Positions 1 to 36,488 of a stretch of DNA of 36,488 nucleotides are shown here, piece by piece (position 1 is the stretch's first letter; the number at the start of each line of letters is the position of its first letter). The notes below the pieces were generated by a model. The model did not search any database, was not told the origin of the DNA, and worked only from the letters and a program-made list of their open reading frames with translations. Source of the stretch: an uncultured bacterium. Lineage in GTDB: Bacteria; Bacillota; Clostridia; Lachnospirales; Lachnospiraceae. The position numbers were made by a program, and so were the translations under genes. Location: contig CANSLJ010000034.1 in the NCBI GenBank assembly GCA_947647735.1, positions 1 through 36,488 of the forward strand, in the 5' to 3' direction.

Positions 1-25
1 GTTATGACCACTTCGATACCTCTCC
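1..25 (-). tRNA. tRNA 5' end, probably tRNA-Ser (partial)
   Basis: Read on the minus strand, the first 25 bases give a sequence starting GGAGAGGTATCGAAGTGG, which has the acceptor 5' strand, the U8 position and the D-arm start typical of clostridial class II (Ser/Leu) tRNAs. The gene runs out of the window, so the anticodon is not visible. It has its own promoter at 58-86. Serine is the better guess from the CGAAGTGGTCATAAC D-arm pattern, but leucine cannot be excluded. Confidence 0.6.
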
Positions 26-57
26 AAAGTATTCCACTTCAAATCAGTGCAAGAAAT

Positions 58-86
58 ATATTAACAAAAATGGTTTATCCTGTCAA
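58..86 (-). promoter_or_regulatory. sigma-A promoter for the tRNA
   Basis: The minus strand carries TTGACA (81-86), a 17-base spacer and TAATAT (58-63). Transcription would begin near 51, about 25 bases before the tRNA 5' end. The -35 box overlaps the ispD stop codon (83-85), so the tRNA can be made independently of the upstream operon. Confidence 0.7.
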
Positions 87-859
87 CACATTTTTTTAAG
101 TTTTTGCAAAGATTTTCTGTTGTCCTTATTTAATATCTGCTCAGCGACGATCAGATCCTCCGGCGTAGTCAATTTAATATTTTCGTAGGAACCCTCTACC
201 AGTTTTACCCTGCGGTTCGTAAAATATTCCACCACCATCGCATCATCCGTGATATGGATGCCCTTCTGTTTCAGTTCCTGCAGATTTTCTTCCAGCGCCG
301 CATAGGCGTCTGTAATGAGCCCGGTCTCAAAAACCTGCGGCGTATGCATGTTCCAGATGAGATTTCTGTCCGGCGTTTCCCGTACAAAGCCCTCCTCATC
401 CGCTATCTTGATCGTGTCCTTGCTGCGCACGGCACTGACGCAGGCGCCGTATTTCTGTACCGCCTCATAGGTGTCCTGCAGGATCTTTTCCGTCAGGAAA
501 GGCCTTGCCCCGTCATGTACAAATACAAAACCATCCCTGTTCGGCACTGCCATATCTTCCGATCTGATCAGGCGCATGGCGCTCGCCACGGAAGCATACC
601 GCTCAGAGCCGCCCGCGATCACGGTATCCACTTTGCGATAATGATTTTTCAGAACGATCTCTTCTGTGACCCACGAAATATCCTTTACGCCGGTCACAAG
701 GATACAGTCATCGATGATCTTTGATCTTTCCACCGCCTCCAGCGCGTAGCAGATCAGGGGTTTTCCCTGCAACATCATAAACTGCTTCGCCGTATCGCTT
801 TTCATCCTGCTGCCGCTTCCCGCCGCCAGGATGACCGCAGTACATCGTTTTCTTTCCAT
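83..859 (-). CDS. ispD: 2-C-methyl-D-erythritol 4-phosphate cytidylyltransferase IspD
   Basis: This enzyme transfers CMP from CTP to methylerythritol 4-phosphate, the third step of the MEP isoprenoid pathway, in the cytosol. The 258-residue protein is slightly longer than the usual ~230. It opens with the nucleotide-binding loop AVILAAGSGSRM followed by KQF, and has the VHDGARPF motif near residue 115 and the late ITDDAMVVE segment of the family. The start ATG follows GGGAG by five bases. It is the last gene of the minus-strand tsaE-tsaB-rimI-rnz-tsaD operon, 12 bp after the tsaD stop. The C-terminal ~20 residues are basic and beyond the usual fold. The function is well supported; the operon placement with t6A genes is context only. 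Confidence 0.95.
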   Translation of the reverse strand: MERKRCTAVILAAGSGSRMKSDTAKQFMMLQGKPLICYALEAVERSKIIDDCILVTGVKDISWVTEEIVLKNHYRKVDTVIAGGSERYASVASAMRLIRSEDMAVPNRDGFVFVHDGARPFLTEKILQDTYEAVQKYGACVSAVRSKDTIKIADEEGFVRETPDRNLIWNMHTPQVFETGLITDAYAALEENLQELKQKGIHITDDAMVVEYFTNRRVKLVEGSYENIKLTTPEDLIVAEQILNKDNRKSLQKLKKMC

Positions 860-871
860 ATGATCTCCCGC

Positions 872-1915
872 TCACTCCCCGAGCCTCAGATTCGGCACCG
901 CATTCAGATCATATCCGTGCCGCACGCCTTTCAGGTACTCATAATATCCCGCAGCCCCTATCATCGCCGCATTATCCGTACAGAGAACAGGGGAGGGATG
1001 GTAAAATTCTATCCCTTCTTTATTACATGCCTCCGCCAAAGCCTCCCGCAGCGCAGAGTTGGATGCCACGCCGCCCGCTATGGCAAACTTCGTAAATCCG
1101 TACTCCCTGACCGCCGCCATAGAGTGCTCCACCAGCACATCCACCACCGCTTTCTGGAAGGATGCCGCCACATCCGCCTGGTTGATCTCCTCTCCCTTCA
1201 TCCTGCAGCCGTTTAAATAATTCAGCACCGCCGACTTTAATCCGCTGAAGCTGAAATCATAGGTCGATTCCCCGACTTTCGCCCGGGGAAAGTGGATCGC
1301 ATCCGGATTTCCCTGCCTTGATACTTTATCGATCTTCGGCCCGCCCGGGTATCCCAGTCCGATCGCCCTCGCCACCTTGTCAAACGCCTCTCCCGCCGCG
1401 TCGTCCCTGGTCCTGCCGATCACCTCATATTCCCCGTAATCCTTCACCACCACCAGATGGGAATGCCCGCCGGAAGCGACCAGACAGGCAAAGGGCGGCT
1501 GAAGTTCTTTATGTTCAATATAGTTGGCGCTGATATGCCCCTCGATATGATGTACCCCGATCAGAGGAATACCGCTGGCAAAACTGAGCGCCTTTGCGAA
1601 AGAAACGCCGATCAAAAGAGGCCCTACCAGCCCCGGACCGTAGGTGACCGCTATTGCTGACATATCTGTCAGTTTTTTCTCCGCCTGATCCAGCGCCGCC
1701 TGCACAACCTGATTGATCTTCTCGATATGCTTCCGCGAGGCGATCTCCGGCACGACGCCGCCATAGACCGTATGCAGTTCTATCTGTGAATAAATGACAT
1801 TGGACAGCACCTCTCTGCCGTCTTTTATCACCGCCGCCGCCGTCTCATCGCAAGAGCTCTCTATTGCCAGAATCCACACTTCTTTTTCTTCTTCCATTCT
1901 TCCCTGCATACTCAT
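872..1915 (-). CDS. tsaD: tRNA N6-threonylcarbamoyladenosine transferase TsaD
   Basis: TsaD transfers the threonylcarbamoyl group from threonylcarbamoyl-AMP to A37 of ANN-decoding tRNAs, working with TsaB and TsaE. The 347 residues have the ASKHA fold signatures: [14 protein letters not shown] near residue 17, the metal ligands in HHIEGH (His123 and His127), ASGGHSHL, the FSFSGLKSA segment and the C-terminal TDNAAMIG motif. Length is normal for the family. The start codon overlaps the stop of the preceding gene as ATGA (1912-1915), indicating translational coupling. A start at Met7 is possible but its ribosome site would be too close. All three t6A complex genes lie in the same operon here. 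Confidence 0.96.
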
Positions 1916-2490
1916 CCCGCCGCTTCCGTCTCATCATCCGCAGGAGTCCAGCCCAGAATCTTCCATCTTCCGGCGTCATCCTTACGCAATACGTAAACCT
2001 CTTTTATCGTCATCAGGCTGGTCTTCTGCCGCATGGTGTAGATGCACCTGATCTGCGCGCACTCCCGTCCGTTATGCGTATAATAATCCACCGCCGTGCT
2101 GGAGGAAAGCGCTATATGGGACAACACGGTACCTGTTGCCGCATAGCTGTCAATTTCCGCTTTCAGGTCTTCCATATACATCTCTTCTGTCTGATAAGCC
2201 ACAAGTTCCGCATCATACAGCTCATATGCCTTATCCGCCAGTTCCTTCAGTTCTTCATCCGTCGGCTTCTCACTGTAATAACAGTTCATGATCTCATTAT
2301 AGTATTTGATCACTTCCCGGACAGTGGGCGGATAATCGTTCTCCAGATTTTTCAGGAGCACATCCTGTATCGCCGATGTCTCCACTTCCGGTGACGACCG
2401 CTCCACCTTGTTTGTCAGATAATAATAAAGCGCCAGTACCGTGATCACCATAACTGCCAGCACCGCTGCTGATTTCGGACCTTTTCTCAT
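1912..2490 (-). CDS. membrane-anchored protein of unknown function
   Basis: I do not recognise a characterised family with certainty. The 192-residue protein has a short basic N terminus (MRKGPKS), one transmembrane segment (about residues 9-24, [18 protein letters not shown]) and a ~165-residue acidic domain expected outside the membrane. The C-terminal half ([28 protein letters not shown]) has the alternating strands of an NTF2-like fold; this is inference. The start at 2490 is chosen because GAGGAG lies seven bases upstream; an in-frame start at 2544 would overlap rnz. It sits 4 bases after the rnz stop and overlaps tsaD by ATGA, so it is tightly embedded in the tRNA-modification operon. 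Confidence 0.8.
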
Positions 2491-2494
2491 TTTT

Positions 2495-3406
2495 TTACTC
2501 CTCTTTAAACTGAAGTTCCATGCTCTTTCCGTCTTTTCCCGCATAGGATCTGGGAAATATTTTTCTCACTTCATCCATAAAAGGCTCCGGCCTGGTCAGG
2601 GAAGGACTGTAATGGGTAAGCCACATCTGTCCCACATCCGCTTTCCTTGCCAGCTTCGCCGCCTCCTGAAATGTCATATGTTTATGTTCTCTGGCTTTCT
2701 CCTGTTTATCCGCCTCGCCGTACATTCCCTCACAGATAAACAGATCGGAGCCCGCCGCATTTTCTACAATACTCTCGGTCGGCCTGGTATCCGTGCAGTA
2801 GGTCAGTTTCAATCCCTTTCTGGCAGGGCCGAGCACCATCTCCGGTGTCAGAACGCCTTTTTCCGTTTCGATCCGCTCGCCCTTCTGCAGCCTGCTCCAG
2901 TACTTCATCTCGATGCCCAGCTCCTTCGCCTTCTCGACCTGAAACCGTCCGATCCTGTCAAGCGAAATACTATATCCATAGCATACCACATTATGGTTTA
3001 CCCGAAAAGCCTGCAGCTTAAGTTCTTCCAGTTCAAAACTCTCCTGAGGCTCCGAGAGTTCCAGATAGCGGATCTCGAAAGGCAGCTCCGGCGCAATGCT
3101 CCTGAGCGCGGTAACCACTCTTGTCAGTCCCTTCGGCCCCACAAGAGTCAGCGGCTCTTTCCGCTCCGCGTTCCCCATTGTCAGAAGCATTCCCGGCAGT
3201 CCGCTGATGTGGTCCGCATGATAATGGGTAAAACAGATCATATCAATGGGATTAGGGCTCCACCCCTTTTCCTTCAGCGCGATCTGGGTTCCCTCCCCGC
3301 AGTCGATCAAAATACTGTGGCCGTTATACCTCACCATCAGGGAGGTGAGCCACCTGTAGGGCAGAGGCATCATTCCTCCTGTCCCAAGCAAACAAACATC
3401 TATCAT
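2495..3406 (-). CDS. rnz: ribonuclease Z
   Basis: RNase Z is the zinc endonuclease that cuts pre-tRNA 3' trailers. The 303-residue protein has the metallo-beta-lactamase fold: LLGTGG near the N terminus, DCGEGTQ near residue 35, the metal motif HYHADH at residues 61-66, NHNVVCYGYS, TYCTDTRPT and a late THYSP histidine. The length matches the short bacterial form (~300). The start ATG overlaps the rimI stop (3403-3406), indicating coupling. Its location inside a t6A operon and next to a tRNA gene fits a tRNA maturation role. Confidence 0.95.
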   Translation of the reverse strand: MIDVCLLGTGGMMPLPYRWLTSLMVRYNGHSILIDCGEGTQIALKEKGWSPNPIDMICFTHYHADHISGLPGMLLTMGNAERKEPLTLVGPKGLTRVVTALRSIAPELPFEIRYLELSEPQESFELEELKLQAFRVNHNVVCYGYSISLDRIGRFQVEKAKELGIEMKYWSRLQKGERIETEKGVLTPEMVLGPARKGLKLTYCTDTRPTESIVENAAGSDLFICEGMYGEADKQEKAREHKHMTFQEAAKLARKADVGQMWLTHYSPSLTRPEPFMDEVRKIFPRSYAGKDGKSMELQFKEE

Positions 3407-3891
3407 CTATCTTCTCCTCCCTGTTCATAACGCCACAATATAAGCGCATCTTCCCTCGGCTTTTCATAAAAATTCTTTCGACGCCCCTCGGAGACAAAAC
3501 CGAACTTTTCATAGAGCCGGATCGCCGCCTCATTGGAGGCGCGGACTTCCAGCGTAAACGCCGTGATCCCCCGCTCTTTTCCCAGTTTCAGCAGTTCCTC
3601 CAGCATGCGCTCCGCGATCTTCTGTCGGCGAAAGCCCTCCGCCACCGCCACATTGCTGATATCTCCCTCTCCGAGAATATCCAGCAGTCCGCAGATCCCG
3701 GCTATTTCTCCGCCTTCCAGTTCTGCCGCCAGATATAAAGCATTTTCATCTGCCAGTGTGCGCAGATAGGCATTTTCTGACCAGGGCTCGGAAAAACAGG
3801 CGCGTTCCAGAGCTGCCGCCGCCGGCACATCCTCTTGTGTCATCCTGCGAATCTTTATTTCTGCCTTTTTTACGTCTTCCGTTTCGCTCAT
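3403..3891 (-). CDS. rimI: ribosomal-protein-alanine N-acetyltransferase RimI
   Basis: This is a GNAT-family acetyltransferase; RimI acetylates the N-terminal alanine of ribosomal protein S18 with acetyl-CoA. The 162 residues include RRMTQEDVPAAAALERACF, the acetyl-CoA loop around ISNVAVAEGFRRQKIAERML (the usual Gly of the RRxGxG loop is Lys here), and the terminal LEVRASNEAAIRLYEKFGF signature typical of RimI. In Clostridia rimI is commonly placed between tsaB and tsaD, as here. It overlaps rnz by four bases and lies 39 bp after tsaB. Exact substrate is inferred from family and context. Confidence 0.9.
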   Translation of the reverse strand: MSETEDVKKAEIKIRRMTQEDVPAAAALERACFSEPWSENAYLRTLADENALYLAAELEGGEIAGICGLLDILGEGDISNVAVAEGFRRQKIAERMLEELLKLGKERGITAFTLEVRASNEAAIRLYEKFGFVSEGRRKNFYEKPREDALILWRYEQGGEDR

Positions 3892-3930
3892 ATCTGATCC
3901 GCCTTTTCGCCGCTCTGCTTCTTCCCTGTT

Positions 3931-4689
3931 CTAATCTGCCATCTTTGCTGCATTTGCCGCTTCCTGCTCCTTCTTCTCCCGCTCCGCCTGAGAGAGCCGC
4001 AGATATTCCGGCGCATATTCCGCTGCGCTCTGCAGCCTTCCCTGCTCATAATACTTCGCCGCCAGCGCTGCCACCGCCGCCGCCCGCTGCCTGTTCATAT
4101 GTGCGGGCGCAAAGCTGTAAGGCACCCTCACCCGGCGTTTTATCTCTTCCCGGAAAACCGGAACACCGTCGCCCAAAAATATGACGCTCCTGTCAGAATT
4201 CCTACATGCCTGTTCATTACACGCCTCCAGAATTTCTTCTATCGCGACAGCACACTGTTCTTTTATGACATTCATGTCATATTTGTCCCCATCATCTTTT
4301 TTCACAAACTCATACAGCCCTGTATAAGTCTGATTTCTTCTGGCATCCATCAGCGGACAGACGATCTTGTCTGTTCCATACAGATTATAAGCCAGCCCTT
4401 CCAGCGTCGGCACCGGAATGATCGGTCTATCCAGCGCAAACCCAAACCCTTTCGCGGTGGCGGAACCGATCCGCAGTCCTGTAAAAGAACCGGGGCCCGA
4501 TGTGACCGCAATGGCGTCTATCGTTTCCATCGCCAGTTCTGTTTTCTCCCGGACAGCCTCCAACATCGGCAGAAGCGTCTGGGAGTGCGTCTTTTTCGCA
4601 TGGATGGAAAACTCCGCCAGCGTCAGATCATCTTCCCAAACAGCCACGGACGCCGTCTGTCCCGAACTGTCAATCGCAAGTATTCTCAT
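3931..4689 (-). CDS. tsaB: tRNA threonylcarbamoyladenosine biosynthesis protein TsaB
   Basis: TsaB is the ASKHA-fold partner that binds TsaD and TsaE and is required for t6A formation. The 252 residues begin MRILAIDSSGQTASVAV and contain the diagnostic VTSGPGSFTGLRIG (about residues 63-76) and PLMDARRNQTY. It lacks the HxxxH metal site, which separates it from TsaD. A C-terminal Lys/Glu-rich tail (EREKKEQEAA) is an ordinary extension. The ribosome binding site is weak. It lies 74 bp downstream of tsaE. Confidence 0.95.
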   Translation of the reverse strand: MRILAIDSSGQTASVAVWEDDLTLAEFSIHAKKTHSQTLLPMLEAVREKTELAMETIDAIAVTSGPGSFTGLRIGSATAKGFGFALDRPIIPVPTLEGLAYNLYGTDKIVCPLMDARRNQTYTGLYEFVKKDDGDKYDMNVIKEQCAVAIEEILEACNEQACRNSDRSVIFLGDGVPVFREEIKRRVRVPYSFAPAHMNRQRAAAVAALAAKYYEQGRLQSAAEYAPEYLRLSQAEREKKEQEAANAAKMAD

Positions 4690-4763
4690 TACAATAACCT
4701 ATGCCTTTCCATAGCCCGGGCGCAATGCCTCGAACACAAATCCCTGTATATCATACCAGCCTT

Positions 4764-5210
4764 TCAGGCTGGCCCTGCCTGCCTTACCGTGATCTTTCTG
4801 TAATCAAAGCCTTTTTCCAGGTCTTTTTCTATGATGATCTGTGTATGTTCCTCCGGTATCAGTTCACTGATCAGATCCGCCCACTCGACGATACACAGCC
4901 CTTCCCCGTAAAAATAATCCTCATACCCGATCTCTTCCATCTCTTCGATATCACCGATGCGGTACACATCCAGATGGTAAAGCGGCAGCCTTCCGCTTTC
5001 ATAAACCTGTACGATCGTGAACGTAGGACTGTTCACATATTCTTTTATATCAAGCCCTTTTGCAACACCCTGGGTCAGTACCGTCTTGCCGACGCCCAGA
5101 TCGCCGGTCAGCGTACAGAGCATGCCGGGCTTCGCTTCCCGCCCGATCTTTTCCCCTGCCGCAAAGGTATCTTCCGGACTATAACTTTCATATATCATCT
5201 CTGCTCTCAT
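4764..5210 (-). CDS. tsaE: tRNA threonylcarbamoyladenosine biosynthesis ATPase TsaE
   Basis: TsaE is the ATPase that resets the TsaB-TsaD complex after each t6A cycle. The 148-residue protein has Walker A GDLGVGKT at residues 36-43, the NSPTFTIVQVY switch segment, YHLDVYRI and VEWADLI, all typical of the family. Length is normal. It is 29 bp after the YcxB-like gene and upstream of tsaB. A small hairpin (4755-4771) overlaps the stop codon; it has no U tract and is unlikely to end transcription. Confidence 0.95.
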   Translation of the reverse strand: MRAEMIYESYSPEDTFAAGEKIGREAKPGMLCTLTGDLGVGKTVLTQGVAKGLDIKEYVNSPTFTIVQVYESGRLPLYHLDVYRIGDIEEMEEIGYEDYFYGEGLCIVEWADLISELIPEEHTQIIIEKDLEKGFDYRKITVRQAGPA

Positions 5211-5239
5211 CTGATCTTTCCCTTATCCGCTCAAAAATA

Positions 5240-5719
5240 TCACGCCATCCTGATCTTCACCTTCTCCGGCGCCACATATCTGGAGATCACCTGTACCAGT
5301 TCACCGCTTCTCTCCCCCAGCGCCCGCTTCGGAAACAGAAACGCGTTTACCCTGGACGTATACAGCATGATCGTCTTTCCCGTAGCGGAAGCTTTCGTGA
5401 TGCTCTCCCAGGAAACAAGCTGCTTTTCCTCCTCGGTGGAAATCTCCAGTCCCTCCTCCGATAACTTATAATGTAAAGGCTTTTTAAAAACAGGGGAGGC
5501 AGCCTGGCTTGCCGCCCGGATATGCAGCGTCCAGGGAAAATACAGGATCACAAAGGCGCCGATGACCAGATACAGAGGCGCGCCCGTATTAAAAAAGCCT
5601 ACAATAAAAAGGCAGCCTACGATCGTCCCGAACAGGCCCGACGGTGAGGTATAGGCATGGTGCAGCTGATAGTCATATAAATCCTTTTTTGTGATCTGTA
5701 TATCAAATTCCATCTCCAT
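5240..5719 (-). CDS. YcxB-like membrane protein
   Basis: A 159-residue integral membrane protein without catalytic motifs. It has an N-terminal soluble stretch (MEMEFDIQITKKDLYDYQLHHAY), two hydrophobic segments (about residues 29-45 and 49-65), then a soluble domain with YKLSEEGLEISTEEEKQLVSW and FPKRAL, the pattern of the YcxB-like C-terminal domain. Function is unknown. The start ATG follows GCGGAG by about eight bases. It is the first gene of the operon with tsaE, lying below a strong promoter at 5796-5824 and a terminator-like hairpin in the leader. Confidence 0.75.
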   Translation of the reverse strand: MEMEFDIQITKKDLYDYQLHHAYTSPSGLFGTIVGCLFIVGFFNTGAPLYLVIGAFVILYFPWTLHIRAASQAASPVFKKPLHYKLSEEGLEISTEEEKQLVSWESITKASATGKTIMLYTSRVNAFLFPKRALGERSGELVQVISRYVAPEKVKIRMA

Positions 5720-5746
5720 TTTGGCATCTCCGCTTTCTTCATGACT

Positions 5747-5774
5747 AAAAAGCGCCTACATCGCAGGCGCCTTT
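5747..5774 (-). terminator. intrinsic-terminator-like hairpin in the operon leader
   Basis: On the minus strand GCGCCT, a 7-base loop and AGGCGC are extended by A-T pairs and followed by a run of T. The hairpin begins only about 15 bases after the predicted start point of the promoter at 5796-5824 and ends about 28 bases before the YcxB-like gene. No gene upstream on this strand seems to need it, so it may act as an attenuator. Confidence 0.6.
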
Positions 5775-5795
5775 CACTACTCCTCTTATGTTGTT

Positions 5796-5824
5796 ATTAT
5801 AATAGAAGATTCCAAAGGTGTAAA
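5796..5824 (-). promoter_or_regulatory. sigma-A promoter of the YcxB-tsaE operon
   Basis: The minus strand has TTTACA (5819-5824), a 17-base spacer and a perfect TATAAT (5796-5801). Transcription would start near 5789 and run into the tsaE-tsaB-rimI-rnz-tsaD-ispD operon. It is back to back with the ribU promoter at 5848-5876. Confidence 0.75.
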
Positions 5825-5847
5825 GCCCATTTTCTTCTCAAACACTC

Positions 5848-5876
5848 TTGCATTCTCTGCCATTTAGTGATATCCT
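5848..5876 (+). promoter_or_regulatory. probable sigma-A promoter of ribU
   Basis: TTGCAT (5848-5853), a 17-base spacer and TATCCT (5871-5876) lie just ahead of the FMN aptamer. The predicted start near 5883 would include the whole riboswitch in the leader. Confidence 0.5.
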
Positions 5877-5899
5877 GTCTAGGTAAACAATAATAAAGA

Positions 5900-6149
5900 A
5901 GTTCTTCGGGGTTGGGTGCAATTCCCTACCGGTGGTGATACGTTTTTCGGAAAAAGCAGCGAAAATACGGCAGGTCCACGACCCATGCAAATGGCTGATT
6001 TGGTGAGAATCCAAAACCGACAGTAAAGTCTGGATGAAAGAAGAAACTGTAAAAATAATATATCGGACGCTGAGATGATCATGGATAGGATCGGCGTGCG
6101 ATGATGATTTTGCAGCGATGCCCCGTACCTGTGATACGGGGATTTTTTT
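5900..6149 (+). promoter_or_regulatory. FMN riboswitch (RFN element) with terminator
   Basis: The aptamer runs from about 5900 to 6047. It has the conserved RFN blocks CTTCGGGGTTGGGTGCAA, CCGGTGGTGATACG, a variable P3 arm, GGTCCACGACCC, GGCTGATTTGGTGAGAATCC and CCGACAGTAAAGTCTGGATG, closed by TTCTTC/GAAGAA pairing. The expression platform ends in an intrinsic terminator: CCCCGTA (6121-6127), TACGGGG (6135-6141) and seven T at 6143-6149. FMN binding is expected to stop transcription before ribU. Confidence 0.95.
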
Positions 6150-6224
6150 GTGCAGATAACAGGCAGACGCTCTGTTTCCCGCACAAACTGGAAGAACTCC
6201 TTAAGAAGATCGGAGGAGAAAAAA

Positions 6225-6995
6225 ATGAGCGAACTGTTACAAAGTATTCAGGAAAATGTAGTGTTTTTACTGGAGTTTCTGGCACTGGTCTGCGCCCTGT
6301 TTCTGGCTGCCTATGGTGCGGAGAAATGGGCAAAGAAAGCATCCGGCGATACGCAGCGGATACTGAGCACAAGAAAGATTGCCGTGATCGGAGTCCTTTC
6401 GGCAATCTCAGCGATACTGATGCTGTTTGAGTTTCCGGTACCCTTCGCGCCGCCTTTTTATGAGATTGATTTTTCGGAGCTGCCGGCGCTGATCGGAACC
6501 TTCGCCTACGGGCCTGTAGCCGGGGTCATGATAGAGCTCTGCAAGATTATTTTAAAATTATTGATGAAAGGTACCAGCACCGCCTTCGTAGGCGATCTTG
6601 CCAACTTTGTCATCGGCTGCAGCTATCTGCTGCCGGCATCCATTATCTACCTGTTTAAAAAGACCAGAAAAAATGCGGTGATCGGTTGTATCGCGGGCAC
6701 TCTTGTGATGACAGTGTTCGGAACCGCCTTCAACGCGGTATATCTTCTGCCAAAGTTTGCACAGCTTTACGGCATGCCCCTAGATGCCATTATCGGTATG
6801 GGAACAGCCATCAATCCGGCGATCAACAGCGTTGCAAGCCTTGTCATTCTGGCTGTGGCGCCGTTGAATGTGTTAAAAGGTACCACCGTTTCCGTTATCA
6901 CGCTGCTTGTGTATAAAAAACTCAGCCCTGTTCTCAAAGCTGCCGAACCGGCAGGCCGGGTGCGAACGAAAGAGAAAAATATGGTAAAAGGATGA
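6225..6995 (+). CDS. ribU: riboflavin ECF transporter S component RibU
   Basis: RibU is the membrane substrate-binding subunit that captures riboflavin and pairs with a shared ECF ATPase/T module, none of which is encoded here. Residues from about 54 on match the family: IAVIGVLSAISAILMLFEFPVPF, FYEIDFSELPALIGTFAYGPVAG, VGDLANFVIG, TVFGTAFNAVYLLP, with about six hydrophobic segments. The ATG at 6225 is chosen because GGAGGAG ends six bases upstream; longer readings start inside the leader. The N-terminal ~50 residues add one extra hydrophobic segment (VFLLEFLALVCALFLAAYG) before the RibU core, which is not typical. The FMN riboswitch directly upstream confirms the substrate. Confidence 0.92.
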   Translation: MSELLQSIQENVVFLLEFLALVCALFLAAYGAEKWAKKASGDTQRILSTRKIAVIGVLSAISAILMLFEFPVPFAPPFYEIDFSELPALIGTFAYGPVAGVMIELCKIILKLLMKGTSTAFVGDLANFVIGCSYLLPASIIYLFKKTRKNAVIGCIAGTLVMTVFGTAFNAVYLLPKFAQLYGMPLDAIIGMGTAINPAINSVASLVILAVAPLNVLKGTTVSVITLLVYKKLSPVLKAAEPAGRVRTKEKNMVKG

Positions 6996-7010
6996 TTGAA
7001 GATATGACAG

Positions 7011-7056
7011 AAAAAGAGCTGCCACGCATCATTGCGGGACAGCTCTCTTCTTTTCA
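7011..7056. terminator. bidirectional terminator between ribU and spore protein gene
   Basis: AGAGCTG (7015-7021) and CAGCTCT (7040-7046) form a stem with additional inner C-G pairs. It is flanked by AAAAA on the left and a T-rich stretch on the right, so it can end ribU transcription on the plus strand and the spore protein transcript on the minus strand. Confidence 0.7.
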
Positions 7057-7079
7057 TTTTTCAGCTACGTGGGGTCCCC

Positions 7080-7283
7080 TTATTTCAGGTTCTGTTCGTA
7101 GTTCTTTACCATTCTCTTAACCATTTCGCCGCCGATGGAACCAGCTTCACGAGAAGTTAAGTCACCGTTATATCCCTCTTTCAGGTTAATACCCATCTCA
7201 GATGCAACCTCAGTTTTGAAACGGTCCATAGCAGCCTTTGCTTCAGGTACTGCCATAGTAGAAGAATTTTTGCTATTAGCCAT
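7080..7283 (-). CDS. alpha/beta-type small acid-soluble spore protein
   Basis: These proteins coat and protect spore DNA and are degraded by the Gpr protease at germination. The 67 residues carry the two family blocks: EAKAAMDRFKTEVASEMGI with the Gpr cleavage region at TEVASE, and GYNGDLTSREAGSIGGEMVKRMV. Length is normal (60-75). GGAGGT lies just upstream of the ATG. No clear forespore sigma-G promoter could be picked out. The gene shows that the organism sporulates or descends from a spore former. Confidence 0.95.
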   Translation of the reverse strand: MANSKNSSTMAVPEAKAAMDRFKTEVASEMGINLKEGYNGDLTSREAGSIGGEMVKRMVKNYEQNLK

Positions 7284-7397
7284 TTTTTCATACCTCCATA
7301 TTTTTCGTACTGTTTTCAGTTTTCAGATAAGCCCTTGCGACTTATCCTGTAGTTATTATTGACAGCCTTCTTCAAAATATGTTGGTAATGAATGGTA

Positions 7398-7808
7398 TTA
7401 CTTTTTCTCCGTTTTTTCACATAAATACTCAATGACATTCTTTCTTGTGATAATGCCGATAAAGCATTTCTGCCCGTCGATCACCGGCACAAAATTCTGC
7501 TGAATGACTTTTGAAAAAAGATCTTCCATCTTTGCGCCCACGCTCACCGGCTGGTTGTCCCGATGGCGCCTGATCTCTTTGATACGGATATCCTCCGCGT
7601 TCTGCAGATTCAGATTACAGCGGTTCTTGATATCCCAGAGCAGATCTCCCTCGGTGATCGTTCCCTTGTAGGCTCCCGTTGTCCGGGATATCATCGGAAT
7701 CGACGCGAATCTGTGGGTTTCCATCACATCCAGCACCTGACGCAGGGAATCATCGTCATATACGTATACACATTCCCCTTTAGGCTTTAAAAAAAACAAT
7801 ATATTCAT
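7398..7808 (-). CDS. CBS-domain pair protein
   Basis: A 136-residue protein made of two CBS domains and nothing else. The first covers about residues 12-70 (VYVYDDDSLRQVLDVMETHRFASIPMI, YKGTITEGDLLWDI); the second covers 75-132 (QPVSVGAKMEDLFSKVIQQNFVPVID, FIGIITRKNVIEYL). CBS pairs usually bind adenine nucleotides and act as energy sensors; the partner here is unknown. It lies 51 bp after the DJ-1 family gene on the same strand and may be cotranscribed with it. Confidence 0.85.
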   Translation of the reverse strand: MNILFFLKPKGECVYVYDDDSLRQVLDVMETHRFASIPMISRTTGAYKGTITEGDLLWDIKNRCNLNLQNAEDIRIKEIRRHRDNQPVSVGAKMEDLFSKVIQQNFVPVIDGQKCFIGIITRKNVIEYLCEKTEKK

Positions 7809-7859
7809 ACTATCTTCTTATCCTATTCCATCCTCTGATTTTTTATCCTGATTTTTATG

Positions 7860-8411
7860 TTATTTCTGATAAACAATTTTTTCTGCCATGGCATCAGCCG
7901 CTTCTTTTCCCTGATACCGCTCTAAAATAGAAAGCGCAAAGGGAATCGCAGCCCCCATACCGCGCCCTGTCGTAATATTCCCGGAAACCACACTGGGTGT
8001 TTTTAATACATCCGCCCCCTCCAAGTGGTCTTCAAAGGACGGAAAGCTGCAGGCTGCCCGGCCCTTTAAATGTCCCCTGTGGCCCAAAATACTCGGTGCC
8101 GCACAGATAGCGCTGACAGGGCGGTCTGCTCTCACAAATGCATCCACCTGTTCCATCAACGGTTCACAGGCTTCTAAATTCTTCGTTCCCGGCATGCCGC
8201 CCGGCAGAACGATCATTTCCACCTGATCAAAATCCACCTCCGATAACAGGCAGTCCATCTTTACCGTGATCTGGTGGGAACTGGTCACTTCCCTTTCGCC
8301 GGTGATGGATACCATTTTTACCGGGATCGAAGCTCTTCGTAAAATATCGACTACCGTAAGCGCTTCTATTTCCTCGTAACCCTCACCGAAAAATACACAA
8401 ATATCGTTCAT
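7860..8411 (-). CDS. DJ-1/PfpI (YajL/ThiJ) family protein
   Basis: DJ-1 family proteins are stress-related glyoxalase/deglycase-type enzymes built on a Cys-Glu pair. The 183-residue protein has the Glu-containing GYEEIEA motif near residue 12, VLPGGMPGTKNL at about 68, and the nucleophile elbow SAICAAPSILG with Cys103. Length is typical of the DJ-1 subfamily. It starts 18 bases after an AGAGAGGGTAAC ribosome site. A promoter lies at 8455-8483. Substrate is not known from the sequence. Confidence 0.9.
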   Translation of the reverse strand: MNDICVFFGEGYEEIEALTVVDILRRASIPVKMVSITGEREVTSSHQITVKMDCLLSEVDFDQVEMIVLPGGMPGTKNLEACEPLMEQVDAFVRADRPVSAICAAPSILGHRGHLKGRAACSFPSFEDHLEGADVLKTPSVVSGNITTGRGMGAAIPFALSILERYQGKEAADAMAEKIVYQK

Positions 8412-8454
8412 TGCTGTTACCCTCTCTTTATGCAGTTTTATTTCTGATATGATT

Positions 8455-8483
8455 AGTGTACCATTTTATGCGGGATTGTCCAA
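8455..8483 (-). promoter_or_regulatory. probable promoter of the DJ-1 family gene
   Basis: The minus strand has TTGGAC (8478-8483), a 17-base spacer and TACACT (8455-8460), about 45 bases ahead of the start codon. Confidence 0.45.
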
Positions 8484-8532
8484 TGGGTTTGGTGTTAAAA
8501 TTTTGTGAATAATTTGGGTTTTGATAGAATAC

Positions 8533-8667
8533 GCCGGAAGCAGGGCAATATCCTGTTCAGGCACGCTCTCGCTTGGAGAAAAGCGCAGCGGTACTAAGTT
8601 CGTGAAATACCTCACTAAGTACCGACGCTTTTCTACAGCCTTCACAGGATATTGCCCTGCTTCCGGC
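8533..8667. repeat. long-hairpin element, copy A
   Basis: A 135-bp unit closed by a perfect 24-bp inverted repeat (8533-8556 with 8644-8667). Inside, the 87-base core has further pairing: AGAAAAGCG with CGCTTTTCT, CGGTACT with AGTACCG, and GTGA with TCAC around the tip, plus a small TCTC/GAGA side hairpin. A second copy in opposite orientation lies at 17045-17178. It stands in the gap between the divergent DJ-1 and CYTH genes, with no open frame. Identity of the element is unknown to me. Confidence 0.9.
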
Positions 8668-8701
8668 TCCGGTTTTAATCAAATTCACTTCATAAATTGA
8701 G

Positions 8702-8730
8702 TTGCGGAAATTTTTCTTTTCTTATATAGT
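8702..8730 (+). promoter_or_regulatory. probable promoter of the CYTH gene
   Basis: TTGCGG (8702-8707), a 17-base spacer and TATAGT (8725-8730) precede a ~100-base leader. The leader contains a perfect 10-bp inverted repeat, ATCTGCCTGT at 8772-8781 and its complement at 8799-8808, without a T tract. Confidence 0.5.
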
Positions 8731-8837
8731 AAATGTATGTTAACTGGGGTATCATTAACTTAGTCTTTTTTATCTGCCTGTGTTTAAATAAATTTGATAC
8801 AGGCAGATGCGGGATATCATCAAAAAGAGGTGTGTTT

Positions 8838-9332
8838 ATGGAAATCGAGCGTAAATTTTTATTGAAAGAAGTACCGGAGGATTTGGATAGTTATTCTTAT
8901 CATCTCATTGAACAGGCCTATCTGTGCACGGAACCGGTGGTTCGTGTTCGCAGACAGGATGATGAGTATTATATGACTTATAAGGGGAGCGGTATGATGA
9001 GCAGGGAAGAGTATAATCTTCCTTTGACGAAAGAAGCATATGAGCATCTGCTGCCAAAGGCTGACGGTAATGTCATATCTAAGAAAAGATATCTGATACC
9101 TTTGTCAGATGATGAGATCAATCCGGAATGCCTGTCACTTTTAAACGGCACTCCCCTCACAATCGAGCTGGATGAATTCGCTCCGCCTTTTGCGCCGCTT
9201 CTTCTCGCTGAAGTCGAATTTCCCACCGAAGAGGCTGCTGAGGCTTTTCAGATGCCGGACTGGTTTTCTGAGGACGTGACACAGGATGTCAGGTACCATA
9301 ATTCTTATATGTCCAGGCAGATTATCGGCTAA
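8838..9332 (+). CDS. CYTH domain protein (triphosphate tunnel family)
   Basis: CYTH proteins act on triphosphorylated substrates (thiamine triphosphatase, tripolyphosphatase or class IV adenylate cyclase). The 164-residue protein starts with the diagnostic MEIERKFLL (ExExK metal/phosphate motif) and continues with VVRVRRQDDEYYMTYKGSG, TIELDEF and AEVEFPTEEAAEAF, the alternating charged strands that line the tunnel. The ATG at 8838 is preceded by AGAGGTG at a good distance; the in-frame upstream codons are leader sequence. Small CYTH proteins of this size in Clostridia are mostly of unknown substrate. Confidence 0.88.
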   Translation: MEIERKFLLKEVPEDLDSYSYHLIEQAYLCTEPVVRVRRQDDEYYMTYKGSGMMSREEYNLPLTKEAYEHLLPKADGNVISKKRYLIPLSDDEINPECLSLLNGTPLTIELDEFAPPFAPLLLAEVEFPTEEAAEAFQMPDWFSEDVTQDVRYHNSYMSRQIIG

Positions 9333-9338
9333 ATAAAT

Positions 9339-9373
9339 CCCCCTGCCGGTCGATCCAGAAACATGGCAGGGGT
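9339..9373 (-). terminator. probable terminator between CYTH and AI-2E family genes
   Basis: CCCCTGCC (9340-9347) pairs with GGCAGGGG (9365-9372). On the minus strand the stem is followed by GATTTATTTAG, a modest T-rich tail, so it most likely ends the operon containing the AI-2E family gene. Confidence 0.5.
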
Positions 9374-9379
9374 AAACAG

Positions 9380-10540
9380 TTATTCCGAAACATTTCTTAT
9401 TTCATTTTTTATTCCATTTCTTGCGTTCACATCATCCCTCAGCAGCGTATATGCCGTAGAAAACAGAGGAATAAACAACAGCATTCCTGCCACTCCCAGC
9501 AGGCTTCCGCCTAAGGTTACCGCCGCCAGTACCCACATCGAAGGAAGTCCCACTGAATTCCCCACAACATGAGGATAGATCAGATTCCCTTCTATCTGCT
9601 GCAGCACCAGGAAAATGATCACAAAAACAACCGCTTTTGCGGGATCGTCGACCAGGATCAAAAACGCACCTACAATACAGCCGATAAAAGCGCCTACGAT
9701 CGGTATCAGTGACGTAAACGCGATAAGCACGCCGATCAAAAGCGCATAGGGAATTCCGAAAACAGTCAGTACAACCACAAACATCGTTCCCAATATGACT
9801 GCCTCCAGACACTGCCCCGAAATAAAACTGTTAAAATTATCACTTAAAAGCCCAAGCACCCTGCGTATCTGCCCATTCATCTTCTCCGGCACATACGCCT
9901 TTAAAATACGCTTTCCCTGATCGCCGAGTTTTTCCTTTTGGGAAAGTATATAGAGGGAAAAAATGACCGCCACAACAGCATTGACTATACCGCTGATGAT
10001 CGTACCGGCGACAGATACCGTAGAGGTCACCATGCTTCCCATTCCATTCTGCAAAAAGTGTATCGCGCCGTTTAAGATCATATCCCAGTCAAAGGAAATA
10101 TTCTCCATCTGTTCCAGATATGCAACGATCTGCGGATTGGAAGCACAGAGTTTTTCCAGTTCTTCCGCCAGATCCTCCAAAAATGCCGGCAGTTTGTTCC
10201 CGAGATCCACGATCGTCCTGCCAAGCTGCGGAACCACAGTCATGACCACAAACACAATAACGAACAGTATCAAAAGCAGTGACAGTATAATGCTTACCGG
10301 CCTTTTCAGCTTTTCAGCGCGCTTTCCCCTCCAGCTCTTCAAAAGACGCCTTTCGATCCCATTCAGCGGAATGTTCATCACAAAGGCAATCGCGCCGCCC
10401 CATATGAAAGGCCGCGAAACGCTGAGAACAAATTGGACTATCCCCAATATTTCCCTGATCTTTATCACACAGAGCACCACCACTGCAATAAATAAAATGA
10501 TATGGCGGATGCTTTTCATTGTCTGCTTATCCAGTTTCAT
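9380..10540 (-). CDS. AI-2E family transporter (PerM/YtvI-like)
   Basis: A 386-residue polytopic membrane protein. Hydrophobic segments include IRHIILFIAVVVLCVI, FIWGGAIAFVMNI, SIILSLLLILFVIVFVVM, VAGTIISGIVNAVVAVIFSLYIL and a C-terminal cluster with the conserved LIPIVGAFIGCIVGAFLIL, QQIEGNLIYPHVVGNSVGL and LGGSLLGVAGMLLFIP. Those last blocks define the family. Members have been linked to autoinducer-2 export or Na+/H+ exchange, but the substrate here is unknown. The gene is 63 bp after the GH31 gene and ends the glgP-malQ-GH31 block; any link with polysaccharide use is by position only. Confidence 0.9.
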   Translation of the reverse strand: MKLDKQTMKSIRHIILFIAVVVLCVIKIREILGIVQFVLSVSRPFIWGGAIAFVMNIPLNGIERRLLKSWRGKRAEKLKRPVSIILSLLLILFVIVFVVMTVVPQLGRTIVDLGNKLPAFLEDLAEELEKLCASNPQIVAYLEQMENISFDWDMILNGAIHFLQNGMGSMVTSTVSVAGTIISGIVNAVVAVIFSLYILSQKEKLGDQGKRILKAYVPEKMNGQIRRVLGLLSDNFNSFISGQCLEAVILGTMFVVVLTVFGIPYALLIGVLIAFTSLIPIVGAFIGCIVGAFLILVDDPAKAVVFVIIFLVLQQIEGNLIYPHVVGNSVGLPSMWVLAAVTLGGSLLGVAGMLLFIPLFSTAYTLLRDDVNARNGIKNEIRNVSE

Positions 10541-10603
10541 ATACGTGTCTCCCTTTTCGATTTCCTGCCGGCCCCCGGAACGCTCTCCGGATATTTACCG
10601 CCT

Positions 10604-12871
10604 TTACTCCCTGTCCGGCACCTTTGTTCCATCCTGCACCAGAACTTTTTCATATGCAGCCTCATACCCCTGATGCGCAAGATCTACCGAAACCTGCCCC
10701 TCTCTCGAAACAATATGGTACAGATTATACTCCCCATCCCGGTAAGCAAAATCCTCTCCGTTATCCTGATAGTGAAAATATTCACCCTCTCCGGGATAAA
10801 CCCGCAGGATCAGTTCCTTATCTTTTTCCTTCGACACATGATCCATCTCCGGATAATGGGGCAGAATACTCCCTGCCTTCACAAACAGCGGGCATTCATC
10901 CAAAGCCGCTTTTCTGATCACATACCGTCCGCCCTCCAGCTTTTCCCCGGTCCAGTAATCGTACCAGATACCCTCCGGCAGATAAACCATCTTCCGGGCT
11001 GCCCCCTGCTCCACAACGGGCGCCGCAAGAAGGCTCTCTCCCAGCATAAACTGTCCGTTCATATTCCGGGTTTCCGGATCCTTTTCATACTGCAGCACCA
11101 TCGGACGCATCAGCGGCAGGCCGTTTTCCTCCTCCTGTCGGAACAGATCGTACAGATACGGCAGAAGTGCATATCTCAATTTCAGATATTTCCGATAGAT
11201 CTCTATCGTCTCTTCATCAAAAGTCCAGGGTTCCTGCTCTCTGCTGGAGATGGCATTATGATTTCTGCAGAAAGGAGAAAGGCAGCCCAGCTCTATCCAG
11301 CGGCACATCAGTTCCTTTGTGGCATCCGCCCCGAAACCGCCGATATCCGTCCCCACATAGGGCATACCGCTCAGCCCCAGATTGCAGAGCTGGGGAATCG
11401 CCATCTGCAGATGTGCCCACAGGCTCTGATTATCCCCTGTCCATGCCATCGCATATTTCTGAGAACCGCTGTAGCAGGCCCTTGTTATGACAAAGGGTCT
11501 TTTTCCTGTCAGTTCCTTTAACCCTTCATAAGCCGCCCTTGCCATATTATGTCCATAGACATTGTGCATTTCACTGTGACAGCTCTTCCGCTCCTCCGCA
11601 TAAAACACCACGTCTTCCGGCAGTTCGCCCTCGAAGCTTGCCGGCTCATTCATGTCATTCCAGATTCCGTCAATGCCCTTTTCCATCAGCATCCTGTGGT
11701 TTTCGCCCCACCACTTCCGCACTTCTCTCCTGCCAAAATCAGGATATACTGCCGTCCCAGGCCAGACTGCATTTTCATAGACCCCGCCCTCCGGCGTTAC
11801 TGCAAAATATCCCTTTTCCATGCCTTCCTTATAAACAGAATATTCTGCATCCTTTTTCACACCGGGATCGATGATCGTTACAAGATGCATCCCCTTCCGG
11901 TGTATTTCATCCGTCAGCGCCCCTATATCCGGAAATTTTTCCTCATCCACCGTAAACACCCGATAGCCCCGCATATAATCGATATCCATATGGACGGCAT
12001 CACAGGGAAGATCATACTTTTTCATATTTTCCGCAATTTCCCGGATATCCGCCTCACAGCGATACCCCCAGCGTGACTGATGATACCCTAAAGTCCAAAG
12101 CTGAGGCAGCGGCGCCGTACCTGTCAGATAAGTATATCCTTTTACAACATCCTGTATAGAATTCCCGCCGATAAAATAATAATTCAGGTTTCCCTCGTCC
12201 GCCGCAAAGAAATAATAATCATCTGATTCTTTTCCGAAATCGAAATAAGTCCGGAATGTATTGTCATAAAAAATGCCAAACACACCCTCTTTTTTCAATG
12301 TGATAAAAAAGGGAATGCTCTTATATAAGGATTTGTAGGAATCCACATGGGGAAAAGGATCATCGGTATTCCAGGAGACGTACTCATAGCCCCGTTTGTT
12401 CATAAAGCCTGTCTTGTCCCCCATACCGTAAAAGCAGTCTTCCGGGTCCAGTTTTTTCACGACCTGTATTTTATGATCCGTGCTCTTTTCCGTCAGCATA
12501 TGCCCTTCCTGTTCCACGAACTGCTTCATCTCGAGAGAAAGTTCTTTCGCCGTTTTCCTCTCCCCCCGATAATCCTGACAAAGTGCTTTTCCGTTTTTAT
12601 CATAAAAATCAATCTTACCTTCATCCAGAATCTTAACCGTCAATTCTTTTGTAGAAACCGTCACACACCCTTCCGTCAGACTCATTGTGACATCTGTGTC
12701 AGTTCTTTTATTCCCCTCTATCGCATGGGATACAGGGCGCACGCCTGAAAGATCAGAAAATACCCTGATAATAGAATCGGTATATGCTGTCACTTCCAGC
12801 TCCCCGTTCTCAAATGTCACCAAAATCTCACTTCCGCTCTGCCTCGCGTCTGCTATTTTTCCGTAAGACAT
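10604..12871 (-). CDS. GH31 family alpha-glucosidase
   Basis: A cytosolic glycoside hydrolase of family 31, probably releasing glucose from maltodextrin ends. The 755 residues include an N-terminal beta domain (1-230), the barrel with DCFYGMGDKTG, CDAVHMDIDYMRGYRVFTVD, the nucleophile motif GIWNDMNEP (Asp406), RPFVITRACYSGSQKY, the acid/base Asp480 in WTGDNQSLW, and PYVGTDIGGF. No signal peptide. GGAGGT sits seven bases before the start. It lies 79 bp after malQ and 63 bp before the AI-2E family gene, consistent with a glycogen/maltodextrin operon. Exact bond preference cannot be read from the sequence. Confidence 0.92.
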   Translation of the reverse strand: MSYGKIADARQSGSEILVTFENGELEVTAYTDSIIRVFSDLSGVRPVSHAIEGNKRTDTDVTMSLTEGCVTVSTKELTVKILDEGKIDFYDKNGKALCQDYRGERKTAKELSLEMKQFVEQEGHMLTEKSTDHKIQVVKKLDPEDCFYGMGDKTGFMNKRGYEYVSWNTDDPFPHVDSYKSLYKSIPFFITLKKEGVFGIFYDNTFRTYFDFGKESDDYYFFAADEGNLNYYFIGGNSIQDVVKGYTYLTGTAPLPQLWTLGYHQSRWGYRCEADIREIAENMKKYDLPCDAVHMDIDYMRGYRVFTVDEEKFPDIGALTDEIHRKGMHLVTIIDPGVKKDAEYSVYKEGMEKGYFAVTPEGGVYENAVWPGTAVYPDFGRREVRKWWGENHRMLMEKGIDGIWNDMNEPASFEGELPEDVVFYAEERKSCHSEMHNVYGHNMARAAYEGLKELTGKRPFVITRACYSGSQKYAMAWTGDNQSLWAHLQMAIPQLCNLGLSGMPYVGTDIGGFGADATKELMCRWIELGCLSPFCRNHNAISSREQEPWTFDEETIEIYRKYLKLRYALLPYLYDLFRQEEENGLPLMRPMVLQYEKDPETRNMNGQFMLGESLLAAPVVEQGAARKMVYLPEGIWYDYWTGEKLEGGRYVIRKAALDECPLFVKAGSILPHYPEMDHVSKEKDKELILRVYPGEGEYFHYQDNGEDFAYRDGEYNLYHIVSREGQVSVDLAHQGYEAAYEKVLVQDGTKVPDRE

Positions 12872-12950
12872 CCTATTTACCTCCGCTGCAAAATCCTTTC
12901 TGACATTCCTTATGTATTTCCGGTTTTATGCCAGCTCTTTATCATAGCAG

Positions 12951-14549
12951 TCAGTTCTTTTCCGCTCTCCGTGTCCTGCCATACAGCCCCGCCAGTTCCG
13001 CCATCTTCTCCGCCAGCTCATCGGTAAGCTCGCCGGGCAGAAGCCTCCACTTCCAGTTATCCCCCAGTGTGGAAGGCAGATTCATCCTGGCGCTGTTATC
13101 AAGCCCCAGATAATCCTGCATCGGGATCACTGCCGTATCTGCTGTGGACGCCAGCGCCGCCCGGATCATCCCCCAGCGGATATCCTTTTTCCGCTTTACG
13201 TTCAGATATTTCATGGCATAAGAAACGTCCGCCCTCTTCGCGCTCTCCAGCCAGCCCTCGATCGTATCGTTGTCATGGGTTCCCGTATAGACCACGGCAT
13301 TTTTCTCATAATTATGCGGCAGATACTCGCTGGGTTCCCCTGCATTGAAGGCAAATAACAGCACCTTCATCCCCGGGTAGCCGCTCTTTTTCACAAGCCT
13401 CACCACCGAAGGCGTAAGAAGCCCTAAGTCCTCCGCGATCACTTCCCGTTTTCCCAGCTTTTTCTTCATCACCTGGAAAATATCATACCCGGGTCCCTTC
13501 TTCCAGCTTCCGAATTCCGCTGTCGGATCACCGAAAGGAATGGAATAATACTCATCAAATCCCCGGAAATGGTCGATGCGCAGAATATCATACAGCTCAT
13601 AACATCTGGATATCCGCTTCATCCACCAGTCATATTCTGTCTCCTTATGATACTCCCAGCGGTACAGCGGATTTCCCCAGAGCTGGCCTGTCGCAGAAAA
13701 CAGATCAGGGGGACAGCCTGCTACACCCGTCGGCAGCAGATCTTCATCCAGCTGAAACAACTCCGGCGAAGCCCACACATCCGCTGAATCATAAGCCACA
13801 TAGATCGGGATATCCCCGATGATCCGGATGCCTTTCTCATTGGCATAAGCCTTCAGCGCAAACCACTGCTCCTCAAATAAAAACTGCTGGAACCGGATAA
13901 AGCCGATCTCCTCCGCATACTTCTCCTGATAATATTTTAATGCCTGAGGCTCCCTAAACCTGATATCCTCGTCCCACTCACAAAAACTCTTTCCACCGAA
14001 AGAATTTTTGACAGCCATGTACAGCGCATAATCATCGAGCCAGTATGCATTTTCCTCACAGAATGCCTGAAACGCTGCATTCGCTTCAATATGACTGTTT
14101 TTATAAGCCTTTTTTAAAATAAGAAACCGTGTCTCATAGATCTTCCCATAATCCACATACCGCCCGAACACAGAGGCTTCCGCTGTCTCCGAATGCTGTT
14201 CTCTGCCGGTCCTCCTCATATGCTCTCTCGCTTCACGATCTGCCTCAGCGGTTCCTTCTATCCCGCGATCTTCCCCTGAAGATCTGTCCTCTCCGCAGTC
14301 CTCCTCCGTGATCCAGCCCGCCTCGACCAGCTTTTCCAGATCAATAAAGTAAGGGTTTCCCGCATAGGTGGAAAAAGACTGATACGGAGAATCCCCGTAT
14401 CCGGTAGGCCCCAGCGGCAGGATCTGCCACAGGGACTGCCCTGCTTTCTCCAGAAAATCCACAAACTCATAGCATTCCTTTGAAAATCCCCCGATCCCGT
14501 ACTTCGACGGAATACTCGTGATCGGTAATAACACGCCGCTTCGCCTCAT
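12951..14549 (-). CDS. malQ: 4-alpha-glucanotransferase (amylomaltase, GH77)
   Basis: MalQ moves alpha-1,4-glucan segments between chains, rebuilding substrates long enough for phosphorylase. The 532-residue protein (from the ATG at 14549; a TTG 15 bases upstream is also open) has SGVLLPITSIPSKYGIG, LPLGPTGYGDSPYQSFS, the nucleophile in LRIDHFRGF (Asp326), the acid/base in VIAEDLG (Glu373) and the transition-state Asp in THDNDT (Asp428). The normal ~490-500 residues are exceeded by an acidic, Arg/Glu/Gly-rich insertion at about residues 85-128. It lies 26 bp after glgP. Confidence 0.94.
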   Translation of the reverse strand: MRRSGVLLPITSIPSKYGIGGFSKECYEFVDFLEKAGQSLWQILPLGPTGYGDSPYQSFSTYAGNPYFIDLEKLVEAGWITEEDCGEDRSSGEDRGIEGTAEADREAREHMRRTGREQHSETAEASVFGRYVDYGKIYETRFLILKKAYKNSHIEANAAFQAFCEENAYWLDDYALYMAVKNSFGGKSFCEWDEDIRFREPQALKYYQEKYAEEIGFIRFQQFLFEEQWFALKAYANEKGIRIIGDIPIYVAYDSADVWASPELFQLDEDLLPTGVAGCPPDLFSATGQLWGNPLYRWEYHKETEYDWWMKRISRCYELYDILRIDHFRGFDEYYSIPFGDPTAEFGSWKKGPGYDIFQVMKKKLGKREVIAEDLGLLTPSVVRLVKKSGYPGMKVLLFAFNAGEPSEYLPHNYEKNAVVYTGTHDNDTIEGWLESAKRADVSYAMKYLNVKRKKDIRWGMIRAALASTADTAVIPMQDYLGLDNSARMNLPSTLGDNWKWRLLPGELTDELAEKMAELAGLYGRTRRAEKN

Positions 14550-14575
14550 AACTCTCCCTCTCAAACCCGTTCGGT

Positions 14576-16906
14576 TTACATTTTAGTAAGATGCCAGATA
14601 TCCCTGTTATATTCCTCGATCGTCCTGTCGGATGAGAAGAATCCTGCCCGCGCAATATTATGCAGCATCATCTTCTTCCACTTTGTCCGATCCTCGTAAT
14701 CCGCAAACGCCTGATCCTTCACCCGGATATAATCCTCCAAATCCAGCAGTGTCATAAACCAGTCCTTATTCAGCAGTTCGTCATGAAGCCGTTTCAGATT
14801 CTCCTTGTTTCCCACTGCCATCGCCTGTTTTCCGACAATAAAGTCCACTGCCTCTTTGATCACTTTGCTCTTCTCATAATACTTTTTGGAGACATATCCA
14901 GGTTTTCCTTTTTTCTTCTCCTCATAGTATCCGATAACTGTATCAGAATCCTCACCGAATATGTAGATATTATCATCGCCCACCAGTTCATGGATCTCCA
15001 CATTGGCACCGTCCGCTGTTCCCAGCGTCACCGCGCCGTTCAGCATAAACTTCATATTGCCCGTGCCGGAAGCCTCCTTGGATGCAAGGGAAATCTGCTC
15101 GGAGATGTCACATGCCGGAATGATCTTCTCCGCATAGCTGACATTGTAGTTTTCCACCATCAGCACTGTCATATAAGGACTGACATCCTTGTCATTATTC
15201 ACGATCTCCTCCAGCACCAGCAGAAGATGGATGATATCCTTCGCGATCACATAGGCAGGTGCAGCCTTCGCACCGAAAATAAAGGTAAGCGGCCTCTTGG
15301 GTTTTTTGCCTCCCTTGATCTCCAGATATTTATGAATAATATACAGCGCATTCATCTGCTGCCTCTTGTACTCATGCAGACGTTTCACCTGAATATCGAA
15401 AATAGAATCCGGATTCAGTTCCACTCCTTCCATCTCTTTTACATACGCAACAAGTTCCTGCTTCTTGATCCGCTTGATCTCCGCCAGCTTATCCAGCACT
15501 GCCCCGTCCGTTTCATACGCAAGCAGTTTTTCCAGCTCATCCGCATCCTTTTTATACCCCTTGCCGATCAGCCCGGTTATGTATGCAGAAAGTTCTCTGT
15601 TACAGGATAAAAGCCAGCGTCTGAACGTTATCCCGTTTGTCTTGTTATTAAATTTCTCAGGATACAGTTTATAAAAATCATTCAGTTCCGTATTCTTCAA
15701 AATTTCCGTATGGATCGCCGCCACACCGTTCACGGAAAAACCGTAATGAATATCGATATGCGCCATATGTACTTTATCATCCTTATCGATGATCCATACA
15801 TTTTTGTTCTTCGGATATTTCTCCCGCACCCGCTTATCCAGCTCTTTGATGATCGGCACAAGCTGAGGCACTACTTTCTCCAGATATTCCAGCGGCCATT
15901 TCTCCAATGCCTCCGCCAGGATCGTATGATTCGTATAGGCGCATGTCTTACTTATCACATCGATGGCCTCATCCATTGTGAACGCCTTATCCTCCACCAG
16001 AATCCGGATCAGCTCCGGGATCACCATGGTCGGATGGGTATCGTTGATCTGGATCACGCAATGATCATAGAGCTTTCTCAGATCCTGCTTCTTCTCCTTC
16101 ATCTCCTGTAAAACAAGCTGCGCCCCGTTGCTCACCATAAAATACTGCTGATAGATCCGCAGAAGATTTCCCGCTTCATCAGAATCATCCGGATATAAAA
16201 ACAGTGTCAGGTTCTTCTCGATCTCTTCCTTATCAAAATCAATGCCGTCTTTTACAATGCTCTCATCCACGGACTCGATATCAAACAGATGCAGTTTATT
16301 GACACCACTGTCATATCCAACCACATCAATGTCATACAGCCTGGACTTCACTGTCATATTTCCGAATTCCACATCGAAGGTAGTCTCCGTCTTATTCAGC
16401 CAGCTATCCTTCTCGATCCATGCATTCGGCTCCGCCTCCTGCAGCTTATCCTTGAATACCTGCTTGAACAACCCGAAATGATAGTTCAATCCGATCCCGT
16501 CGCCGGGCAGCCCAAGCGTTGCGATAGAATCCAGAAAACATGCAGCCAGACGGCCAAGCCCGCCGTTTCCGAGAGAAGGTTCCGGCTCCACTTCCTCAAT
16601 CTTAGACAATTCTTTCCCATACTTCTTCAGGATCTTCTCCAGCTCCTCATAAATCCCCAGATTGATCAGATTATTGGACAAAAGCTTTCCGATCAGAAAC
16701 TCAGCTGAAATATAGTAAAGCTTTTTATCCCCGGTGATCTCCTCCGTCACCTCTGTCATTTCCTTCGTCAGCTCCAGAATGGAATAATAAAGCTGCTCAT
16801 CCGTACACTCTGAAAGCCCCTTCCCATACTTCTTCTCCGCCAGCATGGCAAGCTGCGTCTCCATGTTAAGCTGTAATACTTTCCTTGGCATCTGTAATTC
16901 TGTCAT
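14576..16906 (-). CDS. glgP: glycogen/maltodextrin phosphorylase
   Basis: A PLP enzyme that releases glucose 1-phosphate from alpha-1,4-glucans. The 776-residue protein carries [13 protein letters not shown] near residue 65, [27 protein letters not shown], the [12 protein letters not shown] segment, and [14 protein letters not shown], in which Lys619 binds PLP, followed by [12 protein letters not shown]. Length is normal. AGGAGG lies eight bases upstream of the ATG. It is the first gene of the glgP-malQ-GH31-AI-2E block, and the hairpin element copy B lies in the 291-bp gap between it and the LacI gene. No convincing promoter was found in that gap. Confidence 0.96.
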
Positions 16907-17044
16907 CGTACCATCCTCCTGATTTCTATTTCATTCTATATATCGTTGCCATATCTTAATCTAAATCTATGCTGCTTAGAATTTCTGCCATGCCCCAACA
17001 GAACAATTCATCTACTCACCAATTGCTATTTGCCACAATCCAGA

Positions 17045-17178
17045 CAGAACAGAGCATATATATCCTGTGAAGGCTGTAGAAAAACGTCAGTACTTAGCGA
17101 GGTATTTTCGAGCTTAGTACTGCTACGTTTTTCTCCAAGTGAGAACGCGTCTGAACAGGATATATATGCTCTGTTCTG
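17045..17178. repeat. long-hairpin element, copy B
   Basis: A 134-bp unit closed by a perfect 24-bp inverted repeat (17045-17068 with 17155-17178). The core at 17069-17154 aligns with the reverse complement of copy A: 12 substitutions, all transitions, and one single-base gap over 87 positions. The outer arm sequence differs from copy A while the inner ATATCCTGT is shared. It starts 20 bp beyond the LacI gene stop codon. On the minus strand no T run follows, so it is not a simple terminator. Confidence 0.9.
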
Positions 17179-17197
17179 GCGTCCGCTTGTTATCCTC

Positions 17198-18187
17198 TCA
17201 CGCAATAATATCCAAATATTTCATCCGCACGATCGTATGCGGCAAAACAACCTCTCTCCCCTCTCCGCCCTGCAGGAGATAGCGCAGCTCTTCCACGGCC
17301 GCCGAAGAAACCCCGGCGAAATTCTGCTGCACCGTGTTCATCTGCTTTCCCGCATAGCCCATCAGCACAAGCCCGTCAAACCCGCAGACCGGGCGGAAAA
17401 TATCCATCTCGATCAGCGCCCGCATGGCGCCGATCGCCATCAGATCCGACCCGCAGACAATCACATCCCTGCTCCTGGCATATTGAAAAGTCAGATTCCG
17501 CGCCTTTAGCTCACTGAAATCCCCATATCGGACAAAAAGCCTGCAGGAGAGCTCCTTCGCCAGTTCCTCCATCCCTTTCAGCCGCTCCGCCCCGGGATAG
17601 GAATTCTTTTTCCCGGCGATATAAAATATCTTTTTAGATTTATTCTCCAGGATCGTCTTCCGCGCCACATCTATCTGCGCCTGCCGGTGGTTGATCCCGA
17701 TACAGGAGACTGATGTCCCGTGAAAAGAAACATCCACCAGCACCATTTTAAAGGTGCCTGCTTCCACCAGCTCCCAGAGCACTTTATCATTTCCTGAAAT
17801 GCCGAAAACAATAATCCCCTCAATGCTCTGTGCCTTGAAATACCGGATGATCTCCCCCGCCGACTTTCCTTTCAGCATGGAAAAAAATACGGTGATCAGA
17901 TCCAGCCTCATCTCCTGAGCCTTCTGGATGGCGCCGACCATATACTGCATATCGATCTCATCGATCGCCTTGGTCTGTGTATTTAAATTCATGAGCAGTG
18001 CGATCCGCCCCGCCTGCTTGGAAGAAAGCGCTGCCGCAATGGAATTGGGCACAAAATGCAGTTCCTCTATCGCCTCCTGCACTTTCCTCTTTGTCTTCTC
18101 GCTGACGCCCGGATAACCGTTCAGTACTTTGGATACCGTGGATATCGCCACATCCGCCTGTTTTGCCACATCTTTTATTGAAACCAT
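17198..18187 (-). CDS. LacI family transcriptional regulator
   Basis: A 329-residue repressor-type protein. The N terminus is the LacI helix-turn-helix MVSIKDVAKQADVAISTVSKVLNG, with the hinge helix and the VPNSIAAALSSKQ segment, followed by a periplasmic-binding-like effector domain (GRIALLMNLN, EGIIVFGISG, CGFDGLVLMGYAG). The start at 18187 is chosen because the DNA-binding domain begins there; in-frame codons upstream cover the promoter. It is preceded by a consensus promoter and a LacI-type palindrome at the transcription start, suggesting self-repression. The downstream neighbours are glgP-malQ-GH31, the likeliest targets besides itself; this is inference because no matching palindrome is seen before glgP. 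Confidence 0.93.
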   Translation of the reverse strand: MVSIKDVAKQADVAISTVSKVLNGYPGVSEKTKRKVQEAIEELHFVPNSIAAALSSKQAGRIALLMNLNTQTKAIDEIDMQYMVGAIQKAQEMRLDLITVFFSMLKGKSAGEIIRYFKAQSIEGIIVFGISGNDKVLWELVEAGTFKMVLVDVSFHGTSVSCIGINHRQAQIDVARKTILENKSKKIFYIAGKKNSYPGAERLKGMEELAKELSCRLFVRYGDFSELKARNLTFQYARSRDVIVCGSDLMAIGAMRALIEMDIFRPVCGFDGLVLMGYAGKQMNTVQQNFAGVSSAAVEELRYLLQGGEGREVVLPHTIVRMKYLDIIA

Positions 18188-18192
18188 ATTTT

Positions 18193-18206
18193 TATTCCAG
18201 TTCCGC
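18193..18206 (-). repeat. 14-base leader motif GCGGAACTGGAATA
   Basis: This 14-base string lies six bases before the LacI start codon. The same 14 bases occur at 19558-19571 and, with one inserted A, at 19443-19457 in the leader of the aldo/keto reductase gene. It does not look like a normal Shine-Dalgarno sequence. Confidence 0.5.
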
Positions 18207-18216
18207 TTATTTTTTA

Positions 18217-18228
18217 GAAAACGTTTTC
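18217..18228. promoter_or_regulatory. LacI-type operator
   Basis: GAAAACGTTTTC is a perfect 12-bp palindrome with the central CG typical of LacI-family sites. It lies exactly at the predicted start point (about 18229) of the LacI gene promoter, the classic position for autorepression. Confidence 0.65.
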
Positions 18229-18235
18229 CATCGAT

Positions 18236-18264
18236 ACTATAGTACAAATGCCATATGGTGTCAA
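18236..18264 (-). promoter_or_regulatory. sigma-A promoter of the LacI gene
   Basis: The minus strand has TTGACA (18259-18264), a 17-base spacer containing CCATATGG, and TATAGT (18236-18241). Confidence 0.8.
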
Positions 18265-18394
18265 GAGGTTTTTCTAAAAAACGGCATGACTTTTCAGCCA
18301 CACCGTTTTCTCCCCTGCCATAGGCTTATTCTGTTTTTTATTATCCGGCTCTTCCCGGAACGCCCCGCTATGATATAAAGCTTTCACACTATTT

Positions 18395-19420
18395 TTAACC
18401 TTGCTGCCTCGCCGCCAGAATCTCCTGATAATCCTCATAGTTCTTCTGCAGCAATGTCGGTGTATCCAGCCCGTAAGGACACTTTGACTTGCACCTTCCG
18501 CAGTGCAGGCACTTCTCGATCAGTTTCATCTTCTCCTGCCACTCCTCGGTCAGCCATGCTTCGGATGGAGCCCTTCGCAGCATCAGGCTCATGCGCGCGC
18601 TGTTGTTGATCTCAATTCCCACCGGACAGGGCATACAATAACCGCAGCCCCGACAGAACTCACCGAGCAGCTCCTCTCTGTCCTTATCGATCACCGCCCT
18701 GATCTCCTCCGTCATCACCGGCGGGTTTTCTATGTAGGATAAAAATTCATCCAGCTCGCTCTCCCTCTGCACGCCCCAGATCGGCAGCACATTGTCAAAC
18801 TGTGCCAAATAAGCATACGCCGCCGCAGAATTTGTGATCAGGCCGCCGGAGAGAGCCTTCATCGCGATAAATCCCATATCTGCCTTTTTACATGCTTCCA
18901 CCAGCTCCAGATCCTTTTCCGCTGCCAGATAACAGAACGGAAACTGTAGCGTCTCATAAAGCCCGCTCTCGATAGCTTCCTTCGCCACGTTCAACCTGTG
19001 GTTCGTGATACCGATATGCCGGACCATGCCTTTTTCCTTTGCCTCCAGCATCGCCTCATAAAGCCCGCTCCCATCTCCCGGTTTCGGGCAGAATGCCGGA
19101 TTATGGAACTGGTACAGGTCGATGTAGTCCGTCTGCAGATTGCGCAGAGAAACTTCAATATCTTTCCAGAAACCTTCCGCAGTCACGGCACCGGTCTTTG
19201 TCGCGATAATAACCTTGTTCCGCATGCCCGCAAAAGCTTCCCCGACTTTTTCCTCGCTGTCCGTATAGAATCTTGCCGTGTCAAAGAAAGTGACACCGCT
19301 GTCATATGCTTTTCGCAACAGCTTGACTGCCTCCGCTTTACTGATCCGCTGGATCGGAAGTGCGCCGAACGCGTTCTTTTCTACACAGAATCCTGTTTTT
19401 CCTAATGTTACTTTTGCCAT
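18395..19420 (-). CDS. aldo/keto reductase with C-terminal ferredoxin-like 2[4Fe-4S] domain
   Basis: The 341-residue protein joins an aldo/keto reductase barrel (residues 1 to ~250) with a bacterial ferredoxin-like module. In the barrel, TFFDTARFYTDSEEKVG supplies the catalytic Asp and Tyr, IIATKTG the Lys and DLYQFHN the His. The tail contains two cluster motifs, CRGCGYCMPCPVGI and CLHCGRCKSKCPYGL, enough for two [4Fe-4S] clusters. This architecture is common in anaerobes but the substrate is generally unknown. AAAGGAGAG precedes the ATG. The 260-bp gap upstream, before the MBL gene, is filled with two tandem hairpins that would be in its leader. Confidence 0.92.
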   Translation of the reverse strand: MAKVTLGKTGFCVEKNAFGALPIQRISKAEAVKLLRKAYDSGVTFFDTARFYTDSEEKVGEAFAGMRNKVIIATKTGAVTAEGFWKDIEVSLRNLQTDYIDLYQFHNPAFCPKPGDGSGLYEAMLEAKEKGMVRHIGITNHRLNVAKEAIESGLYETLQFPFCYLAAEKDLELVEACKKADMGFIAMKALSGGLITNSAAAYAYLAQFDNVLPIWGVQRESELDEFLSYIENPPVMTEEIRAVIDKDREELLGEFCRGCGYCMPCPVGIEINNSARMSLMLRRAPSEAWLTEEWQEKMKLIEKCLHCGRCKSKCPYGLDTPTLLQKNYEDYQEILAARQQG

Positions 19421-19447
19421 GATCTTCTCTCCTTTATGTTTCTATTT

Positions 19448-19558
19448 CCAGTTCCGCAGAAAGGCCCCCAGTACACCATAGCGGAAGACAGATTTCCAGC
19501 TGCTCTGCATCTGTAAATCGTCTTGTGCACTGTACGCCTTTCTGCTGTTTCCAGTTCT
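19448..19558 (-). repeat. long-hairpin tandem repeat, unit 2
   Basis: The arms 19456-19465 and 19536-19545 are a perfect 10-bp inverted repeat (GCAGAAAGGC). Inner pairing continues through CAGTACAC/GTGCACTG with one mismatch and AAGACAGATTT/AAATCGTCTT with one bulge. On the minus strand the unit begins with AGAACTGGAAACAGC and shares GGTGTACTGGG with unit 1. It lies in the presumed leader of the aldo/keto reductase gene. Confidence 0.75.
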
Positions 19559-19560
19559 AT

Positions 19561-19675
19561 TCCAGTTCCGCATCCGCCCTTCCGGTGCCCAATACACCGC
19601 AGAGGAAATCTTGTCTGCTTCTCAGCCAATATTTCCTCTGGGGCACCGTCCGGGCAGATGCTGTTTTCAGTTCCG
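19561..19675 (-). repeat. long-hairpin tandem repeat, unit 1
   Basis: Three stems stack: 19570-19579 with 19652-19661 (one mismatch in ten), 19583-19590 with 19641-19648 (eight, perfect) and 19600-19609 with 19631-19640 (ten, perfect). A bulge at 19591-19599 holds AATACACCG, similar to the bulge region of unit 2. On the minus strand it begins CGGAACTGAAAACAGC, as unit 2 does, yet the stem sequences differ between units. Confidence 0.75.
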
Positions 19676-19680
19676 TTCGT

Positions 19681-20487
19681 TTATATTTCAATTTCCATCC
19701 CCGTATAAATATGCTCCGCCATACTGCCAAGCTCCTGTTTCAGCAGCTCCATCGCCCGCTCCCCGGTGCAGTGTCCGGTATATACCTTTTCTACCCCCGT
19801 CTTCCGGATATTTTCCGCCATCTTCAACACTTCCTCATCCGAAGACTTAAACAGATGCAGTCCTCCGATCAGCGCATATACTTTTTTATCCGGGTAAGTC
19901 TGCTGTACCTCTTCTATGATACGATCACCGCTGCCATGACAACAGCTGTTGCAGATAACCAGTCCTTTCTCTGTCTCAAACACGAGGCTCTGTTCATGGG
20001 AAAAATCATCTGCTGTCCACACACCGCCGCAATAACGGTACATACCCACCTTCTCGCCCAGCTTATCAAGTCCTTCCCTCTTATGGGGCAGAAGCACCGC
20101 GCCCGGCAGCAGCTCATAATCCCCCTCTATTCTGACAAACCTGTCATCATAGGCCTCCAGCATTCCCCTTTTTATGCCGATATACTTATCCTTTATCCTG
20201 TCATAACAGTCTTCCCCGCAGCAGCTTCTGATATAGCACTTTGCTTTTCTATTCTCCTGAAAGAACCGCTCCAGCCCGTCCGCATGGTCATAGTGGGCAT
20301 GGGAAAGCACCGCCAGCTCAATTTCCTCCGGATTAATCCCCAACATTCTGGCATTTTCAGCAAATATACCCGTTGTCCCGGCATCCAGCAGTATTTTGTG
20401 CCCTGCATATTCTATATAAAGCGCTAAGCCCCATTCAGCCTTAAGTTCATCTTTCGAAATATTATCTATTAAAACTTTTATCCGCAT
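19681..20487 (-). CDS. MBL-fold metallohydrolase (COG1237-like)
   Basis: A 268-residue metallo-beta-lactamase-fold protein. It has the metal motif SHAHYDHADG (His63, His65, Asp67, His68), the LLDAGTTGIF strand, NSCCHGSGD with a further His ligand, IGGLHLF and the late YTGHCTG. The combination of SHAHYDHADG with GGLHLF and TGHCTGE resembles the group annotated as dihydropteridine/methanopterin-related phosphate synthases (COG1237), whose role in bacteria is not settled. AAGGAG lies five bases before the ATG, and the Rpn-type gene ends 22 bp upstream on the same strand. Confidence 0.85.
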   Translation of the reverse strand: MRIKVLIDNISKDELKAEWGLALYIEYAGHKILLDAGTTGIFAENARMLGINPEEIELAVLSHAHYDHADGLERFFQENRKAKCYIRSCCGEDCYDRIKDKYIGIKRGMLEAYDDRFVRIEGDYELLPGAVLLPHKREGLDKLGEKVGMYRYCGGVWTADDFSHEQSLVFETEKGLVICNSCCHGSGDRIIEEVQQTYPDKKVYALIGGLHLFKSSDEEVLKMAENIRKTGVEKVYTGHCTGERAMELLKQELGSMAEHIYTGMEIEI

Positions 20488-20509
20488 GGAATCTCCTTAT
20501 GAAAACTGC

Positions 20510-21370
20510 CTACCCCTGCTTCTTATCTGCCTCAGCCAACGCTTTTTCCAGTTCGGCAATGCGGCGTTCTTTCTCAGCAATATCACGATCCTTCTCCTCT
20601 ATCACCCTCAACGCCTCATCCCGCTCCCTGATAAACCGCGCCTCCACCGCTTTCTGCTCCTCATACCGCCTGCAGGCCTCTCTTTTGCATTCATCCACCA
20701 GTGCATTATACATCTCATCTGAAATCTCTTTATAAATAGAATCCTCTGCTGCCAGCATCTGAAATTCCTCCCACGTTTCAGCCAGAAAAGCAGCTGCCCA
20801 TTTATCAAGCCCCCGCTGCTTATCCTCTTTCGTTGCCAGTTCCCGATGCTTTAAGTTTAACACGGATAAATATAATTTGTCACTATATATCTCCTGGGTT
20901 TTAGGGTTCATCATGTAAAAATGACTGTAAAATTCTTCTGACAAATGAGGCAGTGAAAAATCCAGAATTCCGATATGATGAGCCGGTGTTACATCAAAAT
21001 ATTCTTCACCTTTTTTCAAATTATCGAAACACCGGCACAGATATATAAGTGAACGTTCCGGCCAGTCATGACGGTCAACGTTCTGCATCTCAATATTGAT
21101 AACATTCCTGTTATTCAAAATGATTCTGATATCCAGCATGGTCATCTTGTCATCATTTTTACTGCCAAACATGATCGGATTCATAATCCTTATCGATATG
21201 ATCTCCTCCTCCTTCAGATTCAGCAGACTGCACAGCAATGCACGCAGAATCCTTTCATCCGACTCCATGACAATTTTAAAAAGATAGTCATTTTGAAGCG
21301 TGTAGGGAAGCTTCCCCGTTCTCTGTTCCAGAGATAAATAGTTTTTTGTGTTCTCTTCTTCTTTTTTCAT
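20510..21370 (-). CDS. Rpn-type PD-(D/E)XK nuclease / transposase-related protein
   Basis: Rpn proteins are PD-(D/E)XK nucleases (PDDEXK_2 family) that promote RecA-independent recombination in E. coli. Many Clostridia carry numerous copies. In the 286-residue protein, LPYTLQNDYLFKIVM opens the domain, MLDIRIIL holds the catalytic Asp80 and INIEMQNVDR the Glu94-x-Gln96 pair characteristic of the family. The last ~50 residues are a charged coiled coil (RDEALRVIEEKDRDIAEKERR), probably for assembly. The start at 21370 begins the usual N-terminal region; the frame stays open for 36 further codons upstream but begins there only at a TTG with poor support. Confidence 0.87.
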   Translation of the reverse strand: MKKEEENTKNYLSLEQRTGKLPYTLQNDYLFKIVMESDERILRALLCSLLNLKEEEIISIRIMNPIMFGSKNDDKMTMLDIRIILNNRNVINIEMQNVDRHDWPERSLIYLCRCFDNLKKGEEYFDVTPAHHIGILDFSLPHLSEEFYSHFYMMNPKTQEIYSDKLYLSVLNLKHRELATKEDKQRGLDKWAAAFLAETWEEFQMLAAEDSIYKEISDEMYNALVDECKREACRRYEEQKAVEARFIRERDEALRVIEEKDRDIAEKERRIAELEKALAEADKKQG

Positions 21371-21743
21371 CCGTAAATTTTCCTTTCCAGATATTGTGTT
21401 AATCGTGCCGGAAAATTTTGAAATGAAAGCAGACACCCTGTAAGCCCCCTTTGAACAAAACTCCTTCCAAAATCCCAAATTTCCGGTAACAATTTGACAG
21501 GTACTTTAATTTTGACCGACTGGCCAGATTTTCAGAAATGCTTTTGAAATGCAGAAAGGCTCTCGTAAATCCGGAGCACATTCCTATAGAATAAAAAGCA
21601 TATCCAAAGACAGCCTGAAAACCATCTTTGAATATGCTCAGTATACACAGAAAACAACCTTTACGCAAGAATAATTTTCTATCCTGCAGGCATTTTTATA
21701 TTACATTATCGTATGTTCCATTTTCTATATAATAAACCCTTCT
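21371..21743 (-). other. 373-bp gap: leader of the Rpn gene and end of the symporter operon
   Basis: The right part holds the terminator at 21591-21637 for the upstream genes. Between it and the Rpn start there is no assured gene. Two overlapping minus-strand frames stay open over much of it, one in frame with Rpn, but neither has a convincing start site. No strong promoter was recognised. Confidence 0.5.
21591..21637 (-). terminator. intrinsic terminator after the symporter operon
   Basis: Arms 21598-21610 and 21625-21637 pair over 13 positions with one mismatch around a 14-base loop. On the minus strand the stem is followed by TTTTTATTC. Confidence 0.7.
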
Positions 21744-22301
21744 CTATACCGCACTCACCTGCATCCTGCAGTTTTCCACAAACCTCTTTTCCACTTCCGC
21801 TATATTCTTAAAATCCACCTTCCGTAAAAATGAGTCCACCAGAAACAGATTCATGCTCTTTCCCTTTACATAAAATGTCTGCTCCCGCAGAAAAACCGTC
21901 TGTAAAGAAAGCTCCCTCATGTGGAAACGTATGAACATTTTTCTCAGCCTCTTGTTCAGCTTGATCTTCCGCGTGATCTCCTCCCGGACTGCCGCCTCTG
22001 CTTTCCTTCCCTCCAGCACATGGCTTTCAGGAACCTCCTCCCGGCATATCTCGATATCCGTATCCCCTCCCAATTTGAAGACCGCAATATCCTCGCATAA
22101 CTCCCCCGCCAGGAATCCGTATTTTTCTCCCGTCTCCTCCACCTCATAAACCAGCATGCTGTAAGGCAGATAATAGGCTTCCCCTTCATAGATCACGGTC
22201 CGCCCGTACTTTGTCACCGCCGCAAATCCTTTCAGAAAATCCGCCAGAATATCCCGCGCATTTATATTTTCCCTGTGACCGATACATACAATTTCCATCA
22301 T
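21744..22301 (-). CDS. protein of unknown function in the glycosidase/symporter operon
   Basis: I do not recognise this 185-residue protein. It has no signal peptide or membrane segment. The N-terminal half is beta-rich (IVCIGHREN, KYGRTVIYEGEAYYLPYSMLVYEV, YGFLAGELCEDIAVFKLG) and the C-terminal half is helical and basic (AAVREEITRKIKLNKRLRKMF, VEKRFVENCRM). The start at 22301 follows AGAGGGAG by six bases; ATG at 22298 is an alternative. It begins 14 bp after the symporter stop and is followed by a terminator, so it is the third gene of the GH31-symporter transcript under LacI-type control. A role in using the same sugar is inference. Confidence 0.75.
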   Translation of the reverse strand: MMEIVCIGHRENINARDILADFLKGFAAVTKYGRTVIYEGEAYYLPYSMLVYEVEETGEKYGFLAGELCEDIAVFKLGGDTDIEICREEVPESHVLEGRKAEAAVREEITRKIKLNKRLRKMFIRFHMRELSLQTVFLREQTFYVKGKSMNLFLVDSFLRKVDFKNIAEVEKRFVENCRMQVSAV

Positions 22302-22315
22302 GATAAACTCCCTCT

Positions 22316-23943
22316 TTAGATCAGTGCCAGCACAACACACTGTACCACGAAGAACGCGATCAGCGCATACCCGATCTTATCTAACTTACCCGGCACCACA
22401 TAATACCCATCTTCATCCTTCTCCTGGATTTTTCCAGCTACAGCCAGCTTCACCACATTCTGAATGGTCAGCTCGCTTCCCGCCGCCGTCTCATAATCAA
22501 AGTCACCGCCGGAAACAATCGCCTTCTCCTTGTTTGTCAGGATGCTCACAATATAACCTGCCGCAAACGCAATGACAAAACCAAAGAAGTTCCACCACAG
22601 AGAACCGATGCTCGTGCACTTCCACATGATCACATCCACCACAAGGCCAGTCACGATCGCCGTGATACAGCCCTTCTCATTGCCCTTCTTACAGAACACA
22701 GCCAGCGTGAAGGCACTTAACATACAAGGGTAGAATAACGGTCCGATCACATTGATCAGATCCAGAACGCTTCCCAGGCCGCCTAAAAACAGCGCCGCCA
22801 CTGTTGCAAAAATACCAAAGAATAACGTCAGATACCTGGAAGCCTTCAGACACTGCTGATCATCCGCCTCCGGTTTCCATCTCTTATAAAAATCATTGGT
22901 TGCCACTGTCGCAAGGGCATTGAGCGCAGAGTCCACGCTGGACATTCCTGCCGCAAAAACACCCGCTGTTACCAGCCCTGCAATACCTGCCGGCAGATAC
23001 TGTGTGATGAATGTCAGCATAACATAATCCGAATTTTCAAACGCTGCTCCGCCGAACGCCGTAAACAGACAGATACCTGCGATCAGGAACAAGAATGTCT
23101 GTACCGGAACGATAAAACCTGCCAGAGATAAAGACAGTTTTGTCTCCCTGATGGACTTTGCCGTCAGCACACGCTGAACCTGGCTCTGATCCGTACCGAG
23201 ATATGTGATATACAAAAATCCCGAACCCAGCAGTCCGCCCCAGAAAGAGTAAGGATTGCTCAGGGAAAAACTGAAATCCAGTCCGGTGATCATATTGTTG
23301 GAAACCGCATTGTTCCAGATCGCGGAAAGGCCGCCGTCAGCCGTAACGATGGGGAATACGATCGCCAGAATAACCCCCAGCCAGATGATGAACATCTGCA
23401 CCACATCGGTCCAGATAACCGCCGCGATACCGCCGAACACCGTGTAGGCGATGGAGAACACGCCCATGATCAGGATCGTGATCTTCGGGTCAAGCCCGGT
23501 GATCATAGACAGCGCCAGCGCCGGACCAAACAGCACAACCGCTGTCTGCAGTCCGCGGGATAACAGGAAAATGATCGACATAAATGTTCTGGATTTGCTG
23601 CCGAACCTCTTTTCCAGATATTCATAGATGCTGACAACCTTTGTATTATAAAAGAACGGTACAAATGTTGTCATTAAAATTACCATAACAAGCGGAAACT
23701 GGAACGTGTAGGTCAGCCTCATCAGACCGCTGGTATAACCCCATCCCGGCATGCCGATGAAAGATACCGCTGAACACTGCGTCGCCATAACCGACAGCCC
23801 GATCGCCCACCAGGGAATCTTACGGCTCCCGAGAAAAAAGATTCCGTACTGTTGTTGCTCTTACCCACTTTTGTTCCCAGATACAGCATTGCCACAAAAT
23901 AAATGATCAATACGATCCAGTTTGCTACTCCAAAATTACCCAT
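22316..23943 (-). pseudogene. sodium:solute symporter, one-base frameshift near the N terminus
   Basis: This is an SSS-family Na+-coupled transporter with about 12-13 membrane segments. The N-terminal 37 residues (MGNFGVANWIVLIIYFVAMLYLG ending STESFF) are in one frame. The rest, from LGSRKIPWWAIGLSV through MATQCSAVSFIGMPGWGYTSG to the end (stop at 22316), is in the -1 frame. The shift falls exactly in a run of six T on the coding strand (23834-23839); seven T would restore a 542-residue protein of normal length. All other motifs are intact, and no second lesion was seen. It could be a true mutation, a sequencing error, a phase-variable tract, or frameshifting at the heptamer T TTT TTC. It lies 15 bp after the GH31 gene and probably imports its substrate or product. 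Confidence 0.85.
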
Positions 23944-23958
23944 TATTTATCTCCCTCT

Positions 23959-26004
23959 TCATTTGTTAACACAATGACTTAATTTCTCATAAAGTTCCTT
24001 TTGTTTTATATAGATTGGAATGGTATCAAGCTCCGCCCTGACAAGGATCTCCCTGCCGCCCTTCAAAACTTCCCCGGTGTGCAGATCTATCCAGTCTCTC
24101 TCCGGCAGATATACCTTCCTCTCCCTGCTGCCCTCTTCCGTCACCGGCGCCGCCAGAATATCCGGTCCCAGCATATACTCATCTTCCTGTTCCCAGGCTT
24201 CCGCGTCCTCCGGATAATCATAAAACAGCGGCCGCATAACAGGTGTTCCCTTTTCGTGTGCCTGTCTCATCTGCTCCATCAGATACGGGCGCATTCTCTC
24301 CCGCAGCTCCATATACCTTCTGCATATTTCATATACATCCTCCCCGAAAGACCACACCTCATTCGGTGAACCGCTGGTGTGATCCCAGCTTTTCGCATTA
24401 CCCGGAATGAATTCCTTCCCTTCCTCAGCGATCACAAGGGGCTTACGGAAACCGTGAAGCCGGAACACCGGACAGAACGTTCCAAACTCAAACCACCTGA
24501 TAAAAAGTTCCCTGAATTCCTCTGTCCGGATATCTCCTCCGTGAAATCCGCCGATATCTGTGGTCCACCAGGGCAGCCCCGACAATCCGATATTCATACC
24601 GGCAGTCACCTGATTCTTAAGACTGCTGAACTCCGAAGCCACATCTCCCGTCCAGACCAGCGCGCCATAGCGCTGAGAACCCGCCCAGGCACACCGCACA
24701 AGGCTTAAGATATCCTCCTCACCCTCTCGCTCTCTGCCCTCATACACCATCCGGGCAAATTCCTTCGGGTAGATATTGCCTGCCTCCTTGTGGCTCCCCG
24801 CATAGGTTCTGTAGTTCTCATACTCATATTTTGTCACTTCCGGCTCACATTCGTCCAGCCAGAAAAGCCTGATACCCTTGTCATAATAGTTCTGTTTCAG
24901 CTTCCGCCATACAAACTCTCTCGCCTCCGGGTTCGTTGCATCCATATAGGTATCCTTGTTTTTAATACCCATTCTCGGCCCCATCTCCGTCCGGATCAGG
25001 TACCCCATCTCCTCCATATGCAGGAAGTTCTCGCTTTCCTCTTCCACCGTAGGCCAGACCGAAACCATAAGCTGAATACCCATCTCCGAAAGTTCTTTTA
25101 CCATCGCCTCCGGGTCCGGCCACAACCTCTCGTCAAACTGGAAATCTCCCTGTGCCGACCAGTGGAAAAAGTCAATGACCATAACGGAGACCTTCAATCC
25201 CCGGCGTTTATACTCCCTCGCCACCTGCAGCACTTCCTCCTGCGTGCGGTACCGCAGCTTACTCTGCCAGAAACCTGTTCCGTACTCCGGCATCATCGGT
25301 ACCTTTCCTGTCACTGCCGCATAGCTTTCCAGAATCTCCGCCGGCGAATCTCCCGCCGTGATCCAGTAATCCATCTGCCTTGTGGAATCCGCCTCCCACT
25401 CCGTAATATTCCTGCCAAAGGACGCCTTTCCGATCGCCGGATTATTCCAGAAAAAGCCGTATCCCCTGCTGGAGATCGTAAATGGCACTGAGATCTGAGA
25501 ATTTCGCTGGGAGAGTTCCAGCACACATCCCTTCAGATTCAGAAAGGGTTGTGAATACTGACCCATCCCGTAGAACCGCTCTCCCTCTCTCGCCTCGAAA
25601 CGGACCTTCAAACGATAGTAGTTTGTCCCATGATACGGTATAAAGGTCCTTGGCGCAATCTCCAGCGCATTGTCAGCCTCCCCCGGGGCGCTCTTTCTGC
25701 GGAAACGGTTTTTGTCGTATTCCTCCAAAAGAAGCCTGCCTTTTTGATCATAAAATTTCAGTTTTCCTGTACACAGCACTTCACATCGAATCTTACCGTT
25801 ACTGATCACCGCCGTATCGTCTTCGATACAGATCCTGGCATTTTCACCGCCCTCCGCATCTTCCAGCAGCGCGCTCAGTCCTTCATCGGTAAATCCGTTC
25901 AGCTGTGTCGCCCGCACCCTCAGCCCATTCGGACCAAAAGGTTCCAGGCACAGAAGTTCTTTATCGTATCTTCGATAAAGTTTTCCATCTTTTTGATAAA
26001 CCAA
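23959..26004 (-). CDS. GH31 glycosidase, probable alpha-xylosidase
   Basis: A 681-residue cytosolic family 31 enzyme. It has ERFYGMGQYSQPFLNLKG, YGTGFWQSKLRYRTQEEV, VSVMVIDFFHWSAQGDF, the nucleophile motif FWLDECEPE (Asp384), RCAWAGSQRYG, the acid/base Asp454 in WTGDVASEF, and PWWTTDIGGFHGG. The LDxxEPE form of the nucleophile motif with the FHWSAQGDFQFDE segment is closer to alpha-xylosidases than to alpha-glucosidases, so isoprimeverose or xyloglucan fragments are plausible substrates (inference). Translation appears to begin at TTG (26004) ten bases after AAGGAGGGG; no ATG is available. It is the first gene of an operon controlled by LacI-type operators. Confidence 0.9.
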   Translation of the reverse strand: MVYQKDGKLYRRYDKELLCLEPFGPNGLRVRATQLNGFTDEGLSALLEDAEGGENARICIEDDTAVISNGKIRCEVLCTGKLKFYDQKGRLLLEEYDKNRFRRKSAPGEADNALEIAPRTFIPYHGTNYYRLKVRFEAREGERFYGMGQYSQPFLNLKGCVLELSQRNSQISVPFTISSRGYGFFWNNPAIGKASFGRNITEWEADSTRQMDYWITAGDSPAEILESYAAVTGKVPMMPEYGTGFWQSKLRYRTQEEVLQVAREYKRRGLKVSVMVIDFFHWSAQGDFQFDERLWPDPEAMVKELSEMGIQLMVSVWPTVEEESENFLHMEEMGYLIRTEMGPRMGIKNKDTYMDATNPEAREFVWRKLKQNYYDKGIRLFWLDECEPEVTKYEYENYRTYAGSHKEAGNIYPKEFARMVYEGREREGEEDILSLVRCAWAGSQRYGALVWTGDVASEFSSLKNQVTAGMNIGLSGLPWWTTDIGGFHGGDIRTEEFRELFIRWFEFGTFCPVFRLHGFRKPLVIAEEGKEFIPGNAKSWDHTSGSPNEVWSFGEDVYEICRRYMELRERMRPYLMEQMRQAHEKGTPVMRPLFYDYPEDAEAWEQEDEYMLGPDILAAPVTEEGSRERKVYLPERDWIDLHTGEVLKGGREILVRAELDTIPIYIKQKELYEKLSHCVNK

Positions 26005-26031
26005 TTACTTTGTACCCCTCCTTGTTTTATA

Positions 26032-26047
26032 TTTAACACGTGTTAAA
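26032..26047. promoter_or_regulatory. LacI-type operator 1
   Basis: TTTAACACGTGTTAAA is a perfect 16-bp palindrome centred on ACGT. It covers the predicted transcription start of the GH31 operon (near 26044), where a bound repressor would block initiation. Confidence 0.75.
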
Positions 26048-26050
26048 CAC

Positions 26051-26079
26051 AAGATAACAATTCTTTCCTCAAATGTCAA
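26051..26079 (-). promoter_or_regulatory. promoter of the GH31-symporter operon
   Basis: The minus strand has TTGACA (26074-26079), a 17-base spacer and TATCTT (26051-26056). Operator 1 lies at its start point and operator 2 just upstream of its -35 box. Confidence 0.65.
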
Positions 26080-26095
26080 TGGTTTTAACCCATAT

Positions 26096-26113
26096 TTTTA
26101 ACACGTGTTAAAA
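26096..26113. promoter_or_regulatory. LacI-type operator 2
   Basis: TTTTAACACGTGTTAAAA is a perfect 18-bp palindrome with the same core as operator 1, centred 65 bp from it, a spacing suited to looping. Confidence 0.75.
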
Positions 26114-26155
26114 TTTCAGCGTTTTAGACAATTTCAGGCCTTTAGATTTGTCTAG

Positions 26156-26171
26156 TTTTCACGTGTTAAAA
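26156..26171. promoter_or_regulatory. LacI-type operator 3 (one arm degenerate)
   Basis: TTTTCACGTGTTAAAA keeps the core CACGTG and the right arm TTAAAA, but lacks the AA of the left arm. Its centre is 58 bp from operator 2, on the side of the divergent LacI gene. Confidence 0.55.
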
Positions 26172-26238
26172 AATCAATTTCTTTTTTCATGGTTATATGT
26201 TATACTCAGTAAGCAGTATATTGCTCCTGCTTTCCTGT

Positions 26239-26269
26239 TTGACAGATATCCAAAAACTTCAATTATAAA
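26239..26269 (+). promoter_or_regulatory. probable promoter of the second LacI gene
   Basis: TTGACA (26239-26244) is followed 19 bases later by TATAAA (26264-26269); ATTATA at 26262 would give a 17-base spacer. The leader to the ATG is about 75 bases. Confidence 0.5.
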
Positions 26270-26347
26270 GAGCAGAAACCTATAAAATTAATTTGAACAC
26301 CCATAACATATACTGTCAGTAAAATTTCTGAAAAGGAAACAATTGAT

Positions 26348-27409
26348 ATGGAAAAAAGATACGCAAGACTGACATTGGAAGACATTGCCAAAGAGATCAA
26401 TATTTCCAGAACCACGATCTATAAAGTGATAAACAACAAGGGCACCGTGAGCGAAAAAACAAGAGAAGCCGTTCTCTCCGCCCTCGAAAAATATCACTAT
26501 ACGCCAAATAATAATGCACGGAATCTGGCGATGAACCGCAGTTATGTGATCGCCCTGATCAATTACATCTCCACCGACGCCATCTATTTTTCCTCAACGA
26601 TAGAACAGGGCGTTCTGCAGGCAATAGAAAGCTACGGCGACCACGGGCTTGTCGTTAACCGTTATACTTCTCCTGTCAACCAGCCGGAAAAACAGATCAC
26701 AGATATCAAAAATGCTTACGATGCAGGGATCCGCCATTTTATCATTTCCGCAGCAGATCCCGATCTGCTCCTTCCTGTCATAAAAGATCTGAAAGCAAAG
26801 AACTGTATCGTCATCCTGCTCAGCAAGGCTATTCCCGATGCTCCGGCGGACGCCTTTATCGGCATCGACGATTATAAGAGCGGCAGGCTCGCCGCCCAGC
26901 TCCTCGGCAAAATGCTTCCCTCCGGCGGAAACCTGCAGCTCCTTGTGGCAAAAAAATCCCTTTCCAACTACGCCGCTACCACAGCAAAATTTCAGGGATT
27001 TCTTGACCAGATTTCCTCCTCTTTTTCGGGCATCTCACTTCTGCCCATCCTGAATGAACTGGACGGACGCGCATCCATCGATGCCTCTCTGACCGAAGCC
27101 CTGAAAACCCGGCAGATTCATGGAATCCTTGATCTAACCTACCGCCTGGACATTATTTCAGACATCCTGACCAGAGAAAAACGCACGGATATCCTTCTGG
27201 TCGGCATGGACTTATTCCCGGAAATAGAAAATGATCTGGCATGCCAGACCATTGACGCCGTTATCTTCCAGAACCTGAAAGCCCAGACGTTCCTCGCCTG
27301 CCGGCTTCTATTCGAATATATGTGCTATGGACAGAAGATTGAAAAGGATACCTGGTATTCCAAGCTGGAGATCGTGATGAGCGGGAATATGGAATATTTT
27401 CTTTCTTAA
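26348..27409 (+). CDS. LacI family transcriptional regulator of the GH31-symporter operon
   Basis: A 353-residue LacI-type regulator. Residues 8-30 form the helix-turn-helix LTLEDIAKEINISRTTIYKVINN, followed by KGTVSEKTREAVLSALEKYHYTPNNNARNLA, then a periplasmic-binding-like sensor domain (YVIALINYISTDAIYF, FIIGI DDYKSGRLAAQLLG region, GILDLTYRLDI). AAAAGGA lies upstream of the ATG. It is transcribed away from the GH31 operon, and three palindromes with a CACGTG core sit between them, so it very likely represses that operon and perhaps itself. The effector is unknown; a xylosyl-glucose compound is a guess from the neighbouring enzyme. Confidence 0.92.
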   Translation: MEKRYARLTLEDIAKEINISRTTIYKVINNKGTVSEKTREAVLSALEKYHYTPNNNARNLAMNRSYVIALINYISTDAIYFSSTIEQGVLQAIESYGDHGLVVNRYTSPVNQPEKQITDIKNAYDAGIRHFIISAADPDLLLPVIKDLKAKNCIVILLSKAIPDAPADAFIGIDDYKSGRLAAQLLGKMLPSGGNLQLLVAKKSLSNYAATTAKFQGFLDQISSSFSGISLLPILNELDGRASIDASLTEALKTRQIHGILDLTYRLDIISDILTREKRTDILLVGMDLFPEIENDLACQTIDAVIFQNLKAQTFLACRLLFEYMCYGQKIEKDTWYSKLEIVMSGNMEYFLS

Positions 27410-27414
27410 ATGCC

Positions 27415-27449
27415 GGCAGAATCTTTCCCGCATACGGGATCATTCTGCC
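27415..27449. terminator. hairpin between convergent genes
   Basis: GGCAGAAT (27415-27422) pairs with ATTCTGCC (27442-27449), and inside it TCCCG pairs with CGGGA around CATA. It follows the LacI stop by six bases and overlaps the stop of the convergent gene. No T run follows, so termination here is uncertain. Confidence 0.4.
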
Positions 27450-29152
27450 TCCCGCATCAATTCCACTTTACATTTCTTTTTCCAGCAGGCAATTCCATAT
27501 TTCACGATTCTCTCCATCCCGTCTTCCACAAGCCTTGCCGCATAATCCTTATCCCGAATCTGCTCCAAAGCTTCCCTGCATCCTGCCTCAAGATTGCCGT
27601 CGGATGCATATTTTATTTCTATGACAATTCCCAGATCATCCTCCGTTTCCACAAGAATATCGCTGTAACCTGTCCCCGATTCTGCATTGGAACTGACATC
27701 CCAATCCCCGCGATGGCTAAGCAATCCAAGTAAAATACCATGATAAAAATTTTCTTTTTTCTCTTTCCTCACAGCCGTATCCCGGATACTGATCGTTTTT
27801 TTCAGATACGCGTTAAACTGCCGCTCTGCCAGTTCCGCATCTCCACTGGCAAATGCCTCACAGAAGGCGTCCAGCTTTACCTCATCTTTCCTTGCCTCCT
27901 CCTGAAACCATTCCCGGATCTGCTCCACAAAGATCTGGCGGATCTCCCGATTCGGTATCACAAGCCGGCAGGCATTTCCCTCCATTTTCCCCTGCTTTGT
28001 CAGATAACCCGTTGTAAATAGCACACTCCAGATATTCTCAATATTCTGATACAACTCCCGATAAGTAAGTTCCTCTTTTATCTCCTTCCTGATACTCTCC
28101 CCGTCTATCAGCAGCTCAATCTCTCTTCTGGTACTCGCCTTTGCCATCCTGAGAAATTTTCTGATAATATCATTTCCGCTGGTATTGATCCAGAAAGCTT
28201 TTGGCCCGGCATCCGGTTCATCCCGCAGCAGATCAATATAATTGATCACATCCCAGGGACAATAAATATCCGTATTGCCGATATGAAAACCATCATACCA
28301 CTCCCTGATCACCGGGTAGGAATCTGTCAGATCATAATATTCCAGCATCTCCTTTACTTCGTCGTCAGAAAATCCAAAATATTCATCAAACCTGGCGTTG
28401 GAGACCGAGTATATTTTAAAATTATTTAACCCCGTAAAAATACTCTCCTTCGCAATTCTCAGACACCCTGTCAATACCGCAAATTGAAGACTGTCATTAC
28501 TTTTAAGGCATCTGCTGAACACTCCCCGTATCAGCTCTGTCATCTCATCATAGTATCCACTCCGATGTGCTTTATCTAAAGGTACATCATATTCATCGAT
28601 CAGCAAAATCACTTTCTGCCCATAATGCCGGTAAAGCAATTGGGACAATGTGCGCAAGCTTCCTTCCAGAACTTCATTTGGCATGAAAAATCCATACTCA
28701 CCATTCTGATCAACTTTTATCAACTGACTGTAGCGAAATTTTTCTTCATCATTAAGCTTTTCACTCTCCAGCAAAAACCGAAATCTGAGCGCCTCATCGC
28801 CAACCACAGAACACATCGCCGCCTTTGCACCCTCGAACGTTCCGGCGTCTATATCTTTTAATGTGATGGATATTACCGGAAACTTTCCCATATACTCCTG
28901 ACACAATTCTTTTTCTTCTGCGATCGCAAGCCCGTCAAATAGGGCGCTGTCAGACCCATATTCAAAAAATGTTTTGAACATACTCATATTCAGAGATTTC
29001 CCAAACCTTCTGGGGCGGGTGAACAGATTTACTTTCCCCCAGTTATGCAGCAGTTCTCCGATCAGCCCCGTTTTATCTATATAATAAAATCCCTTTGTTC
29101 GGATCTCTTTAAAATTTTCAATGCCGACCGGCAGTTTTTTTACTCTGTTCAA
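27440..29152 (-). CDS. AAA-ATPase-like / PD-(D/E)XK nuclease superfamily protein
   Basis: A fusion of an AAA-ATPase-like N-terminal domain with a C-terminal PD-(D/E)XK (PDDEXK_9) domain, a family expanded in gut anaerobes and of unproved function. The N terminus LPVGIENFKEIRTKGFYYIDKTG is the family hallmark; RPRRFGKS (residues 46-53) is Walker A and VILLIDEYDVPL Walker B. The end carries GYSDILVE and IVIEIKYASDG, giving the D and ExK nuclease residues. I place the start at TTG (29152), which has GGGAGG eight bases upstream and gives the usual N terminus, for 570 residues. ATG at 29182 would overlap the regulator stop (ATGA) and add ten residues. It is probably cotranscribed with the regulator upstream. 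Confidence 0.88.
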   Translation of the reverse strand: MNRVKKLPVGIENFKEIRTKGFYYIDKTGLIGELLHNWGKVNLFTRPRRFGKSLNMSMFKTFFEYGSDSALFDGLAIAEEKELCQEYMGKFPVISITLKDIDAGTFEGAKAAMCSVVGDEALRFRFLLESEKLNDEEKFRYSQLIKVDQNGEYGFFMPNEVLEGSLRTLSQLLYRHYGQKVILLIDEYDVPLDKAHRSGYYDEMTELIRGVFSRCLKSNDSLQFAVLTGCLRIAKESIFTGLNNFKIYSVSNARFDEYFGFSDDEVKEMLEYYDLTDSYPVIREWYDGFHIGNTDIYCPWDVINYIDLLRDEPDAGPKAFWINTSGNDIIRKFLRMAKASTRREIELLIDGESIRKEIKEELTYRELYQNIENIWSVLFTTGYLTKQGKMEGNACRLVIPNREIRQIFVEQIREWFQEEARKDEVKLDAFCEAFASGDAELAERQFNAYLKKTISIRDTAVRKEKKENFYHGILLGLLSHRGDWDVSSNAESGTGYSDILVETEDDLGIVIEIKYASDGNLEAGCREALEQIRDKDYAARLVEDGMERIVKYGIACWKKKCKVELMREAE

Positions 29153-29178
29153 ACCTGTTACCTCCCTCTTTCTGAACA

Positions 29179-29838
29179 TCATTTCTTTCTTTTACTAATA
29201 TATCTATAAATTGTAGATTCTGATATCTTTAACTGCTTCGCTATCTCAAAAACAGCTCCCTTCATCTGCGTTACCCCCTGATCATCTAATTCCCAGACTA
29301 TCTGCATTTTTTCATCCCGCGACATTCGTTCCGGTGCTATATCATAGTTCATGATCGTTGTCTCAATGATAGATTTTGCCAATGACACTATCGGAACATC
29401 CAGTGATTCTTCAATCTTATCTCTTTCCTTCTCTCCACTAATGATAAATCCAAAATTCATATCCTGGAACAGTCTCTTCACCGCCTCCGCAAATTGATTT
29501 GCTGAATGCGTATTGGAATTCAAACACAGCATACCAATAAGTTCTCCGTTATTTTTAATATAATAGGATGACGACAAATACTCCTTCTCCTTAGATACCG
29601 CCCGGTAATTAGCTTTAAAATCCGCTGTCATATAAAGTTTCTCATTTTTCACTTCCACTGCAAAGTCAGTCATAGGATCACCTATCTTTCTACCGGAATG
29701 GTGTCCATGAGCGATGGCAATGATAGAGTGCTCAGGATCGGAAAAATCATGTAACACCACTTCGACATTTTCTCCTAACGCACTGCCTAAAAAATCTACA
29801 AACGGGCGAAAAACACTTAAAATTTCCTGATTTGTCAT
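29179..29838 (-). CDS. YheO/DauR-like PAS-HTH transcriptional regulator
   Basis: The 219 residues match the YheO family: an N-terminal PAS-like ligand domain (about 8-115: RPFVDFLGSALGENVEVVLHDF, YYIKNNGELIGMLCLN) and a C-terminal helix-turn-helix (about 165-219: GAVFEIAKQLKISESTIYRYISKRKK). The E. coli and Pseudomonas relatives include DauR, which controls D-arginine use. An amino-acid-type ligand is therefore plausible. It is divergent from ridA, shares the intergenic region with it, and faces the lyase/transporter operon beyond. An 11-bp direct repeat in the shared region is a candidate binding site. Its own transcript continues into the AAA/PD-(D/E)XK gene. Confidence 0.9.
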   Translation of the reverse strand: MTNQEILSVFRPFVDFLGSALGENVEVVLHDFSDPEHSIIAIAHGHHSGRKIGDPMTDFAVEVKNEKLYMTADFKANYRAVSKEKEYLSSSYYIKNNGELIGMLCLNSNTHSANQFAEAVKRLFQDMNFGFIISGEKERDKIEESLDVPIVSLAKSIIETTIMNYDIAPERMSRDEKMQIVWELDDQGVTQMKGAVFEIAKQLKISESTIYRYISKRKK

Positions 29839-29871
29839 GTCTGAAAACCTCTTTTCAATTTTGATACTTTT

Positions 29872-29900
29872 ATCATAAACATATTTCCGATAATCCGCAA
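29872..29900 (-). promoter_or_regulatory. promoter of the YheO-like regulator
   Basis: The minus strand has TTGCGG (29895-29900), a 17-base spacer and TATGAT (29872-29877). The direct-repeat copy at 29884-29894 fills most of the spacer, so a protein bound there would block RNA polymerase. Confidence 0.5.
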
Positions 29901-29981
29901 GGAAACATTATAAATTTGTGCTCACCTATATTTGCTGTGAACTTTTACATCGTATTAATAATTATTTATTTTTCCGATAAT
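29884..29981. repeat. 11-bp direct repeat TTTCCGATAAT, two copies
   Basis: Exact copies lie at 29884-29894 and 29971-29981, 87 bp apart, one in each of the two divergent promoters (regulator and ridA). This arrangement is typical of a shared regulator site. Confidence 0.5.
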
Positions 29982-29999
29982 AATTTATTGCTTTTTCAT

Positions 30000-30008
30000 T
30001 GTTATAAT
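30000..30008 (+). promoter_or_regulatory. extended -10 promoter of ridA
   Basis: TGTTATAAT is an extended -10 (TGnTATAAT) with no clear -35. The gene starts 54 bases further on. Confidence 0.5.
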
Positions 30009-30062
30009 AGTATACTTGAATCACAAAAGATTTCTAAATTTAATATAGAAAGGATATTAATT

Positions 30063-30431
30063 ATGAAAATTATTTCTACAACAAATGCTCCACAGGCAAT
30101 AGGTCCTTATTCTCAGGGATACGAAAGCGGTCACCTCATTTTCATATCCGGCCAGATTCCTATAAACCCCATAAATGGGGAAATTCCAGAAGGCATTACC
30201 GCCCAGACAGAACAAAGCTGTAAAAATGTGGGCGCCATCTTAGAGTGTGCCGACAGCAACTTTGAAAAAGTCTTAAAAACGACCTGCTTTTTACATGATA
30301 TCAACGATTTTGCTGCATTTAATGAAGTTTACGCAAAATATTTTGTTTCAAAACCGGCAAGGAGCTGCGTCGCTGTCAGAGACTTACCCAAAAATGTTCT
30401 CTGTGAAATAGAAGTGATTGCCGAAAAATAA
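30063..30431 (+). CDS. RidA family enamine/imine deaminase
   Basis: RidA hydrolyses reactive enamines and imines such as 2-aminoacrylate, which PLP lyases release, to keto acids and ammonia. The 122-residue protein has APQAIGPYSQGYESGHLIFISGQI at the N terminus and the substrate-binding Arg100 in KPARSCVAV, ending in CEIEVIAEK. This is the canonical active form. AAAGGA lies eight bases before the ATG. The gene is divergent from a YheO-like regulator and convergent with an operon for a PLP trans-sulfuration-type lyase, which would produce just such intermediates. Confidence 0.93.
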   Translation: MKIISTTNAPQAIGPYSQGYESGHLIFISGQIPINPINGEIPEGITAQTEQSCKNVGAILECADSNFEKVLKTTCFLHDINDFAAFNEVYAKYFVSKPARSCVAVRDLPKNVLCEIEVIAEK

Positions 30432-30435
30432 AGAC

Positions 30436-30472
30436 AAAAAATCTCTTCAGTATTTTCTGAGGAGATTTTTTT
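30436..30472. terminator. bidirectional terminator between ridA and the permease operon
   Basis: A nearly continuous stem runs from the A tract at 30436-30441 through ATCTCTTCAG, loops at TATTTT (30451-30456) and returns through CTGAGGAGAT into seven T ending at 30472. It works in both directions for these convergent genes. Confidence 0.85.
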
Positions 30473-30500
30473 GCCCTTATCATTTCTTCTACGGTTTGTA

Positions 30501-31343
30501 TTAACCTTTTACTGCTCCGGCTGTCATACCTTCCACCACATATCTTTGCACAAACATAAACATGATTGCTGTGGGTAACAAGGCCAAAACCCCGCCTGCC
30601 ATAAGCGCTCCCCATTGAACACTATATTTTCCGATCAAAGATTTCAATCCAACCGGTATCGTCCACATATCCGGCGTATTGAGGAATATTGTACCTGCGA
30701 TCAATTCGTTCCACGCCCCGATGAACGCAAACACAAACACTGCGACAATACCGGAAAACATCACTGGAAGCACCACTCTCCAAAGTGTCTCCAGCCTGCC
30801 ACAGCCATCCACATAGGCAGCTTCTTCCAATTCATACGGTATCCGTTCAAAAAAGCTTCTCATCGTTACCACACAGAAAGGACAGTTTGTAATTACATAG
30901 TAAATAAACAATGCAATTCTCGTATTGATCAATCCCATTTTAGAAAACACTATATAAAGCGGTATGATCACAAGAATACAGGGGATCATTTGCGTCAGCA
31001 TGAAGAAGATCAGTACGCCTCCCTTCCCTTTAAACTTAAATCTTGCAAGTCCATAACCACCGAGAATTGATAAAAATACGATAACAATTGCTGACACTAA
31101 TGTCACAATTATACTGTTTTTCAAATAGGTACTGTAGGACAGCATACGAAACAAAGACTGGTAATTTTCCAGCGTAAAAGTCTCCGGAAAATAGGTTATA
31201 TGCTGTGTATTGACAATTTCCGGATTCGTTTTAAAAGAAGTTATCACCATCCAATAAATAGGCAACACTACGAGCAGTCCATAAAATGTAAGGACAATTA
31301 CGCGTATCACTGTTTCAATTCTTCTTGATGTTGTTCTTTTCAT
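30501..31343 (-). CDS. ABC transporter permease, MalG type (CUT1)
   Basis: A 280-residue inner membrane permease with six predicted spanning segments. The motif EEAAYVDGCGRLETLWRVVLPVM (about residues 186-208) is the EAA loop that docks the ATPase, and the N terminus RVIVLTFYGLLVVLPIYWMVITSFK is typical of the MalG-like carbohydrate group. It starts immediately after the stop of the MalF-type gene (TAG then ATG). No ATPase gene is in the operon, which is usual for this class in Firmicutes where one ATPase serves several importers. Confidence 0.93.
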   Translation of the reverse strand: MKRTTSRRIETVIRVIVLTFYGLLVVLPIYWMVITSFKTNPEIVNTQHITYFPETFTLENYQSLFRMLSYSTYLKNSIIVTLVSAIVIVFLSILGGYGLARFKFKGKGGVLIFFMLTQMIPCILVIIPLYIVFSKMGLINTRIALFIYYVITNCPFCVVTMRSFFERIPYELEEAAYVDGCGRLETLWRVVLPVMFSGIVAVFVFAFIGAWNELIAGTIFLNTPDMWTIPVGLKSLIGKYSVQWGALMAGGVLALLPTAIMFMFVQRYVVEGMTAGAVKG

Positions 31344-32267
31344 CTAAAAATCACCTGCCTCCTCATAATTACTTATTTTCAGAAAAACTACCGCATACAT
31401 GCCCAAAATCAGCATAAGCATCAATCCAAAAGCCCCTGCAAGGCCAAAATCATAAGCGGAAAATGCCTTTGTATAGATATAGGACGGCAGAGTCTGAGAA
31501 TAGTTTGCCGGTCCCCCTTCCGTCATAATAATAATCAGATCAAATGAATTAAAAATCCAAATTGTTCGTAAAAGAATCGTAATAATGATGGTTGGCTTAA
31601 TATATGGTACTGTGATAGAGAAAAATTTACGGAAAATCCCGCATCCATCAATATCCGCCGCCTCAAAAACATCATTTGGAATGGATTGAAGCGCCGCCAA
31701 AATCATAATGCCAAAAAACGGAATACCTATCCATATCATCGCTATCGTAACAACCAGAAGAGAAAGTCCCGGAGTTCCAAGCCATGCCGGTCCTTTTTCC
31801 ACGATATTAAGCTTTAACAGCAAGTCGTTCACTACACCGTATTCTCCATTGAAAGACCATCGAAATAACAACCCCACTACAAAAGCTGAAAAAGCCCACG
31901 GAAGAAATACAATAGATTGATAAATTCCACGCCCCGGAAATTTCTTCTTTAACGCCAATGCCAGGCCAAGTCCCAGAAAAAACTGTCCGGCGACAGAACC
32001 GATCACATAAATCAGAGAATTTTTTAGAATCAGGAAAAAGTCTCTATCTGCAAATAGTTTTCTGAAATTCTCGAAATCATTAAAATATATATCCGGATTT
32101 CCCAGTTTATAATTCTGGAAAGCAATAATGCAGCTCTTAATCAACGGATACCCAAACAGCAGTACAAGCGGAAGCAATACTGGAAGCATGAAATAATATG
32201 GCATATTCTTTCTTCTCCGACTGAGCGCTCCCATTGCCCTTTTTTCATCATTTGCCCTTTTACTCAT
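31344..32267 (-). CDS. ABC transporter permease, MalF type (CUT1)
   Basis: A 307-residue permease paired with the MalG-type protein that follows directly. It has FMLPVLLPLVLLFGYPLIKS as the first segment, IVFLPWAFSAFVVGLLFRW, the ATPase-docking EAADIDGCGIFRKFFSITVPYIKP and IIMTEGGPANYSQTLPSYIY, all standard for the MalF-like group. Length is typical without the large MalF periplasmic insert. A strong hairpin separates it from the binding-protein gene 128 bp upstream, so it is probably expressed at a lower level than the binding protein. Confidence 0.93.
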   Translation of the reverse strand: MSKRANDEKRAMGALSRRRKNMPYYFMLPVLLPLVLLFGYPLIKSCIIAFQNYKLGNPDIYFNDFENFRKLFADRDFFLILKNSLIYVIGSVAGQFFLGLGLALALKKKFPGRGIYQSIVFLPWAFSAFVVGLLFRWSFNGEYGVVNDLLLKLNIVEKGPAWLGTPGLSLLVVTIAMIWIGIPFFGIMILAALQSIPNDVFEAADIDGCGIFRKFFSITVPYIKPTIIITILLRTIWIFNSFDLIIIMTEGGPANYSQTLPSYIYTKAFSAYDFGLAGAFGLMLMLILGMYAVVFLKISNYEEAGDF

Positions 32268-32348
32268 ATAGCAGCTACCCCTTTCTATCAGTTATGGATC
32301 ATATACTTTCCATAGCGCCTGTATCATAACTTCAAAAGGCCTCTATGA

Positions 32349-32386
32349 AAAACTGCCGCTCTGTAAAGCAGCGGCAGTTTTACCGA
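32349..32386 (-). terminator. hairpin between binding-protein and permease genes
   Basis: AAAACTGCCGCT (32349-32360) and its exact complement (32370-32381) form a 12-bp stem with a 9-base loop. On the minus strand it is followed by a T run, so it should act as a partial terminator or a 3' stabiliser of the binding-protein message. Confidence 0.75.
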
Positions 32387-32395
32387 TCCACACTT

Positions 32396-33805
32396 TTATT
32401 GCATCACAAGTGCTTTTTCCACGCTCGTCTCCGGATGTTCTTCCAAATATTTTTTCATTCTGATTTCCAGTTCATCTGCTATGGTATCTAATGCTGTATC
32501 AGCATCGATATCTCCCAATAGATATTTCTGTATTTCCTCATGCATAACACCCTGATGCATATCCGTATAATCAAATGCCCCTATTGTCGCCGGAACAACC
32601 AAATCCGGATCATTTAACTGCATTGTGAATGTATAATACGGTCCTCCTTCTCCATACAGTTCATCTTCAGCCGCATCCTTTTTAATCGGGATCAGACCGG
32701 AAAGACGGCAATAATTACTGCTGTTCTCTGTTCTTGCAAGGAACTCGATCAACTGCCATGCCGCGTCAGGATTCTCTGAATCTGATGATATGGAAAGAGA
32801 GTAGGAACCATTGATCAAATTATACAGTTTTCCGTCTTTTTCGCTTTTAGGTACAGGCATTACCATCCACTGATCGTCTTCCATATTTTCCATACAGGTC
32901 GGCGCAACCTCAGAATCATTCATCAAAGTACCCGTAAGGCCGCCCACAAAGTTGTCCACCATCTCGGTGAATCCCCAGTTAATGGAATCCTCCGGCGCGT
33001 AACCATTCCGGTATAGATCTGTCCACTTTTGAAATGCCTCTCTGCACTCATCTGACTTTATAAGAATATTCCCCTCGCTGTCATATGTATTACCACCCGT
33101 ATAATTTTGCAGATAAGTCATCAGCGGATCAAATGCCCCTCTGGCTCCACGATATGAAACACCGTAATGTTTCTTTTCCACATCCGTTAATTTTTCTACC
33201 ACCTCAAAGTATTCATCATAAGTCCAGCCTTTAGCGGGATCTAACTCAATTCCAAGTTCCTCGCACCAATCTTTACGCACAAAAATACCTTTTACCATCA
33301 TACCATCGGGAATTGTATAAATGTCGCCAAACCGATCGATTTCACTTTGCCAGAATAATTTATTTACCGCCACAGTATAATCTTCCGTACTGTCCCCCAA
33401 ATAATCTGTGAGCGGAATGATCCATTCTGAACTGGTAAGCTGCCCAAGCCATCCGGAATGTGTTGTTAAAACATCCGGTAACTGATCAGATGCTCCAAGT
33501 ACGGTGATCTTATTCGCCGCATCATCCCAGGGAACGCTCTCATATACAACGCTGATCCCTGTCTCTTCCTTAAATTTTTCAAAAACCCCTTCGTAATACT
33601 TCTGGCGTGTTTCACTTGGTGATACATCCAGAAACCGCAGCGTCACTCCTGACTGCTCCGCACCAGCATCAGCCGTCTGCGAACCGGACTGCGTCGCATC
33701 ACTGCTGCTCTCGCCTGTGGTGCCATTATTTCCACCCCCACATCCAATGGTCGTCAATGCCAATGCCGCACTGAGCATCAATGCCATTATTTTCTTTTTC
33801 CTCAT
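32396..33805 (-). CDS. ABC transporter substrate-binding lipoprotein (family 1 type)
   Basis: A 469-residue extracytoplasmic solute-binding protein. The signal peptide MRKKKIMALMLSAALALTTIGC ends in a lipobox with Cys22 as the lipid anchor; a Gly/Ser/Thr-rich linker follows. The mature domain has the family 1 pattern (VTLRFLDVSPSETRQKYYEGVFEKFKEETGI, TVLGASDQLPDVLTT, NGSYSLSISSDSENPDAAWQLIEFL). The start at 33805 has AGGAGG eight bases upstream. Family 1 proteins mostly bind sugars, but the operon starts with an amino-acid lyase gene 34 bp upstream, so the ligand may be a sugar-amino acid or another conjugate. This is inference. Confidence 0.93.
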   Translation of the reverse strand: MRKKKIMALMLSAALALTTIGCGGGNNGTTGESSSDATQSGSQTADAGAEQSGVTLRFLDVSPSETRQKYYEGVFEKFKEETGISVVYESVPWDDAANKITVLGASDQLPDVLTTHSGWLGQLTSSEWIIPLTDYLGDSTEDYTVAVNKLFWQSEIDRFGDIYTIPDGMMVKGIFVRKDWCEELGIELDPAKGWTYDEYFEVVEKLTDVEKKHYGVSYRGARGAFDPLMTYLQNYTGGNTYDSEGNILIKSDECREAFQKWTDLYRNGYAPEDSINWGFTEMVDNFVGGLTGTLMNDSEVAPTCMENMEDDQWMVMPVPKSEKDGKLYNLINGSYSLSISSDSENPDAAWQLIEFLARTENSSNYCRLSGLIPIKKDAAEDELYGEGGPYYTFTMQLNDPDLVVPATIGAFDYTDMHQGVMHEEIQKYLLGDIDADTALDTIADELEIRMKKYLEEHPETSVEKALVMQ

Positions 33806-33839
33806 AAAATATTCCTCCTTTGTTTTTATCGCTTCCGGA

Positions 33840-35030
33840 TTACATTCCGGCAAAAGCTCTCTCCAGATCTTCAATCAGATTTTCACTTCCTTCCAGGCCA
33901 CAGTACAGCCGGATCAATCCTCTGTCTGTCTGCAGGAAATCTAATTCTTTCTGCTCCGCCCTATACAGCGGCATGATAGCCAGACTCTCAAACCCACCCC
34001 AGGAACAGCCTTTTCCAAATAAGTGCAGCCTGTTAATAAACTTTATCGCCTCCTCCGGTGTCGTATCCAATTCTATACTCATCAGACTGGTGTGCCCCTT
34101 CTGCTGTCGTTTGATCAGATCCGCCTGAGGATGTGACGCAAGTCCTGTATAATATACCTTCTTTACTTTTTCGTTCTTTTCTAACCATTCGGCAACCGCC
34201 ATACCGATACGCTGATGCTCTTCCACACGTACAGGGAGCGTCCGCAGGCCCCGGATCGCAAGCCATGCCTCCATAGGCCCCATCACACTGGCATACCATT
34301 CCCGAACAGTCTTGATCATATTGCACATCAATTCTTCATCTTTTGATACCAGTACACCACCCAGAATATCACTGTGCCCTCCTATGTACTTCGACATCGT
34401 ATGCATACAGATATCAATCCCCAGATCTAATGGTTTTTGAAATAAAGGGGTCATACAGGTATTATCGATGTAGGTCTTTACCTCATACTGATGTGCTAAT
34501 TTAGCAATAGCCTCAAGATCCACTACGCGAAACACAAAAGTAGCCGGACTTTCCAGAATCATCAACGTCGTATCAGGCTTTTTCATTGCCAGTTCGATCT
34601 CATCCAGATCATTCCCTGACACATATGTTACAGTCATACCAAACTTGGGAACGCAGAAATTGTCCAAAAAGCGCTTCACCGGCTGGTACACATCCCTCAT
34701 ACAGATAACATGGCTTCCGGCACTGCAAGTAGTCATAATCGCTGCCGCTGCCGCCCCCATCCCGGAAGCAAACACTACCGCCCTCGCACCATGTTCCAAC
34801 TCTGCGATCTTCCTCTCTAAAATATGAACCGTAGGATTTTGATCGCGCCCATAGACAAACTTCTCTTCCTGACAGGGATCTGAAGCCGCCTCTAAGTATT
34901 CCTCAAAACTGTCATATAAATGCAGTGAATTCAGAAACACCGGTGGGACAACTGCATTCAAATATTTATTATATTCATCTGCAGTATGGGCAATGGTAAG
35001 CAATTCTTCTCTTATTCCATCCATTTTCAC
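33840..35030 (-). CDS. Cys/Met metabolism PLP-dependent lyase (trans-sulfuration family)
   Basis: A 396-residue member of the cystathionine gamma-synthase/lyase family, PLP fold type I. FVYGRDQNPT (about residues 58-67) gives the Tyr/Arg phosphate clamp of the neighbouring subunit, FASGMGAAAAAI binds PLP phosphate, TYIDNT holds Asp189 and HTMSKYIGGHSD holds the PLP Lys214. Family members carry out beta- or gamma-elimination or replacement on Cys, Met, cystathionine and related amino acids; the exact reaction cannot be read here. It is the first gene of an operon with a lipoprotein and two permeases, expressed from a perfect consensus promoter. A nearby RidA is suited to remove enamine products. 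Confidence 0.92.
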   Translation of the reverse strand: MKMDGIREELLTIAHTADEYNKYLNAVVPPVFLNSLHLYDSFEEYLEAASDPCQEEKFVYGRDQNPTVHILERKIAELEHGARAVVFASGMGAAAAAIMTTCSAGSHVICMRDVYQPVKRFLDNFCVPKFGMTVTYVSGNDLDEIELAMKKPDTTLMILESPATFVFRVVDLEAIAKLAHQYEVKTYIDNTCMTPLFQKPLDLGIDICMHTMSKYIGGHSDILGGVLVSKDEELMCNMIKTVREWYASVMGPMEAWLAIRGLRTLPVRVEEHQRIGMAVAEWLEKNEKVKKVYYTGLASHPQADLIKRQQKGHTSLMSIELDTTPEEAIKFINRLHLFGKGCSWGGFESLAIMPLYRAEQKELDFLQTDRGLIRLYCGLEGSENLIEDLERAFAGM

Positions 35031-35064
35031 CTCTCCTTTCCTGTTTTATTTTTGCTTTTGGTGT

Positions 35065-35120
35065 ATATGATGATAATTTTTTTTTAGGTTGATAAATTAT
35101 TTTCAATTATATCATCATAT
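35065..35120. repeat. inverted repeat at the lyase operon promoter
   Basis: ATATGATGATAATT (35065-35078) is complementary to 35105-35120 except for two extra bases (AT) in the right arm. The right arm includes the -10 box and the left arm lies in the leader. This could be an operator pair or an RNA-level hairpin. Confidence 0.5.
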
Positions 35121-35134
35121 CATATGACTGTCAA
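35106..35134 (-). promoter_or_regulatory. consensus sigma-A promoter of the lyase-transporter operon
   Basis: The minus strand has TTGACA (35129-35134), a 17-base spacer and TATAAT (35106-35111), a perfect match to consensus at both boxes. Such a strong promoter in front of a catabolic operon would normally need a repressor. Confidence 0.85.
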
Positions 35135-35184
35135 CGCAATAATTCACCCATTTTTGTAATTTTTTACCAAAAACTATTACAACA

Positions 35185-35212
35185 AAAAAGAGATGCATTA
35201 GCATCTCTTTTT
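35185..35212. terminator. terminator of the phosphofructokinase gene
   Basis: A perfect 12-bp stem AAAAAGAGATGC/GCATCTCTTTTT around ATTA, with A and T tracts on either side. It ends the phosphofructokinase transcript on the minus strand. Confidence 0.85.
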
Positions 35213-35244
35213 ATCAATCTATTCTATTATCCTAAAAACTCTTC

Positions 35245-36471
35245 CTATTTTCTCACCAGATGTCTCGGTGTACCATTCACATAAAGCGGCATCAGTTCGC
35301 CCATGATCAGGGGCCTGCCGTATTTTTCAAAGTCATCTGTCAGGTCTGTGCCGTCTGCTGTGATCCACTCATCGGGAACTTTTCTTTCCACATTTGCAAT
35401 AGCGTGGATATCGTAAGCGCTTGTACCGCACTGATAAGGATCATCACCGTTTCTGTCCAGAGTGATCATCATGCCGGTCTTGCCTTCGTTTGCGGCAACT
35501 ACTGCGTCATGGCCTACCTGGAATGCCTCGTTGATATCTGTCAGGGAAGCGATATGCGTAGCGGCTCTCTGCAGTGTGGAGAACTCGATCGCTCTTGTCT
35601 TAAGGCCTGTCTCCTCAGCAACCTTCTGTGCAAGGATCACTGCCGTACCGGACATCTGCTTATGGCCGAATGCATCCACAGCCACTTCTCTGCCCAGTTC
35701 GCATACGAATCTGCCGTCTGCGATCTGAACACCCTCAGATACTGCGATAACAACAGAAGATTTCTTTGCTGCCAGCTCTTTTACTTTCTCCATGAACGCA
35801 TCCATGTCAAATACTCTCTCCGGCAGATAGATCGCGTCAGGACCTTCACAATCGCTTCCTCTGGATAAAGCGGCAGCTGCTGTCAGCCAGCCTGCGTTAC
35901 GTCCCATGATCTCCACGATACATACGGTAGGTTTCTGAACACCGAAGGAAGAATTATCACGGATGATCTCCTTCATGGATGTTGCGATATATTTTGCGGC
36001 AGAACCGTAACCCGGGCAATGGTCTGTAATAGGAAGATCATTGTCAACTGTTTTCGGTACGCCCACAAATCTCTGGTTCTTACCGTGTGCAGCCGCATAA
36101 TCGGAAAGCATCTTTACGGTATCCATAGAGTCATTGCCGCCGCAGTAGAAAAGGCATTCGATATCATGTTTCTCCATGATCTCAAAAATCTTCTCATAAA
36201 CATCCTCATGTCCCTCGATCTTCGGCATTTTAAACCGGCAGGAACCGAGGAATGCAGAGGGAGTTCTCTTTAATAACTCAATACCTGTCTCATCTGCAAG
36301 ATACTCGTCCAGATCACAGATCTTATCCTGCAAAAAGCCTTCGATACCATGAACCATACCATATACTTTGTTCACGCCAAGTTTCTTTGCTGCCGCATAT
36401 ACGCCTGCAACAGAAGAATTGATCACCGCGGTGGGGCCGCCGGACTGTCCAACTACAACATTTCCCTTCAT
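35245..36471 (-). CDS. 6-phosphofructokinase, probably pyrophosphate-dependent
   Basis: The enzyme phosphorylates fructose 6-phosphate to the 1,6-bisphosphate in glycolysis. The 408-residue protein has VVGQSGGPTAVINSS, GGNDS at 111-115, PKTVDNDLP with Lys140, the catalytic Asp143 and Asp145, and IMGRNAGWLTA. Asp114 stands where ATP enzymes have Gly, and Lys140 where they have Gly; both exchanges are the known markers of PPi as phosphoryl donor. Length also fits this group better than the ~320-residue ATP form. AAAGGAG precedes the ATG at the window edge. The gene has its own terminator. Confidence 0.9.
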   Translation of the reverse strand: MKGNVVVGQSGGPTAVINSSVAGVYAAAKKLGVNKVYGMVHGIEGFLQDKICDLDEYLADETGIELLKRTPSAFLGSCRFKMPKIEGHEDVYEKIFEIMEKHDIECLFYCGGNDSMDTVKMLSDYAAAHGKNQRFVGVPKTVDNDLPITDHCPGYGSAAKYIATSMKEIIRDNSSFGVQKPTVCIVEIMGRNAGWLTAAAALSRGSDCEGPDAIYLPERVFDMDAFMEKVKELAAKKSSVVIAVSEGVQIADGRFVCELGREVAVDAFGHKQMSGTAVILAQKVAEETGLKTRAIEFSTLQRAATHIASLTDINEAFQVGHDAVVAANEGKTGMMITLDRNGDDPYQCGTSAYDIHAIANVERKVPDEWITADGTDLTDDFEKYGRPLIMGELMPLYVNGTPRHLVRK

Positions 36472-36488
36472 AACTGTTCTCCTTTTCA

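Follow-up and report, generated by a model that had tools for sequence, protein, structure and literature searches.

A dispersed hairpin with a conserved three-way-junction tip in Lachnospiraceae, possibly spread as a small mobile DNA repeat

How can the copies of a hairpin keep their pairing while the paired sequence itself differs from one copy to the next? The question is raised by two hairpins in a 36,488-base stretch of DNA from an uncultured member of the Lachnospiraceae (hereafter the window), which the initial annotation described as copies of a dispersed element and read as the signature of a selected RNA or single-stranded DNA structure. The answer bears on more than this locus, since the hairpins belong to an abundant repeat, with tens of copies per genome, that lies between operon genes of a dominant gut family and is not in Rfam.

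Two hairpins in the window and the family they belong to

Copy 1 (8533–8667, plus strand) is 135 nt long and copy 2 (17045–17178, minus strand, read as the reverse complement) is 134 nt long. Each is closed by a perfect 24-bp inverted repeat, here called P1: in copy 1 the 5′ arm (8533–8556, whose outer part is private to this copy) pairs with the 3′ arm at 8644–8667, and in copy 2 the arm at 17155–17178 pairs with that at 17045–17068. The cores, of 87 and 86 nt, differ by 12 transitions, no transversion and one gap, and the first 24 nt are identical at only 11 positions, chiefly the inner ATATCCTGT. The pair had thus been described exactly to the base. These two hairpins account for every 20-bp exact inverted-repeat word in the window (ten in all, with a loop of up to 150), and none of 200 shuffles of either copy folds as well (z = −10.9 for copy 1 and −7.8 for copy 2). 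No intrinsic terminator was detected around copy 1 or copy 2.

Their surroundings differ. Copy 1 lies between divergent genes for a DJ-1/PfpI family protein (7860–8411, minus strand; Pfam PF01965) and a CYTH-domain protein (8838–9332, plus strand; Pfam PF01928, with a start codon of our choosing). Copy 2 is sense to both flanking genes and begins 19 nt past the stop codon of a gene for a LacI-family regulator (17198–18301, minus strand; Pfam PF00356), with a carbohydrate phosphorylase gene downstream (14576–16906, minus strand; Pfam PF00343).

The family is large. A BLAST search of the window's genome with copy 1 yielded 41 rows, for 40 places and one self-palindrome row, and a covariance model built from the alignment of these 40 copies gave 86 rows, ten of them antisense shadows. 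The 4.1-Mb genome therefore contains at least 76 copies (150 of the 1,117 first-look candidates having been scored), and copy 1 was itself recovered by both methods. In a survey of 61 genomes, made with strict filters and with up to 58 candidates scored per genome, 19 genomes (the window's own included) carry the element, all of them among the 37 genomes of the window's family; none of the 24 from other families of the order does. At least 58 copies each were found in genomes G003 and G024, 26 in G001, and 0–12 in the six other congeners. The dispersal proposed from two copies is therefore borne out, and the further copies in related genomes, whose absence would have counted against it, are present.

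Outside this survey, the pattern of the tip matched at least 119 stretches in a collection of 84,980 species genomes. The titles of the 80 loci listed are mostly Lachnospiraceae, its genera, or the broad labels Clostridiales, Clostridiaceae and Firmicutes, together with two Mogibacterium bins; Butyrivibrio, Blautia, Acetatifactor and [Clostridium] symbiosum among them we take to be Lachnospiraceae. The covariance model recovers the element at 76 of the 80 loci, and since they include strains as well as MAGs, the family is not a binning artefact. Phages gave no match to the element and IMG/VR no exact match to the pattern (0), and two plasmid records matched over 34% of the query, both of them large Eubacterium/Lachnospira eligens replicons. 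No Rfam 15 family overlaps the element, either in the window or in eight loci even at E up to 5, in keeping with the earlier statement that it matches no named family. A literature search, largely outside subscription journals and thus weak evidence, found no account of the repeat. The sole match in the window at or above an Rfam gathering threshold is an FMN riboswitch (RF00050, 104.7 bits) at 5898–6049 on the plus strand; downstream of it, 6150–6995 encodes an ECF transporter substrate-specific component (PF12822), presumably a riboflavin transporter.

Covariation and the strand that probably folds

The hairpin consists of the long stem P1 and a tip that forms a conserved three-way junction, composed of helix P1b (four pairs), mini-hairpin P2, and helix P3, which has about 22 pairs, a bulge of 2 nt and one A·A mismatch. 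In copy 1 the tip spans 8559–8641 on the plus strand: P1b pairs 8559–8562 with 8638–8641, P2 occupies 8565–8572, and the bulged P3 pairs 8574–8599 with 8614–8637. The bulge, the A·A mismatch and the junction are retained across genera; the apical loop varies among copies, some of which contain another small hairpin there.

Compensatory changes, first seen between two copies, recur over the 40 window-genome copies, where both sides have changed in 32 of 45 pairs against a shuffled mean of 20.0 (none of 500 shuffles as high) and where 93.4% of cells pair, compared with 80.2% after shuffling and 36–48% when the strands are slid. In a larger set of 222 copies, of which the 175 nonredundant ones were used, 27 pairs are significant at E < 0.05 against a phylogenetic null, a home-made imitation of R-scape's in which the parsimony substitutions of each branch are re-placed on random columns, with 40 simulations and hence an E resolution of 0.025. 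Of these pairs 26 lie in P1, P1b or P3, and the 27th closes the apical loop (E = 0.025); within the tip, covariation is significant in P1b and P3. The strongest pair scores 332, the null maximum being 123. The claim that pairing is conserved is supported by these numbers, and the outcome named beforehand as refuting it, a lack of covariation beyond a phylogenetic null, did not occur. Strong covariation in a repeat is by itself no proof of a selected RNA. According to parts of PMC8794818, template switching can give rise to perfect stems with compensatory changes and preserve them. The family thus offers a test case for selection versus template switching as the source of perfect pairing in stems of differing sequence.

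Imperfect pairs bear on which strand folds. A single transition turns a pair into either G·T or A·C; where just one of the strands folds, the former is tolerated and the latter is not. Over 235 copies (two G003 duplicates removed), the G·T:A·C ratio in P3 of the tip is 127:31. By genome it is 31:6 in the window's, 31:3 in G003 and 66:22 in the others, counts that include the two G003 copies twice and give 128:31. Of the 62 G·T cells counted in the window's genome and G003, 34 come from a single P3 pair, and with this pair excluded the ratio is 28:9 (p = 0.001). The bias favours the same strand of the element whichever way the host gene runs, with 55:11 in sense and 22:7 in antisense copies. 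For the outer stem P1 the ratio over all copies is 54:79 (p = 0.037), or 16:7 in the window's genome (p = 0.09), 5:15 in G003 (p = 0.04) and 33:57 in the others (p = 0.015), and the counts vary with method, from 55:65 by model pairs to 54:79 by local alignment. The A·C excess of P1 outside the window's genome is the opposite of what is expected for an RNA stem on this strand. Watson-Crick pairs make up 98.2% of P1 in the window's genome (1765 of 1797) and 93.4% in 95 other copies, for which this count put G·T:A·C at 33:56. An apparent difference between sense and antisense copies in a smaller first sample is not significant with 235 copies, where the G·T/A·C ratio shows no significant shift with host transcription direction in P1 (p = 0.35) or P3 (p = 0.41); a pooled value of p = 0.036 mixes the two helices.

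From the strand-specific G·T excess in the tip and the lack of such a bias in the outer stem, we infer that the tip acts in single-stranded form, recognised by a factor that goes with the element rather than with the local mRNA, and that the stem acts as a DNA palindrome. Since the outer arms have no overall G·T excess, a DNA palindrome accounts for their perfect pairing no less well than selection on RNA does. Thus the proposed signature of a selected RNA or single-stranded DNA stands in part: the tip ratio fits either molecule, whereas selection as RNA, as it was stated, finds no support in the outer-arm ratio, nor in the scarcity of shared sites and the lack of a gene theme described below.

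Placement of copies and the arms around the tip

At site 1, that of copy 1, the covariance model finds no copy in five of six sister species (G001, G005, G006, G007 and G008), and in G003 a different copy lies elsewhere in the spacer. At site 2 it finds none in four of five (G005, G006, G007 and G008), and G003 has a counterpart of copy 2 (locus L350); the two differ in one change to G·T and in three stem changes that are compensated. Among 53 G003 copies, one of them cut by the end of its locus, six share a gene slot with any of the 76 window-genome copies, both flanks matching for four and a single flank for two. About three of the six appear to be one insertion present in both genomes (copy 2/L350, L170/L343 and L169/L351), the rest being different insertions in the slot; no counterpart was detected among the window-genome copies for the other 47. 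Copies also cluster by genome, the copy tree having 37 genome-label changes against a shuffled mean of 98 and minimum of 87, and the tree of the core alone 45 against 99. The median identity to the nearest neighbour is 0.88 in the window's genome, with 0 of 71 copies at 0.98 or above, and 0.95 in G003, with 9 of 51 at that level. For target duplication, an 8-mer is shared by the flanks of 18 of 74 window-genome copies, with 17.2 expected. Flanking direct repeats of at least 10 bp occur at 3 of 51 copies in G003 (1.3 expected) and 6 of 99 elsewhere (1.9 expected), and direct repeats flank longer palindromes at L258 (10 bp), L263 (11 bp), L271 (10 bp) and L334 of G003 (12 bp).

Many copies have a tetranucleotide foot adjoining the 5′ side of the stem. 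In the window's genome it is GGAC in 33, GTCC in 17 and neither in 26 of 76 copies (a looser count, of 36 and 25, takes in false assignments within stems); the corresponding numbers are 34, 1 and 16 of 51 in G003 and 12, 11 and 77 of 100 in other genomes. The feet are therefore characteristic of the window's genus rather than of the family at large. The 3′ foot is coupled to the 5′ foot, as CTGG.T.T goes with GGAC and CTGCGTT with GTCC. Copy 2 has GGAC at 17181–17184 on the minus strand (GTCC on the plus strand), and copy 1 has neither foot.

The type of foot goes with orientation, as judged from gene positions in a longest-ORF tiling rather than from gene-caller output. Copies with GGAC have the sense orientation relative to the upstream gene in 25 of 33 cases in the window's genome, 27 of 34 in G003 and 10 of 12 elsewhere. 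The stems of these sense copies begin 7–35 nt past the stop codon in 22 of 25 cases in the window's genome (median over the 25, 19 nt) and 13–38 nt past it in 22 of 27 in G003 (median over the 27, 24 nt), and the next same-strand gene lies 4–311 nt away in both. By contrast, GTCC copies are sense in 4 of 17 cases in the window's genome (p = 0.0007 for the difference from GGAC) and 5 of 11 elsewhere, and footless copies have no orientation bias (sense in 13 of 26 in the window's genome and in 42 of 77 in other genomes). No gene theme emerges from 144 flanking proteins, for which the commonest Pfam family, ABC_tran, occurs four times (among the 25 commonest of 186 families); neighbours named by eye from their translations include leuC/leuD, nuo subunits and mnmE. 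At two places in the window's genome (C25:50651–51084 and C8:14157–14545; L043 and L047), inverted pairs of copies lie about 145–190 bp apart in a BIME-like arrangement.

Tip and arms can differ separately. L170 and L343, in the same slot in two species, have an identical outer stem and a different tip and inner stem. L045 and L057 have an identical tip, a near-identical inner stem and unrelated outer stems, both arms diverging at about the same depth; conversely, some copies with identical outer arms have tips that are only 80–86% alike. The inner arm itself varies and covaries among the 40 window-genome copies. Lineage-specific outer repeats in excess of the control occur at 3 of 75 copies in the window's genome, 2 of 51 in G003 and 13 of 99 elsewhere. 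A subfamily in G003 has outer arms AATGTCATTTAGTTAA, and three G003 copies (L330, L332 and L342) sit within further arms, AACAGTTCAGC...GCTGAACTGTT, that resemble the ends of small insertion sequences; arms of the AACAGTTCAGC type occur at 13 places in G001 without the tip. A clear match to an insertion-sequence end, which the initial annotation had named as evidence against its reading, is not seen in the window's genome, but insertion-sequence-like arms do enclose a small number of G003 copies. Much longer stems can be capped by the same tip in other genera, such as that of L258, which folds at −191 kcal/mol over 215 nt. Independent outer REP hairpins that lack the tip (GGACGCC...GGCTGG) were considered and rejected, with 2 matches in the window's genome and 3 in a reversed control.

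No autonomous version with a gene in the loop was found among 294 left halves of the tip, scanned over short overlapping loci in which many are the same copy and from which eleven loci (L306–L316) were left out. A right half follows within 120 nt in 275 of them; the other 19 are without one within 5 kb in the same locus, and those inspected look like diverged right halves, short inserts in the tip, or contig ends.

Possible mobility and rival explanations

We consider it somewhat more probable than the opposite that the hairpins are a family of small non-autonomous mobile DNA repeats, working like REP elements or fold-back MITEs. Insertion polymorphism, clustering by genome and the themeless neighbours point to a mobile repeat rather than to a conserved RNA gene, and we also count in favour of mobility the copy number, the absences in sister species, the GGAC/GTCC feet, the direction-independent G·T excess of the tip, and the direct repeats flanking a few copies in other genomes. 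Against it we count that no mobiliser or autonomous version was found in the searches described here, that the feet are not family-wide, that target duplication is not evident and close sisters are few in the window's genome, that the tip of L170/L343 differs while the stem is unchanged, the reverse of free drift of the stem in place, and that placement past stop codons could equally reflect function.

The mechanism we propose for such a mobile repeat follows the precedent of TnpA-REP, as described in parts of PMC8266576. An enzyme acting in trans would recognise the folded single strand, by its tip and perhaps its foot, and then move the copy. The outer stem would be retained between copies as pairing and not as sequence; stems might remain perfect because each move requires them to re-form, and because template switching in the palindrome can copy one arm onto the other. 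Copies landing just past a stop codon may be tolerated, accumulate there and join the mRNA spacer.

Two candidate enzymes were tried and rejected as the general mobiliser. The Y1/HUH transposase (PF01797), the candidate for RAYT mobilisation, has no match in carriers G001, G005, G010, G019, G025 and G030, of which G001, G010, G025 and G030 are at least 94% complete and hold 6–26 copies; the window's genome has one broken fragment, and other carriers have matches, so its presence fails to track the copies. The same is true of the IS66 transposase (PF03050), which is absent from G001, G003, G019, G024 and G025, heavy carriers G003 and G024 among them, and in the window's genome has only partial or broken matches. 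Small elements of the IS66 type have GTAA ends and an 8-bp duplication, and their transposase is missing from several heavy carriers of the present element. Its likeness to MITEs lies in the few copies of other genomes that have direct repeats outside longer inverted arms and in the three G003 copies inside AACAGTTCAGC-type arms; unlike MITEs, it has no family-wide terminal inverted repeat, its outer arms being private to copies, and its target duplication is not above chance in the window's genome.

A further close comparison is with REP elements. Parts of PMC3733652 and PMC8266576 describe the REP super-families GTAG and CGTC, 20–40 bp long with a foot tetranucleotide and associated with RAYT/TnpA-REP enzymes, which read single-stranded hairpins with that foot and, in one group, a bulge (PMC8266576), and Di Nocera and colleagues place REPs near upstream stop codons (PMC3733652). 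As far as these parts go, the present element resembles REPs as a dispersed intergenic palindrome in tens of copies with conserved hairpin irregularities, with a short unpaired tag at one stem foot (here within the window's genus) and, for sense GGAC copies only, with a position near the upstream stop codon and the next gene at variable distance. It differs in its size of 134–135 nt in the window, in a tip that forms a conserved three-way junction below which the outer stem is nearly private to each copy, in a tag that is GGAC/GTCC rather than GTAG/CGTC and is absent from most copies outside the genus, and in that no tyrosine transposase tracks it. Thus it behaves like a REP element but, in its tag, size and transposase, falls outside the super-families described so far, and it provides a test case for REP-like spread without a recognisable REP transposase. 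The word Firmicutes is absent from the main text of the REP survey PMC3733652. Another repeat, MRSC-65-2, likewise has dozens of copies per genome and a covarying long stem, and passages of PMC11109978 report that its authors judged it selfish; as described there, it is set apart by a single long stem with a UYCCGG repeat, its occurrence in diverse phyla and the lack of a three-way junction.

Alternatively, the hairpin might be a structured mRNA element past the stop codon, whose stem blocks 3′ exonucleases or is cut by RNase III and so tunes the operon, being selected at each site. The close position of most GGAC copies behind a stop codon in sense orientation, covariation beyond the phylogenetic null, the strand-specific pairing of the tip, the compensated changes between copy 2 and its G003 counterpart, and the tilt of window-genome P1 towards G·T all agree with this, and the tip is covarying and G·U-tolerant in the manner of the structured RNAs of Rfam 15, albeit with no family match. 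On the other hand, GTCC copies are sense in only a minority of cases and footless copies are unbiased, G·T/A·C ratios show no significant shift with transcription direction in P1 or P3, neighbours have no theme, copy 1 lies between divergent genes, and neither copy has a terminator signature. The consistent gene association and orientation that mark cis-regulatory RNAs and riboswitches were likewise not found, as copies occur in both orientations. We therefore regard this explanation as unlikely for the family, though an RNA function could exist at some sites. It is less likely still that the hairpins are passive palindromes, old insertion-sequence relics whose arms are made or kept by template switching, with neither present function nor mobility. 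Their almost entirely Watson-Crick stems, with no consistent G·T excess, suit this, and perfect stems are documented to arise by template switching (parts of PMC8794818); but arm copying alone would erase the tip bulge, A·A mismatch and junction that are kept across genera, and the G·T bias of the tip and the close sister copies in G003 also count against it.

The separate behaviour of tip and arms suggests a further alternative, that the conserved tip itself moves, either inserting into palindromes at their tips or being swapped among such tips by recombination, the arms being part of the locus. This would explain why arms differ among copies yet pair within each. L170/L343, with one outer stem and two tips, L045/L057, with one tip and unrelated outer stems, the converse copies with like arms and diverged tips, and the tipless G001 places with the arms that enclose L330, L332 and L342 are all consistent with it. 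However, core-less GGACGCC...GGCTGG palindromes are no commoner in the window's genome than in the reversed control, and the inner arm varies and covaries, and we hold exchange of the tip to be very improbable. We also entertain, as an unlikely reading, a new mobile class, in which only a three-way junction of about 80 nt is inherited and exchanged as sequence and arms of 20–80 bp are free. Its arms might differ through arm-to-arm copying, or through the junction inserting into or swapping between existing palindrome tips, and the foot tetranucleotide, which goes with both the 3′ foot and the orientation towards genes, would serve as a guide.

Several other repeats were also observed. In the window's genome, a second repeated hairpin (ATGTGAAGTTTAGATTTTCTTAG...) is nested in the apical loop of copies L169, L188 and L190 and is absent from the G003 counterpart of the L169 copy. 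In G061, the genome of L258, the word AAACGCATGAAAGGCC, one mismatch from the arm of L258, occurs at six places on six contigs. At L228 (Firmicutes UBA3738), two copies are flanked by inverted repeats of about 70–85 bp with a GGGGACGGTTCTCCTGTCA-like motif. A separate palindromic repeat, GTAACAGTTCAGCC-TTTC-GGCTGNACTGTTAC, occurs at 13 places in G001, in the middle of loci L359–L371, with apparent direct repeats of about 8 bp, judged by eye, at L366, L370 and L371.
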